From positions 1 through 58,965 of the forward strand of contig JAPPGG010000042.1 in assembly GCA_028875055.1 (NCBI GenBank): 58,965 nucleotides of DNA, in the 5' to 3' direction. The translations under genes and the position numbers were made by a program. Under the pieces are notes generated by a model. That model saw nothing but the letters and a program-made list of their open reading frames with translations, made no database searches and was not told the origin of the DNA. This document shows positions 1 to 58,965 of the stretch, in pieces (position 1 is the stretch's first letter; every line of letters begins with the position of its first letter). This DNA comes from Chloroflexota bacterium (GTDB taxonomy: Bacteria; Chloroflexota; Dehalococcoidia; Lucifugimonadales; UBA3495).

Positions 1-359
1 CCTTCCCAAGGTTCATTCAGGGCCAATTTGAGCAGTTACATACCCCTTTCAGCCCGTCGAGGGGGAAGGGACTGCCCTCACCCCCGGCCCCTCTCCCGCG
101 AGGAGAGGGGTGGAGTTTGGGTTGGGGTGACAGTTGGGTGTTGACGGGCTAGATGACCACTGCCTAGCCTGAATATTGTCGGACAAGGGCGGAAACGTAA
201 CCGGCCGGACGACGGGCAATCGAATAGACGGGCGCGGGCAGCGTCCCCAGATGTACGCGAGGGACTGACCTTTGTGGGTTGGTCTCTTTTTGTTTGCGAG
301 CGGCTTGTTTTGCCAGCGACGCTGCCAGCATCGGCAAGGGAGGAGCTACGAAATTGGCA
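1..359. other. left-edge non-coding stretch with hairpin repeat
   Basis: I see no convincing gene. Positions 88-110 form a hairpin (CCCCTCTCC, short loop, GGAGAGGGG) inside a pyrimidine-rich stretch. Similar 'cacccctctcc' pieces recur near 40200 and 43489. Any terminase and portal genes of the phage-like cassette would lie to the left, outside the window. Confidence 0.5.
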
Positions 360-1049
360 ATGAACATTTCAGGGGAACCTGACGAAGGCGGGGAACGGGA
401 GCGGGAGCTGCTGCTGGAGTCGCTGGAGCGGTACCGGCGGGGGCTGGCGGACGCGCCCCTGCTGCGGAAGCGGGGAATGGGTCCGGCCGGCGGACGCGAG
501 GTGGTGACGGAGGAGGGCCGGAGGCGGGAAAGCACCGGCAGGGACGGAGAAGGCGGGGCGGCCATGACCTTCGTCATTTCCGACGAGGAGGTGGACCGGC
601 ACGGCGACGTGGTGGTGGCCCAGGGGTGGAGACTGCAGGCCTACCGGAGCAATCCGGTACTGCTATGGGCCCACAACTACGGGCTGCCGGCCATCGGGCG
701 CGCGGCGGCGGTGTGGCCGGAGCCGGGGCTGCTGCTGGCGCGGATGGAGTTCGCGCCGACGGCCTTCGCCCAGGAGGTGGCGGCCCTGTACCGCAGCGGG
801 TACCAGCAGGGAGTGTCGGTGGGGTTCAAACCGCTGCGGTACGAGGAGCGGCGGGACGGGGTGACGGGAGCCTTCCTGGGCGTCCGGTTCCTGGAGCAGG
901 AACTGGTGGAGGTTAGCGCGGTGCCGGTGCCGGCCAACCGCAACGCGCTGCTGCGGGAGCGAGGGCCGGAGGCGGCGGGACCGGGGGTGACGGTGGAGGA
1001 GGTGATAGAGGCGCTGCGGGAGATTACCGGCGTCCCCTCCCCGCAGTAG
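360..1049 (+). CDS. HK97-type phage prohead protease
   Basis: This is a maturation protease that would cleave the capsid scaffold or N-terminal delta domain before head expansion. The conserved domain runs from about residue 69 (MTFVISDEEVDRHGD) to about 195. The likely catalytic His105 (LLWAHNYG) and Ser153 (GVSVGF) are both present. The ATG at 360 is preferred over an upstream in-frame GTG at 279 because GGGAGGAG lies about a dozen bases before it. The product is about 229 residues, normal to slightly long, with a charged N-terminal extension of some 65 residues. The major capsid gene follows directly, the usual order in HK97-type modules. The family call is firm. Whether the cassette is a live prophage, a remnant or a gene-transfer-agent-like system is open. 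Confidence 0.85.
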   Translation: MNISGEPDEGGERERELLLESLERYRRGLADAPLLRKRGMGPAGGREVVTEEGRRRESTGRDGEGGAAMTFVISDEEVDRHGDVVVAQGWRLQAYRSNPVLLWAHNYGLPAIGRAAAVWPEPGLLLARMEFAPTAFAQEVAALYRSGYQQGVSVGFKPLRYEERRDGVTGAFLGVRFLEQELVEVSAVPVPANRNALLRERGPEAAGPGVTVEEVIEALREITGVPSPQ

Positions 1050-1171
1050 AGGAGGGGAGCGGGGGAATGGGAGAGTGGGTGGCGGGCGGGGGTTGGGGCC
1101 CCGGGACCAGGGCGACCGAGCAGGTTGCCGGTACGAAAGAATGGAAATTGATGTGGTGAAGGAGGAGTTGC

Positions 1172-2503
1172 ATGACCTTGGGAACGCAGGATATTGAGGT
1201 TATCAAGCGGGAGGTGGCGGGGATACGCGACTTTTACGAGTCGCGGATGGACTCGGAACTGGCGCCGCTGCAGGAGGAGGTGAACCGCATTGCCGCCCAG
1301 CTGGGTCAGGTGCAGGAGCAATGGCGGGACGGGGAACGGCGGGCCCTGCTGGCCAGGTACGGCGGCGAGGACCGGCGCCGGGTGACCCACGGCAAGTACC
1401 GGGGAATGGACGCCCTGTCGCTGGCCTACGTGCGCAGCGTGCTGAACGCCCAGCTTCGGGAGCCGGCGGGGCTGAACCAGCGGATGCTGGAGGACTGGCA
1501 GAACAACCTGAAGGCGGCCCTGGACAGCACCACGGCCGGGTCGGGGGATGAACTGGTGGCCACGGCCGAGGCATCGGCGCTGTGGTCGGACGTCAACCTG
1601 GAGACGCTGATAGCGCCCCTGTTCTCGCGGGTGGAAATGCCGACCAATCCCTTTGAGATTCCGCTGCAGCTGGGCGGGGTGAACTGGTACCCGGGGACGG
1701 AGAACACGGCGGTAACGGGAACGGCGCCGGCCACGGCCCGCCAGACCCTGACGGCCCACGAGCTGGTGGCCGAGGTCCCCTGGTCGCTGACGCTGGACGA
1801 GGACGCGGTGATCGCCATGGCCGAGGAGGTGCGCAGCTCGCTGGTGCGCAACGCGGTGGAGGTGATTGACGACGTGCTGCTGAACGCCGACACCACCGCC
1901 GCCAACAGCATCAACGCCGACGGGGCCACCATCACGGCCGCCACGGCGGGCAAGGGGCACTGGCTGGTGGGCTTTGACGGCCTGCTGCATCTGCCCCTGG
2001 TGGACAACGCGACGCAGGCCAACAACCACAACGCGGCAGTCAGCGACGGGATGTTCAACGAGGTCCGGGGCAAGCTGGGCAGGTACGGGGTAAGGCCGTC
2101 GGAACTGGCGTACATCATGGATGTCAGCACCTACATCAAGTCGCTGACCGTCAACAATTTCCGCACCCTGGACAAGCTGGGGAACAACGCCACCCTGCTG
2201 CGGGGCCAGCTGGGCGCGGTGGAAGGGATTCCGGTCATCGTGTCGGAGCAGATGGCCACCGCCGATGCCGACGGCAAGGTTACCGACGGGGGGAACGCCA
2301 ACACCAAGGGCCGGCTGCTGATAACCAACCGGACCCAGTGGCGGCTGGGGTTCCGCCGGGAGTTGCTGATTGAGACCACGCGGGATATCCAGAAGCGGCA
2401 GAACGTGATGGTGGTGAGCATGCGGCTGGCCTTCATGGAGCGGACGGGCAACCGGGGCACGGCCACCCACACCGCGCTGCAGTACAACATTACCGGGGTT
2501 TAG
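1172..2503 (+). CDS. HK97-fold phage major capsid protein
   Basis: This is the head shell subunit, 443 residues. Residues 1-90 are charged and helical with coiled-coil character (the delta/scaffold-like region expected to be removed by the protease just upstream). The HK97-fold core runs from about 120 to 435, with family-typical stretches such as FEIPLQ, EVPWSLTLDEDA, GIPVIVSEQM and a C-terminal RRELLIET strand. A strong Shine-Dalgarno (GAAGGAGGAG) sits a few bases before the ATG. The gene lies between the protease and the connector gene and is intact, without frameshifts. A very long open frame on the opposite strand is a composition shadow. Confidence 0.92.
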   Translation: MTLGTQDIEVIKREVAGIRDFYESRMDSELAPLQEEVNRIAAQLGQVQEQWRDGERRALLARYGGEDRRRVTHGKYRGMDALSLAYVRSVLNAQLREPAGLNQRMLEDWQNNLKAALDSTTAGSGDELVATAEASALWSDVNLETLIAPLFSRVEMPTNPFEIPLQLGGVNWYPGTENTAVTGTAPATARQTLTAHELVAEVPWSLTLDEDAVIAMAEEVRSSLVRNAVEVIDDVLLNADTTAANSINADGATITAATAGKGHWLVGFDGLLHLPLVDNATQANNHNAAVSDGMFNEVRGKLGRYGVRPSELAYIMDVSTYIKSLTVNNFRTLDKLGNNATLLRGQLGAVEGIPVIVSEQMATADADGKVTDGGNANTKGRLLITNRTQWRLGFRRELLIETTRDIQKRQNVMVVSMRLAFMERTGNRGTATHTALQYNITGV

Positions 2504-2520
2504 ACCTTAGCGGTTATTTG

Positions 2521-2599
2521 TCCACGAAATGACACGAATGTTCACTAATGATGTATTCGCTTCACTTCCATTGGTGAAGATTCGTGCTCATTCGTGGAT
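2521..2599. repeat. CACGAAT-type inverted repeat (REP-like)
   Basis: An imperfect inverted repeat: a left arm starting TCCACGAAATGACACGAAT pairs with a right arm ending ATTCGTGCTCATTCGTGGAT. Related copies or half copies are visible near 3484, 11562, 29945-30022 and 30623, all intergenic. It is probably a dispersed genomic repeat rather than a gene-specific regulator. Its presence between capsid and connector genes suggests the cassette has been resident for some time. Confidence 0.7.
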
Positions 2600-2619
2600 T
2601 AAGAAGGACGGAAAGATTT

Positions 2620-3471
2620 ATGACCAATGCCTATTGCGATCTGGCGACGCTGAAGTCGGGAGGGGCGCTGAACATCAGCGGCAGCGGCCACGACCGCCGG
2701 CTGCTGCACCTGCTGGAAGAGGCGTCGCGGCTGATTGATGGGTACTGCAACCGCCATTTCTACGTGCTGGAGACCACCCGGCAGTTCGAGGCCAACTGGT
2801 GGTCGCCGGGGCTGCAGCAGTTGCTGGTGCCAGACCTGATTGGCGCGGACTCGGTGCGGGTGGCGGCCAAGTTTGCCGGGGCGGCCAGCCAGCCCAGGTG
2901 GCGGACGGCAGCGTACCGGCTGTATCCCATGGATGCGACGCCGGAACGGGCGTGGGGACGTCCCTACACCCGAATGGCCATTGAACCGGTATGCACGCCC
3001 CTGTGTCGCCGCACGGACTGCCACGCCCTGGTGGAAGTGGCGGGCCGGTGGGGTTACCGGCAGGACCTGCAGGAAACGGCAGTCACCACCGGCGCGGCGC
3101 TAAGCGCGGGGGATGCCTCGATCCCGGTTTTGGGGATGGTGTCGGGGACGGAGGGGATATCCCCGGGCCAGACACTGAGGCTGGACGACGAACAGGTTTA
3201 CGTGACCGCCGTGGCAGCGCAGGGACTGACGGTGGAACGGGGAGTCAACGGCACCGAGGCGGCGGCCCACGAGTCAGGGACATCCATCAGCGCCTACCGC
3301 TACCCCGGGCCGGTATCGGAGGCGTGCCTGCAACTGGCGGTCCAGCTGTGGCACAACCGGGACCGGGCGGCAGCCGGGGAGAATGAATCGGGTCGGCGGC
3401 GCGAAGCGTCCAGCGGCCTGGGGCGGGAAGCAAAAGCCCTGGTGGCGGCTTACCGGAAACTGGCCCTTTGA
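2620..3471 (+). CDS. phage head-tail connector / adaptor-like protein
   Basis: The first roughly 100 residues (LATLKSGGALNISGSGHD, then LLEEASRLIDGYCNRHFY) match the style of gp6-type head-tail connectors, which form a ring below the portal. The C-terminal part (LQLAVQLWHNRDRAA) is also typical of that group. A central region of about 70 residues, rich in Gly and Val (DEQVYVTAVAAQGLTVERGVNG), looks like an inserted beta domain. At 283 residues it is longer than simple gp6 proteins. The ATG at 2620 has AAGGA about ten bases upstream and is preferred to an in-frame start at 2584. Role is inferred from motif style and gene order. Confidence 0.65.
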   Translation: MTNAYCDLATLKSGGALNISGSGHDRRLLHLLEEASRLIDGYCNRHFYVLETTRQFEANWWSPGLQQLLVPDLIGADSVRVAAKFAGAASQPRWRTAAYRLYPMDATPERAWGRPYTRMAIEPVCTPLCRRTDCHALVEVAGRWGYRQDLQETAVTTGAALSAGDASIPVLGMVSGTEGISPGQTLRLDDEQVYVTAVAAQGLTVERGVNGTEAAAHESGTSISAYRYPGPVSEACLQLAVQLWHNRDRAAAGENESGRRREASSGLGREAKALVAAYRKLAL

Positions 3472-3529
3472 CGCCGGGCGCTTCTATCCACGAACGGGCA
3501 AGAATTTTCACTGATGGAACGGGGGCGAG

Positions 3530-3946
3530 ATGGTGCTGATTGAGGTGAGGGATGAGCTGGCGAGGCGGCTGGGGCGGCTGGAGGGAGTAAGGGTGTATGG
3601 CGAGCCGCCCGACGTGGTGACGGAATTGCCGGCGGCCATAATCCGGCCGGGCAAGCCGCTGGCCGAATACAACGGGACGCTGGCGGGCAACGACGTGGCC
3701 TACGGCTTTGAAGCGCTAATCCTGACCGGCTCCGGTGTTGATGCCCAGGCGTGGGAGGAACTGGCGGCCTTCGTGGCGCCCACCGGGCCCAGGTCGGTCA
3801 AGGCGCAGGTAGAGGACGCAACGGGCGCGCAAGGGGCGGTGGACTGGTTCCGAGTGACCCGGGCCTCCGAGGGCGGGCGTGTCGCCTACGGCAAGGCCAG
3901 CTACTGGGGCGTCGCCTTCCAGGTGCAGGGGTACGTGAGTGGGTAG
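3530..3946 (+). CDS. putative phage tail-terminator / tail-completion protein
   Basis: A 138-residue protein, compact and alpha/beta, beginning with a helix (VLIEVRDELARRLGRLEGV). Size and position between the connector and the tail-tube-like gene match tail-completion or tail-terminator proteins, which join head to tail. I do not recognise a diagnostic motif. A GGGGCGAG Shine-Dalgarno-like stretch precedes the ATG. The gap before it (3484-3514) holds half a CACGAA-type repeat. Function is inferred from synteny only. Confidence 0.5.
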   Translation: MVLIEVRDELARRLGRLEGVRVYGEPPDVVTELPAAIIRPGKPLAEYNGTLAGNDVAYGFEALILTGSGVDAQAWEELAAFVAPTGPRSVKAQVEDATGAQGAVDWFRVTRASEGGRVAYGKASYWGVAFQVQGYVSG

Positions 3947-3999
3947 GTCTGCCGTCACCCACGAGGATTTCCGGGGACCGGGTAAGGAGGAGGGTATTT

Positions 4000-4443
4000 A
4001 TGGCCAAGGCGCCGGTGGCGGGCAGCAGCTACATCGAGGTTAGTGACGCCAGTGGAGTGGCCCGAGACCTGTCCTCATACGTTGAGGCGGTGGAACCCCT
4101 GGGGCAGCAGGTGTCGGCGCTGGACGTTACGGGCCTTAATGACGAATCGAGGCGACTGGCGGCGGGGCCTGAACCGGTGCAGGAGTTCACGCTGCGGGGC
4201 CTGTTCGACGATACGCCGGTGACGGGGCCGGACGCGGTGCTGGCGGGAATAGTGGGCCAGGTGGTAACGGTCAGCTACGGCCCGGCGGGCAGGGGATCGG
4301 GACAGCGCAGAGTCACCGGACGGTTCCTTTGCCTCAGCTACCAGGTTGGCGGCAGCGTCGCCGAAGGAGGCGGGGCAGGGCTGGTGAGGTTCGCCGCCAG
4401 GTTTCAGCAGTCGGGGCCGGTGACCCTGGAAGTGTGGAGCTGA
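4000..4443 (+). CDS. putative phage tail tube (major tail) protein
   Basis: A 147-residue protein containing 'DLSSYVEAVEPLGQQVSALD' followed by 'EFTLRGLFDDTP'. This layout is common in tail-tube proteins of siphophages: a sandwich strand, a loop, then a 'TLxGxxDD' segment. The ATG at 4000 has a near-ideal AAGGAGGAG Shine-Dalgarno. A longer in-frame reading from 3751 overlaps the previous gene and is rejected. It would polymerise into the tail tube. The assignment combines motif style with gene order. Confidence 0.55.
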   Translation: MAKAPVAGSSYIEVSDASGVARDLSSYVEAVEPLGQQVSALDVTGLNDESRRLAAGPEPVQEFTLRGLFDDTPVTGPDAVLAGIVGQVVTVSYGPAGRGSGQRRVTGRFLCLSYQVGGSVAEGGGAGLVRFAARFQQSGPVTLEVWS

Positions 4444-4469
4444 AGGGTTGAATTCTTTGAGGGGAGGCG

Positions 4470-6515
4470 ATGGGGCAAATGGTCAGTCCTCGCTGGCGAA
4501 TATGGGTGGACTGGAACGGCAACGGGACCTGGGGAGAGTCCAGCGGAGCCTACCGGGAAGAGGTCACGGAGGATGTGCTGGACTTGGAATGGAGGTGGGG
4601 CAAGCGGGCAAGGATTTCGCAAGCCCGGCGCCGGATGCCGCCGGCCGAGTTGAACCTTACCCTGGGCAACCGGGACCAGAGGTACACCCCGGGGAATTCA
4701 CAGTCGCCCCTGCACGGCAACCTGATGGCGGGGAGACGGGTCTGGGCGGCCTTCGCCTGGCCCCTGGATGATTTCCAGGGAGCCGACGGAACGGACCTGA
4801 ACGGAAGGATGGCGCCGGTGGGGGAAGGGGCCGCATGGAGCAAGGCGTCCACGGGGCCGGCCGGCGTGGTCCTGGAGCAGGGGCGGGCGAAACCCGCCAG
4901 CGGCCCGGGCGGGGCCATCTACACCCTGGACTTTGGCGACGCCGACGCTCACGTGGGGTTTATCTTCCGGCGCAGCAGCAACGGCGGCAGCGGCGTGGCG
5001 CTGAGGGTGGCCAGCCAGTGGGACTATCTCAGGGTAACCTTCCGCAACGACGGCACCGTGCTGGAGGACGTTACCTTTGGCTTTCCGTCGTTCCTGCGGC
5101 GGGGAGACGCGCTGGCGGCGGACCGGGACTACTTCATCGAAATCGCCATGCACGGCAACTCGGTGCGTCTGTTCGCCACCGACTTGAGCCAGGGCAGCGC
5201 GGACCGCAAGACTATCCTGGATGGGGGCGGCAACGCCGGCAATACCACCGCCACCCGTCACGGTCTGTGGCACGACGGGTCGGCCGCCGCCACGGCAGAC
5301 CGGTGGGAACAGTTTGGAGGCTGGCGCAGTTTCTTTCACGGGTCGCTGGTACGGCTGGCTCCGGAGCGGGACCCGGAACTGGGGTACGTCTGCCGCTGCG
5401 AGGCGCGGGACGACCTGCACCTGCTGGCCCAGTGGCCCCTGTACAACCTGCTCAACCAGTCCTCGCTTTCCACCGGCAGCATCGCCAACAGCATCCTCAC
5501 CTGGGCAGGCTTCAGCCCCACCCACCGGCGGCTGGACCAGGGACAGACCCTGGTAGCCACTGAACCGAGGGCGATGTGGCGGCTTCCGGCGGAGAGGGCG
5601 CTGGCCGACCTGGCCGACGAGGAGAACGGGCGCATTTACATTGACGGACGGGGTTATGCGCTGCTGGAAGACGCCGGCCACCGTAATGCCGGTCCACATG
5701 CATCGGCGCGGGCCACCCTGCGGGACACCAGCGGCTCCGGACCTTACTTCTCAAACCTGGCCTGGGACGACGGCAGTGACGGGGTGGAGAACTCGGTGGC
5801 CTTCCGTTACCGGCTGGCCACAAGCAGGGGTCCGCAGGAGATATGGCGGTTGCGGGATGTTCCAGCCATACCCGCCGGCGCCAGCCTTGACTTCCTGGCG
5901 GAAAGCGACAGGTACGAGGTGGTGGACTCTTTCCAGGCGCCGGCGGCCGATACGGACTATACGGCCAACTCCCGTCCTGACGGAAGGGGTGACGATATGA
6001 CTGACAGCGTCACCGTTTCACTGCCCCACGCGCCCGGCGGGTCCCTGGCCTCGCCGTCGAACCGGTACCGGGGAAGGGGGACGGTTGTGCGGGTGACCAA
6101 CGACCACGCATCGGCCACCGCCTACCTGACCCTGCTGCGACTGATGGCAGACCGGACGTATGAGGCGCCTGAACCCACCAGCTACCGGGCGGAAGACACG
6201 AACAGCCAGTCGGCCTACGGCCTGCGGGAAGCGGTGGTGGAGTGCCGGTTCATCGACAACTACGCGGCGGCCCGGGCGGGGGCCGAGGCCCGGCTGGCTG
6301 AAGGAAGCCGGGCCAGGGCGCGCCTGGTGATTACCCTTCCCAACGGCAGCGGCGCGAACCTGGCGCAGATGGCGCACCGAGTACTGTCGGACCGGATAAG
6401 GGTGGTCAGCGGCAGCCCACGCGTTGATGGGGATTTTTTCATTGAGGGAATGGAAATTATTGCGCGGGCGCGTACAGGGGAAATGGTGGCTCGGTGGCTG
6501 GCGGTAGAGGCGTAG
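4470..6515 (+). CDS. putative phage baseplate / minor tail protein
   Basis: A large 681-residue structural protein. The N-terminal 90 residues contain 'PAELNLTLGNRDQRYTPGNS', resembling the L-N-R-D-x-R-Y-x-P motif of tail or baseplate hub proteins. Residues roughly 130-300 look like a concanavalin/LamG-type sandwich (alternating beta strands, GVALRVASQWDYLRVTF), often used for host-surface binding. The C-terminal 130 residues are alpha/beta. It is the last gene of the cassette in this window. No tape-measure gene lies between the tube-like gene and this one. After its stop the region turns into repeats. The exact role is uncertain. Confidence 0.5.
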   Translation: MGQMVSPRWRIWVDWNGNGTWGESSGAYREEVTEDVLDLEWRWGKRARISQARRRMPPAELNLTLGNRDQRYTPGNSQSPLHGNLMAGRRVWAAFAWPLDDFQGADGTDLNGRMAPVGEGAAWSKASTGPAGVVLEQGRAKPASGPGGAIYTLDFGDADAHVGFIFRRSSNGGSGVALRVASQWDYLRVTFRNDGTVLEDVTFGFPSFLRRGDALAADRDYFIEIAMHGNSVRLFATDLSQGSADRKTILDGGGNAGNTTATRHGLWHDGSAAATADRWEQFGGWRSFFHGSLVRLAPERDPELGYVCRCEARDDLHLLAQWPLYNLLNQSSLSTGSIANSILTWAGFSPTHRRLDQGQTLVATEPRAMWRLPAERALADLADEENGRIYIDGRGYALLEDAGHRNAGPHASARATLRDTSGSGPYFSNLAWDDGSDGVENSVAFRYRLATSRGPQEIWRLRDVPAIPAGASLDFLAESDRYEVVDSFQAPAADTDYTANSRPDGRGDDMTDSVTVSLPHAPGGSLASPSNRYRGRGTVVRVTNDHASATAYLTLLRLMADRTYEAPEPTSYRAEDTNSQSAYGLREAVVECRFIDNYAAARAGAEARLAEGSRARARLVITLPNGSGANLAQMAHRVLSDRIRVVSGSPRVDGDFFIEGMEIIARARTGEMVARWLAVEA

Positions 6516-6736
6516 ATGGGCAGGGCCGAGGGCCGCGGTGGGGAGGACTCGAAGACCTGCAACGCTGAAGTGCAGGTGAAGTCGGAGGCTGGCGACCTTC
6601 ACAGCGGTGAAATAGCGGGCTATCTCTCGATGGCGACCAGGCTGAACCCTGGAGCCGTCCATCCGGATAAAGCCGGTATGACGTTCCCTGGACGGGGAAG
6701 CCCCGCGACACGGAACTGCTACTAATACCTGGGTAA

Positions 6737-6838
6737 CGTTCCAATTCAGGTGGCATGGCACAGGCAGAAAGGTCGAAATGCTGTCAAGGCGGGTTTGAAA
6801 CCCGCCCCTGCCTGCTATGGGCCACCTGAATGGCAACG
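6737..6838. repeat. 102-bp inverted repeat with central palindrome
   Basis: The left arm at 6737-6754 (CGTTCCAATTCAGGTGGC) pairs with the right arm at 6821-6838 (GCCACCTGAATGGCAACG). At the centre, 6788-6806 is a perfect odd palindrome, GGCGGGTTTGAAACCCGCC. The unit could fold into a cruciform or an RNA hairpin. It ends 12 bases before the MITE at 6851. The structure suggests a small non-autonomous element. No second copy was found in the window. Confidence 0.6.
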
Positions 6839-6850
6839 CTACGCTACCAG

Positions 6851-6993
6851 GGGTGTCCGTCAAATTTTTGGGGAATGCCTGGTGGGGCCCCGTTGCAGGC
6901 CGTCGCTGTAGGGGCGCAGGGCCCTGCGCCCCTACCTTAGCTTTCGATATCTGCCCCTATCCAGTTGCTCTACCAAAATCTTGACGGACACCC
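6851..6993. mobile_element. 143-bp MITE with 13-bp TIRs and 7-bp target duplication
   Basis: The ends are perfect 13-bp inverted repeats (GGGTGTCCGTCAA at 6851, TTGACGGACACCC ending at 6993), with similarity continuing inward. The element is flanked by the direct repeat CTACCAG at 6844-6850 and 6994-7000, a convincing target-site duplication. It contains a perfect 28-bp palindrome at 6908-6935 that starts GTAGGGGCGCAGG. There is no coding capacity, so mobilisation would need a transposase in trans. The parent IS family cannot be decided here. Confidence 0.8.
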
Positions 6994-7007
6994 CTACCAG
7001 CGGGCAA

Positions 7008-7037
7008 TTGATTAGGAACGGGTTCAGGCCGTATAAT
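7008..7037 (+). promoter_or_regulatory. sigma-70-like promoter for pdxST
   Basis: TTGATT at 7008-7013 and a perfect TATAAT at 7032-7037 are separated by 18 bases. They lie about 60 bases before the pdxS start, just downstream of the MITE. Transcription would begin near 7044. Confidence 0.6.
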
Positions 7038-7095
7038 ACAGTCGAAAATAGCTTTGAAGCTCAGTTTGCCCTATCCCCCTCGGAGGATGTTGGAT

Positions 7096-7986
7096 ATGGT
7101 TGATGTTCTAACCGGTACCTTTACCGTCAAGTCGGGTCACGCGCAGATGCTCAAAGGCGGCGTCATCATGGATGTGGTGAACGCCGAGCAGGCCATGATT
7201 GCCCAGGAGGCAGGGGCCGTAGCCGTGATGGCCCTGGAACGAGTCCCCGCCGATATCCGCGCCGACGGCGGCGTGGCCCGCATGACCGACCCCGCCATTA
7301 TCCAGAACATAATGGACTCGGTCAGCATTCCGGTGATGGCCAAGTGTCGCATCGGGCATTTTGTGGAGGCCCAGGTGTTGGAGGCCATCGGAATTGACTA
7401 CATTGACGAGTCCGAGGTGCTGACGCCGGCCGACGAGGTTCACCACGTGTGGAAGCACGACTTCCAGGTCCCCTTCGTCTGCGGGTGCCGCGACCTGGGA
7501 GAGGCGCTCCGCCGAATCTCCGAGGGCGCCGCCATGATCCGCACCAAGGGCGAGGCGGGCACCGGCGACGTGGTGGAGGCGGTCCGCCACATGCGCGCCG
7601 TGCAGGACGCCATCCGCAAGCTTCAGAACATGCCCGAGGACGAACTGGTGGTGGAAGCCCGCAACCTGGCGGTCAGCCTGGAATTGCTGACCCAGACCCG
7701 GGAAGAGGGCCGTTTGCCGGTGGTCAACTTCGCCGCCGGCGGCGTCGCTACCCCGGCCGATGCCGCCCTGATGATGCAGCTGGGCGCCGATGGCGTATTC
7801 GTGGGCTCGGGCATCTTCAAGTCCGGCGACCCCGCCCAGCGGGGCTACGCCATCGTCCAGGCAGTCACCCATTACAACGACCCCAAGATACTGGCCGACG
7901 TTTCGAAGGATCTGGGAGAGCCGATGGTGGGCATCAGCGCCCGCTCCATCCCGCAGGAAGAACTGCTGGCTCCCCGCAGCATCTGA
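7096..7986 (+). CDS. pdxS: pyridoxal 5'-phosphate synthase, PdxS subunit
   Basis: The synthase subunit makes PLP from ribose 5-phosphate, glyceraldehyde 3-phosphate and ammonia (the DXP-independent route), using ammonia supplied by PdxT. It is a (beta/alpha)8 barrel that assembles as a dodecamer in the cytosol. Conserved elements are visible throughout: [21 protein letters not shown] near the start, [14 protein letters not shown] (active-site Lys), [19 protein letters not shown] (second Lys) and [19 protein letters not shown] (phosphate site). The ATG at 7096 is preferred because GGAGG lies nine bases upstream. This gives 296 residues, the family norm; in-frame starts at 7054 and 7087 are less likely. 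pdxT follows 169 bases later. Confidence 0.97.
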
Positions 7987-8155
7987 CCCTTTGCATTGCA
8001 ACGAGGGCAAGGGGGACGGGCATCGGCCGAAAGAACCGCTGAGAGCCGCCCCCCGCCCAGTCCAGTGGATACGCCGGGCCTGCCCGTACCACGTCCACGG
8101 CGCCGGTGGCAGCGCGAGCAAGGGGTACAAACTCTAAACGCCGGACAGGAATGCA

Positions 8156-8755
8156 TTGAGAATTGGGGTACTAGCCGTACAGGGTGACTTCGCCGAGCAC
8201 ATCGCCATTCTGAGGCGGCTCAACGTTGATTGCCTGGAGGTCCGGTTGCCGGAACAACTGGACGACGTCAGCGGCCTTATTATCCCCGGCGGCGAAAGCA
8301 CCACCCTCAGCCGGCTTATGAGCATCTACAGCCTCCGGGAACCGGTCCAGGACATGGCCCGGGCCGGAAAGGCCGTCTGGGGCACCTGCGCCGGCATGAT
8401 CATGCTGGCCCACGAAATCACCGAAGCCGACCCGGTTCCCCTGCAGTTGATGGATATCGGCGTGCGCCGCAACGCCTTTGGCCGGCAGATTGACAGCTTC
8501 GAGCAGGAGCTGGACATCGCCGGGCTGGATTCCAGGCCCTTCCACGCCATATTCATCCGGGCGCCGGTGGTCATGCGGGTTGGAGACAAGGTAAAGACCC
8601 TGGCGGCCCTGGCCGACGGGCAGGCCGTGGCGGTGAGGCAGGGCAACCTGATGGCCACCGCCTTTCATCCCGAACTTACCCGCGACACCCGTCTTCACCA
8701 GTATTTCCTGGATTTGGCGGCTGCTCCGGCCGGTGGCGCCGGTCGGGGCAGCTAG
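8156..8755 (+). CDS. pdxT: pyridoxal 5'-phosphate synthase, glutaminase subunit PdxT
   Basis: This is the glutamine amidotransferase partner of PdxS. It hydrolyses glutamine and channels ammonia to the synthase. It is a class I triad-type amidotransferase of 199 residues. GVLAVQGDFAEH is at the N terminus, PGGESTT forms the oxyanion region, the nucleophile Cys is in GTCAGMIM, and the His/Glu pair is in FHPELT near the C terminus. The start is a TTG preceded by ACAGGA. The 169-base gap to pdxS holds no recognisable element, so the two are probably co-transcribed. Confidence 0.97.
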   Translation: MRIGVLAVQGDFAEHIAILRRLNVDCLEVRLPEQLDDVSGLIIPGGESTTLSRLMSIYSLREPVQDMARAGKAVWGTCAGMIMLAHEITEADPVPLQLMDIGVRRNAFGRQIDSFEQELDIAGLDSRPFHAIFIRAPVVMRVGDKVKTLAALADGQAVAVRQGNLMATAFHPELTRDTRLHQYFLDLAAAPAGGAGRGS

Positions 8756-8781
8756 ATTCCGGGCTGGCGCCGATAGAACCT

Positions 8782-9786
8782 ATGTCAACCGTTCAGTCCT
8801 TTCGCATCACCGACGCCTTGCGCTGCACCCTGCTCAACGCGCCCAGGGGGCCAAACCTGGCATGCCCCAACCCGATTTTCAGCAGCGGACTGCCGGGCTC
8901 CTGCGGGGCAGGCCTGTGGCGAGATGCTGTGCTTCAACCGAAAGGCCGGGTGGCCCTGGCCCAGTGGCAAGGGACGCGGTTGACCGGACTGGCCTCCGCC
9001 CGCACCAGGTCGGGGAAGCGCGCCTGGGAACTGGACGGCCTGTACCTGCCGTCGGTTACGGCGTCATGGGCTAACTCCGGTCCAGCGTTGGATGGCAAGG
9101 GTTGCCGGGAGCCTGCTGAAGGAGAATCCGAAGCCCTGGCCCTTCTTGAGGAAGTATTTCAAGCTGTAGGAGAACGCGCGGGTGAGCGGGTGTTCCTGAG
9201 GGCGCCCGGAAGCAGTTCCGCGGTTCCCCTGGCCCGCCGGAGCGGGTTTATTGCCGTGTACGGCGAGACTATGGTGGAGGGTCCGGCAGCCTCCAGAGCC
9301 AATGGCGCGGCGAAGCAGGAGCCGCACAATGGTCTGCGGGCCAGGCTGCCCTCGGACGATTACGGGGTTTTCCAGCTTTACTGCGCCGCTACGCCAATGC
9401 GGGTGCGCCAGGCCCTGGGGCTTACCTTCGAACAGTGGCAGGACGCCCGGCAGCCAGGGAACCGGGGTGTTTCACCCGTACGACAGCAGGAATGGATAGC
9501 TGAAGAGTCCGGCCGGATCCTGGGCTGGGTAAGACTGACCGGACGCGGCGGGTCCACGGCCGCGGAGGTTATGGCTCACCCGGACCATCCCGACCTGCTT
9601 TTCCGCCTGTCGGATTTTGCCTCGTCCCGAGCCTCGCGTCTGAGGTGGCTGGTTCCGGACTACCAGGGGCCCGTCGCGGAAAGGCTTCTTAGCCGGGGAG
9701 CCAGGACAGTGGGCGAATATAATATGATGGTGAAGATGGTGACCGTTCCGGCCGTGCAATACGGAATGGCGCCGGTGGAGGCGTGA
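8782..9786 (+). CDS. GNAT-like N-acetyltransferase of unknown substrate
   Basis: A 334-residue protein with the look of two GNAT-type halves. The first ends with a 'RSGFIAVYGETMV' segment, typical of the last strands of a GNAT fold. The second (about 200-330) contains 'GRILGWVRLTGRGGSTAAEVMAHPDHPDLLF', resembling the acetyl-CoA-binding strand and helix. No clear R/Q-x-x-G-x-G/A loop is visible, so catalysis is uncertain. It stops one base before the TTG of the SpoIIIAA-like gene, which suggests translational coupling and a shared process. The substrate cannot be named. Confidence 0.55.
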   Translation: MSTVQSFRITDALRCTLLNAPRGPNLACPNPIFSSGLPGSCGAGLWRDAVLQPKGRVALAQWQGTRLTGLASARTRSGKRAWELDGLYLPSVTASWANSGPALDGKGCREPAEGESEALALLEEVFQAVGERAGERVFLRAPGSSSAVPLARRSGFIAVYGETMVEGPAASRANGAAKQEPHNGLRARLPSDDYGVFQLYCAATPMRVRQALGLTFEQWQDARQPGNRGVSPVRQQEWIAEESGRILGWVRLTGRGGSTAAEVMAHPDHPDLLFRLSDFASSRASRLRWLVPDYQGPVAERLLSRGARTVGEYNMMVKMVTVPAVQYGMAPVEA

Positions 9787-9787
9787 A

Positions 9788-11542
9788 TTGGTAGCGGCGC
9801 AAGAGCTGGTACAGGAAGAAATGGAGCGTTTGCTGGAAATCCTGCCCCCCCGGGTGAAGAGCAGCCTGGTGGACGATGAGAACCTGGCCGACCTGCTGGA
9901 GGTGGTGCTGGACCTGGGCCGCCTGCCGGAAGCCCGTTTCCCCACCGGGGATGTCATCCTGGACGACCGGGAGGTTACCCGCGACGACCTGGACTGCCTG
10001 GTGCGGCAGATCGGCGACTTTGGCGACGACAACCGGGCCGGCATGGAACGGACGCTGCATCGCATTTCCGCCATTCGCAACCGCAAGGGGCAGGTGGTAG
10101 GCATTACCTGCCGCGCCGGCCGGGCCGTATTCGGAACCATCAAGATAATCGAAGACCTGGCCTTCGCCAACAAGAACATCCTCCTCCTGGGGCGGCCCGG
10201 CGTGGGCAAGACTACCATGCTGCGCGAGGTGGCCCGGGTGTTGGCCGACAGCGCACGCAAGCGGGTGGTAATCGTCGATACTTCCAATGAAATCGCGGGT
10301 GACGGCGATGTGCCGCACCCCGCCATCGGCCACGCCCGCCGCATGCAGGTGGCCACCCCCACCAGGCAGCACGGGGTAATGATTGAAGCCGTGGAGAACC
10401 ACATGCCCCAGACCATCATCATTGACGAGATGGGCACCGAGGAGGAGGCCGCCGCCGCCCGCACCATCGCCGAGCGGGGCGTCCAGCTCATTGCCACGGC
10501 CCACGGCAATACCCTGGACAACCTGATCCTGAACCCCACCCTTTCCGACCTGGTGGGCGGCATCCAGTCGGTTACCCTGGGTGACCAGGAGGCCCGGTTC
10601 AGGGGAACCCAGAAGACGGTGCTGGAACGCAAGGCGCCACCCACCTTCGACGTTGTGGTGGAGATTCAGAGCTGGGAGCAGGTGGCCGTACACGACGGCG
10701 TGGCCCAGGTGGTGGACCAGTGGCTGCGGGGTTACCCCATAGTCCCGGTAATTCGCAGCCTGGACGACGAGGGCGAGGTGATGGAGCGGCAGGGCGATCC
10801 CCGTCCCAACGCCGACCCGCCGGCCCCCTGGGACCAGGAATTCGGAGGCCGGAACCAGGACTACGGAAACCGGGGACGTCGTTCCGACCGTCGCCAGGGC
10901 AGGGGCCAGGACCGGCAGATGCCGCCGCCGTACAGCCCCCAACCCCAGCTAAAGCAGGGCTACCAGGAAAACGGAAACCATGACGAGGCCGGCGAAGGCC
11001 CGGAGACGGATCAGGGAGGAAGCACCAGCGCCAACGGCGTCCGCACCCTGGAAGCGCAGGTGTTCCTGTTCGGCGTAAGCCGGGACAAGCTGGATTCGGC
11101 CCAAGCGGATATGGGACTGAACGTGGCCGTCGTTAACGAACTGCGCCGGGCGTCCCTGGTCCTGACCACCAAGACCCACTACCGCCGGGGGGCGCAGCTG
11201 GTTCGTTCCGCCGAGTCCACCGGTACTCCCGTTTACGTGCTGCGCAAGAACACTCTGCCCCAGATAAACGATTTCCTGCGGATGCTGGCCAAGGAGCAGG
11301 GAGTGCCCGTCCGGGGCAGCCGTCCCCGGGACGAGGCTGCGCCCAAGGAAACCCTGGACCAGGCAATGATGGAAGCCGAAGAAGCGGCCCAGCGGGTACT
11401 GGGCGGCGAATTCAGTGTTCAGCTGAACCCCCAGCGGGCCTACGTGAGAAGGCTTCAGCACCTGCTGGCCGAACGCTTCAGCCTGGCCTCCACCAGCCGG
11501 GGTCGGGAACCGGAACGGTCGGTGCTGATTTACCGGCCGTAG
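9788..11542 (+). CDS. SpoIIIAA/Ycf45-like AAA ATPase with C-terminal R3H domain
   Basis: A 584-residue ATPase. Residues 1-110 form a helical N-terminal region. The ATPase core carries Walker A (GRPGVGKTT, about 135-143) and Walker B (TIIIDEMGTEEE, about 212-223), as in SpoIIIAA/Ycf45 proteins related to secretion-type ATPases. A low-complexity linker rich in Arg, Gln and Pro (about 340-400) leads to an alpha/beta segment and a C-terminal R3H-like single-stranded nucleic-acid-binding domain (RAYVRRLQHLLAERFSL). The TTG start follows GGAG by about seven bases. Non-sporulating Chloroflexota and cyanobacteria carry this architecture; its cellular role is not settled. It is probably coupled to the GNAT-like gene upstream, with tmk downstream. 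Confidence 0.8.
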   Translation: MVAAQELVQEEMERLLEILPPRVKSSLVDDENLADLLEVVLDLGRLPEARFPTGDVILDDREVTRDDLDCLVRQIGDFGDDNRAGMERTLHRISAIRNRKGQVVGITCRAGRAVFGTIKIIEDLAFANKNILLLGRPGVGKTTMLREVARVLADSARKRVVIVDTSNEIAGDGDVPHPAIGHARRMQVATPTRQHGVMIEAVENHMPQTIIIDEMGTEEEAAAARTIAERGVQLIATAHGNTLDNLILNPTLSDLVGGIQSVTLGDQEARFRGTQKTVLERKAPPTFDVVVEIQSWEQVAVHDGVAQVVDQWLRGYPIVPVIRSLDDEGEVMERQGDPRPNADPPAPWDQEFGGRNQDYGNRGRRSDRRQGRGQDRQMPPPYSPQPQLKQGYQENGNHDEAGEGPETDQGGSTSANGVRTLEAQVFLFGVSRDKLDSAQADMGLNVAVVNELRRASLVLTTKTHYRRGAQLVRSAESTGTPVYVLRKNTLPQINDFLRMLAKEQGVPVRGSRPRDEAAPKETLDQAMMEAEEAAQRVLGGEFSVQLNPQRAYVRRLQHLLAERFSLASTSRGREPERSVLIYRP

Positions 11543-11561
11543 GGGCCCCAGGGTTATCCAC

Positions 11562-11594
11562 GAACACACACCAATGTTCACCGACGATGTTATG
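11562..11594. repeat. half copy of the CACGAA-type repeat
   Basis: The stretch beginning 'ttatccacgaacacacacc' and ending 'atgttcacc' resembles the left arm of the inverted repeat at 2521-2599. It sits between the ATPase gene and tmk. The remainder of this 171-base gap shows nothing else recognisable. Confidence 0.5.
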
Positions 11595-11713
11595 CCCGCG
11601 TGGGCACAGACCAATCAGAACCGGCCCTTGGGTCCCGTCCCTTTTCCCGGTTTGCCAGCCAGGCGCCGTCAGCTTCCAAAGATGGACGAAACAAGTATTA
11701 GCAGAGGTGCCCG

Positions 11714-12463
11714 GTGCCCGGACTGTTCATAGCCTTTGAGGGCGGCGAGGGAGCGGGGAAGACCACCCAGTCGCTGCTGCTGGCGGAGCGGCTGGCCGAA
11801 TTGCAGACGCCACATCTGCTGGTGCGCGAACCCGGGGGAACGGAACTGGGGGAATACCTCCGCGAGTACCTGAAGAGTGAGCGGCCCCTGTCCCCGGAAG
11901 CGGAGCTCCTGCTTTTCGAGGCGGCCAGGGTGGAACTGGTTTCCTGCCAGATAGTTCCTGCCCTGGAGGCCGGCCAGGTGGTAATTGCCGACCGCTTTTT
12001 CGGCTCAACCATCGCCTACCAGGGATACGGGCGTGGCCTGGACCTGCAGCTCATAGACTCCCTCAATCGTTTCGCCGCCGGAAGCGCCATGCCTGACCTG
12101 ACCATTCTGCTGGACCTGTCGCCGGAAGCAGGCATCCGGCGGGCGATGGCCTTCCAGACTTCCTTCTCGCAGGACGCTTCCGGGGGCCTGGCGCCCCTGG
12201 AACGGAATGAAGAGGGGACCCGGTTTGAGGACCTGGACCTGGACTTCCATAACAGGGCAAGGGCGGGCTTCAAGGAACTGGCAGAAGCCCAGCAGGAAAC
12301 ATGGGTGGTGATAGACGCCCTGGGGGCCATAGAGAGCGTCCAGGAGGAAATCTGGAGTCGGACCAGGGAACGGCTATACCCGGAGGAGACAGCCGCCAGG
12401 GCCAGAACTCGCGCCGCGACGAACCCTGTCCCCCAGGGAGAGTTGTGGCCCCAGGCCACCTGA
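11714..12463 (+). CDS. tmk: thymidylate kinase
   Basis: It phosphorylates dTMP to dTDP with ATP in the cytosol, an essential step to dTTP. The P-loop FEGGEGAGKTTQ is at residues 8-19. The DR(Y/F/H) motif appears as VVIADRFFGSTIAYQGYGRG and the TMP-binding region as REPGGTELGEYLR. The lid region (RFEDLDLDFHNRARAGF) is complete. At 249 residues it is about 35 longer than typical because of a C-terminal tail rich in Ala, Arg and Pro. The start is a GTG with GAGG just upstream. A hairpin follows at 12520-12542. Confidence 0.95.
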   Translation: MPGLFIAFEGGEGAGKTTQSLLLAERLAELQTPHLLVREPGGTELGEYLREYLKSERPLSPEAELLLFEAARVELVSCQIVPALEAGQVVIADRFFGSTIAYQGYGRGLDLQLIDSLNRFAAGSAMPDLTILLDLSPEAGIRRAMAFQTSFSQDASGGLAPLERNEEGTRFEDLDLDFHNRARAGFKELAEAQQETWVVIDALGAIESVQEEIWSRTRERLYPEETAARARTRAATNPVPQGELWPQAT

Positions 12464-12510
12464 CCAGACCCGGCAAGGGCCGGAACGGGCATTCTCTCCG
12501 GCCAACAAGC

Positions 12511-12542
12511 AAAAAAGTAGCCCCGCTGCGTGGCAGCGGGGC
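12511..12542 (-). terminator. rho-independent terminator (minus strand)
   Basis: A 10-bp stem, GCCCCGCTGC/GCAGCGGGGC with loop GTG (12520-12542), is followed on the minus strand by TACTTTTTT (12519-12511). It would end the selenoprotein transcript and may also help to end the tmk transcript. Confidence 0.8.
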
Positions 12543-12595
12543 ATTTGCTGGTCTTTCGTTAAGCCGGTTGCCGAGGCGGACCGGCGTTATAAAAG

Positions 12596-12880
12596 CTAGT
12601 TATCGGCAGGGACGGCTTCCAGACTGGTGATCCGCTCGGTGATTACTTCCTTCATCTTGCGGACCCGAGCCAAGTCGGGGTAGCTGTTGCCTTCGGCCTT
12701 CTTGTCGAAGATCTTCTCGCCGTCAACAAATACTTCCATGATGCCCTGGCCGCGCGGGGAAATGGTTATCGCAGCGTCGGGACCATAAGTGCGGAAGAAT
12801 TCATTCGCCATCCACGTGGCGGTAGCGTGGTGCTGTCAAGGTACGCAGTAGGTAATCTCGATCTGGACTTTGCCTTCCAT
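12596..12880 (-). CDS. SelW-like (Rdx family) selenoprotein, in-frame UGA = Sec15
   Basis: Standard translation gives only a 71-residue protein from 12811. Reading the frame upstream reaches ATG at 12880, with GGAGGA four bases before it, interrupted by one TGA (12838-12836). Read as selenocysteine, the N terminus is MEGKVQIEITYCVPU, the C-x-x-U redox motif of the SelW/SelT/SelH (Rdx) family on the expected first strand. A helix (WMANEFF) and the family's GIMEVFVDGEKIFDKK segment follow, then the C-terminal helix. Total length is 94 residues, normal for SelW-like proteins. A hairpin 15-30 bases after the UGA fits a bacterial SECIS. The family has a thioredoxin-like fold and presumed thiol-redox function. 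Cysteine homologues are common, which supports Sec rather than a nonsense mutation. It requires selA/B/C/D elsewhere in the genome. Confidence 0.88.
12806..12838 (-). promoter_or_regulatory. candidate bacterial SECIS element
   Basis: On the minus strand, the UGA at 12838-12836 is followed after 14 bases by the stem CGCCA/UGGCG with a six-base loop CGUGGA (12821-12806). A G occupies the second loop position, 21 bases after the UGA. This matches the general bSECIS description: a short apical stem with an early G in the loop, 16-37 bases downstream of UGA. SelB would bind this loop. Confidence 0.65.
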
Positions 12881-13011
12881 AGGTTCCTCCTTGTTAGGCC
12901 TGAACTATGACTTGCTCTAATTTTACTCAATATTCTTCCCAAGTCAAGGGTGTTTCCTCGCAATTGTGCATTTTGTAACAATTCATTTACATCTACGGCA
13001 GGTATTTCGCG

Positions 13012-13791
13012 TCAGAATTCGGGTTGCCGCTTCTCTTTGAACGCCTGAATTCCTTCCTGAGGATGGGAAGAAGTAGCGAAATACTGCACGAAGGCCATAC
13101 CTTCCCGGTCAACTCCCGCCCGCAGCGGCAGCTCCTGCCCCTGCCGGGTGATGGACTTGATCCAGCTTAACCCGGTACGGCTTTTGCCCCGGAGCTGACC
13201 CAATACGCCTTCCAGTTCCGCATCCAGCTGTTCCTGTGGCGCCGAGCGCAGCGCCAGGCCCCATTCCACCGCCTCGCTGCCGGACAGCCAGCGCCCGGTG
13301 GTCAGCAATTCCATGGCCCGCTGCATGCCCACGCGCCGGGGCAGGCGCTGGGTGGAACCCCCGCCGGGCATCAGCCCAAAGTTGGCATGCTGGTCGCCCA
13401 GGCGGGCGTCCTCGGCGGCAAGGGTCATATCGCAGGCCAATGCCAGCTCCAGCCCTCCGGCCAGGGCGAACCCATGCACCACCGCGATGGTGGGAATGGG
13501 CAAATCTTCCAGCTGGAAGAAGCATTCGTTCAGCAGCTTCACGTAGGGGGGCAAAAGGGATATCTCGTCGAATACAGTGTCGAAAAAGAGCAGGTCAGCC
13601 CCGGCGCAGAAGGCCCGGCCCTCGCCCCGGATGACCAGGGCCTTGACCGATTCGTCCTCTCCCACCGCCGCAACGGCGTGGGAGAACTCCGCCAGCAGTT
13701 CCAGGTTCAGGGCGTTAAGGGCGTCGGGCCGGTTCAGGCGGATGGTGGCAACCCGGTCGGCGGTTTCAAGAATGATGCTGGCGTATTGCAA
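13012..13791 (-). CDS. enoyl-CoA hydratase/isomerase family protein
   Basis: A 259-residue crotonase-fold protein that would hydrate or isomerise an acyl-CoA substrate. The oxyanion-hole segments are visible as AFCAGADL (near 62-69) and HGFALAGGLELALACDM (near 109-125). One usual catalytic Glu position lies in the DARLGDQHANFGLMPGGGSTQRL region, where the residues at the Glu positions are less standard, so the exact reaction is uncertain. It starts with TTG, nine bases after the stop of the upstream unknown gene, so it may be read from the HEPN/AlbA_2 operon. Confidence 0.88.
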   Translation of the reverse strand: MQYASIILETADRVATIRLNRPDALNALNLELLAEFSHAVAAVGEDESVKALVIRGEGRAFCAGADLLFFDTVFDEISLLPPYVKLLNECFFQLEDLPIPTIAVVHGFALAGGLELALACDMTLAAEDARLGDQHANFGLMPGGGSTQRLPRRVGMQRAMELLTTGRWLSGSEAVEWGLALRSAPQEQLDAELEGVLGQLRGKSRTGLSWIKSITRQGQELPLRAGVDREGMAFVQYFATSSHPQEGIQAFKEKRQPEF

Positions 13792-13800
13792 AAGGGGGCC

Positions 13801-14535
13801 TCACACCCATCCGGCCCTGGGCAGAGCTGGAGTCAAAACCTCCGCCTGAATGTCACGAAGAATTGCCCCGCCAGGATTCCAGCCGAAATAACTAAACAAC
13901 TCGGCTGCCGGTTTCAAGGCCAATTCCCTGGTATTGGCCTTGAGTTCGAGCAGCGGCAAATCAAACTCAAAGGGAATCTTGTGGGAAGGGTTGGTCATTT
14001 CCCTGAAGCGGTCCAACTCCTTGCTTTGCGAGACCCTCAATAGATGGTTCTCGATCCCAACTACCTCTATTTCCAGATGCATCTGGTCATCGCCTGCTTG
14101 AGTGGACGACAGGCGGGCGGCGAACTCCAAAATCTCTGCGAAGCGGATAATCACTTCCTTGATGTCTAACAAAACCTTGAGTTCTCTCGTCTTGCCCTCA
14201 TGCCACTGGCTGGGCCAGCCGCTGAAAGTGCCGACATGCTTGCTCCAATCGGTGGTCATCCCCGAATAATGGAGGAACTGACCGCTCTGGTAGAAACGCC
14301 ACAGTTCAATCAAGGGATCGTATTTGACCTCGCGACCGATCCAGTCAGGGCCCTCGCTTTCTTCCATATAATCATCGAGGAACGGAAAGCTCCATCCCCA
14401 CAGCCTTACTTTGCTCCTTTCCAATATGGGGAGGAGAGCGGACTTGATGGGAACACGGCCTTCATCAAAGCGGGCTGGATGAACCACAACCTTCCAATGA
14501 CCGCGCGAACGAATCTCTTCGAGAATATCACTCAT
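13801..14535 (-). CDS. unknown protein, partner of AlbA_2 gene
   Basis: I do not recognise this 244-residue protein. It is rich in aromatic residues (WGWSFPFLDDYMEE, LWRFYQSGQFLHYSG) and acidic, with no signal peptide or membrane segment. A central helix (IKEVIIRFAEILEFAARLSS) is evident. The start codon overlaps the AlbA_2 gene stop by four bases (ATGA), so translation is probably coupled and the two proteins likely act together. The AT-richer composition compared with neighbouring core genes suggests an accessory origin. Confidence 0.7.
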   Translation of the reverse strand: MSDILEEIRSRGHWKVVVHPARFDEGRVPIKSALLPILERSKVRLWGWSFPFLDDYMEESEGPDWIGREVKYDPLIELWRFYQSGQFLHYSGMTTDWSKHVGTFSGWPSQWHEGKTRELKVLLDIKEVIIRFAEILEFAARLSSTQAGDDQMHLEIEVVGIENHLLRVSQSKELDRFREMTNPSHKIPFEFDLPLLELKANTRELALKPAAELFSYFGWNPGGAILRDIQAEVLTPALPRAGWV

Positions 14536-15137
14536 GGCAAGGCTCTTCTTTGTTCGCTGAACAGTTCCTGATCGGTGGGAGCCGCCGTGTCAGGGGGAAG
14601 GTAAAAGCCAACCCGGCGAGCGCGCTCCAGAAAGCGGGCGACACCTTTGTCGATGGCCAAGTCCAGAAGTTCTCGCATTTCAGTTTGGTTTGGAATTTCC
14701 GAGGTCTCCGGTTTTCTCAGGGTTCTAACGTAGCAGGCCCCGTCCCACAGTACGTTATCAAATGCCCGCTTGCACAAGACCGGTATCTGGGCGAACTCTT
14801 CAACCGTAATGACGATGAAGATGGAGTCATTATACACCCGGGGTTCCATGTCAAAGCTCACGCTGGGGTCGGCATATCTGGCTATCTGGTCTGCAACTCT
14901 ATCATAGGTCCATGTTTCGAGATCAGCAGAGCTTAATCCCATTGGATGGATGGAGTTTCCTGCATCTTCAACGCCAATTACCACAACCCCACCGCCCTGC
15001 CGGTTGGCCATCGCCAAGACAGCCTTGACCACTTGAGCAATGAGCCTCCCTTCCGATACCGGACCCGGACCCTTGAACTTTACGCCGGATGTTTCGCGAC
15101 CCCGTGCAAGTATATCGACGAATTCCTGGTCAGTCAT
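14532..15137 (-). CDS. AlbA_2 (Schlafen-type) putative nucleic-acid-binding protein
   Basis: The 201-residue protein begins with MTDQEFVDILARGRETSGVK. The following 120 residues (VKAVLAMANRQGGGVVVIGV, then a long 'DRVADQIARYADPSVSF' helix and 'RVYNDSIFIVITVEEF') match the AlbA_2 or 'divergent AAA-4' domain, common in transcriptional regulators and anti-phage or toxin-antitoxin contexts. It lies between HEPN1 (two-base gap upstream) and the unknown gene at 13801 (4-bp overlap). A truncated copy of its first 20 or so codons lies at 15766-15846. The role is inferred as DNA or RNA binding. Confidence 0.75.
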   Translation of the reverse strand: MTDQEFVDILARGRETSGVKFKGPGPVSEGRLIAQVVKAVLAMANRQGGGVVVIGVEDAGNSIHPMGLSSADLETWTYDRVADQIARYADPSVSFDMEPRVYNDSIFIVITVEEFAQIPVLCKRAFDNVLWDGACYVRTLRKPETSEIPNQTEMRELLDLAIDKGVARFLERARRVGFYLPPDTAAPTDQELFSEQRRALP

Positions 15138-15139
15138 CG

Positions 15140-15529
15140 TCAGTTATCAACCCGGGCCTTTACCTCGGCATCCCGAATGTAATCTATGGTGTCTCGGACG
15201 TCGCGGTCTATGTCTTCCTCAGGTTCCAATATCCCGTCGTAGAAGCACTTGCCGTGCAGGAAGGACTGTCGGGCAGCGTAACGCAACCGCAGGGATTCAA
15301 GCGAGGGATCAAGATGTCTCAGACGTCGAATACCAAGGACCGTCTGACCCGATGTACGCGGTTCAACGCCGGTGCGGGCAAGAATCAGCGCGTCAGTTGC
15401 CCGCTTGGTCGCTCCCCAGGCCTTGTCGGCTGCGTTCCGCATTCGGCCTTCCTCAAGCATTTCCAGGGCATCGTCATATAGCGCTCGGGCGTCAGCGAAT
15501 AGAAAGCTTACTCGGTCTGTTTCCAGCAT
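15140..15529 (-). CDS. HEPN-type small protein, copy 1
   Basis: A 129-residue all-helical protein. It has a helix pair (FLFADARALYDDALEMLEEG and RNAADKAWGATKRATDALIL) and an R-x4-H motif in RQSFLHGK. This is the catalytic signature of HEPN ribonucleases, although not all HEPN proteins are active. It is clearly paralogous to the gene at 15843-16229 (about 70% identical by eye). It heads a unit HEPN, AlbA_2, unknown protein, enoyl-CoA hydratase on the minus strand. A toxin-like or RNA-processing role is inferred; no function is proven. Confidence 0.75.
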   Translation of the reverse strand: MLETDRVSFLFADARALYDDALEMLEEGRMRNAADKAWGATKRATDALILARTGVEPRTSGQTVLGIRRLRHLDPSLESLRLRYAARQSFLHGKCFYDGILEPEEDIDRDVRDTIDYIRDAEVKARVDN

Positions 15530-15657
15530 ATGGCCTCAGCAACTTCAGGGTATGCCGGATTCTACACATAGGTTAGCTGACAGGAAATATCTCGGATAGC
15601 AAGGCCCTTCCCTCTTTCAATAGAGGGAGCAGGGATGAACGCAGAATCTGAACCCTC

Positions 15658-15738
15658 CTACCGCCCCAGCAGCCCCAGCAGTTCGCGGATGCTGGAACCG
15701 CCGATGAGGAGCATGGCCAGCACCAGGACGGTCTTGAC
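15658..15738 (-). pseudogene. secF 3' fragment (duplicated, internally deleted)
   Basis: On the minus strand this stretch encodes TVLVLAMLLIGGSSIRELL joined directly to GLLGR and a stop. In the intact secF the same two blocks (AMLLIGGSSIRELL and the C-terminal LGLLGR) are about 150 bases apart. It is therefore a copied piece of secF with an internal deletion, probably across a CAGCAG microhomology. A hairpin at 15608-15628 mirrors the one after the real secF. Confidence 0.8.
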
Positions 15739-15765
15739 TACTCAGGCAGGAAGTCTGCGTTCTGG

Positions 15766-15846
15766 TTACGCCCTTGCGCCCTTGAATTCGATCCATGGGC
15801 TTTCCCTGTCAAAGGCCAGGATATCGGCAAATTCCTGATCGGTCAT
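15766..15846 (-). pseudogene. truncated AlbA_2 gene fragment
   Basis: Twenty-six codons starting MTDQEFADILAFDRESPW, closely matching the first residues of the AlbA_2 protein at 14532-15137, then a TAA. Its ATG overlaps the stop of the second HEPN gene by four bases, preserving the HEPN-AlbA_2 junction. It is the other half of the tandem-duplication scar described for 15658-15738. Confidence 0.8.
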
Positions 15847-16229
15847 CGAACTTCGGCCATTGCCTCGGCTTCCCGAATGTAATCCAGGGTTTCGCGTACG
15901 TCAGCAATGATGTCGTCCTCCGGCTCCAGTATGCCGTCGTAGAAACAGGCGCCGTGCAGGAAGGATTGGCGATGTCCGTAACGCAGTCGCAAAGGTTCCA
16001 GGGCCGGGTCCTGCCTTCGCAGCTGCCGGATCATGCGCATGGTCTGCCCGGAGGTGCGGGGTTCCTCGCCGGTGCGGGCCAGAATCAGCGCGTCCGTGGC
16101 CCGATTGGTCGCTCCCCAGGCCTTGTCGGCTGCGTTCCGCATTCGGCCCTGGTCCAGCATTTCCAGGGCGTCCTGATACAGATCACGGGCATCCGCGAAG
16201 AGGTAACTTACTCGTTCGGTTTCCAGCAT
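15843..16229 (-). CDS. HEPN-type small protein, copy 2
   Basis: A 128-residue paralogue of the 15140-15529 gene, with the same helices (FLFADARDLYQDALEMLDQG) and the same R-x4-H in RQSFLHGA. It lies directly downstream of secF on the minus strand, separated by a hairpin at 16309-16337. Its AlbA_2 partner is reduced to a stub, so this copy now stands alone. Divergence from copy 1 implies an older duplication than the one at 22002-23260. Confidence 0.75.
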   Translation of the reverse strand: MLETERVSYLFADARDLYQDALEMLDQGRMRNAADKAWGATNRATDALILARTGEEPRTSGQTMRMIRQLRRQDPALEPLRLRYGHRQSFLHGACFYDGILEPEDDIIADVRETLDYIREAEAMAEVR

Positions 16230-16308
16230 AGGTTCTCAAATGCGACAGGATACGCCATATTCTACAGGTATTCTGCTGCAACACGAAACATCCTGGAACA
16301 CGAGGTAA

Positions 16309-16337
16309 GGGCCCCTCTACCAGTGAAAGAGGGGCCC
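16309..16337 (-). terminator. terminator-like hairpin after secF
   Basis: GGGCCCCTCT at 16309-16318 pairs perfectly with AGAGGGGCCC at 16328-16337. It lies 28 bases past the secF stop. There is no strong T-run on the minus strand, so it may act as an attenuator or an mRNA-end stabiliser. Confidence 0.5.
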
Positions 16338-16364
16338 GGTGCAAGCCTCGAATTTTGAAGGTTT

Positions 16365-17366
16365 CTACCGCCCCAGCAGCCCCAGTATTGACAGCAGGCC
16401 CGTGGCGGCGGTGGCGCCGGCGCGGCGGCCCCGACCGATGATGCGGCCGAATTCGCCCCGCTCCCAGATGACCACGAACTGGCTGGCTATGAAGATGGAA
16501 CTGTAGGTACCCACTATCACGCCGATGGCCACCACCAGCAGCAGTTCACGGATGCTGGAACCGCCGATGAGGAGCATGGCCAGCAGCACCGTGAAGGTGG
16601 TGAAGCTGGTGTTGATGGACCGGCCCACGGTCTCCACGATGCTCAGGTTCACCACCGAGTCCAGGGCCCGGTCGGGGTAACGAATGACGTTCTCGCGGAT
16701 GCGGTCGAAAATTACGATGGTATCGTTAACGCTGTAACCGGCCACGGTGAGGATGCCCACGATGAACATGGAGTTGACCTCCATGTTGAGCACGCGGCCC
16801 AGGATGGAAAACACGCCCAGCACCAGCAGGGTGTCGTGGATCAGGGTAAGGATGGCGCTGATACCGTAGCGGTAAGCCCGTGGCACCCGCCGGAAGGCAT
16901 ACCAGATATACAGCAGGATGAACACCGAGGCCGCCGCCAGCGCGATTATGGCGTTGCGCACCGTCTCCTGGGCCACGATGGGGGAAGTGGAGTCGAAGTT
17001 GACGGCCAGCACCGGGGCCACATTCTGAGTGAGGTCGTCTTCAATTACCTGGCGCTCGGACTTGCCCCCGCCGGCGTCCTCGCTAAGCACCTTGGTACGG
17101 ACCAGGAGCGTGCGGCTGCCGGTGCGCTGAATCAGGGCCTCGGGATGGCCCAGAAATTCCATGCGCTGCTGCACCTCGTCCTGGGACACGGACCTTTGAA
17201 AGGTAATGTCCATGACGGAACCGCTGGTGAAGTCGATGCCCGGCCGCAGCCCGGAACCGCCGGTAACCCACCCGCCCGGGGGCAGGGCCAGTGAGAGTAT
17301 TCCGGGAATCAGGAGCAGGGCCGAGAACAGGAAATACCAACCCCGCTTGCCTACGATGTTATACAT
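16365..17366 (-). CDS. secF: protein translocase subunit SecF
   Basis: A membrane component of the SecDF complex, which uses the proton-motive force to pull exported proteins through SecYEG. At 333 residues it has six predicted membrane helices: one near residue 12-28 and five in the C-terminal half. The family motif GIDFTSGSVMDITF follows TM1. Conserved segments SVNDTIVIFDRIRENV and SINTSFTTFTVLLAMLLIGG are intact. It lies 113 bases downstream of secD. Its 3' end was copied into the HEPN region (15658-15738). Confidence 0.96.
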   Translation of the reverse strand: MYNIVGKRGWYFLFSALLLIPGILSLALPPGGWVTGGSGLRPGIDFTSGSVMDITFQRSVSQDEVQQRMEFLGHPEALIQRTGSRTLLVRTKVLSEDAGGGKSERQVIEDDLTQNVAPVLAVNFDSTSPIVAQETVRNAIIALAAASVFILLYIWYAFRRVPRAYRYGISAILTLIHDTLLVLGVFSILGRVLNMEVNSMFIVGILTVAGYSVNDTIVIFDRIRENVIRYPDRALDSVVNLSIVETVGRSINTSFTTFTVLLAMLLIGGSSIRELLLVVAIGVIVGTYSSIFIASQFVVIWERGEFGRIIGRGRRAGATAATGLLSILGLLGR

Positions 17367-17479
17367 TCAATAGTTCCTCCGGGACCGAATTGTTAATCCA
17401 GGAATGTACGCGAACATTCAACAATTGAATAAGACTGATTTACCCTCGTGCTTATTCGCGCCCATTCATGAACAAGTTA

Positions 17480-19504
17480 TCAAACGTTGCGGGGCTGCCC
17501 GGCGGCGCCGGCCCTGGCGCCGCTGCCGGGCCGTGGCGAGCCTTCGGGACTGAACAGGGCCATCTGCCGGCCCAGGCCAATCCAGGCCATGAGCTGCAGC
17601 AGGTTGCGGCTCAGAACTATGGCGGTGAACATGCTGACCACGACGCCGATGAACAGGGTGAAGGCAAAGCCCGTTACCAGGTCGTCGGCAGTGCGGCTGC
17701 CCAGCCACAACAGCACCATACAGGTAATGATGGTCGAGAAGTTGCCGTCGCGGATGGCCGGCCACGCCCGGCTGAATCCCACCTCCATGGAAGAGGCCAG
17801 GGTGCGGCCGATGCGAATTTCCTCTTTCATCCGCTCGAATATCAGGATGTTGGCGTCCACCGCCAGACCGATGGACAGGATGAATGCCCCGATACCGGAC
17901 AGGCCCAGGGTAACGGGCACCAGCTTGAAAACCGCCAGAACTACCACGGTGTAAAAGACCAGGGCCACGGCGGCTATGATGCCGGCCATGCGGTAGTAGG
18001 CCACCATGAAGACCATCACCAACCCCAGTCCGATGATGCCGGCCAGCAGGCTCTTCTTCAGGGACTCCTCGCCCAGCAGGGCGTCCACATCGCTTTCCTG
18101 GATCAGCTCCAGCGGGACGGGCAGGCTGCCGGCTTCCAGCTGGATGGCCAGGGTGCGGGCCTCTTCCCGGGAGAAGTTGCCGGTAATGGAGCTGCGGCCA
18201 TCGCGAATCCAGGCCAGGGACACCGGGGCAATGAGAAGCTCATCGTCCAGGAATACGGCGATACGCTTGGTGTCTATGCCCACGATGCGCTGGGTCAGGT
18301 CGCCGAAGATGCCCGTGCCCCGGTCGCCGAAAGCGATGTTGACCTCCCACTCGCCGGTGTTGGGGTCGGTGGAGGCGAAGGCGCTCTCCAGGTCGTCACC
18401 GGTAAGGCCGATCTCGGCGTCGGTAAAGGTGAAGCAGGTGACGTCGGAACAGGTACGCTCCTTGAACACCAGCTGGGCCGTCTGGCCGATGAGGGCCTTG
18501 GCCGTCTCGATGCCGCCGGTGGTTTCGAAGGTAACAACCTCGCCGACGCCCGACGACAGCGCGCTACGCAGGGCGCTCTGCTGGTTGACATTGATGGAGA
18601 TGGTGCGAATTTCGTACTGGGTGTCCGACGAAGCGTCAACGGTGAAGTCCTCGTAGCCCTGGGCCGCCAGAACGCCCTCCACGGCCGCCACGTCGGTGGG
18701 TTCGCTGAACCCGACCTGGGAAATGGAACCGCTGGCGCCGGGCAACTGAACGATAACCCGGTCCTCGCCAAACAGCTGAATGATGGGCTCCTCGGTACCG
18801 AAGAGGTTGACACGGCGGTTTATCCGGTCGAGGACGCCTTCCATCTGGTCTGCCGTGGGCGGCTGAATCTCGCTGAGGGAGAAGGAGGCGGTGCCCACAG
18901 TCTCGGTGGAAAATTCGGTTACCTCGCCTACCCCTTCCGCCAGGGCGGTTTCCAGTTCATCCCGCTGGCCTTCGTCCAGGGCGGAGGTTGTAGTAATTCG
19001 GAAGAAGTTATCAACGCCGGTCTGTTCTACCTGGTAGTTCTCCAGTCCCTGCTCCTGGGCCACGTCGTCCACCGCCGGGTCTTCGGGCAGATCCAATTCC
19101 GGATCAAAGCTGAATTCCACGCGGGTAAGGGTAATGGCGTCTTCCAGCCCTTCCTTGACCACGTCGTCCAGCAGGTCGGTGGTAACCACGTAGTTGCGGT
19201 CATCCAGCGGGCGAATGTCGTAGCCGATCACATCGAAGCTTTCCAGGGCCTCTTCAACCACCACGCCCCGGGTGGGGTCGGCAAAGCCCACCTCAATTCG
19301 GGTGCCCGTATCGGCCTGATAGACCAGGTGGCCGCCGCCGCTGAGGTCCAGGCCCAGCTTCAGGCCCAGGGGACCGTCACCGCCCCGAACCAGGGCGGGA
19401 AACCCGGGGAGGTCTATGTTTATGTCCCGGAACCCCAGGGCAGCCGCTGAAAGCCCCAGAATGACCAGGATAAGGATGGAAAGCTGGACACTGCGCCTGC
19501 GCAT
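17480..19504 (-). CDS. secD: protein translocase subunit SecD, enlarged extracytoplasmic domain
   Basis: Partner of SecF in Sec-dependent export. TM1 is at residues 8-24; GLKLGLDLSGGGHLVYQAD is the D1 motif. Helices 2-6 are C-terminal, with SIGLAVDANILIFERMKEE and the last helices intact. At 674 residues it is considerably longer than typical SecD. The extra length is in the first periplasmic domain, which has two similar units. Each contains 'VGFxxPTxxxxVExxL' followed by an A-L-x-x-G-V-G-E-V-x-x-F strand (about residues 70-205 and 265-335). This looks like an internal duplication. The start ATG has an AGGAG-like site upstream. Confidence 0.96.
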   Translation of the reverse strand: MRRRSVQLSILILVILGLSAAALGFRDINIDLPGFPALVRGGDGPLGLKLGLDLSGGGHLVYQADTGTRIEVGFADPTRGVVVEEALESFDVIGYDIRPLDDRNYVVTTDLLDDVVKEGLEDAITLTRVEFSFDPELDLPEDPAVDDVAQEQGLENYQVEQTGVDNFFRITTTSALDEGQRDELETALAEGVGEVTEFSTETVGTASFSLSEIQPPTADQMEGVLDRINRRVNLFGTEEPIIQLFGEDRVIVQLPGASGSISQVGFSEPTDVAAVEGVLAAQGYEDFTVDASSDTQYEIRTISINVNQQSALRSALSSGVGEVVTFETTGGIETAKALIGQTAQLVFKERTCSDVTCFTFTDAEIGLTGDDLESAFASTDPNTGEWEVNIAFGDRGTGIFGDLTQRIVGIDTKRIAVFLDDELLIAPVSLAWIRDGRSSITGNFSREEARTLAIQLEAGSLPVPLELIQESDVDALLGEESLKKSLLAGIIGLGLVMVFMVAYYRMAGIIAAVALVFYTVVVLAVFKLVPVTLGLSGIGAFILSIGLAVDANILIFERMKEEIRIGRTLASSMEVGFSRAWPAIRDGNFSTIITCMVLLWLGSRTADDLVTGFAFTLFIGVVVSMFTAIVLSRNLLQLMAWIGLGRQMALFSPEGSPRPGSGARAGAAGQPRNV

Positions 19505-19600
19505 CGGTTACTCCTTTTGATTTGGCCCCCAGGGGACACAAAGAGGCGCGAAGGAACCGGCCGGTTCATACCCCGGTACCTTCGCGCGCTGGAACTCTCC

Positions 19601-21064
19601 TCATTTCAAACCATCGGCCAGGGCCAAGGCTTCTTCCCGGGTGGAAATTTCGCCGGCGGCCCGCGCCTCGTCAATCTGCTCCAGCAGGCGGCCTATCTCG
19701 GGCCCCGGCGGGAGGTTCAGGCGCTGCATAAGGTCGTGACCCGTCACAAGCCGGCGGGCGCCCTCGGCCGGGGCCTGTTTCCGCCCGGCGTGCAGCAAAT
19801 TGCCTAACATTCTAGCATGACTGGCCCAGCGGTCGGCTACAATCTCCGGCCCCTTAGCCGCCAGGTAGTCGGCCAGGGCCAGGTAAATGGTATCTACGGC
19901 CACGTCATTCACGTCGCGATAGTAACGATGCACTGCCCGGGGTGTAGGGTCCTCGTCGCCGTGACGAAGCTGGGAGGGCCTCAGGTGGTGTTCCACCATG
20001 CGGGCAACCATGGAGACGATTCTGGCGCTGAACCGCAGCTGGGTCAGCCGTTCCGTAACCATTTCGGCGCCCAGTTCCGAGTGACCCAGGAAGCGAATGC
20101 GGCCGGTCTTGTCGGGCGCCTTGGTCTGGGGCTTGGCAATGTCGTGAAGGAGGCCGGCCAGCTTCAGGACGGTGCGACGGGTAAGGCCGTCGCCCACCTC
20201 CTCGCCAAAGTAGGCCTCCATCTCTCCATTCCAGGAAGCAAGGGAGTAGATAGCGGAGTTCTGGTGGCCGCGGGTAATCAGTTCCGCGTACTCCACCGTA
20301 TGAAGGTTGTGGTTCCAGACGTCCCAGTAGTGGGCGCTGGGCTGGTCCACACCCCTGGTCAGTTCCAGCTCGGGTATGATTCGGCACAAGAGGTCCAGCC
20401 GGTCCAGAACCTCCAGCTGCCCACGGGCGCCTTCCCCGGCCAGGATAAGCATAAACTCGTCGCGCACCCTTTCCGGGGCTACTTTTTCCAGTTGGCGCGC
20501 GTCCCGCCGAATTTGCCGGACCGTTTCCGGGGCCAGCATGAACTGCAGCTGCCCCGCCAGGCGCGGACCCCGCAGCAGGCGGCCCGGGTCGAGGCGGAAC
20601 ACATCGTCGTTCACTGTCTTTATCTGTTTGCGGTACACATCCTGCCGACCGCCGAAAGGGTCAACCAGGTCGTTTGCCCACTGGGCGGCGGGAAGGGGCC
20701 ACTCGTCCGGGTCATCGTTGAGCAGGGATGGGTGGTCCAGGGGCAGAGCCATGGCGTTGACGGTGAAATCCCGCCGGTCCATGTCCTCGTCAATGGTGTC
20801 GTGGTAACGGACCAGGTCCACCACCAGCGGCCCCTCGTCGCAGCCTGCCCCTTCGAACGGCGGCTGAACGATTACCTGGTACACACCCCGGGCCAGGTTG
20901 TGGGGCTGGCAGACGCCGCCCAGGCGCCCGGCCACTTCACGGCCCAGTTCCTCCACCGACGCGACGGTCGGCGGCACGGCAATATCCATGTCGTGAGGGC
21001 CGGACGCGCTGCGGGAGTCGGCAATTTCGCCGCGGAGGAGGGAGTCGCGGAGGAAGCCGCCCAC
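19601..21064 (-). CDS. cca: tRNA nucleotidyltransferase / poly(A) polymerase family (CCA-adding) enzyme
   Basis: It would add or repair the 3' CCA of tRNAs. The nucleotidyltransferase head carries GGFLRD, HDMDIAVP (catalytic Asp pair) and RRDFTVNAMALPL (RRD motif); a helical neck and an HD-type C-terminal region (LLHDIAKP, LGHSELGAEM) follow. The start is unclear. The GTG at 21064 begins inside the conserved GG-x-x-RD motif, which lacks its preceding strand. Coding similarity (AYLVGG preceded by ILNQIAQFFS) continues in frame to about 21130 and beyond. No ATG, GTG or TTG occurs there before an in-frame stop near 21270. Either an unusual start (ATT at 21130) or a frameshift is likely. Confidence 0.88.
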   Translation of the reverse strand: MGGFLRDSLLRGEIADSRSASGPHDMDIAVPPTVASVEELGREVAGRLGGVCQPHNLARGVYQVIVQPPFEGAGCDEGPLVVDLVRYHDTIDEDMDRRDFTVNAMALPLDHPSLLNDDPDEWPLPAAQWANDLVDPFGGRQDVYRKQIKTVNDDVFRLDPGRLLRGPRLAGQLQFMLAPETVRQIRRDARQLEKVAPERVRDEFMLILAGEGARGQLEVLDRLDLLCRIIPELELTRGVDQPSAHYWDVWNHNLHTVEYAELITRGHQNSAIYSLASWNGEMEAYFGEEVGDGLTRRTVLKLAGLLHDIAKPQTKAPDKTGRIRFLGHSELGAEMVTERLTQLRFSARIVSMVARMVEHHLRPSQLRHGDEDPTPRAVHRYYRDVNDVAVDTIYLALADYLAAKGPEIVADRWASHARMLGNLLHAGRKQAPAEGARRLVTGHDLMQRLNLPPGPEIGRLLEQIDEARAAGEISTREEALALADGLK

Positions 21065-21268
21065 CAGATAAGCGCCTGCTTCCCCGGCGGGGAAGCGAGT
21101 GGAAAAGAACTGGGCGATCTGATTAAGAATGGCGGGTTTTCCTGGCGGGTGAAGGCGCGCTTCACCAAATTTTGGTGCGCTGGAGAAACCGGGGTCGCTT
21201 GGCCGATGGAGGCCGGTCTGCGTCCCTGTCCTGGAAGGAAACAGGGGAAAACCTGCTCTCGGGACCGG

Positions 21269-21853
21269 TTACTCCGATTCCTCCCGGGATGCCCTGGGTT
21301 CCTGGGGTTCCTGGGGCTCCTCGGTTTCCCGGGGTTCCCCGGCGGTGGCCTCGTCGTCAGTGGGTTCGGGTGGGTCTGACTCGTAGGTAATCTTCCAGAA
21401 GCTCTCCCGCGAGACCAGGTGGTCGATGTAGAGAACGCCGTTCAGGTGATCTGTCTCGTGCTCCAGCGCCTGGGCCAGCAGGCCATCCGCCTTGATGCGG
21501 ATCACCTTGCCGTTCAGGTCCAGGGCCCTGACCCGTACCCGCTCGGAACGCTTCACCGTGCCCCGATAGCCGGGAATGCTGAGGCAGCCCTCTTCGACCT
21601 CCCGTTCACCCTCCCGCCGGATGATTTCCGGATTGATCAATACCAGCGGTTCGTTCCACTCGGGCAACTGGATTACGGCCACCTTCTGCAGTCCGCCCAC
21701 CTGGTTGGCGGCGAGGCCCACGCCGTGTTCGGCATGCATGGTCTCCACCATGTCGTCAGTGTACTGTTTCAGGTTGGCCGGAATCTGGGTGATGCGCCGC
21801 GTCTGCTGGCGCAGGATGGGGTCGGGAACATGCCGCATGGTCAAACGGGCCAA
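21269..21853 (-). CDS. def: peptide deformylase
   Basis: It removes the N-formyl group from new proteins at the ribosome exit and uses a metal ion. All three motifs are present: GVGLAANQVG (motif 1), EEGCLSIPG (motif 2, metal Cys) and QALEHETDHLNG (motif 3, two metal His and the catalytic Glu). The TTG at 21853 is chosen because GGGAGG precedes it by nine bases; it gives 194 residues. An acidic, Pro-rich C-terminal tail of about 30 residues (EEPQEPQEPR) is unusual and probably disordered. The fmt gene is not adjacent. Confidence 0.95.
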   Translation of the reverse strand: MARLTMRHVPDPILRQQTRRITQIPANLKQYTDDMVETMHAEHGVGLAANQVGGLQKVAVIQLPEWNEPLVLINPEIIRREGEREVEEGCLSIPGYRGTVKRSERVRVRALDLNGKVIRIKADGLLAQALEHETDHLNGVLYIDHLVSRESFWKITYESDPPEPTDDEATAGEPRETEEPQEPQEPRASREESE

Positions 21854-21948
21854 GGTGGGATACCTCCCGGGACGGATCAAAGGGACGAGGCAGTGAAATA
21901 TCACGCCGGATTCGGCAAATAAGTATAGCCGAGGCGACTGAAAAGGGC

Positions 21949-21989
21949 AAAGAAAAGGTTGGCGCCGGTCCCGGGGAAACCGGCGCCAA
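21949..21989 (-). terminator. rho-independent terminator after first PaREP1-like gene
   Basis: The 11-bp stem TTGGCGCCGGT/ACCGGCGCCAA (21959-21969 and 21979-21989) is followed on the minus strand by CCTTTTCTTT. It would end transcription of the genes coming from the right. It lies outside the duplicated 636-bp unit, so only the outer copy is followed by it. Confidence 0.75.
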
Positions 21990-22001
21990 GGCCACGTTGA
22001 A

Positions 22002-22637
22002 GGCGCGCCTGGATTCAGCCGGCGGGCGGGTTGAACGGCGGCATGGGCGGGGGAAAGTCCATGCTCTCGTCAGCCCGGGCCACTTCCTCGGGGACGAGCA
22101 GGCGGTTTATGATGCGCAGCTGGTCCGGAGATGGAATAAAGTCTGGATCAGGTCCCTTCTCCCTTACAATCCATAGGGATTCAATGCGTTGGCTGATTTG
22201 GCCCAACAAGTAGGCGACCAGCACATCGCTCATCCGGTCTTCATAATAGTTTTCGTGCAATTGATCGGCTATGCCCTGCAAGTTCACCAGGTCCGGCAGA
22301 TCGAACTCGCTGGCAATTAGCCCCACAATCTCCCGCCGCAGGTTGTGGGAGCCGTGGCGCCAGTTCCGGTCCTCCGCAATGGCCTTCACCGCCTGGGCCA
22401 CCGCCCCGGAAGCCTTGTCCGACGCCTGCACCCTGTCGCCCTGCGTGTGCAGTTCGTAGTTGGCCTGTTCCAGCAGGCGGCGGCTCAATTCAGAGTGACG
22501 ATTGGCGTTGGCCAAGGACATGTTGGCAACCGCTGTTCAAGTGGGATTCGCTGGGGCTGCTCTCAACGCAGTGTAACCAGCGCCGGCGGGGAGAGTCCAT
22601 ACCTTGCGTAGTGATGTTTATACGGGGGAAACCCTTG
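22002..22637. repeat. 636-bp tandem direct repeat, unit 1
   Basis: This unit recurs at 22638 with an exact offset of 636 bases. The first 458 bases (22002-22459) appear identical between the copies. The remainder, which covers the 5' end of the gene and its upstream region, differs at many positions. Each unit holds one PaREP1-like gene. Confidence 0.95.
22015..22521 (-). CDS. PaREP1/HEPN-like protein, copy 1
   Basis: A 168-residue helical protein. 'GDRVQASDKASGAVAQAVKA' and 'RNWRHGSHNLRREI' match the PaREP1-type pattern (a helix with Q-A-S-x-K, then an R/H-rich turn), a family related to HEPN. An R-x6-H spacing (RNWRHGSH) is present. The C terminus is Pro-rich (PPPMPPFNPPAG). It differs from copy 2 at only two residues (Ser10/Ala and Asn22/Ser). 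No Shine-Dalgarno is visible. Function is unknown; an RNA-related or toxin-like activity is inferred from the fold. Confidence 0.75.
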   Translation of the reverse strand: MSLANANRHSELSRRLLEQANYELHTQGDRVQASDKASGAVAQAVKAIAEDRNWRHGSHNLRREIVGLIASEFDLPDLVNLQGIADQLHENYYEDRMSDVLVAYLLGQISQRIESLWIVREKGPDPDFIPSPDQLRIINRLLVPEEVARADESMDFPPPMPPFNPPAG

Positions 22638-23260
22638 GGCGCGCCTGGATTCAGCCGGCGGGCGGGTTGAACGGCGGCATGGGCGGGGGAAAGTCCATGC
22701 TCTCGTCAGCCCGGGCCACTTCCTCGGGGACGAGCAGGCGGTTTATGATGCGCAGCTGGTCCGGAGATGGAATAAAGTCTGGATCAGGTCCCTTCTCCCT
22801 TACAATCCATAGGGATTCAATGCGTTGGCTGATTTGGCCCAACAAGTAGGCGACCAGCACATCGCTCATCCGGTCTTCATAATAGTTTTCGTGCAATTGA
22901 TCGGCTATGCCCTGCAAGTTCACCAGGTCCGGCAGATCGAACTCGCTGGCAATTAGCCCCACAATCTCCCGCCGCAGGTTGTGGGAGCCGTGGCGCCAGT
23001 TCCGGTCCTCCGCAATGGCCTTCACCGCCTGGGCCACCGCCCCGGAAGCCTTGTCCGACGCCTGCACCCTGTCGCCCTGCGTGTGCAGTTCGTAGCTGGC
23101 CTGTTCCAGCAGGCGGCGGCTCAGTTCGGCGTGGCGATTGGCGTTGGCCAGTGACATGGTGATAACCGCTTTTCAAGTAGGGTGCGCCGGGTCTGCTCTC
23201 AACGCAGTGTAACCATCGCCGGTGGGGCGAGTCCATACCTTGCGTAGTGATGTTTATACG
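22638..23260. repeat. 636-bp tandem direct repeat, unit 2
   Basis: Second copy of the 22002-22637 unit. Similarity fades after 'tgtttatacgg' near 23262. The mosaic pattern (identical 3' three quarters, diverged 5' quarter) suggests an older duplication followed by gene conversion. Confidence 0.95.
22651..23157 (-). CDS. PaREP1/HEPN-like protein, copy 2
   Basis: A 168-residue near-identical paralogue of the gene at 22015-22521, with the same QASDKASGAVAQAVKA helix, RNWRHGSH turn and Pro-rich tail. It is the promoter-proximal copy on the minus strand and has no terminator between it and copy 1, so both may be read on one transcript. Its upstream leader (23158-23260) resembles that of copy 1 but has diverged. 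I cannot tell whether both copies are needed. Confidence 0.75.
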   Translation of the reverse strand: MSLANANRHAELSRRLLEQASYELHTQGDRVQASDKASGAVAQAVKAIAEDRNWRHGSHNLRREIVGLIASEFDLPDLVNLQGIADQLHENYYEDRMSDVLVAYLLGQISQRIESLWIVREKGPDPDFIPSPDQLRIINRLLVPEEVARADESMDFPPPMPPFNPPAG

Positions 23261-23407
23261 GGAGCTGGTCGGTGGCGGGATTTCCGGCTGGGCGCGCCGC
23301 CGGGGTTAGAGAAGCGCCGCAGACCCTCGACGAACTCGGGGCGAAGGCTATAGGGCGTTGCCCACCAGCGCCGGAGGGCACATCAGGGATTTCTCACGTA
23401 TCCCGTT

Positions 23408-25942
23408 TTACAGCAGGTCCACCGGATCCACGTCAATGGTCACATCGCGGGTCGGCAGGTCGAGGCCTTCCAGGAAACGGTGCAGGTTACGGCCCCGCAG
23501 CAGCAGGTTCCACCGGTAACGGCCGCGGACCCTGGGGGGGATGCCAGGGGCGGGGCCCAGGATGCTGACATCGGTGAGGCCCTGGGACCGTATCCGCTCC
23601 CGCATCAACCGCGCGGCAATGGTAGCCTGCCGCTGGCACGTAGTCGGGTTGGAGTCCTGGTAAAGCAGGCGCACCAGTTGATTGAAGGGCGGGTTGCCCT
23701 GGCGGCGGCGGGTAATGATTTCCGCCCGGGCCAGGGAGGCATAGTCCTGGTTGGCGGCGGCCGTCACGGCATAGTGGTCGGGGTTGTAGGTCTGGATTAT
23801 GACCCTACCCGGCCTGGCCCCGCGGCCGGCCCGGCCCGCCACCTGGCACAGCAGCCCAAAGGCCCGCTCGCCGGCGCGGAAGTCGGGGCGGTAGATGCCC
23901 ACATCGGCCAGAATCACGCCCACCAGCGTAACGTCGGGCAGATCCAGGCCCTTGGCCACCATCTGGGTGCCCACCAGCACCTGCACCTCGCCCCCGGCCA
24001 GGCGGCGCATGGTCTCGTCCGGGTCCATGCCGGAGCGGGCGGCGTCGGAGTCCCATCGCTCCACCGCCACATTGGGAAAGGCGGTCTTGACCTCGTCCAC
24101 CACCCGCTGGGTGCCGATGCCCAGCTGCCGGATGTGACGACCCTGGCAGCGGCGGCAAATGTCGGGCGGGCGGCTGCGCCGGTTGCAGCGGTGACAGCGA
24201 AGCCTGGCTTCCGAGGCGTGGTAGGTGAGGGTGGCCGAGCAACTGCTGCAGGTGACCACGTAGCCGCAGTCGCGGCACTGGACCATGGGCGCGCTACCCC
24301 GCTGGTTGAGGAAAAGGATGGCCTGCTCGCCCCGCTCGATGCACTGGGCCAGGCCCTCGGCCAGGGCCTGGCTGAAGATGCTGCGGTTGCCTTGCCGGAG
24401 TTCCTGGCGCATATCGGCAATTTCCACCCGTGCCAGGCCTGGGGTCTCGCCCGGGTCGGCTGCCCCCGCTCGCTGGGCGCTATCACCGTTCTGGCCGCTG
24501 CCCTGCCCACCGTCGGGCCTGGCGCCGAAGGGAATGCGGTAGGGCAGTTCCAGCAAGTAGTGGCGGCCCTGCAGGGCGTGGTAGTAGGTCTCAATGTCCG
24601 GGGTGGCGCTGCCCAGCAGCACGGTGGCCCCGGTCAGGCGGGCCAGCTCCAGGGCGGCGGTGCGGGCGTGGTAGAAGGGATGGGCCTCCACCTGCTTGTA
24701 GGTCCACTCGTGCTCTTCGTCTATGACGATCAGGCCCAGGCTGGGCAGCGGCGCGAAGAGGGCCGAACGGGGGCCGATAACCACGTCGTAGTCGCCATCC
24801 CGTATCTGCCACCACTGGTCGAACCGCTGCCGGTCGGTGAGGCCGCTGTGGGTGACGGCTACCTTGCCGGGAAACCGGGCGTTGACCCGCTCGACCGTCT
24901 GGGGAGTCAGAGAGATTTCCGGCACCAGGAAGAGGGCCTGCTTCCCCAGGGCTACAGTTTTCGCGATGGCCCGCAGGTACACTTCCGTCTTGCCGCTTCC
25001 GGTTACCCCGTGCAGCAGGAAGGCGCCGGACTGCCGCGACGGGTTCGCCAGGGACTCCGCCACAGCATCCAGGGCCGTTGCCTGATGGGGGTTGAGCACG
25101 GGAGGTTCTTCGGCAACGGGCGGATTGCCCTCGGTGTCCTCCCCTTGCCCGAACCGGTCCCGGCCCTCCACCGACCGCGATTCCAGCCGGACCCATTCCA
25201 GGCCCGCCAAACCCTTTTCCACCAGGGCGTCCCCCACGCCCGGTCCAAACTCCCGGTTGGCCAGGGTGGTGGAGTACCCGTCTCCCGCTTCCCGCACGGT
25301 TTGAAGCAGGTTCTCCTGTCTTGGGGAAACCCGAACGGATAGCTGGGGCCAGTTGCCCAGGGTGTCGGGCAGGCCGGTGGGAAACAAGCGGGAGTCGTAA
25401 CGAAAGGTACGGGGACGGGGAAGGTCCACCAGTCGGTGCACGAAGCCCCGGTCAACCAGGCGGTTAACCTCTCGAATGCCCGCGCGGCCCAGAATTTTGG
25501 CGAAGTCGGCCTCGCTCATCCGGCCCTGCTGGGCCAGGGCGGCCAAGGCGTCCCTGGAAGCGGGTTTCAGGGCCTGGTCGTCGGGGGGTTCAACGGAGCG
25601 GGGCAGGATTCGGGAGCGGACCTGGGCTTTAAATCCGGGAGGCAGGAACAGGGCCAGGGCATCGTAGAGGGAGCAGAGGTAGTAGCTGGCGATCCACCGG
25701 GCCAGCGACAGGGCCGTCTCATCCAGCAGCCGGCCAGGCTCGACGGCCTGCAAAATGTCCCTGGTGACTTCCACCTGGGGCGCGGAGGCCAGTTCCATAA
25801 CCACGCCCTGCAGAATGCGCCGGCCGAAGGGGACCCAGACCAACTGTCCGGGCTCGATTCGAAATCCCTCGGGGATGCTGTAGGAAAAGGTTCGGGAGTA
25901 GCCAACCGGGGCGTCCACCGCTACTTCTGCGTATCTGGTCAT
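23408..25942 (-). CDS. priA: primosomal replication restart helicase PriA
   Basis: It binds stalled forks and D-loops and reloads the replisome. At 844 residues it is somewhat longer than typical. The N-terminal 3'-DNA-binding domain begins AEVAVDAPVGYSRTFSYSIP. The helicase core has Walker A GVTGSGKTEVYLRAI, the DEEH box (VIDEEHEWTYKQ) and GSATPDIETY. The zinc-binding insert has the eight-Cys pattern (CRDCGYVVTCSSC, then CHRCNRRSRPPDICRRCQG). The C-terminal helicase motifs (GTQMVAKGLDLPDVTLVGV, QVAGRAGRGARPG) are complete. A Gly/Gln/Asp-rich loop of about 25 residues lies before the zinc region. Confidence 0.96.
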   Translation of the reverse strand: MTRYAEVAVDAPVGYSRTFSYSIPEGFRIEPGQLVWVPFGRRILQGVVMELASAPQVEVTRDILQAVEPGRLLDETALSLARWIASYYLCSLYDALALFLPPGFKAQVRSRILPRSVEPPDDQALKPASRDALAALAQQGRMSEADFAKILGRAGIREVNRLVDRGFVHRLVDLPRPRTFRYDSRLFPTGLPDTLGNWPQLSVRVSPRQENLLQTVREAGDGYSTTLANREFGPGVGDALVEKGLAGLEWVRLESRSVEGRDRFGQGEDTEGNPPVAEEPPVLNPHQATALDAVAESLANPSRQSGAFLLHGVTGSGKTEVYLRAIAKTVALGKQALFLVPEISLTPQTVERVNARFPGKVAVTHSGLTDRQRFDQWWQIRDGDYDVVIGPRSALFAPLPSLGLIVIDEEHEWTYKQVEAHPFYHARTAALELARLTGATVLLGSATPDIETYYHALQGRHYLLELPYRIPFGARPDGGQGSGQNGDSAQRAGAADPGETPGLARVEIADMRQELRQGNRSIFSQALAEGLAQCIERGEQAILFLNQRGSAPMVQCRDCGYVVTCSSCSATLTYHASEARLRCHRCNRRSRPPDICRRCQGRHIRQLGIGTQRVVDEVKTAFPNVAVERWDSDAARSGMDPDETMRRLAGGEVQVLVGTQMVAKGLDLPDVTLVGVILADVGIYRPDFRAGERAFGLLCQVAGRAGRGARPGRVIIQTYNPDHYAVTAAANQDYASLARAEIITRRRQGNPPFNQLVRLLYQDSNPTTCQRQATIAARLMRERIRSQGLTDVSILGPAPGIPPRVRGRYRWNLLLRGRNLHRFLEGLDLPTRDVTIDVDPVDLL

Positions 25943-26122
25943 AGGCGCTGGCCACCGGCTGGACTGTTATGGACCGGGCAGAATGGGCGGGAGCGGAGAG
26001 TCCCGCTGCGACTTGCCCGGTCAACCCAGGGATTGGACTGTCTGGTCTGGAGGGAGGGGCCGGCCGGAAACAGCGCTTGCCGGCAGCCGTTCAGGCGACC
26101 CGAATCTCCACCCGGAAAACGC

Positions 26123-26503
26123 CTACCGCTGGGCAGCCTCTCCCCGGGGGCGGCGGGGCACCGTCTTTTCCTTGATACGGGCGGCGCGTCCCTGCAGTCC
26201 GCGAAGGTAGTAAAGCTTGGCCCGGCGGACCGAACCCCGGCGGGTTACTTCCAGCGAATCGATCAAGGGCGAATAGAGGGGAAAAATACGTTCCACCCCT
26301 ATGCCTCCACCGGCAATGCGGCGAACGGTAAAGTTGGCCGACGGGCCCGTACCGTTCTGACGGCGGATGACCACACCCTGGAAGGCCTGGATACGCTCTC
26401 GTTCGCCCTCCCTGATGCGGAAGTTGACCCTGACCGTATCACCGGCGCCGAAGTCGGGTATGTTGGGGTTGGTTTCTGGCTGAAGTATCTGGGCGGCTTC
26501 CAT
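26123..26503 (-). CDS. rplS: 50S ribosomal protein L19
   Basis: A structural protein of the large subunit at the 30S-50S interface. Its 126 residues include the family core [32 protein letters not shown] and [18 protein letters not shown], followed by [22 protein letters not shown]. The usual neighbours trmD and rimM are absent. It stands alone between priA and a 600-base repeat-rich gap. The 180-base space to priA contains nothing recognisable. Confidence 0.97.
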
Positions 26504-26643
26504 TTTCTAAACTAACTGCCTTTCTTTGTCTGGTCCGGACAGGAATGTGTCTCGCGAAACAACGCTGGCGGTCTCCCTCGACCGCTGGCACTAAATCATA
26601 CCACATGACCTGGGGACTTTGCAGGGTCAGCGCTGGGCGGGAT

Positions 26644-26841
26644 GCAGGGTTATCGCATGAGTGAGTAAATGGTCATTCTGAGCTTGCCGAAGAATCTAAA
26701 CTCCTCCCCACCAACTGGCTTTCGGACCCTTAGGGAGGCCGTGGGGAAGGCATTTAGGCCCTTCGGCAAGCTCAGGGCGACATAGCTTTGCCATGTGGAT
26801 ATTAGCCGGCTGTAGACGAATCTTTCATGCGATTGCCCTGG
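26644..26841. mobile_element. MITE-like element, family B (AATCGC ends), copy 1
   Basis: The ends are inverted: GCAGGGTTATCGCATGA at 26644 and TCATGCGATTGCCCTGG ending at 26841. The interior has its own long inverted pair, GAGCTTGCCGAAG and CTTCGGCAAGCTC. Related elements lie at 41524-41765 and 43157-43365. There is no coding capacity. The 26504-27101 gap consists mostly of this element and the next. Confidence 0.7.
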
Positions 26842-26846
26842 GGCGG

Positions 26847-27022
26847 GTAACTGTTCAGAGTTGGTGAGTCACAGTGGACTGGAAGGTGTTATTCCGGCGC
26901 GGGCCGGAATCCGGCAAGGCTGACGGGCCTACGATTTACGCGCAGCAAGGATTCCTGGATACCGCTTTCGCCCTATGACGGGGCTGGCTGGCAGATAAAT
27001 CCCACCAAGTTTGAACAGTTAC
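26847..27022. mobile_element. MITE-like element, family A (GTAACTGTTCAGAGTTGG ends), copy 1
   Basis: Terminal inverted repeats GTAACTGTTCAGAGTTGGTG (26847-26866) and CACCAAGTTTGAACAGTTAC (27003-27022) match at 17 of 20 positions. The 176-bp body, read in reverse complement, aligns with the elements at 45787, 46574 and 52805. It contains a strong ATTCCGGCGCGGGCCGGAAT hairpin. It lies only five bases from the family B element. Confidence 0.8.
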
Positions 27023-27101
27023 TCCGGGCCGCTGCAATTGACAGGTTTGCGAAGCATTAATTACGATAAACCAAGAACGGCAAGGACGAGGGATTCCGCG
27101 C

Positions 27102-28025
27102 TTGCCGCCTGTATGGTACGGTTATTTTCTGATGGTTGCGTACGACGTAAAGCTGGAAAATAACAACATCCTGCCCGAAACACTGGCCATCAGCCACGAT
27201 GTGCCGGCGTTCAGGGGCATTGAATACCTGGCTTACCGCGCCGAGCTTCGCGTCCTCCGCCGCCAGCTTCTGGCCCTGCAGGAATGGGTGGTGGAAACGG
27301 GCCAGCGGGTGGCCATAGTCCTGGAGGGGCGCGACGCCGCGGGCAAGGGCAACATCGCCTCGGCCATCACCCACTATCTCAACCCCAGGACCTCCGGCAT
27401 TATCACCCAGGGAATACCCACACCCCAGGAAATGCGCAACTGGCTTGGGCATTACTACAAGCAAATGCCCCAGCCCGGCGAGCTTATGGTTTACGACCGC
27501 TCCTGGTACTCCCGCGCCCTGATTCAGCCGGCCATGGGCTACTGCACCATGCGCCAGTACCACTACTTTATGAACCGGGTCAACGACTGGGAAAAAGACC
27601 TGGTGGACGAGGGCGTCACCTTCATCAAGCTTTACCTGTCGGTCTCCCGGGAGTCCCAGAACCTGCGATTCCGGCTGCGGCAGGACAGCGACCTGCAGTA
27701 CTGGAAGTATTCGCCCAATGACCGGAAGGTGGCGGAGCGGTGGCAGCTGCTGACCTACTTCAAGGAAAGGATGTTCGCCGTCACCTCCACCGACTACGCC
27801 CCATGGGTTATCATAGAGTCGGACAACAAGCAGCAGGCCCGCCTGAACGCCATCCACTACATCCTGACCCGCTTCGAGTACGAGGGAAAAGATCTGCGGC
27901 CCGAGGTCATCTACCAGGCGCCGGACACCGATATGCTGACCGACGTGGTGGTGGACGGGGTGCTGTTCACGGGCATGAACCGCGATCAGATAGGAATCCT
28001 GGAGCGCATACTGATACATGAATAG
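27102..28025 (+). CDS. ppk2: polyphosphate kinase 2 family protein
   Basis: It transfers phosphate between polyphosphate and nucleotides. The Walker A segment is LEGRDAAGKGNIAS and the lid/Walker B segment is MVYDRSWYSRALIQPAMGYC, as in single-domain (class I-type) PPK2 enzymes that usually make ATP or GTP from the diphosphate. Conserved FIKLYLSVSRESQNLRF and FAVTSTDYAPWVIIESDNK follow. The frame can start at TTG 27102 (GAGGGA upstream) or at ATG 27132; the length is 307 or 297 residues. Its last bases overlap the Nudix gene start by eight, so the two are co-translated. Confidence 0.93.
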   Translation: MPPVWYGYFLMVAYDVKLENNNILPETLAISHDVPAFRGIEYLAYRAELRVLRRQLLALQEWVVETGQRVAIVLEGRDAAGKGNIASAITHYLNPRTSGIITQGIPTPQEMRNWLGHYYKQMPQPGELMVYDRSWYSRALIQPAMGYCTMRQYHYFMNRVNDWEKDLVDEGVTFIKLYLSVSRESQNLRFRLRQDSDLQYWKYSPNDRKVAERWQLLTYFKERMFAVTSTDYAPWVIIESDNKQQARLNAIHYILTRFEYEGKDLRPEVIYQAPDTDMLTDVVVDGVLFTGMNRDQIGILERILIHE

Positions 28026-28482
28026 AGATGAGCTGCCCCGGATGTTCGCCGCCGGAGGCCTGGTCCTCTGCGGCGGTCACGCCCTGGTTATCCGCAAGCA
28101 CCGATTGCTGGACCTGCCCAAGGGCAAACTGGACTACCTGGAAGAACCCTACGAAATATGCGCTCTTCGGGAAATATCCGAAGAGACCGGCCTCCCAGCC
28201 TCCTCCCTCTCCATTCGTTCTCCCCTCTGCCGAACCAGCTATATTTCCTATTATAAGATCGGTCCCGTCAACAAGACGGTCCAGTGGTTCCTGCTGGACT
28301 TCGCCGGCGATTTGTCGGACCCGCTGCAGCCGGACCTGAAGGAAGGCATCGACCAGGCCCGGTGGATGCCCCTGGATGGACTGCTGGAGAAGATGAGGGC
28401 CTCCCGCCCCTACCTGCGTCCCGTCCGCCAGGCCATCGAGCGGGAATTGTACCTGGCGGCGCTGCCCTCCAGCGGGGACTAG
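28018..28482 (+). CDS. Nudix hydrolase
   Basis: A 154-residue Nudix-fold protein that would hydrolyse a nucleoside diphosphate linked to another group; the substrate is unknown. The Nudix box reads GKLDYLEEPYEICALREISEETGL... with REISEETGL complete. Compared with the consensus spacing (G-x5-E-x7-RE) there is one extra residue between the first Gly and the aligned Glu, unless the first of the two Glu residues is used. It overlaps the PPK2 gene by eight bases, suggesting a joint role in nucleotide or polyphosphate balance. Confidence 0.9.
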   Translation: MNRDELPRMFAAGGLVLCGGHALVIRKHRLLDLPKGKLDYLEEPYEICALREISEETGLPASSLSIRSPLCRTSYISYYKIGPVNKTVQWFLLDFAGDLSDPLQPDLKEGIDQARWMPLDGLLEKMRASRPYLRPVRQAIERELYLAALPSSGD

Positions 28483-28570
28483 CACGGGCCTGCCGTACAG
28501 CTGGTGGCGCCATCTCCTTTTTCCCTTTTTGGAAGTGTATAATTTCGGACAGTACCTTTCGAGGCTAGTC

Positions 28571-28825
28571 ATGATTCGACCTGTTGAAATTCAAACGAGG
28601 GATGGATTTCGCCTCTGGTTGAGATATTCGGATGGCGTTACGGGAGAGGTTGACTTGTCTCACCTGGCGGGAAAGGGTGTTTTCGAAGAGTGGAGCGATC
28701 CAGAAAATTTCAAAAAGGCTTTTATCGCCGACCACCGCGCCATCGCCTGGACCGAAGAAATCGAGCTTTGCCCTGACGCACTCTATATGGATATAACGGG
28801 CAAGTCACTGGAGCAATTCGAGTAG
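28571..28825 (+). CDS. DUF2442 family protein
   Basis: An 84-residue protein with the DUF2442 pattern: RPVEIQTRDGFRLWLRYSDG, GEVDLSHLAGKGVFEEW, then an acidic C-terminal 'CPDALYMDI'. The ATG at 28571 follows GAGG; a perfect TATAAT at 28538-28543 suggests its own promoter. Such proteins are often encoded next to DUF4160 partners in toxin-antitoxin-like pairs. No such partner is seen here. Composition is less GC-rich than its neighbours. Confidence 0.75.
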   Translation: MIRPVEIQTRDGFRLWLRYSDGVTGEVDLSHLAGKGVFEEWSDPENFKKAFIADHRAIAWTEEIELCPDALYMDITGKSLEQFE

Positions 28826-28904
28826 GCACAAGACCAACATCCGCGCCACCATTAGATCTCGCCAAGTTTCTATTACCTACACCGTTCCCCCGGAGGCCAG
28901 CCTT

Positions 28905-29939
28905 ATGACCGTACCCGCCACGACCGCAGTCTTTACCGACGTCGCCGCCGAATTCCGGGCAATTACCGAGGCAGCGGGCCTCCACGACAGCTCCTACACC
29001 GGCAGGTTGAAGGCCACCGGCGAAGATGCCCTGGACCTGCTTAACCGCCTGTCCACCAACGGCATCGTTAACCTGGCCCCGGGGCAGGGCGCGCCCACCA
29101 TCCTGACCACCGACCGGGGCCGCATTCTGGACCTGCTGGGCGTGGTGAATACCGGGGAATATACCCTGCTCATCACCAGCCCGGACTGTCAGCAGGCCGT
29201 AATTGACTGGCTGGACAAGTACACCATCATGGAAGACCTGGAGGTGGAGGACATTTCCGGGGAGACGAACCTGTTCACCGTCTGCGGGCCCGACAGCCCC
29301 GCGGCCGTGGCCAGGGCGGCGGGCCTGGAACCGGGCGGGGCGAGCCTGGAGGGCCTGGCCCCCTATTCCGTTCTGCCGGCGGAAATAGCCGGCCACTCCG
29401 CCGTTATCATTCGGCGGCCTTTGGGGGCAATGACGGCCCTTGACGTGGTGGTTGACGCCTCCACCGGCGCCCAGGTATGGGAAACCCTGGCAGCCTCGGG
29501 CGCAACCCCCGTTGGCACGGAGGCTTTCAACGCTGCCCTGGTACACAACGGAATACCCCGCCACGGCCGCGAGATGGGCGACGACTTCAACCCCCTGGAA
29601 GCCGGCCTCATCGGTTCAGTGGACTTTGCCAAGGGCTGCTACATCGGCCAGGAGGTAATCGCCCGCCTGGATACCTACCATAAGGTGCAGAAGTACCTGG
29701 TCCGCCTGGGCTTCTCCGAGGGCGCGCAGGTGGCGGAGGACGCGGTCCTGGAACTGGACGGCCGCAACGTGGGACAGGTAACCTCCCTGTCGCACCTGCC
29801 CTCCACCGGGGAGCTGGTCGGCCTGGGCTACGTCCGCACGGCCAGCGCCAACCCCGGCCAGACGCTGGACCTGGCCGCCCCGTCCACTGGCACGGCCCGG
29901 ATTATCGACCTCCCCCAGCTTTTCGGACCGGGGGAGTAG
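28905..29939 (+). CDS. ygfZ: YgfZ/GcvT-domain folate-binding protein
   Basis: A 344-residue tetrahydrofolate-binding fold of the GcvT/YgfZ superfamily. The YgfZ signature K-G-C-Y-x-G-Q-E is present (DFAKGCYIGQEVIARLDTY), which distinguishes it from the glycine-cleavage T protein. YgfZ proteins support assembly or repair of iron-sulphur enzymes, including tRNA-modifying ones. The C-terminal barrel (GQVTSLSHLPSTGELVGLGYV) is complete. No gcvH or gcvP is nearby. The ATG is preceded by CCCGGAGG with a suitable gap. Confidence 0.9.
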   Translation: MTVPATTAVFTDVAAEFRAITEAAGLHDSSYTGRLKATGEDALDLLNRLSTNGIVNLAPGQGAPTILTTDRGRILDLLGVVNTGEYTLLITSPDCQQAVIDWLDKYTIMEDLEVEDISGETNLFTVCGPDSPAAVARAAGLEPGGASLEGLAPYSVLPAEIAGHSAVIIRRPLGAMTALDVVVDASTGAQVWETLAASGATPVGTEAFNAALVHNGIPRHGREMGDDFNPLEAGLIGSVDFAKGCYIGQEVIARLDTYHKVQKYLVRLGFSEGAQVAEDAVLELDGRNVGQVTSLSHLPSTGELVGLGYVRTASANPGQTLDLAAPSTGTARIIDLPQLFGPGE

Positions 29940-29944
29940 CAGAT

Positions 29945-30022
29945 TTCATCCACGAATGGGCACGAATTGTCACAAATGCGGAAATGCGCTGTTGGTGAAG
30001 ACTCGTGAGCCTGGTGGATAAA
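29945..30022. repeat. CACGAAT-type inverted repeat, full copy
   Basis: The left arm starts TCATCCACGAATGGGCACGA and the right arm ends TTGGTGAAGACTCGTGAGCC followed by TGGTGGAT. It has the same organisation as the copy at 2521-2599. It lies between ygfZ and the toxin-antitoxin genes. Confidence 0.7.
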
Positions 30023-30036
30023 CGCTCCTCAATGGG

Positions 30037-30060
30037 CCAGGCCCATTACCGCCAGGATGA
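30037..30060. repeat. displaced copy of the oligopeptidase 3' end
   Basis: CCAGGCCCATTACCGCCAGG plus ATGA matches 30650-30673 at 22 of 24 positions. On the minus strand it encodes ILAVMGLAH and a stop, while the intact oligopeptidase gene encodes ILAVMGLVEQKV. The toxin-antitoxin genes lie exactly between the two copies. Confidence 0.7.
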
Positions 30061-30072
30061 TCTGGAGGCGCT

Positions 30073-30297
30073 ATGAATCAACTGTTGAAAGAGGCTTTTG
30101 AGAAGGCCTCATTGCTGCCTGAAGACGAACAGGACAAGTTCGCTCGCTTTCTCCTGGCGGAGCTGGAATCTGAACAGCAATGGGCCGAACTCTTTGACCG
30201 GCCGGAATCGGACGATTTCCTGACGCAAATGGCGGATGCAGCATTGGCTGACCACAAGGCTGAAAAGACGGCGCCTCTGAATCTTCAAGACCTTTAA
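30073..30297 (+). CDS. antitoxin-like protein of a type II TA pair
   Basis: A 74-residue acidic protein (LPEDEQDKFARFLLAELESEQQW) of the small helical antitoxin type often found before RelE/ParE genes. It ends two bases before the toxin start. It would bind and neutralise the toxin and may repress the operon. The ATG has GGAGG seven bases upstream. Composition is slightly AT-richer than its neighbours. Confidence 0.75.
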   Translation: MNQLLKEAFEKASLLPEDEQDKFARFLLAELESEQQWAELFDRPESDDFLTQMADAALADHKAEKTAPLNLQDL

Positions 30298-30299
30298 GA

Positions 30300-30569
30300 A
30301 TGCGCTCATTTACCCACCGGGGCTTTTGGGATGCCTACCGGAGACTTCCCCCGCATATCCAGAGACAGTCAAGAGAGGCCTACCGGTTTTTCGAAACGGA
30401 CCCCAACCACCCGAGCCTGGACTTCAAGCGCGTTGGGAGACGCCGCTCAGTCTATTCAGTTCGTATAACGGGCGACTATCGCGCCCTTGGCATGTTGGCC
30501 AGTGGCGACATCGTGTGGTTCTGGATTGGCCCCCATCACGAATACGACAGGCTCCTGGCGAGGCAGTAA
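30300..30569 (+). CDS. RelE/ParE-superfamily toxin-like protein
   Basis: An 89-residue basic protein with the RelE/ParE order: helical N-terminal half (FWDAYRRLPPHIQRQSREAYRFF), then DFKRVGRRRSVYSVRITGDYRALG, IVWFWIGPHHEYDRLL. The R-I-x-x-x-Y-R-A strand and the terminal HHEYD segment are typical of RelE-type mRNA interferases. Its target cannot be told from sequence. It follows the antitoxin by two bases. The pair is framed by copies of the neighbouring oligopeptidase gene end. Confidence 0.82.
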   Translation: MRSFTHRGFWDAYRRLPPHIQRQSREAYRFFETDPNHPSLDFKRVGRRRSVYSVRITGDYRALGMLASGDIVWFWIGPHHEYDRLLARQ

Positions 30570-30632
30570 ACGACCAGCTACCATCGCCAAGGAAGCTCCC
30601 ACAACCGGTTTCTATTTGCCCTTCGTGGATAA

Positions 30633-32765
30633 CTACACCTTCTGCTCCACCAGCCCCATTACCGCTAGGATGAACGCGTACTCTTCCGCCACTTCGTAGA
30701 GGCGGTCATACCGGCCCGAGCGGCCACCGTGGCCGGCGCCCATGTTGGTCTTCAGCAGCGCCAGGTTATCGTCGGTCTTCAGGACCCGCAGCCTGGCCAC
30801 GTACTTGGCCGGTTCCCAGTAGGTTACCCGGGGATCGTTGAGGCCCGCCGTCGCCAGGATGGGCGGGTAGTCCCTGGCCGCCAGCTGGTCGTAGGGTGAG
30901 TAGGAGCGAATGTATTCAAAGGCACCTTCGTCTTCGATGGGGTTGCCCCACTCGGGCCACTCAATAGGCGTCAGGGGCAGGGAATCGTCCAGCATGGTAT
31001 TCAGCACGTCCACAAAGGGAACGTGGGCGGCGACGGCGCCCCAGAGTTCCGGGGCCTGGTTGACCACCGCGCCCATCAACTGGCCGCCGGCGCTGCCTCC
31101 GGCAATGGCGATGCGGCCCTCGGAGCCATATCCCTCTTTCACCAGGTGACGGGCAACGTCCACAAAGTCGTTGAAGGTGTTGGTGCGGCGGTCCAGCTTT
31201 CCCGCCTCGTACCAGTGATAGCCCATATCGTCCCCGCCCCGGATGTGGGCGATGGCGAAGATGAAGCCCCGGTCCAGCAGGGACAGACGGGTGGTGGAGA
31301 AGGAAGGCGGTATGGCGTGGCCGTAGGCGCCGTATCCATAGAGGTAAACGGGCGCGGAGCCGTCCACCGGCGTTTCCCGGCGCCGGACCAGGGACACCGG
31401 CACCTCCGCGCCGTCGCGGGCACGGGCCAGCAGCCTCTCGGTAACGTACTCGGATGAGTCGTAGCCGCTGGGCACCTCCTGCACCTGTCGCACCTCCAGC
31501 TCACCGGAGCCCAGGTGATAATCGAACACGGTATTGGGGGTCACCATGGAGGTGTAGTCCAGGCGCAGCGTATCGGTCTGAAACTCCCGGTTCTGGCCCA
31601 CACCGGTTGTGTAGGCATTCTCAGGAAATTCAATATAGGTGGTCTCCCCCGCCCGGTCTATGAGGCGGATGTGGTCCAGGCCGCCAATCCGCTCCTCCAC
31701 GGCAAGGAAGTCCTGGAAGGCTTCGAAGCCCCGTATGTAGTGAGTGTCGGAGGCGTCCACCAGGGGCGTCCAGGCGGCCTCGGTGGGGTCGTCAGCCGGC
31801 GCCACGGCCAGCCGAGTGTTCTTGTGGGTATCGTTGGTGCGGATTACGAAGCGGTCGCCCTGGTGGTCCACCGAATATTCATGGTTGGGGCGGCGGGGAG
31901 CCACCACCAGCGCATCGGCGCCCGGGTCGGCGCTGGGAATGATCCTCACCTCGCTGGTAACGTGGTCACCGGCGCCGATGATGACGTACTCCCTGGAAGA
32001 CGATTCCCCAATCCCTACGAAAAAGCCCGGGTCGCTCTCTTCGTAAATTACGGCGTCCTGGTCCACGGGCCGGCCCAGGACGTGGCGCCGCACCTGCCAG
32101 GGCCGCCAGTTGTCGTCCACCAGGGTGTAGAAGAAGGAGGAATCGTCGGCGGACCATACCACGCCGCCGGTGGTATCCGGTATTTCCTCGGGCAGCAGTT
32201 CCCCCGTCTCCAGGTTCTTCACCACCAGCCTGAACCGCTCGGAGCCGTCGGTATCGGCGCCGTAGGCCATCAGGTTGGCGCCGTGGTTGAGGCCCAGGGA
32301 GCCCAGGCGGAAATATTCCAGTCCCTCGGCCAGGGCCGGTTCGTCCAGGATGGTTTCCGCCTGCGCAGTGGGGCCCAGCCGGGCATCGGCGTCGGAGGCG
32401 GGCCAGCGCAGCCAAACCCGGTACTGGCTCTCCTCAGCGAATTTCCACTGGTAATACCAGTCGCCGTCCTTCCAGGGAACACTGGCCAGGTCGGGCTGCT
32501 GGCGGCCCTTGATTTCCTCGAAAATAGTGTCGGTCAGCCCCTTGTAGGGCTCCATCATCGCATTGAAGTAATCGTTCTCCGCGTTCAGGTAAGCCAGGAT
32601 TTCCTCGTCTTCCACGGTGGGATAATTGGGGTCGCGGAGCCACCGCCACGGGTCATCAATGTTGACGCCGTGGCAGGTATAGCTGTAGGGCCGCTGCGGG
32701 GCCAGCGGCGGAGTTGCTGCCGGCGGCGCAGCATCCGGCGGAACATGGGGTATCGGTTCTGACAT
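30633..32765 (-). CDS. prolyl oligopeptidase family protease (oligopeptidase B-like)
   Basis: A 710-residue S9A serine peptidase that cleaves short peptides. The N-terminal beta-propeller (about 80-430) is followed by an alpha/beta-hydrolase domain. Catalytic Ser is in GGSAGGQLMGAVVN, the region around GLNDPRVTYWEP holds the Asp, and His is in GAGHGGRSGRYDRL. The N terminus is Pro/Ala-rich, with no clear signal peptide, so it is probably cytosolic. The C-terminal codons are duplicated at 30037-30060. Confidence 0.94.
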   Translation of the reverse strand: MSEPIPHVPPDAAPPAATPPLAPQRPYSYTCHGVNIDDPWRWLRDPNYPTVEDEEILAYLNAENDYFNAMMEPYKGLTDTIFEEIKGRQQPDLASVPWKDGDWYYQWKFAEESQYRVWLRWPASDADARLGPTAQAETILDEPALAEGLEYFRLGSLGLNHGANLMAYGADTDGSERFRLVVKNLETGELLPEEIPDTTGGVVWSADDSSFFYTLVDDNWRPWQVRRHVLGRPVDQDAVIYEESDPGFFVGIGESSSREYVIIGAGDHVTSEVRIIPSADPGADALVVAPRRPNHEYSVDHQGDRFVIRTNDTHKNTRLAVAPADDPTEAAWTPLVDASDTHYIRGFEAFQDFLAVEERIGGLDHIRLIDRAGETTYIEFPENAYTTGVGQNREFQTDTLRLDYTSMVTPNTVFDYHLGSGELEVRQVQEVPSGYDSSEYVTERLLARARDGAEVPVSLVRRRETPVDGSAPVYLYGYGAYGHAIPPSFSTTRLSLLDRGFIFAIAHIRGGDDMGYHWYEAGKLDRRTNTFNDFVDVARHLVKEGYGSEGRIAIAGGSAGGQLMGAVVNQAPELWGAVAAHVPFVDVLNTMLDDSLPLTPIEWPEWGNPIEDEGAFEYIRSYSPYDQLAARDYPPILATAGLNDPRVTYWEPAKYVARLRVLKTDDNLALLKTNMGAGHGGRSGRYDRLYEVAEEYAFILAVMGLVEQKV

Positions 32766-33196
32766 GTTGAATTCAGCCTCCCGGCGAAGTGAAAGTAGCT
32801 TGCATTGTTATGTTACCCAAAGAAATGCCTTCTCTGGGACAAAGTTAATCACACTTCAGCTTTAATTCCAACGCTGATGGTACCTGGGAAACCCGCCAGC
32901 GGAGAAGCCCGGCGGGTGACCGAAAGAACCCTCCCGCCTCCCGGTCGCCGGGAAAAGGCCCTCCGGCGGCGGTTTGTGTCCTGTAGTTTTGGTGAATTTT
33001 CGCGGCGCCGGCCGGGGGCAGAGACGGGTTAAACCAGATACGTCATGCACGTTTTTGGAGGGTGAAAGCGCCCCCAGCCCTACCTGAAAACCCGCCTGCG
33101 TCGGCCCATGGCGCTGTCTTGCGCCGCCCCACCCCGGCAGGTAAGCTTTTCGCCACCTGTTCTCTTCGGACCACTTTCCACCACCGGGTAAGCACC
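32766..33196 (+). other. dnaA upstream region, divergent promoter zone
   Basis: About 430 bases lie between the divergent oligopeptidase and dnaA genes. There are GC-rich inverted segments around 32887-32960 (CCCGCCAGCGG/CCCGGCGGG and CTCCCGCC/CCGGCGG). The dnaA frame stays open upstream to 33062, where a GTG touches a GGAGG with no spacing, so it is unlikely to be a start. No known riboswitch was recognised. Confidence 0.4.
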
Positions 33197-34555
33197 TTGA
33201 CAGACAGTTCGGCACAAAACACCTGGACCGCAACCCTGGGGCAACTGGAGATGGAGTTGCCCAGAGCAACCTTTGACACCTGGCTGAAAGACACCGAGGG
33301 CCTGGCCTTCGATGGCATGGACCTGCTGGTCCAGGTGCCCAGCGTCTTTACCATCGCCTGGCTGGAACAGCGCATGTACCAGACCATCCTTCGGGCCCTG
33401 CGCCAGTCGTCGGGAGAGCCGCTGGACGTGCGATTCCGGGTGCCCTCCGAGATAGGCGAGGAAGAGGCCGATCCGCCCCCCGCCGGCGGGGCAGCCAATG
33501 CCAGCGGAAGTCCCGCGCCGCCGGTCCCCATGAACGCCGGGGTCAACTTCGACCGCAAGTACTCCTTCAACAACTTCGTGGTTGGAACGTCCAACCGCAT
33601 GGCCTTCAGCGCGGCCCAGGCAGTGGCCGACGCCCCGGGCCAGGCCTATAACCCCCTGTTCCTCTACTCGGGCGTGGGCCTGGGCAAGACCCACCTGCTG
33701 CACGCCATCGGGCAGGAGGCGGCCCGCAACGGCCACAGCGTCCTCTACGTCTCATCGGAGCAGTTCACCAACGACTTTATCTCCGCCATCCGCAACCGGA
33801 CCACCGAGGAGTTCCGGCAGCGCTACCGCAGCGTGCAGGTGCTGCTCATTGACGATGTCCAGTTCATGAGCGGCAAGGAGCAGACCCAGGAAGGGTTCTT
33901 CCACACCTTCAACGACCTGCACACCGCGGGCTACCAGATTGTCCTCACCTCGGACCGGCCACCTAAGGCCCTGGCGCTGCTGGAGGACCGGCTGCGGTCC
34001 CGCTTCGAGTGGGGCCTCATCGCCGACATCCAGCCACCGGACCTGGAAACCCGCATGGCAATTCTCTCGTCCAAAGCGGACCAGCTGAAGACCATTGTCG
34101 AGGAGAGTGTGCTGGAGCTGATTGCCAAGCGGGTGCAGAAGAACGTGCGGGAACTGGAGGGCAGCCTGAACCGGGTGGTGGCCTATTCCCAGCTAATGAG
34201 CATTCCCGTCACCCTGGAGTCCACGTCGCGCCTGCTGGACGACCTGACCCACGACATTGCGCGGCACGCCATTGACCGCGAGAAGATTCTGGACGAGGTG
34301 TCCCGCCATTACAAGGTGTCCACCGCCGACCTGCTGGGCCGCAGCCGCAGCAAGAACATCGCCCTGGCTCGCCAGGTGGCAATGTACCTGCTGATCTACG
34401 AGCTGGAGCTTTCCCCCACCGAGGTGGGGCGCCTCCTGGGCAACCGGGACCACTCCACCGTCATCCACGGAGCCGGCAAGATCAACGGGGAGATCAACGA
34501 GGACTACCACCTCCGCCAGAATGTGCTTACCATCAAGGAAGCCATATTCACCTGA
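33197..34555 (+). CDS. dnaA: chromosomal replication initiator protein DnaA
   Basis: It binds DnaA boxes at oriC and melts the origin. Domain I begins at 'TWTATLGQLEMELPRATFDTWL'. Domain II is a Pro/Ala linker (about 95-115). Domain III has KYSFNNFVVGTSNRMAF, Walker A GVGLGKTHLLHAI and Walker B VLLIDDVQFMSGKE. Domain IV carries the DnaA signature near LGNRDHSTVIHGAGKI. TTG at 33197 is chosen because translation upstream does not resemble DnaA; it gives 452 residues. Six DnaA-box-like sites lie directly downstream. Confidence 0.97.
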   Translation: MTDSSAQNTWTATLGQLEMELPRATFDTWLKDTEGLAFDGMDLLVQVPSVFTIAWLEQRMYQTILRALRQSSGEPLDVRFRVPSEIGEEEADPPPAGGAANASGSPAPPVPMNAGVNFDRKYSFNNFVVGTSNRMAFSAAQAVADAPGQAYNPLFLYSGVGLGKTHLLHAIGQEAARNGHSVLYVSSEQFTNDFISAIRNRTTEEFRQRYRSVQVLLIDDVQFMSGKEQTQEGFFHTFNDLHTAGYQIVLTSDRPPKALALLEDRLRSRFEWGLIADIQPPDLETRMAILSSKADQLKTIVEESVLELIAKRVQKNVRELEGSLNRVVAYSQLMSIPVTLESTSRLLDDLTHDIARHAIDREKILDEVSRHYKVSTADLLGRSRSKNIALARQVAMYLLIYELELSPTEVGRLLGNRDHSTVIHGAGKINGEINEDYHLRQNVLTIKEAIFT

Positions 34556-34935
34556 TCTTTCCGCCCGCCCAAAATTAACCCTTCGGCCATACAGGCGGCC
34601 CTTCCCGGCATCCTGGCCATTGTGGGGCCCAACGTTGCCCGCCGCCGTTTACCCGTTAATCGTGGATAACTCCCGGTAAACTGTGGATAAACCGTTCTAA
34701 TCCGGGGATAACCCTTCACGGCCCGTTAATTTCCAGGCATGGGTCCGTGGACAGAATTTTCAGGACTCATCCCCTATGGACAATATCCACGAACAGCCCC
34801 AACTTATCCACAGATCTGACCTGTGTCCTCCCCATTCCATGCCAGCATGTCAACCTGCTGATCGTACCGCCGTCAACCTGGTCGTCCACTTATCTACGGG
34901 TTTATTATTCCTGTTATCTAATCTACAATTAACCC
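34556..34935. other. putative chromosomal origin oriC
   Basis: The dnaA-obg gap has two perfect DnaA boxes: TTATCCACA at 34804-34812 and, on the opposite strand, 34682-34690. Near matches lie at 34661-34669 (TTATCCACG), 34703-34711, 34783-34791 and 34890-34898 (TTATCTACG). The last roughly 45 bases (34891-34935) are AT-rich and repeat TTATT/TTATCTA-like motifs, a candidate unwinding element. Location next to dnaA is a common arrangement. Strand asymmetry could not be computed. Confidence 0.85.
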
Positions 34936-36264
34936 ATGATAGATACAGTCAGGCTTAATATTAAGGCCGGGGACGGGGGTAACGGCTGCGTCAGCTTCCT
35001 CAGGGAAAAGTTCCGCCCCAAGGGCGGCCCCAACGGCGGCGATGGCGGAAACGGGGGCAATGCCTACGTGGTTGGCGATGGCTCCCTGAACACCCTCCTT
35101 CACCTGAAATACAACAGCACCATGTACGTTGACCGGGGTGGCCACGGCAAGGGGAAGGGCCAGCGCGGCGGCAACGGTGAGGACACATACATCAAGGTCC
35201 CGCTGGGTACGGTGGTGTGGCGGATGCTGAAGGGCGGCGAGAAGGAATTCCTTACCGACGTTACCGATGATACTCCCCGGATGGTCGCCCAGGGCGGCGC
35301 CGGCGGCTGGGGCAATGCCCATTACGTCTCTCCGACCAACCAGGAACCCATGCTTTCCCAGCGTGGAGAACGGGGCGAGTACGTGGTCCTGTTCCTTGAG
35401 TTGAAGCTGCTGGCCGATGTGGGACTGCTGGCCAGGCCCAATGCCGGCAAGTCCACCCTGATATCCCGCTGTTCCGCGGCCAAGCCCCGCATCGCTGACT
35501 ACCCATTCACCACGGTGGAGCCGGTGCTGGGAGTGGTAAGTACCCGTGGCCAGGACTTCGTGATGATGGAAGTGCCGGGCCTTCTGGAAGGCGCCCACGA
35601 GGGCGTGGGTCTGGGAGACCAGTTTCTGCGTCATGCCGAGCGGGCGCGCCTGTACGTCCATGTTCTGGACGGCCTCTCTGAGGACCCGGTGGCAGACTTC
35701 CACATGATTAACCGGGAGTTGCAGGAGTTCAACCCGGCCCTGGCGCACAAACCCCAGGTAATCGCCGTCAACAAGATGGATGTCACCGAGGTACAGGAAC
35801 GGAGAGAAGAGCTGGCAGTCTCCCTGAAGGAGGCAGCCGCAGAATCGCCGGTGCTTCCCAATGGCTCCGATACCCCGGTGTTCTTTATTTCGGCGGTCAG
35901 CGGCGAAGGGGTCGAGCCCATGCTGGGACAGGTAATCGAAATAATGGAGCGGGTGTCGCAGGCTGAAGCGGAAGCGGAAGCTGCCAAGGATGACGAACCA
36001 ATGGCGGAAGGGGCTCCCACCCGGCCGGACCGGCGTCGCACCACCGCCGAGCCCATCTCCTTCTACAAGGACCGCGGCGTTTACGTCATCAAGTCCGAGC
36101 AGCTGGAACGCCTCAGCGCCCTGGCGGACACCAGGGACTACCGGGTGCTGCTGCAGCTGTGGCGGGAAATGACCCGCCTGGGAATTGCCCGCCGCCTGGA
36201 AGATGCCGGCATCGAACCGGGAGACACCATCCGCATCGGCCGCGCTGAGATGGAATGGTTTTAG
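34936..36264 (+). CDS. obg: Obg family GTPase
   Basis: A ribosome-associated GTPase for 50S maturation and stress response. Its 442 residues show the Gly-rich Obg fold (IKAGDGGNGCVSFLREKF, GGPNGGDGGNGGN), the G domain with G1 ARPNAGKSTLISR, G3 (VPGLLEGAHEGVGLG, with the usual DxPG replaced by EVPGL) and G4 NKMD. The C-terminal OCT domain (GVYVIKSEQLERL through MEWF) is complete. G3 having Glu instead of Asp is notable. It is transcribed away from oriC. Confidence 0.96.
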   Translation: MIDTVRLNIKAGDGGNGCVSFLREKFRPKGGPNGGDGGNGGNAYVVGDGSLNTLLHLKYNSTMYVDRGGHGKGKGQRGGNGEDTYIKVPLGTVVWRMLKGGEKEFLTDVTDDTPRMVAQGGAGGWGNAHYVSPTNQEPMLSQRGERGEYVVLFLELKLLADVGLLARPNAGKSTLISRCSAAKPRIADYPFTTVEPVLGVVSTRGQDFVMMEVPGLLEGAHEGVGLGDQFLRHAERARLYVHVLDGLSEDPVADFHMINRELQEFNPALAHKPQVIAVNKMDVTEVQERREELAVSLKEAAAESPVLPNGSDTPVFFISAVSGEGVEPMLGQVIEIMERVSQAEAEAEAAKDDEPMAEGAPTRPDRRRTTAEPISFYKDRGVYVIKSEQLERLSALADTRDYRVLLQLWREMTRLGIARRLEDAGIEPGDTIRIGRAEMEWF

Positions 36265-36265
36265 G

Positions 36266-36622
36266 ATGGGGATTTTCAACGTAACCATAGCGGTGGCGAA
36301 TGTGAACGGCGACAGCTTCGAGGAGATCGAAGCCACGGTGGACACGGCATGCGATTACACGACTGTGCCCAGGGAAATGTTGCAGCGGCTTGGCGTTCCG
36401 GTAAGCGGAGAGGCCATTTCTGAAATGGCCGATGGCCGACAGGTGCCTTCGGATACCGGCTGGGCTCGAGTCAGGCTGGAGGGACGCGAGGTTTACACGC
36501 CGGTCATATTTGCCGAAGAGGGCGAAGCCAGCCTGCTGGGCGTAACCACGCTGGAAGTAGCCCGTTTGGGAGTTGACCCCACCAACCAGCGTCTGATTCC
36601 CGTGAATCTCCGGCGATACTGA
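36266..36622 (+). CDS. small retroviral-type aspartyl protease-like protein
   Basis: A 118-residue single-domain aspartyl-protease-fold protein. 'ATVDTACDYTTVPREMLQRLG' matches the family's D-T/S-G-A loop except that Gly is replaced by Ala-Cys (DTAC). 'RVRLEGREVYTPVIFAEEGEASLLGVTTLE' matches the second half including the terminal LLG. It would work as a homodimer if active; the altered loop raises doubt. The ATG follows the obg stop by one base, so the two genes are coupled. Confidence 0.8.
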   Translation: MGIFNVTIAVANVNGDSFEEIEATVDTACDYTTVPREMLQRLGVPVSGEAISEMADGRQVPSDTGWARVRLEGREVYTPVIFAEEGEASLLGVTTLEVARLGVDPTNQRLIPVNLRRY

Positions 36623-36740
36623 GAACGGGCAGCAGGGGAATGGTTCCAAGAAAATACAAGGCAAGAAACAAAAGCCGAAAGCTACGGGTCAACCCGGACC
36701 GGACGGACCAACTCCCAAGTCACAGTTCCTAGCTACACAT

Positions 36741-37349
36741 ATGCGCACAGGCATACTAGGCGGCACCTTCGATCCCATCCACCTGGGGCACCTGCTTATC
36801 GCGGAGGAAAGCCGCGTCAGCCTGGGCCTGGACCAGGTATTGTTCGTACCCGCCGGTCGCCCCTGGCTGAAGGAGGGCCAGCCCCTCACCGAAGCCTGCC
36901 ACCGCGTAAAGATGGTTGAGCTGGCAATTTCCTCAAATCCCCACTTCCGGCTGATTCGCAACGAGATTGAACGCCCCGGACTCAGCTATACGGTGGACAC
37001 CCTGGTAGAGCTGCGGGAAGAACTTTCCGCAGACGCTGAGCTGTTCTTCATCCTGGGCCTGGACGCCTTTGAGAGTTTCCACCGCTGGAAGGAGCCCGAG
37101 CGCATTCTGCAACTCTGCCGGCTGGCGGTGGTGAGCCGCCCAGGCTACGGGGACGAGGAACAGGACCGGCTGCTGGCCAGCTACCGGGACCAGGGCGACC
37201 GAATCTGTGTGCTGCCCGTCCACAACGTTGACTTCAGCGCCACCGAAATTCGCCGGCGGGCCGCCGAAGGCATTTCCTTCCGGTACCAGGCGCCGGAGGC
37301 GGTGGAGGCCTACATCATGGAACAGGGCATGTACCGGCAGCGTCCCTGA
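36741..37349 (+). CDS. nadD: nicotinate-nucleotide adenylyltransferase
   Basis: It converts nicotinate mononucleotide and ATP to deamido-NAD in NAD synthesis. Its 202 residues include the nucleotidyltransferase signature GGTFDPIHLGHLLIAEE (HxGH motif), VLFVPAGRPWLK, and the ISxTxIRRR-like SATEIRRRAAEG near the C terminus. It commonly follows obg, as here. ATG 36741 has no strong Shine-Dalgarno. Confidence 0.96.
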   Translation: MRTGILGGTFDPIHLGHLLIAEESRVSLGLDQVLFVPAGRPWLKEGQPLTEACHRVKMVELAISSNPHFRLIRNEIERPGLSYTVDTLVELREELSADAELFFILGLDAFESFHRWKEPERILQLCRLAVVSRPGYGDEEQDRLLASYRDQGDRICVLPVHNVDFSATEIRRRAAEGISFRYQAPEAVEAYIMEQGMYRQRP

Positions 37350-37381
37350 CCCACCTATTTTCTAAAGAGCGAGGAACCCCA

Positions 37382-37954
37382 TTGCAAGAATTTTCTGAAC
37401 GACTGCTGGCCCTGGCCCTGGATATGGGCGCCCTTCGTTACGGTGACTTCACCCTTACGTCGGGAAAGAAGAGCTCCTACTACTTCGACGGACGGCTGTT
37501 GAGCCTGGACCCCGAGGGCTCGTACCTGGCGGGGCGGGCCCTGCTGCCGCTGGTGCGGGACGCCGGCGCCGAGGCCATCGGCGGGCCCACCCTGGGCGCC
37601 GACCCCCTGGTGGCGGCCGTGGCCCTGTGCAGCCACCTGGAAGCGGAGGCCGGCGGAGTTCCGGTACCCGCCTTCATAGTCCGCAAGGAGGCCAAGAGCC
37701 ACGGCATGGGCAATGCGGTGGAGGGGCACCTGAAAGCCGGGGCGAAGGTGGCCGTGGTTGACGACACCTGCACGACCGGCGGCTCCCTGTTCCTTGCCAT
37801 AGAAGCGGCGGAAGCGGCCGGCTGCAGCGTGGTCAAGGTGCTGGCCATCCTGGACCGGAACGAGGGCGGCAGCGAGGAACTGCGGCGGCGCGGCTATGAT
37901 TTCGAGTCTCTGCTGGTGGCCAACAGCAGTGGTGAAGTGGAAGTAGTGGAGTAG
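37382..37954 (+). CDS. pyrE: orotate phosphoribosyltransferase
   Basis: It makes OMP from orotate and PRPP in pyrimidine synthesis. Its 190 residues include FTLTSGKKSSYYFDGRLLSL (orotate loop), IVRKEAKSHGMGN (catalytic flexible loop) and the PRPP motif VAVVDDTCTTGGSLF. The start is TTG after GAGGAAC. The C-terminal extension is short. It is the last gene of an obg-nadD-pyrE run. No other pyr genes are adjacent. Confidence 0.95.
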   Translation: MQEFSERLLALALDMGALRYGDFTLTSGKKSSYYFDGRLLSLDPEGSYLAGRALLPLVRDAGAEAIGGPTLGADPLVAAVALCSHLEAEAGGVPVPAFIVRKEAKSHGMGNAVEGHLKAGAKVAVVDDTCTTGGSLFLAIEAAEAAGCSVVKVLAILDRNEGGSEELRRRGYDFESLLVANSSGEVEVVE

Positions 37955-38140
37955 GGCAGCCCGGGGAGTAGGTTTGTTTCCTTTTTCACCGTATATGGTT
38001 CAAACCCCTGGCTGGCGTTAAGGATTCTTGGCCCCGCGGCATGTTCAGGGCGACATGAGTGATGTTCGGAAGGAACGGCTGGTATGTTGGTTTAGCTGCG
38101 ACATAACGGGTATATTCGGTCCATGGTAGATTAGAAACTT

Positions 38141-38167
38141 CGGGGGCGGGTCATTGACCCGCCCCCG
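38141..38167. terminator. perfect GC-rich hairpin between convergent genes
   Basis: CGGGGGCGGGTC/GACCCGCCCCCG with an ATT loop, an almost perfect 12-bp stem. It lies between pyrE (+) and the peptide-binding protein gene (-), the place expected for a two-way terminator. T-runs are weak on both sides. Confidence 0.6.
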
Positions 38168-38202
38168 CTGGTTTCCGGGGTTTTGCTGCCAGGGGAGATT
38201 GC

Positions 38203-39993
38203 CTATTCCTCGAACCACATTGAGCTGACGCGGATGGTGGGGTCGAGGCGGGGCTGCCACTGGAGCTTGGGATTGACGGCGTACACTACCGGCAGGTCGA
38301 ACAGGGGAAGCATGAACACTTCTTCCCGGAACCGGTCCGCCAATACTTCCAGCCGGTCCTGGCGTTCCTGGCCCGAGGAGGCCAGGGCTTCGTCAATCTG
38401 GTCCTGGATGCCGCCCGGCGAGGGGTCGCAAACTGCGGAGCGCTGGCTGGTGCAGTTCATGTAGTACCGCACCTGTCGCCCGAAGTCCAGCGTCTCGTTG
38501 GAGGGCTGGTTGCCGATCATGTGGAAGCCTTCGCAGCTGGAGTGGCCCTTATCCACGGCGGCAATCATGTCGTCGCGACTGGCCTCGGCGGTCTCCGGGT
38601 TCCGGCCCGACTCCTCGATTATATCCAGCACTGCCTGTCCGACGGCGCACCGCGAGCGGGCGCTGCGGATGGAAGGCTCGACGATCTGAAACTCGAAGTT
38701 GATGCCAACCTCGTTCAGGTAGGCGTGGACAGCCTCGGAAATTTCCGTCTGCTTGGCGACGCGTACGCCCCGGGAGATGAGGGTAATCTTGTTCTCCGGG
38801 TTATAGTTGGCGTCCTGGAGCAGCTGTTTGGAAAGCTCCGGGTTGTATTCGTAGGGGGCCGTGTTTGCTTCAGTTGCCCCGATGATGCCCGGCCAGATGA
38901 TGTTGCCGCGGCAGGTGGTAAGGCCGGCGTACAGGGTGTCCACCAGTTCCTGGCAGTTGACGGCATGGGCTATTGCCTGGCGAACCTCCTTCTTGCTCAG
39001 TTCCGGGTGCCAGGCAGTATCAATCTGCAGGGTGTAGGTCTCGGCGGAGGACCCGAACCGCAGCTGGTCTGCGGGGAAGGCCTCTATCTGCTCAACGCCC
39101 ACGTCCCAGCCCATGTCCGCCTCCTGGGTTTCGACCATGGCGGCGATGACGGTGGGCTCGCCGCGCCACTGCCATTCTATGTTCTTGATCAGGGGCTTCT
39201 GGAATTCAAAGTGGTCGCCCACCGGCACGTAGTCCTCGTAGGCTTCCTGGGTGATGGACACGCCGGGTGTCCAGTCCACATGCTGGTAAGGACCCAGGCC
39301 TATGCTCTGGCCGGCCCGGTCTTCTTCGGCGGTGCTGGCCAGCCAGGCCGGAGCCTCGAAGCCGAGGAAGAAGGCCGTGTTGGGGAAGATGGGGCAGGCA
39401 TCCTGGCAATTGATGTCCACCGTGTAATCGTCCACCTTGACCGACGTATGGGGACCGGTGTAGTTAATGCTGCCACCCTCGGAAGCGGCGCTCCCGTTGG
39501 CGGTAAGGCTGGGCAGCGCGGCGTCGGCATTAAAGGCCTCGCCATTGTGGAACTTGACGCCCTCGCGGAGGTTGAACCGCCAGGTGTCGGCGTCAACCTT
39601 TTCCCAGCCCGTGGTGGCGGTGGTGGGAACGATGCGCAGGTCGTCGCCCGACTGCCAGGTCAGGGGGTCCTGCAGGTTGGCGCGGGTGATGGAAGCATAC
39701 AGAGACCCGCCGATGCTGAGGAAGGAATTGAGGTTAACCGGCTCTTCCGGCACCACCAGAACAATGGAGTCCTGGGCGGTGGCCACATCCTCCGGAAGCG
39801 GCGTAGCCGTGGGGGCCGGGGTTGCGGTGGCGTCCGGAATGGGGGTGGCGGTGGGCTGACCAACCGCCTGGGATGCGGGTTCAGCCGGCGCAGCGGGTTC
39901 CGGTTCGGCGGCGCCTCCGCAGGCAACGATTAGCAGGGCCGATAAGGCCAATAGACCAACAAGCCAAGTGGTAAGGTGTCTCCCGCGTTTCAT
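38203..39993 (-). CDS. extracellular solute-binding lipoprotein, family 5 (oligopeptide/dipeptide type)
   Basis: A 596-residue ABC-transporter binding protein. The N terminus has a lipoprotein signal (TTWLVGLLALSALLIVAC, lipobox VAC), then a Pro/Thr/Ala linker of about 45 residues (ATPTA-type). The SBP_bac_5 domain follows: WRFNLREGVKFHNGEAFNAD, then PYEYNPELSKQLLQDANYNP. ATG 39993 is preferred, with AAGGAG upstream. An extra N-terminal 56 codons in frame are unlikely. No permease or ATPase genes adjoin it. Confidence 0.92.
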   Translation of the reverse strand: MKRGRHLTTWLVGLLALSALLIVACGGAAEPEPAAPAEPASQAVGQPTATPIPDATATPAPTATPLPEDVATAQDSIVLVVPEEPVNLNSFLSIGGSLYASITRANLQDPLTWQSGDDLRIVPTTATTGWEKVDADTWRFNLREGVKFHNGEAFNADAALPSLTANGSAASEGGSINYTGPHTSVKVDDYTVDINCQDACPIFPNTAFFLGFEAPAWLASTAEEDRAGQSIGLGPYQHVDWTPGVSITQEAYEDYVPVGDHFEFQKPLIKNIEWQWRGEPTVIAAMVETQEADMGWDVGVEQIEAFPADQLRFGSSAETYTLQIDTAWHPELSKKEVRQAIAHAVNCQELVDTLYAGLTTCRGNIIWPGIIGATEANTAPYEYNPELSKQLLQDANYNPENKITLISRGVRVAKQTEISEAVHAYLNEVGINFEFQIVEPSIRSARSRCAVGQAVLDIIEESGRNPETAEASRDDMIAAVDKGHSSCEGFHMIGNQPSNETLDFGRQVRYYMNCTSQRSAVCDPSPGGIQDQIDEALASSGQERQDRLEVLADRFREEVFMLPLFDLPVVYAVNPKLQWQPRLDPTIRVSSMWFEE

Positions 39994-40547
39994 GGTTACT
40001 TCTCCTTTAGCCTGGAAATTGCCTTTCAGGAGCTGGAAATCAAAGTGCGTGGTACCGAGCCCAGCACAAGCCCGATATGACCGAAAAAGTTTAGGAGATT
40101 CTAGTTTGGCGTGTCCGTAAATGCAACCTGCACGGGCAGGCAGGGCAAATGCTTCATCCATGCCATTTGGGTTGTGCGAGATCCTTCGTGAAAAAACTCA
40201 CCCCTCTCCGACTGGGAAAGGGGCCTTAGATGAGGGCCCCCAAAACCCGAAATACCTCGTCTTAGCCTGAAGTTTCCGTTTGCTTTGGGGGTTGAGGAGT
40301 TTTCAAATAAAGGGCTAACTCTAAAAGGCCCAGCTTGGGCTTCTAAACCTGTTCCTGTGCATCGGGGATATTCAATCACAATCTTCGCCAGGGGTCAGAT
40401 TAAATCTTAATCCTCACACATAACTAGCAATGCGCTGCCCAGGAGCCAAGAAGCAACCTGTGTCGCCTTTATCTCGGTCTTTCCTGATTGGTCTTGGTAC
40501 TTGTGGTCTCTGTAACTTGTACCATGCTCGATTCGGTTAGTCGGTCT
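39994..40547. other. non-coding gap with hairpin repeat
   Basis: No convincing gene. 40197-40250 contains 'actcacccctctccgactgg' followed by complementary G-rich runs, resembling the repeat at 43485-43540. GC content falls near 40380, where the AT-richer HEPN island begins. Confidence 0.4.
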
Positions 40548-41018
40548 TCATGTTCGCGGTCTAAACAGGACGAGGATGGCGAATGCCTTTCTGTCCAGGG
40601 TTTTTGCTCTGCTGAAACCTTCAATGGCCAAGTTCGTCTCTAGTATGAGCTGGATCACCTCGGATTTGGAGAATGTCCCCATAGGGTCGTAGTCCGCAGT
40701 GTGTCGGTGGGACTGCATCTTGGCAAATTGGACCGCGAAGTCTTGGATGTCTTGAGGAAAGTGCGGCAGCTCATTCCTATTAACAGCTTTCGCAGCTTGG
40801 GAGTGGTCCAGGGCTCTATAAAGTTGTCTCCATGCTCGGTTGCTGCGCTTTGCCGGGGTGGCACCGACCAGAAGGTTTGCGTTTGACCTGGCCAACGCAT
40901 GGAACATAGCGTAATAGGCGGTACTTACTGCTCGGCATAGGTCTTCCTGCCTGGGACGGCCTTTACTTTGACTATAGGCCAGGCGGTTTGCAGTGGAGAT
41001 AAGGTTGTTGGGGTTCAA
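40548..41018 (-). CDS. HEPN-domain protein with upstream partner
   Basis: A helical protein with a typical HEPN N-terminal signature: LCRAVSTAYYAMFHALARSNANLL. A later 'MQSHRHTADYDP' resembles the R-x-x-ADY turn of the same group, followed by a helix IQLILETNLAIEGFSRAK. An ATG at 41045 would overlap the upstream gene by 31 bases. A TTG at 41018 forms a TTGA overlap of four bases with its stop and is also likely. The region is AT-richer than the surrounding core, which suggests transfer. Confidence 0.7.
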   Translation of the reverse strand: MNPNNLISTANRLAYSQSKGRPRQEDLCRAVSTAYYAMFHALARSNANLLVGATPAKRSNRAWRQLYRALDHSQAAKAVNRNELPHFPQDIQDFAVQFAKMQSHRHTADYDPMGTFSKSEVIQLILETNLAIEGFSRAKTLDRKAFAILVLFRPRT

Positions 41019-41443
41019 GCCAATTGCCGTTCCAATTTCGGCCATTCGGATTTCTCGACAAATGACTGAACAGGAATGGCGTCGAAACCCAGTTCCTCTG
41101 CCTGAGGCCAGACGCGGCTGGAAAGGCGCAGGGTCCAACGAGGGTCGAGCTTACGCTGGTCTCCATCGAACACGATATATGTATGGAGGTAATATCTTCC
41201 CTCGTGGTCCACTCTGGGGATAACTACGATGGGGTCGAAGGTGAATTCTTCCTTGAATCTCTCCTTCAGGAGCGCGTTTATGAGTGACTTGAACTTGTCG
41301 GGTGCTTCTGACTCGTTGCTCATTGTCTCTCTACTAAGTAATTCGCGTTCTCGGTCCTGCATTGTTGACGTGGCATAGCGCAAGTATTGAATGTTGCTAC
41401 TTTCCATAGCGAGCTTCTTCTCAGTTTGATGAGTTGACAGCAT
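41015..41443 (-). CDS. unknown partner of HEPN gene
   Basis: A 142-residue protein not recognised. Its second half has beta strands (FDPIVVIPRVDHEGRYYLHTY, then IVFDGD) and a helix (WTLRLSSRVWPQAEEL). HEPN toxins often have an upstream nucleotidyltransferase or other antidote; the residues G-S-x9-D-x-D of such NTases are not evident, although DGDQRKLD is acidic. The gene overlaps the HEPN start. A two-gene toxin-antitoxin-like unit is inferred. Confidence 0.6.
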   Translation of the reverse strand: MLSTHQTEKKLAMESSNIQYLRYATSTMQDRERELLSRETMSNESEAPDKFKSLINALLKERFKEEFTFDPIVVIPRVDHEGRYYLHTYIVFDGDQRKLDPRWTLRLSSRVWPQAEELGFDAIPVQSFVEKSEWPKLERQLA

Positions 41444-41523
41444 CGATCATTATGCGAGAGATATACATAGCACTCCTATCTTATCACTTGGTTGGTGGTT
41501 GGCAGGAGTTGAAAGTGTCATTA

Positions 41524-41765
41524 GGCCGGGGAATCGCGCTTTAAATCTCATGCCATCATGAGCCCGGGGCAATCGCTACTGGAGTTTAGTCTATAGGATG
41601 CTGATTTTCGTAAGGCAGGGCTCAGGGCGACATTAGCCTGCCGAAGGGCCTGGAGTCCTACCCCTCAGCCAGGTTGCGAGTCCGAAAGCCAGTTTGTGGG
41701 ATGGAGTTTGGATTCTTCTGCAGCGCTCAGAATTACAACATACTCATAATGCGATTGCCCCGGCC
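41524..41765. mobile_element. MITE-like element, family B, copy 2
   Basis: Ends GGCCGGGGAATCGCGCT (41524) and GCGATTGCCCCGGCC (ending 41765) are inverted repeats. The interior carries CAGGGCTCAGGGCGACATT and CCGAAGGGCC, as in the 26644 copy. A further internal 'ggggcaatcgc' at 41565 may mark a nested or rearranged end. Most of the 41444-41842 gap is this element. Confidence 0.65.
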
Positions 41766-41842
41766 GTGCCGGTCGAGATGTTGGGCAACTTCTCTGGGCT
41801 CTGCCATACTCTGGTGATCTGTCACGAAGCCACCGGCGCCCC

Positions 41843-43075
41843 TCAGTCCAGCCGCCTGATGTTCGGCATGCCAATCATGGTGATTAAGCTGACCGCACTC
41901 AGAATGGCCCCGTTGATCAGCAGGGCCCTCGGGGCTCCCACCACCCCCGCCAGGGCGCCCACTCCCATGTGGCCTACCGGCGCAAACCCGATGCTCAGCA
42001 CCCAGGACCCCATCGCTCGCCCCCGTTCCTCGTCCGACACCAGTTGCTGCATCAGGGTCTTGTAGAGGGTATCGACGGCCATGGCGCAGGCGTTTACGAA
42101 CAGGAGCACCGCCAGGAAAGAATATATGCTGCCCGACAGGGAAAACGCCATCAGACCAATGCCAAAACCAATGGCCGTGGCAAACATCAGCATTCCCTTC
42201 TTCCTGGCAGTCCCGAGTCCGGCCAGCAGCCATAGTCCCAGCAGTCCCCCCGCCTGCCGCCCCGCGGTCATTACACCCAGCCCGGTGGGCCCAACAAACA
42301 GCACCTCCTTGGCAAACACCGGCAGCAGTGTCATGTGCGTGAATCCCAGCACTTCGGTGACTGCCGTCAGCAACATCAGGGCCAGCAGGAAGCGGCGGCT
42401 GCGCACCAGGCTGACATAGCCCGCCAGATTCTTCAGGACCGATGTGGCGGCAACCCGGGACGACCGCCCGGGGGTTTGGAGGGTCAGGGTAGCCACAGCA
42501 GCCAGCAGGTAGCAGACCCCCGCCGCCACAAATTGCCAGCCGGCCCCGGCGGCCTCGATCAGCGCTCCGCTGGCCAGGGACCCGACAATGCCGCCGCCCT
42601 GCATGGCCATCGCCCCCAGCGCCAGCCCGTTCAGGGATAGTCCCGAGCCCACGATGTCAAAGGTGTAAGTCTGACGGACCGTGAGGGTAAAGGCGAACAT
42701 ACTGCCCAGGGCGCCCACCAGCCCGACCACAACCCAGACGTTGGCAAGTCCGCCCAGCAGCAACATCAGGGCCATCACCATCGCGACCAGGGAGGCTCCC
42801 AGGTTGCCAATGCCCAGCAGCAACCGCCGCTCCCAGCGGTCGGTTATTGCGCCGGACAATATGCCGAACAGGAAAAAGGGCAGCATCCGGGCCGCGGCGC
42901 CCACGCCAACCATGAACTCCGAGCCGGTAAGCTCGAATATCAGCCACCCCACGGAGACCTGCTCCATTCCCGTAGCCAGCGAGTAGAGGAGCGTAGATGC
43001 CCACAACAGGCGGAAGTCCCGGATTCGCAGTGAGGCCGCCCAGTTTCCCATGGCTATCATAGGGCGATGATACAC
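41843..43075 (-). CDS. MFS transporter (enterobactin-exporter-like, MFS_3 type)
   Basis: A 410-residue membrane protein with about twelve predicted helices. The first begins FRLLWASTLLYSLATGMEQ; the cytoplasmic loop between helices 2 and 3 reads LSGAITDRWERRLLLGIG, matching the MFS G-x-x-x-D-R-x-x-R motif. It most resembles the MFS_3 subgroup, which exports small molecules, but the substrate is unknown. Starts at 43075 or 43057 are both possible. MITE-like elements lie on both sides. Confidence 0.88.
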   Translation of the reverse strand: MYHRPMIAMGNWAASLRIRDFRLLWASTLLYSLATGMEQVSVGWLIFELTGSEFMVGVGAAARMLPFFLFGILSGAITDRWERRLLLGIGNLGASLVAMVMALMLLLGGLANVWVVVGLVGALGSMFAFTLTVRQTYTFDIVGSGLSLNGLALGAMAMQGGGIVGSLASGALIEAAGAGWQFVAAGVCYLLAAVATLTLQTPGRSSRVAATSVLKNLAGYVSLVRSRRFLLALMLLTAVTEVLGFTHMTLLPVFAKEVLFVGPTGLGVMTAGRQAGGLLGLWLLAGLGTARKKGMLMFATAIGFGIGLMAFSLSGSIYSFLAVLLFVNACAMAVDTLYKTLMQQLVSDEERGRAMGSWVLSIGFAPVGHMGVGALAGVVGAPRALLINGAILSAVSLITMIGMPNIRRLD

Positions 43076-43156
43076 CCATCACCGGCGTTGCCCGCTACGA
43101 TCAGGATGATTCAATTCACCGGATTTCCGCATCCTGCCTGGCTGACCGGTCTGGAG

Positions 43157-43365
43157 CCAAGGCAATCGCGTTTCAAATCCCTGTCATGTTGGGCCCTTCG
43201 ATTTGGCTCAGGCTAAACTACGTCGAAGCATCAAGAATCCGTCATATGGCGGTGGCCACGGTGCCCAAACCAGCTCTCCAGGTATCGATCTTAGACCCTT
43301 CGGCAGGCTCAGGGTAACATGACCTCTCTAAAGTAGCTGCCAGGTTTAAAGCGCAATTGCCCTGG
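43157..43365. mobile_element. MITE-like element, family B, copy 3
   Basis: Left end CCAAGGCAATCGCGTTT (43157) and right end AAAGCGCAATTGCCCTGG (ending 43365) are inverted. Inside, 'CCCTTCGGCAGGCTCAGGGT' recurs, as in the other copies. With the one before the MFS gene, it frames this gene with same-family repeats. Sequence 43366-43572 holds another hairpin-like repeat (43489-43535). Confidence 0.65.
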
Positions 43366-43572
43366 TCATTAGACAGCTTCATTCCCCCGTCAACGTAATC
43401 CCTTTCTTTGATCCTTGATAGCCTGCGCGGACTGAGGTGAACCCCATGCGTGGATAAACCTCAGCCTTCGAGTCCTTCATCGAAAGATTCACCCCTCTCC
43501 GACTTGAAGGAGGGCCAAAGGCGAGGGCCTCCTCAAGAACCGAAAGGCCCCCGTTACGCGCCGCGGGATACC

Positions 43573-43601
43573 TTGACACTCATACACCGCTACCCTAGAA
43601 T
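43573..43601 (+). promoter_or_regulatory. sigma-70 promoter of rplU operon
   Basis: TTGACA (43573-43578) and TAGAAT (43596-43601) with 17 bases between them. They lie 23 bases before the rplU start, so the leader is very short. Confidence 0.8.
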
Positions 43602-43623
43602 GGACAACCGAGGTTTTTTGAAT

Positions 43624-43944
43624 ATGGATTACGCAATTTTCAAGACCGGGGGCAAGCAATACCGGGTTAAGCCGGGAGACGTTCTGGACGTCGAGCTTCT
43701 GCCCCTTGAGGTAGGCGATTCAGCGGAGTTCGAGGAAGTGCTGGCCGTTTCCGACGGCGGCGAGGTCAACTTCGGCTCTCCCCACGTGGCCGGCGCCAGG
43801 GTTGTTGCCCAGGTCCAGTCCCACTACAAGGACCGCAAGCTGATGGTCTTCAAGTACAAGGCCAAGACCAGGTACCGCCTGAAGAAGGGCCACCGGCAGA
43901 ATTACACGCGCCTGGTTATCCAGGACATCCAGACGGGAGGCTAA
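43624..43944 (+). CDS. rplU: 50S ribosomal protein L21
   Basis: A 23S rRNA-binding protein of 106 residues. It begins MDYAIFKTGGKQYRVKPGD and ends with the basic FKYKAKTRYRLKKGHRQNYT motif, the family signature. A longer upstream in-frame reading has no similarity and lies across the promoter, so ATG 43624 is chosen. rpmA follows after six bases. Confidence 0.98.
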   Translation: MDYAIFKTGGKQYRVKPGDVLDVELLPLEVGDSAEFEEVLAVSDGGEVNFGSPHVAGARVVAQVQSHYKDRKLMVFKYKAKTRYRLKKGHRQNYTRLVIQDIQTGG

Positions 43945-43950
43945 CCCTCA

Positions 43951-44238
43951 ATGGCTCACAAGAAGGCAGGCGGAAGCTCCAACAACGGCCGTGACAGCAA
44001 CGGCAAGCGTTTGGGCGTAAAGAAGTACGGCGGCGAACAGGTATCCTCGGGCGCCATTATCATCCGGCAGCGGGGCACCCGCATCAAGCCCGGCAACAAC
44101 GTGGGCCTGGGTCGCGACTACACCATCTACGCCAAGGTAGAGGGCAAGGTAAAGTTCGAGTGGGCCTCCAAGGGCCGCCGCCAGGTGAGCGTTTACCCAG
44201 TGGAAGCCCCGGCCGATGCCATGGCCCTGGCCAGCTAG
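43951..44238 (+). CDS. rpmA: 50S ribosomal protein L27
   Basis: A 95-residue protein near the peptidyl-transferase centre. It starts [20 protein letters not shown], the classic L27 N terminus without the extra leader cleaved in Firmicutes. [20 protein letters not shown] is conserved. It is co-transcribed with rplU. Confidence 0.98.
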
Positions 44239-44303
44239 AAAATTTAAACCCGCGCCAGCATTCGCGTTCCCGATATCAGGGGAATGGCAAGGAATATCAG
44301 TAA

Positions 44304-44504
44304 ATGAAACCGGAAATACATCCCGAATTTTTTACCGCGACAGTTACCTGTTCCTGCGGCTATGTTTTTCAGACCGGGGCCACCAAGCCCGCCCTCAGGG
44401 TGGAGGTATGCAGCAAGTGCCACCCCTTCTACACGGGTGAGCAGCGTATCGTGGATACCCAGGGTCGAATTGAGCGATTGCGCCGACGGTACAACCTGCA
44501 GTAG
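44304..44504 (+). CDS. rpmE: 50S ribosomal protein L31, zinc-type
   Basis: A 66-residue protein with four zinc-binding cysteines: CSCGYVF and [10 protein letters not shown]. This is the Zn-containing (C+) form rather than the zinc-free YkgM type. It is third in the rplU-rpmA-rpmE run, with a terminator 30 bases after its stop. Confidence 0.97.
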
Positions 44505-44533
44505 GTTGGTTCAGCTCCTGAAACAACTGGTAG

Positions 44534-44573
44534 AATCGAGGGCCATCCCTGGTGACCCTCGATTACTTTTTTT
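44534..44573 (+). terminator. rho-independent terminator of the ribosomal protein run
   Basis: Perfect 9-bp stem AATCGAGGG/CCCTCGATT (44534-44542, 44556-44564) with loop of 13 bases, followed by ACTTTTTTT. Confidence 0.9.
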
Positions 44574-44646
44574 GGAACAATCTCGGCTTGCCTGGACAGT
44601 GGGGCCCACCTCCTTTTACCTCACCAGCGCCGGAAGGCAGTAGGCA

Positions 44647-45723
44647 GTGGCGGAACAACCAAGAGTGACCTACGGCGGTCAGGCGGTTATCGAAGGCGTG
44701 ATGATTCGCGGCCGCGAATTCTACAGCCTGGCGGTCCGCCGGCCCGACGGTGAGATATACCACTCCCACGAAAGGCTCAATACCGCCTTCACCGGCCCCA
44801 TACGCCGCATCCCCTTCCTTCGGGGCGTTCTGGTCCTGGCTGAAACCCTGATCCTCGGCTTGAAGGCCCTCAACCGCTCGGCTAGCCTGGCCTCCACCGA
44901 TGCCCAAAGTGGCGGCGGAGAAGAGATTCCCGCCTGGCTGCTTTTCCTGACGCTGGGCGTTTCCCTGACGCTGGGCGTCGGCATCTTCTTCGTCCTGCCC
45001 CTCCTGGCCGTCCGCCTGGTGGACCCCTTTATCGCGTCCGACCTGGTCAGCAATCTGATCGAAGGTGTTTTGCGCCTCCTGATACTGGTGGCCTATATCG
45101 GCGGCATCGGTATGATGAAGGACATACGCCGGGTGTTTGCCTATCATGGCGCCGAGCACATGGCAGTCCATACCTACGAAGCGGGCCTTCCCCTGACCGT
45201 GGAAAACGTCCGCAAGTTCGATACGCCCCATCCTCGCTGCGGAACGGCCTTCCTGCTCACGGTGGTCCTGGTTTCCGTGCTGGTGTTCATGTTCCTGGGA
45301 CGCCCCGATATGGAGTGGCGCATCCTGTCCCGGGTGCTGCTCATCCCGGTGGTGGCCGCCATCAGCTACGAGTTCATCCGCTTCTACGGCGTGCACTCCC
45401 ACTGGCGCATCGCCCGGGCGATGTCGCTGCCCGGGTTGTGGCTGCAGCGCCTGACCACCCGCCAGCCCGAGGACGACCAGATTGAGGTAGCCATTACGGC
45501 CATGGGCGCCGCTGTTGCCGCCGACGCCGGGGAGAGCTATGTTTCCCCCTTCCAACATTACAGCCAGCCTGAAGCAGACCACGCCGGGATTTTGGTGGAG
45601 GGCGAGGGCGCCGATGTGGACGGGTCCGGGCCGGCATCGGCGTTGGCATCGGAAACGGAAGCGCGACCGGCTTCGGAAACGGTAGAGGGGTTAGCGGGGA
45701 ATGCCGGACCTGAATCCGGCTGA
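44647..45723 (+). CDS. DUF1385 (YqhQ-like) membrane protein
   Basis: A 358-residue integral membrane protein. The DUF1385 core shows VTYGGQAVIEGVMIRGREF, FLRGVLVLAETLILG, then FAYHGAEHMAVHTYEAG and THPRCGT-like FDTPHPRCGTAFLL with conserved His and Cys. About four membrane helices are visible between residues 97 and 245. A 60-residue Ala/Glu/Ser-rich cytoplasmic or external tail ends it. Start is GTG. Family function is unknown; in other genomes it often lies near rpmE and prfA. prfA is not seen here. Confidence 0.92.
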   Translation: MAEQPRVTYGGQAVIEGVMIRGREFYSLAVRRPDGEIYHSHERLNTAFTGPIRRIPFLRGVLVLAETLILGLKALNRSASLASTDAQSGGGEEIPAWLLFLTLGVSLTLGVGIFFVLPLLAVRLVDPFIASDLVSNLIEGVLRLLILVAYIGGIGMMKDIRRVFAYHGAEHMAVHTYEAGLPLTVENVRKFDTPHPRCGTAFLLTVVLVSVLVFMFLGRPDMEWRILSRVLLIPVVAAISYEFIRFYGVHSHWRIARAMSLPGLWLQRLTTRQPEDDQIEVAITAMGAAVAADAGESYVSPFQHYSQPEADHAGILVEGEGADVDGSGPASALASETEARPASETVEGLAGNAGPESG

Positions 45724-45786
45724 GCGGGGGACACCTGCGGGCTCCGGAAAGCAGGTTAGAGGTCCCCTCGCGGCGGAAGATGCAGC

Positions 45787-45965
45787 GTAAGAGGTCAGAG
45801 TTGGCGGGATTTCCCTGCCTGCCCGCCTCGTCATGCCGGCTTTCGCCAGCATCCGGGAATCCTTGCTCCGCTTGACCTGTCTGCCCCCGTCAGCCCTGCT
45901 GTATTCCGGCCTGCGCCCGAATGACGAGCTCCAGTCCTCCGTGAATATCAACCCTGAACCGTACC
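45787..45965. mobile_element. MITE-like element, family A, copy 2
   Basis: Left TIR GTAAGAGGTCAGAGTTGG and right end reading (reverse complement) GGTACGGTTCAGGGTTGATA. It aligns along its length with the 52805 copy, same orientation. The 8-bp direct repeat GATGCAGC flanks it (45779-45786 and 45966-45973), supporting insertion by transposition. It fills most of the 45724-46077 gap. Confidence 0.8.
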
Positions 45966-46077
45966 GATGCAGCTCCCTGCCACCGGCGATGGTTGCGGGG
46001 AGTTCCCGTTATACCGGGGGCGGAGCGACGATGAATCCCGCCGGCATCAGGTCGGGGGCAGTGTGGACTCCCCCTGT

Positions 46078-46482
46078 TCAGTTCCGGTGCCGCGTCTGCT
46101 GCAGCTTTTCCACCGTTCCGGGTACCTTCCATTCGATGTAGAGCAGCACATGCTCCTTGATGGCCTCTTCATGCACCCGGCAGGGGGCGCACTTGCCGTC
46201 AATGCACAGTCCGTGGCGCGGCCGCATGTACTGCCGGAGCAAGTCCAGCAGTTCCGCCACCTGGCCCTCCTCCTCCCGCCTCTCCCGCACCAGGCCCAGC
46301 AGCTCGTCCAGTTGCCCCGAAAGCCTCTCCAGCGCCTGGTTGTGTTCCTTCAGGCTCCGCTCGACAAAGTTCCTGGGTTCGTCGGGATTGGGGTTAACGG
46401 AAACGGGAATCTGGTAGGGGTCAAAGGGCCGGTCTTCCAGGTCGCGACCGCAGGCATCGCATCGGGCTGGCTCTTGGGCCAT
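46078..46482 (-). CDS. small zinc-ribbon-like protein, unknown function
   Basis: A 134-residue soluble protein. An N-terminal CDACGRDLEDRPFDPYQIP resembles half a zinc ribbon, and a C-terminal GLCIDGKCAPCRVHEE supplies further Cys and His. Between them is a long helix likely to form a coiled coil (RSLKEHNQALERLSGQLDE). I do not recognise the family. It lies alone between two MITE-like elements; start ATG 46482. Confidence 0.65.
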   Translation of the reverse strand: MAQEPARCDACGRDLEDRPFDPYQIPVSVNPNPDEPRNFVERSLKEHNQALERLSGQLDELLGLVRERREEEGQVAELLDLLRQYMRPRHGLCIDGKCAPCRVHEEAIKEHVLLYIEWKVPGTVEKLQQTRHRN

Positions 46483-46573
46483 GGTAGCTGCCTCACACTC
46501 AGGAATTTATCTCGGTAGCTGTGGCCGAATTGTAAGTCAAAGCAGAGACAGGGGCAAACCGCCGTCGGCAATG

Positions 46574-46750
46574 GCAACCGTTCTGATTTGATGAGCCATA
46601 GTGGCCTGGAAAGCGTTAATCCGGCGCAGGCGGGAACCTGGGACCTGCGCAAGTCGGGGGTTGGGCAGGGGCTCATGGCCATGAGCCCCTACGAAGTCGG
46701 GAGTATGACGGGTGTATGGGCTGGCAATTCCCTCAACTCTGAACTGTTAC
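46574..46750. mobile_element. MITE-like element, family A, copy 3, with nested palindrome
   Basis: Ends are GCAACCGTTCTGATTTGATG and TCAACTCTGAACTGTTAC (ending 46750), matching family A TIRs. Its middle contains a perfect 24-bp palindrome at 46667-46690 (AGGGGCTCATGG and its complement) not found in the other A copies. It has the same GGGGC...GCCCC frame as the palindrome within the MITE at 6851. Confidence 0.7.
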
Positions 46751-46869
46751 TGGCAGCGAAGACGGCCAGCGGGACCGCGTTTTCCAGTAAAATGCCTGAA
46801 ATTCGCAGGTCGGGCTTCAGCCCCGTCCTGTTCGCCCGCGGAGGATCTCCCGGGGCAGACCGCCTGGGC

Positions 46870-48078
46870 TCAGGGACTCCCCGGGGCAGGGCCCAGTACC
46901 CGGTACTTGCGGTCCTCGGTTCTTTCCGCTGGGGGGAGGATCTGGACTACCACGCGGGACAGGCCCACCACCTCGCCGTCGGCGTCGAAGCTGTAGTCGT
47001 CGCCGATGGCGCCGCTCCAGGTTAACCCGTACAGGCAGTCCCGGAAGCCGTCGGCATCCTGATCATCCTCAGTTTGCTTGAGGCATTCGGCGGAGATATA
47101 GACGTTGTCGTAGGCGGAGCCCAGGTGCCAGGGCAGGGTAACGTAGTTGAATCGTTCCCTGAAGTTGGCCAGGACCTCCTGGCCCTTGGCGTTGTTGGGG
47201 TCCAGGTCGGAAACGATGGCCTTCATGCCGGTGGCGGCGTCCCCCGCAATGTCCAGGGCCGTGGTTCCCACGGAAACCGTCTCGGCATAAATGGGCCCGT
47301 CGTAGCCCAGCTCCCTGGCCTGCTTGAAGATGGTCCCCGCGGCGAATTCCGACTGGGGAGAGACGTGCAGGGCTTCGGGCCCGGCGGCAATGATCTTGCT
47401 GAGCTGGGACCGGAAGTCGGTAATGTCGGAGGCGAAGCGTTCGGAGGCTACCACCTGTCCGCCCAGATTCTCGAACTGTTCCGCCGTGGTGCGGCGGACG
47501 CCCTCGGCGTAGTCGGTGGACTCCGTTATGGTGGCCAGGCGGCGGACTCCGTCAGCCCACAGCAGGTTGGCCGTGCCAATGCCCACTTCCACGTCGCTTA
47601 TCTGGGTGCGGAAGATGTAGTCGCCCGCTTTGGCGATATCGGGGTTGCTGGCCAGGCCCGAGAAGAGCACCACCCCGTCGGCTTCGGCCAGGGGCGCCGC
47701 GCCCAGCATGGCCCCGCTGCAGGAGGTTCCCAGGATAATGCGGATTCCGTCCACGCTGGTCAGCTTGCGGTAGGCCGCCACGGCTCCCTGGGCGCTGCAC
47801 TGGGAGTCTTCAACCACCAGCTGCAGCTGGCGTCCGTTAACGCCGCCGGCGGTGTTGATTTCGTCGGCGGCCATCTGCTTGGCCTGGTTGGCCACCGTGC
47901 CGTAGGACTCCCCGGGTCCGGTAAGGGACTCCATTACGCCAATGCGGTAGGGACCTGCTTCCCCGCCTCCGGAGCAGGCGATGGCCATAGCCGCCGCCAT
48001 AGCCGCCAGTCCCGCCGCCCCGGGGACCCGAGCCCGGCGGAGGTGGCAAGATAGAAGCGCGGCAAGCCGCCTCGCCAT
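46870..48078 (-). CDS. branched-chain amino-acid-type ABC substrate-binding lipoprotein
   Basis: A LivJ-like periplasmic/extracellular binding protein of about 402 residues. The signal has a hydrophobic stretch GAAGLAAMAAAMAIAC, with Cys as lipid-modified residue. The ligand-binding domain begins YRIGVMESLTGPGESYGTVA and includes AADEINTAGGVNGRQLQLVVED (Peripla_BP_6 style). ATG 48078 is chosen; an earlier in-frame ATG at 48144 would overlap the next gene. No permease genes are adjacent. Confidence 0.9.
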   Translation of the reverse strand: MARRLAALLSCHLRRARVPGAAGLAAMAAAMAIACSGGGEAGPYRIGVMESLTGPGESYGTVANQAKQMAADEINTAGGVNGRQLQLVVEDSQCSAQGAVAAYRKLTSVDGIRIILGTSCSGAMLGAAPLAEADGVVLFSGLASNPDIAKAGDYIFRTQISDVEVGIGTANLLWADGVRRLATITESTDYAEGVRRTTAEQFENLGGQVVASERFASDITDFRSQLSKIIAAGPEALHVSPQSEFAAGTIFKQARELGYDGPIYAETVSVGTTALDIAGDAATGMKAIVSDLDPNNAKGQEVLANFRERFNYVTLPWHLGSAYDNVYISAECLKQTEDDQDADGFRDCLYGLTWSGAIGDDYSFDADGEVVGLSRVVVQILPPAERTEDRKYRVLGPAPGSP

Positions 48079-48136
48079 TCTTGAACCTGGCTCTGTTTGC
48101 CTGAACATCCCTGGTCTAAGCCAGCGGTGGGCGGCC

Positions 48137-48868
48137 CTAATCATCTCCCCCGAAAATTCCGAAAATGTGCAGCAGGGCCAGGAACATGTTGACGATGTTG
48201 AGGAACATGCCAGCCGACCCGATAAGGGCGATGCGCCTGGCGGCGTCGGCGTTCCCCGTGGCGGCGGCTTCCTGGGCCTCCTGCTTCACGGCCTGGGTTT
48301 CCCACGCTGTGAGCCCCATGAAGATGGGCAGGGTGATGACGCTGAGCAGCAGCTGAAGCCCGCTGGACTGGAACAGGAACGAGTTGATCAGGCCCACTAC
48401 CACCATGCCGATGAGGGCGATGATAGCCAGCATTCCGATTTTCGAAAGGTCGCGCTTGGTGGTAAAGCCGAAAATGCTCATCACCGCGAAAAGGCCGCAG
48501 GCGCCGGCGAAGGCCTGGGTTATGCTGGCGCTGGAATAGATGGCAAACACCCACGACAGGGTGGCCCCCATGAGGGCGGTGAAGCCCAGGTACAGGGCCC
48601 CCACCGCGGCAATGGGCGCGCCCCGGCGGGCGGCAAACTGCATCCCGAACAGGCACCCGATGGCCAGGACCAGGCCGATTATCATGCCCAGGAAGCTGGC
48701 AAAGAGGAACACGCCGGCCGCGCTGAGCAGCCAGGCCACGGCTCCGGCTACCCCCAGCCCCACCGCGGTCCAGCCGTACAGGCCGGTCATGGCCGACGTA
48801 AATATGCGGTCGGCCTCGGCCAGGTTATAGCCGAAGCCTCCGCCGGCGGATGGGTTATACATGGTCAT
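48137..48868 (-). CDS. Bax inhibitor-1 / YccA family membrane protein
   Basis: A 243-residue membrane protein with seven predicted helices, the BI-1 number. It begins with a cytosolic segment, then TSAMTGLYGWTAVGLGVAG. A final 'TAWETQAVKQEAQ' precedes the last helix, as in the family. Bacterial members are putative channels or modulators of membrane proteases. ATG 48868 follows GAGG by seven bases and excludes an N-terminal extension. Confidence 0.93.
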   Translation of the reverse strand: MTMYNPSAGGGFGYNLAEADRIFTSAMTGLYGWTAVGLGVAGAVAWLLSAAGVFLFASFLGMIIGLVLAIGCLFGMQFAARRGAPIAAVGALYLGFTALMGATLSWVFAIYSSASITQAFAGACGLFAVMSIFGFTTKRDLSKIGMLAIIALIGMVVVGLINSFLFQSSGLQLLLSVITLPIFMGLTAWETQAVKQEAQEAAATGNADAARRIALIGSAGMFLNIVNMFLALLHIFGIFGGDD

Positions 48869-49308
48869 AGTCGTACCTCTGTTGGCTGTGGATTGTATGC
48901 TTTCAACGCTTAAGGCAACCGGAATCCGGCACGGAACGGTTGCTCTATCCAATGTATCCAAACCTGAATGAGAGGTCAAGGACGGTGAATCTGCGCCTGG
49001 ACTCTGGCCATGCGGTGCGCCGGCCCTGGAACCCACGCGCTCAAAGGCAGGTTTCCGGGTCGTTTCCTTGCCGCCACGGGCAGTTACGAATCATTCTGAA
49101 GGGAAAAGCAGGAAAAACTGTTTGCCGCGCCGGCGGTAACGAAATTAGGAGAATAGCCCCTTTTCGATTTCCGTAGCAGTAGCCATAATTTGAAGCTTGC
49201 CCCATGCGCTTTTCGGAACATAATGGTGTCACGTTGACACAAATTTGACGTTGGTCTATTATCTACACTACTTGTTCCGACAAAGCCCAAGAGGGAGTGT
49301 ACCAGCCA
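48869..49308 (+). other. intergenic region between divergent genes
   Basis: No gene is apparent. It carries the promoter of the Lrp-like gene at 49234-49262. The 49130-49260 part is AT-richer than surrounding DNA and may include operator sites; TTGACAC and CAAATTTG direct repeats are visible near 49234. Confidence 0.4.
49234..49262 (+). promoter_or_regulatory. sigma-70 promoter of Lrp-like gene
   Basis: TTGACA (49234-49239), 17 bases, TATTAT (49257-49262). Transcription would start near 49269, some 40 bases before the coding region. An autoregulatory site of the Lrp-type protein could overlap. Confidence 0.8.
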
Positions 49309-49749
49309 ATGGATGAACTCGACAGAAAAATAATCGCCCTGCTGCAACTGGACGGGCGGGCTTCCAACGCCAAAATCGCCAGGGAAGTAGGGGTGAGCGA
49401 AGGCACCGTCCGGCGCAGGCTGCGCAAGCTGCTGGATGATGACGTAGTGCGTGTGGTCGCCGTGCCCAACCTGGAAAAGCTGGGCTTTTCCACCACCGCC
49501 CTAATCGGCATGCAGACCGGTCCCGGCAAGTCCGACGTGGTCGCCGAATCCCTGATTAACCTGCCCGAAGCCCACTACGTGGCGGTAACCACCGGCGCCT
49601 ACGACGTGTTCGTCTGGGCGGGCCTGGAATCGGCGGAAAGCCTGGGCCAGTTCCTGCGCACCAAGATCGGTCCCATCGACGGCGTGCAGCGGACCGAGAC
49701 CTTCGTAAACCTGTCCATCAAGAAGCGCACCTACGGCCTGGTGCTCTAG
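49309..49749 (+). CDS. Lrp/AsnC family transcriptional regulator
   Basis: A DNA-binding regulator that usually senses amino acids. It has an N-terminal winged helix-turn-helix (DELDRKIIALLQLDGRASNAKIAREVGVSE split by a turn) and a RAM-type C-terminal domain (AHYVAVTTGAYDVFVWAGLES). Residues 1-146 from ATG 49309; a GTG at 49297 would give 150. It is divergent from the BI-1 gene and upstream of a ferredoxin gene. The ligand is unknown. Confidence 0.93.
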   Translation: MDELDRKIIALLQLDGRASNAKIAREVGVSEGTVRRRLRKLLDDDVVRVVAVPNLEKLGFSTTALIGMQTGPGKSDVVAESLINLPEAHYVAVTTGAYDVFVWAGLESAESLGQFLRTKIGPIDGVQRTETFVNLSIKKRTYGLVL

Positions 49750-49782
49750 CCGATACCGGGCCCTAACGCGGAGAGTCGATAG

Positions 49783-49805
49783 GGGGCAGCCCGCGGGGTT
49801 GCCCC
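49783..49805 (+). terminator. hairpin after Lrp-like gene
   Basis: GGGGCA (49783-49788) pairs with TGCCCC (49800-49805) 30 bases past the stop. T-run is lacking, so termination is uncertain. The remainder of the 49752-50078 gap holds the ferredoxin promoter and a GC-rich stretch with no gene. Confidence 0.45.
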
Positions 49806-49948
49806 TTAACTCTGCTCCAATCCCGCCTCCACGGGGGAAGGGCGGCCTGGCCGGAGAGGGGTTAGCCTCCCGTTGGGCCCGCTTCCAAAACGCGCCGCCG
49901 ACCCCTGGTGACACCGACCGGTCCCCCCTGCTCCCGCTGGCCGCAATA

Positions 49949-49976
49949 TTGCAAACCGGCCGGGCTATGCTATAAT
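49949..49976 (+). promoter_or_regulatory. sigma-70 promoter of ferredoxin gene
   Basis: TTGCAA (49949-49954) and a perfect TATAAT (49971-49976) with 16 bases between. The leader before the ferredoxin start is about 95 bases. Confidence 0.7.
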
Positions 49977-50078
49977 TTCGTTGGCTTCTCGCGAGGCTTC
50001 TGTTTTGTTGCCGGGGAAGCGTGGCCGTCAGCGGCCGGGAGACTCAAGAAGCGTTAGTTCAGAGGAGCAAGAAAGAGA

Positions 50079-50348
50079 ATGGCCTACATAATTACCGAGC
50101 CCTGTGTTGGTTTGAAGGACGCAGCCTGCGTCGATGTCTGTCCCGTTGACTGCATTTACACCACCGATGACGACGACATGTACTACATCAGCCCCGACGA
50201 GTGCATTGACTGCGCCGCCTGCGAGCCGGTGTGCCCCGTAACCGCCATCTTCGCCGAAGATGCCGTGCCCCCGGAATGGGAAAGCTACATCGCCAAGAAC
50301 TACGACTACTTCAAGAACACCGACCCCAGCGCCCTCAAGCGCAAGTAG
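50079..50348 (+). CDS. 7Fe-type ferredoxin
   Basis: A small electron carrier, 89 residues. Cys pattern: C9-x7-C17-x3-C21-P then C42-x2-C45-x2-C48 (spaced as CIDCAACEPVCP) with C52-P. This is the [3Fe-4S][4Fe-4S] layout of Azotobacter or Thermus-type ferredoxins. The C-terminal WESYIAKNYDYF tail is typical. AGGAG precedes the ATG. A terminator follows. The redox partner is unknown. Confidence 0.96.
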   Translation: MAYIITEPCVGLKDAACVDVCPVDCIYTTDDDDMYYISPDECIDCAACEPVCPVTAIFAEDAVPPEWESYIAKNYDYFKNTDPSALKRK

Positions 50349-50381
50349 TCCCGAACCTGACAACCAGGTCAACCGAATAAG

Positions 50382-50429
50382 ACCTCCCTGGGTATGCGCC
50401 GAATGAAGGCCACCCCGAGGGAGGTTTTT
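50382..50429 (+). terminator. rho-independent terminator after ferredoxin
   Basis: ACCTCCC (50382-50388) pairs with GGGAGGT (50419-50425), followed by TTTTC. The inner loop also has CTGGG/CCCCG pairing. Confidence 0.8.
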
Positions 50430-50508
50430 CATTGGTGCCGGAGATTGTCACCGGCCCGTCCTGAAGGATGTGGCCTGGTGATTCAGGGCGACCCTCCACC
50501 AGCAGTCG

Positions 50509-52455
50509 TCACCATACGATCTGGTTCCAGCAGTTGTCGTCCACACAGTACAAATGGCGCTCAGTACCGTTCATCACAACCCAGGCATTCCGCTTGACCA
50601 GAAAGAGATAGGGCTGCCCGCTGACAAATTTCTCCAATGTATTGAAATTGCCAATCAGCGGGTCGTAAAACTCCCAAACCTTGCGGGCATTATCGTAGAA
50701 GAAGACCACTTCCAGGCTGGGGTTATCCCGAAACAATGTCTCCGGCAAGTCTTCAGAATGGCTGAAGGAACCCGCGGTGAGATGAAAGCCTCGAGTTACC
50801 CTGCCGGACTCCCACTGACTCCAGACCTCGCTGGCGGGCCTGTTATCCACCGCGAAGGTGATGGAGTTGCTGGAGCGATGGGTATGGATGCCGAACTTTC
50901 CGTTGGGGCCAGACTCGGTAGCCCCCACCAGCCTGGTACCGTCGTACGCGCTGATTGGCGTTCCCTCGGCAACCGGGAAACCGTCCAGCCGGGCCGTGCC
51001 CATGAATACGTGGGGCGGTTCCTTGGCCCCGGGGAGTTGTGGCGCCAGAGTAGGCGCAGGAGTAACAGTGGGAACGGGTGATGGTGTGGGCGTGGGCAGG
51101 GCGGTCACCGTAAAGTCAACGTAGACCCAGGCGAAATTGCCGCTGACACTGGTCCCCATCTTAACATCAAAGTGATAAGTGCCTGGTTCCAGGGAAGGAA
51201 TAATTACGTCGAAAGTGATCCTGCCGTCCTTGTCGGTGGAAGGTCTGGGATCCGGGGATGCCTTGATATCTCCCACGTCCACGCGTCGCATAGGCAGGAA
51301 CGGATGAAATCCCTCTCCGTAGACGGTCACGACGGCGCCCGGTGGCCCGCTGCTACGGCTGAGCCTGATCTTCTCGGGTGGCTCGTCCGGTGCGGGCGTG
51401 GGCGTGGGCGTAACGGTAGGTGTCGGTGAAGGCGTGGGAGTGGCCGTCGGAGCAGCAATGGGAGTGGGTCCCGCTCTTAGCGTAAAGCTGGAGGAGAACG
51501 TACGCCCCCCCAATACGAACTCGACGGGATAAGTTGCCGGGTCCATAGGGGGAATATGGAAGCCGAATTCCAGCTTTCCGTCAACGTCGGTGGCAAGCTG
51601 GCGACCCTGGGACATATCACGGCCGTTCAGGGTCACGCTCTGTACCGGAACATAGGGCTTGTAGCCCGCCACAATGACATAAAAGGTGTTGCCCGGTATG
51701 CCTGTGGTAGGGTAAAAATCGATGAGGGAAGGCAACACTTCGTGAGCAGTCGTCTCCTCAACGATCACACCGTCATCATCCTGGAAAGAGACCTTAACCG
51801 TGTTGGAAGAAGGGATCGATGCCGTGGTTGGAATTCGAAGGTTAGCCCGAATTTCGCCATTGGCATGGGGCACAACGGATTGAGTCGTGCCAGTTCCGGA
51901 GCCGGTGTCGTAGGTTATGGTCACCGGGAAACTGGGCACGTTGTCGTTCCTGGCGGGAAAGCCACCGCCGACGACCAGAGCGATGGTCCCAACCAGTTCG
52001 CTGTCCGGGTCAATAAACATGACCCTCTGTTTAATGCGGATTTCGCGCGTATCCGACACGCCTGTTGAATCGGTTGCCTTGATGGTCTTGTAGCCTTCAG
52101 CTGTGGTGACGGCATTCACCGGCAGGTCCACCGTGGCTGACCATGCGCCGTCGCTATCGATGCTGACCGTGTTTCCGCCGTTAATCCGGTCCCAGGGGAT
52201 ATCCTTGCCTTCCAGGGTTATACCGGATACCTGGGTTTCCCCTTCCGCCACCTCACCAATGTTCCCGTTCGCAGTGAAGCCCGTACCCGAAAGGCTTATC
52301 CGCTGGTTGGCCAAGGCGGAAGTAGATGAAACGTACAGCGCCAGGCTGTTATCCTGGGCAACGGTGGTAGCAATGCCCCCCAGGAACAGAGTGACCACCA
52401 AAGTCGATATGATTGACAGAGCGATGACAACGGAATAAGCCGGTTTCTTCCCCAC
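50509..52455 (-). CDS. secreted IPT/TIG-like repeat protein with PT-rich linkers
   Basis: A 648-residue exported protein. The N-terminal signal (YSVVIALSIISTLVVTLFLG, then AQ) is clear. There are several Ig-like or IPT-like modules with the phrase 'GxxGxxxxVxGxGF' (SGTGFTANGNIGE, GIPGNTFYVIVAGYKPY, GPPGAVVTVYGEGFHPFLP). Two linkers rich in Pro and Thr (TATPTPSPTPTVTPTPTPAP, then TPTPSPVPTVTPAP) separate them. The C-terminal 100 residues may bind a ligand or anchor it. It probably decorates the cell surface. Long Pro-Thr linkers recur in Chloroflexota. Confidence 0.8.
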   Translation of the reverse strand: MGKKPAYSVVIALSIISTLVVTLFLGGIATTVAQDNSLALYVSSTSALANQRISLSGTGFTANGNIGEVAEGETQVSGITLEGKDIPWDRINGGNTVSIDSDGAWSATVDLPVNAVTTAEGYKTIKATDSTGVSDTREIRIKQRVMFIDPDSELVGTIALVVGGGFPARNDNVPSFPVTITYDTGSGTGTTQSVVPHANGEIRANLRIPTTASIPSSNTVKVSFQDDDGVIVEETTAHEVLPSLIDFYPTTGIPGNTFYVIVAGYKPYVPVQSVTLNGRDMSQGRQLATDVDGKLEFGFHIPPMDPATYPVEFVLGGRTFSSSFTLRAGPTPIAAPTATPTPSPTPTVTPTPTPAPDEPPEKIRLSRSSGPPGAVVTVYGEGFHPFLPMRRVDVGDIKASPDPRPSTDKDGRITFDVIIPSLEPGTYHFDVKMGTSVSGNFAWVYVDFTVTALPTPTPSPVPTVTPAPTLAPQLPGAKEPPHVFMGTARLDGFPVAEGTPISAYDGTRLVGATESGPNGKFGIHTHRSSNSITFAVDNRPASEVWSQWESGRVTRGFHLTAGSFSHSEDLPETLFRDNPSLEVVFFYDNARKVWEFYDPLIGNFNTLEKFVSGQPYLFLVKRNAWVVMNGTERHLYCVDDNCWNQIVW

Positions 52456-52804
52456 GCAGCCTCCTCCCCACCCGAAATTGCCCGCTGGGCAATGAAATTC
52501 ACGAAGCGCCGGCCTGGTTCACAAGAACCACTAACACCGGCCGCAAACACTCTCGTCCGGCGTGCATCCTGCCCGGAGCCCGCCTGGAATGGCGGCGCGA
52601 TTCAATCGCAAGGGTATTGATGGAGTGCGGCGCGCCACGAAGAGGAATTGAAGCTCTTCATCTTCTACAGCATGGGCACGATAATAGCACAACCGCTCCC
52701 ATGGCTGGAATGTGGGCAACTGCAAGATTGGCATGGATCTTTGCTGCCAGCCCTGGCGAAATTTGTGCTGTGACTGCAGTGCGGTTGCCCCGGCGTAAAG
52801 GGAC
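52456..52804. other. intergenic stretch without visible gene
   Basis: Nothing convincing is coded here. 52480-52500 has the hairpin-like TTGCCCGCTGGGCAA. It ends with 'gcggttgccccggcg' at 52786, similar to a family B MITE end but without a partner. Confidence 0.4.
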
Positions 52805-52982
52805 GTAAGAGTTCAGAGTTGGTGGCATTTCCAGGCCAGCCAGCGCCGTCATACCGGCGAAAGCCGGTATCCAGGATTCCTTGCACTGCCTGACCTGTAT
52901 TCACTGTCAGCCTTGCTGGATTCCGGCCTGCGCCGGAATGACGAGTTTCAGGCCTTCGTGAATACCAACTCTAAACTGTTAC
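52805..52982. mobile_element. MITE-like element, family A, copy 4
   Basis: TIRs GTAAGAGTTCAGAGTTGGTG (52805-52824) and TACCAACTCTAAACTGTTAC (ending 52982). It is the best-preserved copy: a palindrome TACCGGCGAAAGCCGGTA and the second hairpin ATTCCGGCCTGCGCCGGAAT are intact. There is no coding capacity. Confidence 0.8.
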
Positions 52983-53091
52983 AAGGGGGCGTACCTCCCT
53001 TTTTCCGGTCTTTCCCTCTGCTATAATGCGGGGCCAGCGTGTCATACTTGCCCGGCTCCCACTGGGCCGGAGCGTAAAGGGGGAATCCCGA

Positions 53092-53883
53092 ATGGATCTG
53101 GAACTCAAAGACAAAGTAGCCATCATCGGCGGCGCCAGCGCGGGCCTGGGCCGGGCGTGCGCCGACGTGCTGGCAGAAGAAGGCGCTCGGCTGGCCATCT
53201 GCAGCCGCACCGCCGCCAACCTGGAGAGGGCAGCCGCGGAAATACGGGACACCACGGGCGCCGAGGTACTGCCCATCGCCGCCGACCTGGAGAGCTACGA
53301 CAACATCAAGAACCTGGTGGCGCAGACCGTCAGTCACTACGGACAGCTGGACATTATGGTCAACAACTCCGGCGGACCGCCCCTGGCCCGCTCCGAGACG
53401 GCCACCGAGGAGCAGTGGGAGACAGCAGTCCAGCGGTCCCTCTACTTCTTCTCCCGCATGTCGCGGGAGGCCATCCCCCACCTGAAGGCCCAGGGGGGCG
53501 GACGCATAGTGAACATCCTGGCCAGCACCGTGTACCAGCCCATCCCCAACCTGGCCCTGTCTGGCGCCACCCGCATGGGCGTGGTTGCCTATATGAAGAG
53601 CCTGGCCGACGAGGTGGGCCGCGACGGCATCCTGATCAACAACATCGCCCCGGGCTCCATCCTCAGCGAGCGCATGCTCTCCAACGTAACCAACCGGGCC
53701 CAGGAACTGGGAATCTCGGTGGAAGAGGGACTGGCCGAAAGGGCCAAGGAGACGGCAGTGGGACGCATCGGCGAACCCAGGGAACTGGCCTACCTGGCGG
53801 CCTTCCTGGCCTCCGGCAAGTCCACCTACATCACCGGCACCACCATCCTGGTGGACGGAGGCCTGGTAAGGTCGGTGATTTAG
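53092..53883 (+). CDS. SDR-family protein with altered catalytic site
   Basis: A 263-residue short-chain dehydrogenase/reductase fold. The nucleotide-binding motif is GGASAGLGRACADVLAEEGA (T-G-x3-G-x-G type) and NNSGG replaces NNAG. The usual Tyr-x3-Lys is not there: the region reads NLALSGATRMGVVAYMKSL, with Leu at the Tyr position and Thr at the Lys position. A subgroup with a similar loop is known. NAD(P) binding is likely; the reaction is unclear. TATAAT at 53022-53027 could be its promoter; GGGGGA precedes the ATG. Confidence 0.88.
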   Translation: MDLELKDKVAIIGGASAGLGRACADVLAEEGARLAICSRTAANLERAAAEIRDTTGAEVLPIAADLESYDNIKNLVAQTVSHYGQLDIMVNNSGGPPLARSETATEEQWETAVQRSLYFFSRMSREAIPHLKAQGGGRIVNILASTVYQPIPNLALSGATRMGVVAYMKSLADEVGRDGILINNIAPGSILSERMLSNVTNRAQELGISVEEGLAERAKETAVGRIGEPRELAYLAAFLASGKSTYITGTTILVDGGLVRSVI

Positions 53884-53946
53884 GGACGGGTTCCTTGCCT
53901 GGCTAGGTATTGCCGCCGTCGCCTGTGGAGTCAAGAATGGGAGTTG

Positions 53947-54345
53947 ATGATCGCAACTTCCGAACTACGGGGTCTGTCTCTAGCGCGACAGGCCGATGCC
54001 AAAGTTTTGCACCAAGCTGGTCGCTTCGACGCCGCCATATACTTGTCAGGCTATGCTGTCGAGTTAGCCCTAAAGGCCCGCATTTGTGAGACTCTGGGTT
54101 GGCGCGAGTTTCCATCAGACCCGGGAGAGTTTCGCAAGTATCAATCCCTGCGCACACATGAATTGGGCATTTTACTGGAATTTTCCGGTATCAAATCAAG
54201 GGTAAATGCGGAATACTCTGCGGCCTGGAACTTCCTGGCGGAGAATTGGGGAGCGCATTGGCGTTATCTTCCCGCAGGCAGTTCCGATGCAAGTGTGTGT
54301 TCCCAGATGCTTGATGCCGTTGCTTCACTCTTGGAGGTTATATGA
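53947..54345 (+). CDS. HEPN-domain protein (COG1895-like)
   Basis: A 132-residue helical protein with the HEPN hallmark: AAIYLSGYAVELALKARICE, then RTHELGILLEFSG in the place of the usual T-H-D/E-L-x-x-L-L motif. GGGAG lies just before the ATG at 53947. Its last four bases overlap the next gene (ATGA). Such genes often form units with nucleotidyltransferases or other small proteins. Confidence 0.78.
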   Translation: MIATSELRGLSLARQADAKVLHQAGRFDAAIYLSGYAVELALKARICETLGWREFPSDPGEFRKYQSLRTHELGILLEFSGIKSRVNAEYSAAWNFLAENWGAHWRYLPAGSSDASVCSQMLDAVASLLEVI

Positions 54346-54881
54346 GAATCGGCGTCTTTAAGCGATTGATAGCCGGAATGGAGAGAGTGGAGGAACAAGT
54401 TTCAGCCGAAAGGGGGCCGTTTTCTCTCTTTGCCCTGTTGGAAAGGGAAGACTGGAATGAGTACGACAATTATCCCGTCGGCCATAGTTGGCACCTTTTC
54501 GTTGCCGCCCCCTGGATATGGGAAGACGAAATGGTGGCGTGGAAATACCTAAGGGAACTGGCCAAACCTTACGAAGAAGGTTGGAATCCCTTTGAGCGTA
54601 GCCTGCGTATCCAGACTGTCAAACTCACAAGTCCCTACCTGGAAGAAGTGTGGGAGTATTGCAGCACCGAAAACGGCATGGTGGAAATCTATGACGTGGA
54701 TATTCTGGAAGTGACCGCGCGGCGGGGCTACATTTTCGCCTCCCGTCGTCCTGATAATTTTGATGAAATTCGGCAGGCGGCCCAGCAGAAGTTAGAGCAG
54801 GAGCGGGAGCGCCAAGACCGCTTAACCAAGGAAGAAATGGCCCGGTTTAAGGAGGAGATGCAGGCACGGGGCATCCTATGA
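54342..54881 (+). CDS. unknown partner of HEPN gene
   Basis: A 179-residue acidic protein, not recognised. It has an aromatic core (YPVGHSWHLFVAAPWIWEDE) and a charged, probably coiled-coil C terminus (QQKLEQERERQDRLTKEEMA). It overlaps the HEPN gene upstream and the TPR gene downstream, each by four bases, so the three are translated together. A regulatory or antidote role toward HEPN is a guess. Confidence 0.65.
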   Translation: MRIGVFKRLIAGMERVEEQVSAERGPFSLFALLEREDWNEYDNYPVGHSWHLFVAAPWIWEDEMVAWKYLRELAKPYEEGWNPFERSLRIQTVKLTSPYLEEVWEYCSTENGMVEIYDVDILEVTARRGYIFASRRPDNFDEIRQAAQQKLEQERERQDRLTKEEMARFKEEMQARGIL

Positions 54882-55225
54882 GAGCAAACCTAACCCCGCA
54901 GGAGGAACCCGCCGACGCCGAGGGCTACAACCGGCGGGGCAACCAGTACAGCCGCAACGGCGCCTACGAACAGGCGATAGCCGACTACACCAGGGCCCTG
55001 GAACTGGACGATAATCTGGCTGACGCCTGGTTCAACCGGGGCTGTTCCTACTACGAAATGGGTATGTACGACCAGTCCATCGAAGACCTGACCCGCGCCA
55101 TTGCCATTGACCCCAATGACGATAACTTCTACGGCCGCCGCTCCCTGGCCTACCTCTTCAGCGACCGCCTGGAGGAAGCCCAAGCCGACCAGGACCTGTG
55201 CGATGAGATACGGAACCGGGGGTAG
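54878..55225 (+). CDS. TPR-repeat protein
   Basis: A 115-residue protein with three tetratricopeptide units: EGYNRRGNQYSRNGAYEQAI, then ADAWFNRGCSYYEMGMYDQS and a shorter third. It is likely a protein-binding scaffold. It forms the end of the HEPN operon by ATGA overlap. GC content is higher than in the two upstream genes, so it may have a different history. Confidence 0.85.
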   Translation: MRANLTPQEEPADAEGYNRRGNQYSRNGAYEQAIADYTRALELDDNLADAWFNRGCSYYEMGMYDQSIEDLTRAIAIDPNDDNFYGRRSLAYLFSDRLEEAQADQDLCDEIRNRG

Positions 55226-55439
55226 GGGGGAATATTGTCCCGCCGGCTTCAAGAAAGTATCACAGGGAGTTCAGTTCCAGCTATCGCGACCGGCATTTCT
55301 TGCTCAAAAATGAGTGGCTCGGACCATAAGTGACTAAAGAGACAATCAAGAACTATGTCAGCGCTGGCACTCCACGATGAGATATGTCAGTTGAGGTACC
55401 GGATTCGAGAGGGGTTGACGTTGAGGAATCAGTTCATTA

Positions 55440-55889
55440 ATGACAGATGAGGAATTCAAGGCAATTCTTGAAGACGAAACCAAAGCTATCATCGGAAATA
55501 TCTCCTGGGTTGATGATTCAGATCATTCGCCAGCAAAGGAATTCAGGTCAGAAGTTAATTCAAGGGTCGGTTATCCCCTGTTCAATGAGGGCAGGTATAA
55601 CCTCTTGGCTGGGAAGTTATCGTATTCGTTGATATACCGCGGAGTTGGACGCATATATGGGTTGGATCTTGGCGCCGATCACCGTAACCCCGATGGTGAA
55701 AGAGTAGGCGAAAAACACAAGAACTACTGGAAGGACGGTGCGAGAGACAAATGGGCCTATGTTCCGGAGGACATTACAGAGCCCTGGATCAGACCGGTTC
55801 GTGTTTGGAATCAGTTCTGTGCTGAGCTGAAATTGACCCATGCGGGTATAATGGCCCTACCAGCAGTCCAAGAGAGTTTACCGCTATGA
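55440..55889 (+). CDS. unknown protein, first gene of DUF1828-type unit
   Basis: A 149-residue soluble protein. It starts MTDEEFKAILEDETKAIIGN and contains an aromatic segment (GRIYGLDLGADHRNPDGERV) that may bind a ligand. It resembles proteins found upstream of DUF1828 genes, possibly DUF6978, but I cannot confirm this. AT-richer than core genes. It overlaps the following gene by four bases. Confidence 0.6.
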   Translation: MTDEEFKAILEDETKAIIGNISWVDDSDHSPAKEFRSEVNSRVGYPLFNEGRYNLLAGKLSYSLIYRGVGRIYGLDLGADHRNPDGERVGEKHKNYWKDGARDKWAYVPEDITEPWIRPVRVWNQFCAELKLTHAGIMALPAVQESLPL

Positions 55890-56686
55890 ATTCCTCAGAG
55901 CTATGCCTTTCAATAGCCCGGGATCTGCCTCCTCTCTTCGAGTGCGCGCTAGGCACGAAGGAAGGGGTAAGGGTGCGCACCCCAATGCTATATCCCGATG
56001 GTGGTATCGTAGATGTATTCGTTCTCGAACGTGACAGCGGCTATACCGTCACGGACTTGGGGGAGGCCCTGGGTTGGCTTCGTATGCAGTCAACCAACGT
56101 CCACCGAAGCCGAAGCCAACAATTGCTGGTGCAGGATACATGTCAAACGCTTGGCATAGAACTGTTCCGCGGACAGCTGATGATACGCTCAATTCCCGAG
56201 CACCAACTGGCGGAAGCGGTGATTCTCGTGGCTCAGGGAGTTCTGAAAATATCAGATATCTGGTTCACTTTACGCAGCCGCTCACTGCAGACTACTTCCG
56301 ATGAGGTAGATGAGTGGTTACGAGAGAAACAGATTGATTTCGAAAAGGGAGTTCGGGAAGTTGGCCGTTCAGGGCAAACCTGGACAATAGACTTCCGGAC
56401 CAGCACAGAGGAACGACGCGCCCTGGTTTTCGTGTTAACAACAGGCTCCCGAGGAGCCGCTCGCAGGCAGACTGAACATGTTCTGTCTAGCTGCGTTGAT
56501 CTTACTCACCTCAAGGTTGCTCAGCCCACTTTGGCTTTCGTATCGCTGTTCGACGATACTGAGGACGTGTGGCATCAGGAGGACTTTAATCTGGTTAATG
56601 AATATTCCGAAATCGCCAGATGGTCCAAGCCCGACGAGCTTGAGCGCATACTGAGGGATGCCTATGACCTGTCGGTTGACGTCTAA
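55886..56686 (+). CDS. DUF1828/DUF1829-type protein
   Basis: A 266-residue protein. The N-terminal 90 residues match the DUF1828 style: RVRTPMLYPDGGIVDVFVLE, then SGYTVTDLGEALGWLRM. The C-terminal half (DEVDEWLREKQIDFEKGV onward) matches DUF1829. Proteins of this type are found in defence islands and suspected toxin-antitoxin pairs; the activity is not established. It overlaps 55440-55889 by ATGA. AT-rich composition suggests transfer. Confidence 0.7.
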   Translation: MNSSELCLSIARDLPPLFECALGTKEGVRVRTPMLYPDGGIVDVFVLERDSGYTVTDLGEALGWLRMQSTNVHRSRSQQLLVQDTCQTLGIELFRGQLMIRSIPEHQLAEAVILVAQGVLKISDIWFTLRSRSLQTTSDEVDEWLREKQIDFEKGVREVGRSGQTWTIDFRTSTEERRALVFVLTTGSRGAARRQTEHVLSSCVDLTHLKVAQPTLAFVSLFDDTEDVWHQEDFNLVNEYSEIARWSKPDELERILRDAYDLSVDV

Positions 56687-56750
56687 ACGTGACACGTAAG
56701 GTTGAATCCAGCCCCCTGAACGATTTCACCGGCAATATCTGCATGAATTA

Positions 56751-56790
56751 AACCCTCCCGCCAAAGCTAAAGCCGCGGGAGGGTTCTCTT
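56751..56790. terminator. bidirectional rho-independent terminator
   Basis: AACCCTCCCGC (56751-56761) pairs with GCGGGAGGGTT (56775-56785), an 11-bp stem. TCTCTTTT follows on the plus strand; TTTAATT on the minus strand. It separates the DUF1828-type unit from the convergent DUF35 gene. Confidence 0.88.
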
Positions 56791-56808
56791 TTGCGCAGAT
56801 ACGTGACG

Positions 56809-57234
56809 TTACTGGGCCGCCGGCTTGAAATAAGGCACCGTTATCTGGTCATTGGCCCGCACAAACGTAACTTCCACCGGCATGCCGATGGTTACCTCGC
56901 GGGGGTTGCACTCCACGATGTTGGTGAACATCTTGACCCCCTCCTCCAGTTCCACCACCGCCAGCACGTAGGGCACGTCCTCGGCAAAGCCGGGGGTGCG
57001 GTTCTGGTAGGTCACGGTGTAGGTCCACACTTTCCCCTTGCCGCTGGCCTGCACCCACCGGATGCTGTCGTCGGACCAGCAGTTGGCGCAGATGCCCCGG
57101 GGGTAGAACTGGTACTCCCCGCACTTTTCGCACCTCTGGATCAGCAGTTCGCCCCGGCGGCAGGACTCCCAATAGGGCCTGGTCTCGCCGACCACGGTGG
57201 GCAGCGGCTTGTTCCATTCAGTTCTGGTTGTCAT
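56809..57234 (-). CDS. DUF35 OB-fold / zinc-ribbon acyl-CoA-associated protein
   Basis: A 141-residue two-domain protein. It has an N-terminal rubredoxin-like zinc ribbon (CEKCGEYQFYPRGICANC) and a C-terminal OB fold (GKGKVWTYTVTYQNRTPGF through VEVTF). DUF35 proteins accompany thiolase-like enzymes and help bind acyl-CoA or close the active site. It follows the thiolase-like gene by two bases. ATG 57234 has GGGAGGG upstream. Confidence 0.92.
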   Translation of the reverse strand: MTTRTEWNKPLPTVVGETRPYWESCRRGELLIQRCEKCGEYQFYPRGICANCWSDDSIRWVQASGKGKVWTYTVTYQNRTPGFAEDVPYVLAVVELEEGVKMFTNIVECNPREVTIGMPVEVTFVRANDQITVPYFKPAAQ

Positions 57235-57236
57235 TG

Positions 57237-58430
57237 CTAGTCCCTCCCCAAAATGGCGGTGCCGCCGCTGTGTCGTGCTCCCAGGGAACCGCCCGTACCG
57301 TGGCACAGGGCAAGCTGGCAGTTGGCAACCTGGCGCGGGGTGCCCTCGAACTGGTGGCGCAGTTGGCGGGTTGCTTCCAGCAGCAGGAATATGCCCCGCA
57401 TGCCCGGGTGGTTGGATGACAGCCCGCCGCCGTCGGTGTTGATGGGCAGCTTGTCGGACATTTCCGAGTCCACCTGCAGCCGACCGCCGGAGACGAACTG
57501 GCCGCCCTCGCCCTTCTCGCAGAAGCCCAGGTCCTCCAGGGTCTCCACCACCGTGATGGTAAAGGAGTCGTAGATCATCGCCATGTCTATGTCCTTCTGG
57601 GTCACCCCGGCCATGGCGAAGGCGGGCTCGTGGCTCTGCTTGGCGGCGATGTACATCAGGTCCCGCTTGCCGGCGCCCTGGTGGGCAATGGCCTCGCCCA
57701 CCCCCAGCACCCAAACGGGCGTGTGGCGGCAGTTGCGGGCGACCTCCGGAGACGCCACCACCACCGCGCCGCCGCCGTCGGTGATGACGCAGCAGTCGGG
57801 CAGGTGCAGGGGCGACGAGATCATGCGGGAGTTGACGATGTCCTCCACGGTGACGGGGTCCCGGAACAGGGCCTCGGGATTCATGGAGGCGTGCCTGCGC
57901 ATGGCCACGGCCACCTCGGCCAGTTGCTCGGAGGTGGTGCCGTACAGGTGCATGTGCCGCTGGGCGATCATGGCGTACAGGCCCACAGTGGTCAGCCCGT
58001 AGAGTTCTTCGAAGCTGTCGGGGGAAGGGTCGAGACGGGGATGGCCGTAGCGGCCCACGCCGCCGGTGCCCACGGAGACGCCGCCGGAGCGGGCCAGGCT
58101 GCTGTAGGTGATGACGGCCACGTCGATGCGCCCGGCCGCGATGGCGGTGAGGGCGTGAGACAGGTGGAACTCGAAGGAACCGCCGCCCACGGTGGTATTG
58201 TCCACGTATTTGGGGTACATGTTCAGGTAGTCGGCCAGGTTCATGCCGCTGTTGCGGATGCTGCTGGAGGCGGTGAAAAGGCCGTCCACGTCCTGCTTGG
58301 AAAGGCCGGCGTCGGCCAGGGCCTTGATGACGCTCTCCCCCTGGATCTGCAGCTCGCTCTTGTCCGGCGCGTAGCGGGTCACGTGCTCGTGAATACCCAC
58401 GATGGCCGCGCCATGCTTAAGGTCAACCAT
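57237..58430 (-). CDS. thiolase-like protein (SCPx/Ltp2 type), Cys nucleophile lacking
   Basis: A 397-residue thiolase-fold protein in the SCP-x/lipid-transfer group. At the usual nucleophile position the sequence reads VGGGSFEFHLSHAL (around residue 85), with no Cys, and the C-terminal CxG is replaced by CHGTGG. Tyr287 (MIYDSFT) matches a Tyr that is catalytic in the steroid-degrading retro-aldolase Ltp2, which also needs a DUF35 partner. A retro-aldol or condensing role on a CoA ester is therefore more likely than thiolysis. It forms an operon with the DUF35 gene. Confidence 0.88.
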   Translation of the reverse strand: MVDLKHGAAIVGIHEHVTRYAPDKSELQIQGESVIKALADAGLSKQDVDGLFTASSSIRNSGMNLADYLNMYPKYVDNTTVGGGSFEFHLSHALTAIAAGRIDVAVITYSSLARSGGVSVGTGGVGRYGHPRLDPSPDSFEELYGLTTVGLYAMIAQRHMHLYGTTSEQLAEVAVAMRRHASMNPEALFRDPVTVEDIVNSRMISSPLHLPDCCVITDGGGAVVVASPEVARNCRHTPVWVLGVGEAIAHQGAGKRDLMYIAAKQSHEPAFAMAGVTQKDIDMAMIYDSFTITVVETLEDLGFCEKGEGGQFVSGGRLQVDSEMSDKLPINTDGGGLSSNHPGMRGIFLLLEATRQLRHQFEGTPRQVANCQLALCHGTGGSLGARHSGGTAILGRD

Positions 58431-58454
58431 AAGCGGAAAGCCTCCCTTTGTTCT

Positions 58455-58505
58455 TGTCCGGCTGGATGCTGGATTCCGGACCGAGTCCGGAATGACGGCT
58501 TATAT
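58455..58505. repeat. fragment of family A repeat
   Basis: GCTGGATTCCGGAC...GTCCGGAATGACG resembles the second hairpin of family A elements. TIRs are absent. The rest of the 58431-58681 gap shows no gene. Confidence 0.5.
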
Positions 58506-58681
58506 AGGGGTGTGCAAAGGTGCGGCCATTATGCCACAGATAGGGGGGTGGGGGTAGCGGGGGGGTGACCGCGAAGAATCAGGCTCTCAATCGTTGGGAG
58601 TAGGTTGATTTGTACCTGGTCTGCTGAACCATTGTGGCGCGAGTTGCAGTGCAATACTGCGTCAAAGGTCTTCCATACGGC

Positions 58682-58965
58682 TTATGATCCTGCAGCTGGC
58701 CTTGTCCAGATTCTCTGAATTTCTGAGTAAAGCTTCAGAGTCAACAATGGGAAAGGAACCCTAAAGTAGCTGCTGTTTGGATTTAACCATAGTTCAATGT
58801 CGCCGTGGTCTGGATACAGCAGGTTACCCCGGTGGACAATGACGGCTATAGGTTCTTTAACGTCATGGTTACTCCAGAGTCCGTCTTTAATGGGTTGCGG
58901 TATTGACAGATTCCTAGGGGGTGTGGTCAAAATAGTTTGGTCCAAAGGAACATAGCCCGTATTTG
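58682..58965 (-). CDS. partial unknown gene at right edge
   Basis: An open frame that runs off the right edge and ends at 58682. Visible residues include RNLSIPQPIKDGLWSNHDVK, 'VIVHRGNLLYPDHGDIELWL' and FPLLTLKLYSEIQRIW. It continues upstream of a TTG at 58945 without a stop, so the start may be beyond the window. It is AT-richer than its neighbours. No family was recognised. Confidence 0.5.
   Translation of the reverse strand, partial: NTGYVPLDQTILTTPPRNLSIPQPIKDGLWSNHDVKEPIAVIVHRGNLLYPDHGDIELWLNPNSSYFRVPFPLLTLKLYSEIQRIWTRPAAGS

Follow-up and report, generated by a model that had tools for sequence, protein, structure and literature searches.

Selenocysteine (Sec) is almost certainly part of a small redox-type protein from a Chloroflexi bacterium of marine type. 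The gene lies on the minus strand of the window, the whole stretch of 58,965 nucleotides that was analysed, and the sequence evidence leaves very little doubt that it encodes a genuine SelW-like selenoprotein of the Rdx family, from Dehalococcoidia/SAR202-type Chloroflexota, in which UGA15 would be read as Sec by way of a SECIS element and SelB. Ordinary gene callers cut this gene at the UGA, leaving 71 residues from which the active site is missing, and reading it with Sec corrects the annotation.

The reading frame and its in-frame UGA

A preliminary description of the DNA had placed an ATG with a strong Shine–Dalgarno sequence, followed in frame by ITYCVPUQ, upstream of a nominal 71-residue ORF, and every coordinate of this arrangement was confirmed (Table 1). 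The start codon (ATG, 12880-12878, opening ATG GAA GGC) stands four bases from the end of GGAGGA, and the product, with UGA read as U, is MEGKVQIEITYCVPUQHHATATWMANEFFRTYGPDAAITISPRGQGIMEVFVDGEKIFDKKAEGNSYPDLARVRKMKEVITERITSLEAVPADN. In translation table 11, only the ORF of 12811-12596 is visible, beginning at Met24.

When genomes from 84,980 species were scanned, 48 relatives with protein identities of 48-98% emerged, all with titles of Chloroflexota/Chloroflexi, Dehalococcoidia or SAR202. Every one of them has TGA at the codon for residue 15 and Cys three residues earlier, and most begin at the equivalent ATG with a GGAGG-like motif before it. In the alignment of these relatives the protein is conserved on either side of the UGA, from which it follows that the upstream 14 residues are coding. 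Were the UGA a true stop, the gene would consist only of the 71-residue ORF from residue 24, where there is indeed an ATG (12811) with an open frame. Such a reading is extremely improbable, and conservation upstream of that ATG has already refuted it: residues 1-23, with beta-strand 1 and CxxU, are conserved like the rest in the 48 relatives, the family profile is matched from its first position, and the Shine–Dalgarno sequence precedes residue 1, whereas the short ORF would have neither active site nor first strand. Still less credible is a pseudogene or a sequencing error in which TGA has replaced a Cys codon. TGA is only one base away from TGC and TGT, but it is shared by 48 further assemblies across that same range of 48-98% protein identity, with both flanks conserved, such that this explanation, too, is already refuted.

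With regard to its surroundings, selW has its own promoter-like site (12947-12920), albeit a weak one given that one match compares with 0.6 expected, and the minus-strand terminator that had been said to close the unit is present. From these two features the gene is probably a single-gene unit, the context of which says little on function. Elsewhere in the window, positions 9788-11542 of the plus strand encode a 584-residue AAA (stage III sporulation AA-like) and R3H protein, which is found near the thymidylate kinase gene and selW in most relatives, mostly on the far side of thymidylate kinase where that gene adjoins selW. The minus strand also holds genes for two paralogous PaREP1/PaREP8-family proteins of ~129 residues each (15140-15529 and 15843-16229), after which comes a Schlafen/AlbA_2-domain gene (14532-15137, minus strand) that overlaps by four bases the gene of a 244-residue protein of unassigned family (13801-14535).

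Table 1. Features of the selW locus, in positions of the window.
Feature	Positions	Strand	Details
Thymidylate kinase gene, convergent neighbour	11714..12463	plus	Pfam E 6.3e-49; adjacent to selW at ~36 of 48 loci
Rho-independent terminator-like hairpin	12520..12542	minus	GC-rich 10-pair stem (12542-12520), then T-run TACTTTTTTG
selW-like gene	12596..12880	minus	94 residues and TAG stop (12598-12596); Sec is residue 15
bSECIS hairpin CGCCA-CGUGGA-UGGCG	12806..12821	minus	Apical loop 12816-12811; synonymous constraint, covariation, bSECIS limits
In-frame UGA for Sec15 (the U in CxxU)	12836..12838	minus	UGA in 48/48 relatives; relatives that lack selA have Cys
Cys12 codon, C of CxxU	12845..12847	minus	Invariant in alignment A2
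Shine–Dalgarno GGAGGA	12885..12890	minus	Direct reading; similar GGAGG-like motif precedes the ATG in most relatives
Enoyl-CoA hydratase/isomerase gene, upstream neighbour	13012..13791	minus	Pfam ECH_1 E 9.7e-56; kept in the five closest relatives only

The bSECIS hairpin

A bSECIS-like stem-loop 15-30 bases past the UGA, with G second in the loop, had been proposed from the letters of the DNA, and both position and loop hold, accompanied by near-zero synonymous change and by compensatory pairs. The hairpin occupies columns 18-33 counted from the U of UGA, with five pairs, a six-base loop and a spacing of 19 nt from UGA to loop, and as such agrees with the published bSECIS model, which allows a loop of 3-9 nt, an upper stem of 4-16 bp, G as loop base 1 or 2 and a distance of 16-37 nt from the UGA (PMC13188914). 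Energetically the hairpin is borderline: the limit of -7.5 kcal/mol or lower (PMC13188914) compares with -5.9 kcal/mol for the hairpin by itself, -7.4 when a base is added on each side and -9.0 with free flanks, while the isolated strand folds lowest as a competing hairpin (-10.2 vs -9.0 kcal/mol for the SECIS register, i.e. 1.2 lower).

Compared with shuffles over 45 nt, the fold energy is insignificant (z = -1.1), and energy alone is no evidence of a SECIS; synonymous constraint and covariation are therefore used as the evidence instead. An automatic bSECIS scan ranked by best energy often chose other hairpins, and Rfam gave no match in the window. Moreover, a null in which synonymous codons are redrawn yields all five pairs of the register in a quarter (25%) of draws, so that a hairpin seen in a single sequence says little, and what counts is its fixity in 41 of 41 sequences. 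Codons 21 (GCC) and 22 (ACG) show zero synonymous changes in these 41, while the four-fold families to which the two belong vary freely at other places in the gene; among codons of at least four-fold degeneracy, synonymous identity stands at 0.954 in the hairpin (codons 21, 22 and 25) vs 0.499 for the rest of the gene.

In register and shuffle controls, which do not constitute a phylogenetic test, 100% of cells pair in the true register of alignment A4 (the window's own kind), with two pairs changed on both sides, as against 20-60% pairing in slid registers, and the equivalent hairpin of alignment A3 (remoter Chloroflexota members) shows C-G/U-A/G-C exchanges with 12 double-changed cells vs 3.7 in shuffles, slid registers again being lower. 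The paired columns sum to 54 in A3 vs 51 in the window's clade, which puts the clade's hairpin some three columns (partner sum) nearer the UGA than in remoter Chloroflexota SelW. It is a tentative and rather improbable suggestion that the SAR202-type clade has a shifted register of its selW SECIS relative to other Chloroflexota SelW (sum 51 not 54; loop CGUGGA not GUG, GGUCU or UGGAU), to which the SelB of the lineage may be adapted, and that the adjacency of selW to thymidylate kinase may hint at function.

Selenocysteine machinery and the exchange of Sec for Cys

That the organism should own a Sec system visible elsewhere in its genome, as had been predicted, is borne out by its assembly (3.75 Mb, 98.4% complete, 3.7% contaminated), which contains selA (contig C52, 542 bits), full-length selB (C38, 629 aa, 345 bits), selC, i.e. 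tRNA-Sec with anticodon UCA (C71), and selD (C49, 386 bits). Both selB and selC, whose absence from a complete genome was to have counted against the proposal, are hence in place, and the Chloroflexota lineage of the window is seen to use selenium. Three further tRNA-Sec matches above cut-off are tRNA-Trp and tRNA-Leu genes. In the proposed mechanism, SelA would form Sec-tRNA(UCA) using selenophosphate supplied by SelD, and SelB, on the hairpin just 3' of the UGA, would deliver the Sec-tRNA, such that the ribosome would insert selenocysteine at UGA15 without stopping.

The selD gene (L109:1210-2475, G000:C49, minus strand) is itself a selenoprotein gene, with an in-frame UGA in SHCAGUAAKI, the catalytic Cys/Sec region of SelD. 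A second SelW-like gene (L107:1036-1311, G000:C20, minus strand) has its UGA in CVPU and a hairpin in equal register, and adjoins a recQ-like helicase; it may be a paralogue or may sit on a stray contig (4.4 kb, in a bin that is 3.7% contaminated; GC 61.0% vs 61.7% for the window).

Across 301 Chloroflexota genomes, a SelW profile match occurs in 60, of which 50 carry one or more forms that contain a single internal TGA, known beyond the fetched loci by number and not by position. A strong selA match is present in all 50 (the weakest, in G232, at 5e-68), compared with selA above cut-off in 243 of the 301 overall; these counts are uncorrected for phylogeny and, since related genomes are not independent, no probability is claimed. 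Ten genomes carry only forms without internal TGA, and in five of them (G098, G202, G226, G146 and G291) neither selA nor selB is found above cut-off. In these five, Cys replaces Sec (EYCVPCGY, TYCRRC, EYCRQC, EFCQVC); a 'TAA inside' the G098 form is its terminal stop. The proposal had depended on aligned homologues having Cys or Sec at residue 15, and the homologues carry one or the other there.

G098 and G202 (loci L078 and L079) are small-genome relatives from the window genome's own order, without selA or selB above cut-off and with the CxxC form. Because they share this order, the Sec/Cys exchange tracks how the Sec trait has been lost or gained inside it and, in following whether or not selA is present among members of a single order, offers a clean natural comparison for why some bacteria retain Sec. 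A genome-wide reassignment of UGA, for example to Trp or Gly, would also leave the frame open. Adjacent genes, however, read and terminate normally in table 11, four Sec genes including tRNA-Sec are present together with the SECIS, and homologues without selA show Cys, neither Trp nor Gly, in the place of UGA; reassignment is already refuted, and deserves no more credence than a sequencing error.

Fold, function and comparison with known systems

The remainder of the protein fits the SelW-like/Rdx family, as had been claimed, and also its fold. It exceeds the cut-offs of both Pfam Rdx (PF10262; E 7.3e-15, 55.4 bits vs 22.6) and TIGR02174 (CXXU_selWTH; 36.1 bits vs 34.2), and misses the threshold of the narrower Campylobacter equivalog NF041051 (38.8 vs 88). 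A sequence comparison with the PDB finds six solved relatives, SelW-related chains whose best E is 1e-9. An AlphaFold2 model (21 related sequences as input, U treated as C; pLDDT 83, pTM 0.74) has a SelW-type thioredoxin fold with a strand at 5-12 and a helix from 18, Cys12 and Sec15 standing on either side of the turn that joins strand 1 to helix 1. In other words, C12-V-P-U15 sits in the loop after strand 1, where the SelW-like redox motif was expected. The folds closest to the model (Foldseek) are 2obk, 2fa8, 2oka and 2p0g, followed by mouse SelW (2npb) and thioredoxins.

Cys12-x-x-Sec15 would be the redox centre of this small thioredoxin-like product, probably a thiol/selenol oxidoreductase with a presumed partner in the cell. 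More generally, the redox role of SelW-like proteins is inferred from CxxU and the thioredoxin fold (PMC1088965). The literature search found no demonstrated reaction for the bacterial proteins, and in a 2026 review (PMC13188914) the family is listed with those 'predicted with high confidence', both of which would suit a protein into which Sec is inserted but which has no catalytic redox function, for instance a scaffold or regulatory protein. This is quite unlikely, in that CxxU/CxxC is strictly conserved and Sec is swapped for Cys only, as expected of a thioredoxin-fold redox pair. A search of limited reach, which proves little, found no paper on SelW in SAR202; in the literature found, SAR202 and selenocysteine come together only where SelA/SelB are mentioned for bins of sponge symbionts (PMC5649159).

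SelW-like selenoproteins were the commonest selenoprotein family in sea-water samples according to reports of 2005 and 2008. With that marine abundance already on record since 2005, the gene therefore adds one member to a known kind and is no new kind, leaving knowledge of the family unchanged. With the bacterial SelW-like (SELENOW-like) selenoproteins it shares CxxU in the loop following beta-strand 1, a length of ~95 residues and a bSECIS directly 3' of the UGA, and differs in sequence divergence only. The Cys-type Rdx structures 2fa8, 2obk, 2oka, 2p0g, 2ojl and 3dex share the fold, at a TM by query of roughly 0.71-0.77, and the motif position, but are at 23-32% identity and have Cys at the Sec-aligned position (seen for 2oka and 2obk). 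Mammalian SELENOW, which carries CxxU, likewise shares the fold (mouse 2npb, Foldseek E 2.5e-5, 16% identity). The eukaryotic SECIS sits in the 3' UTR (PMC1088965), whereas that of the present selW gene lies within the coding region.
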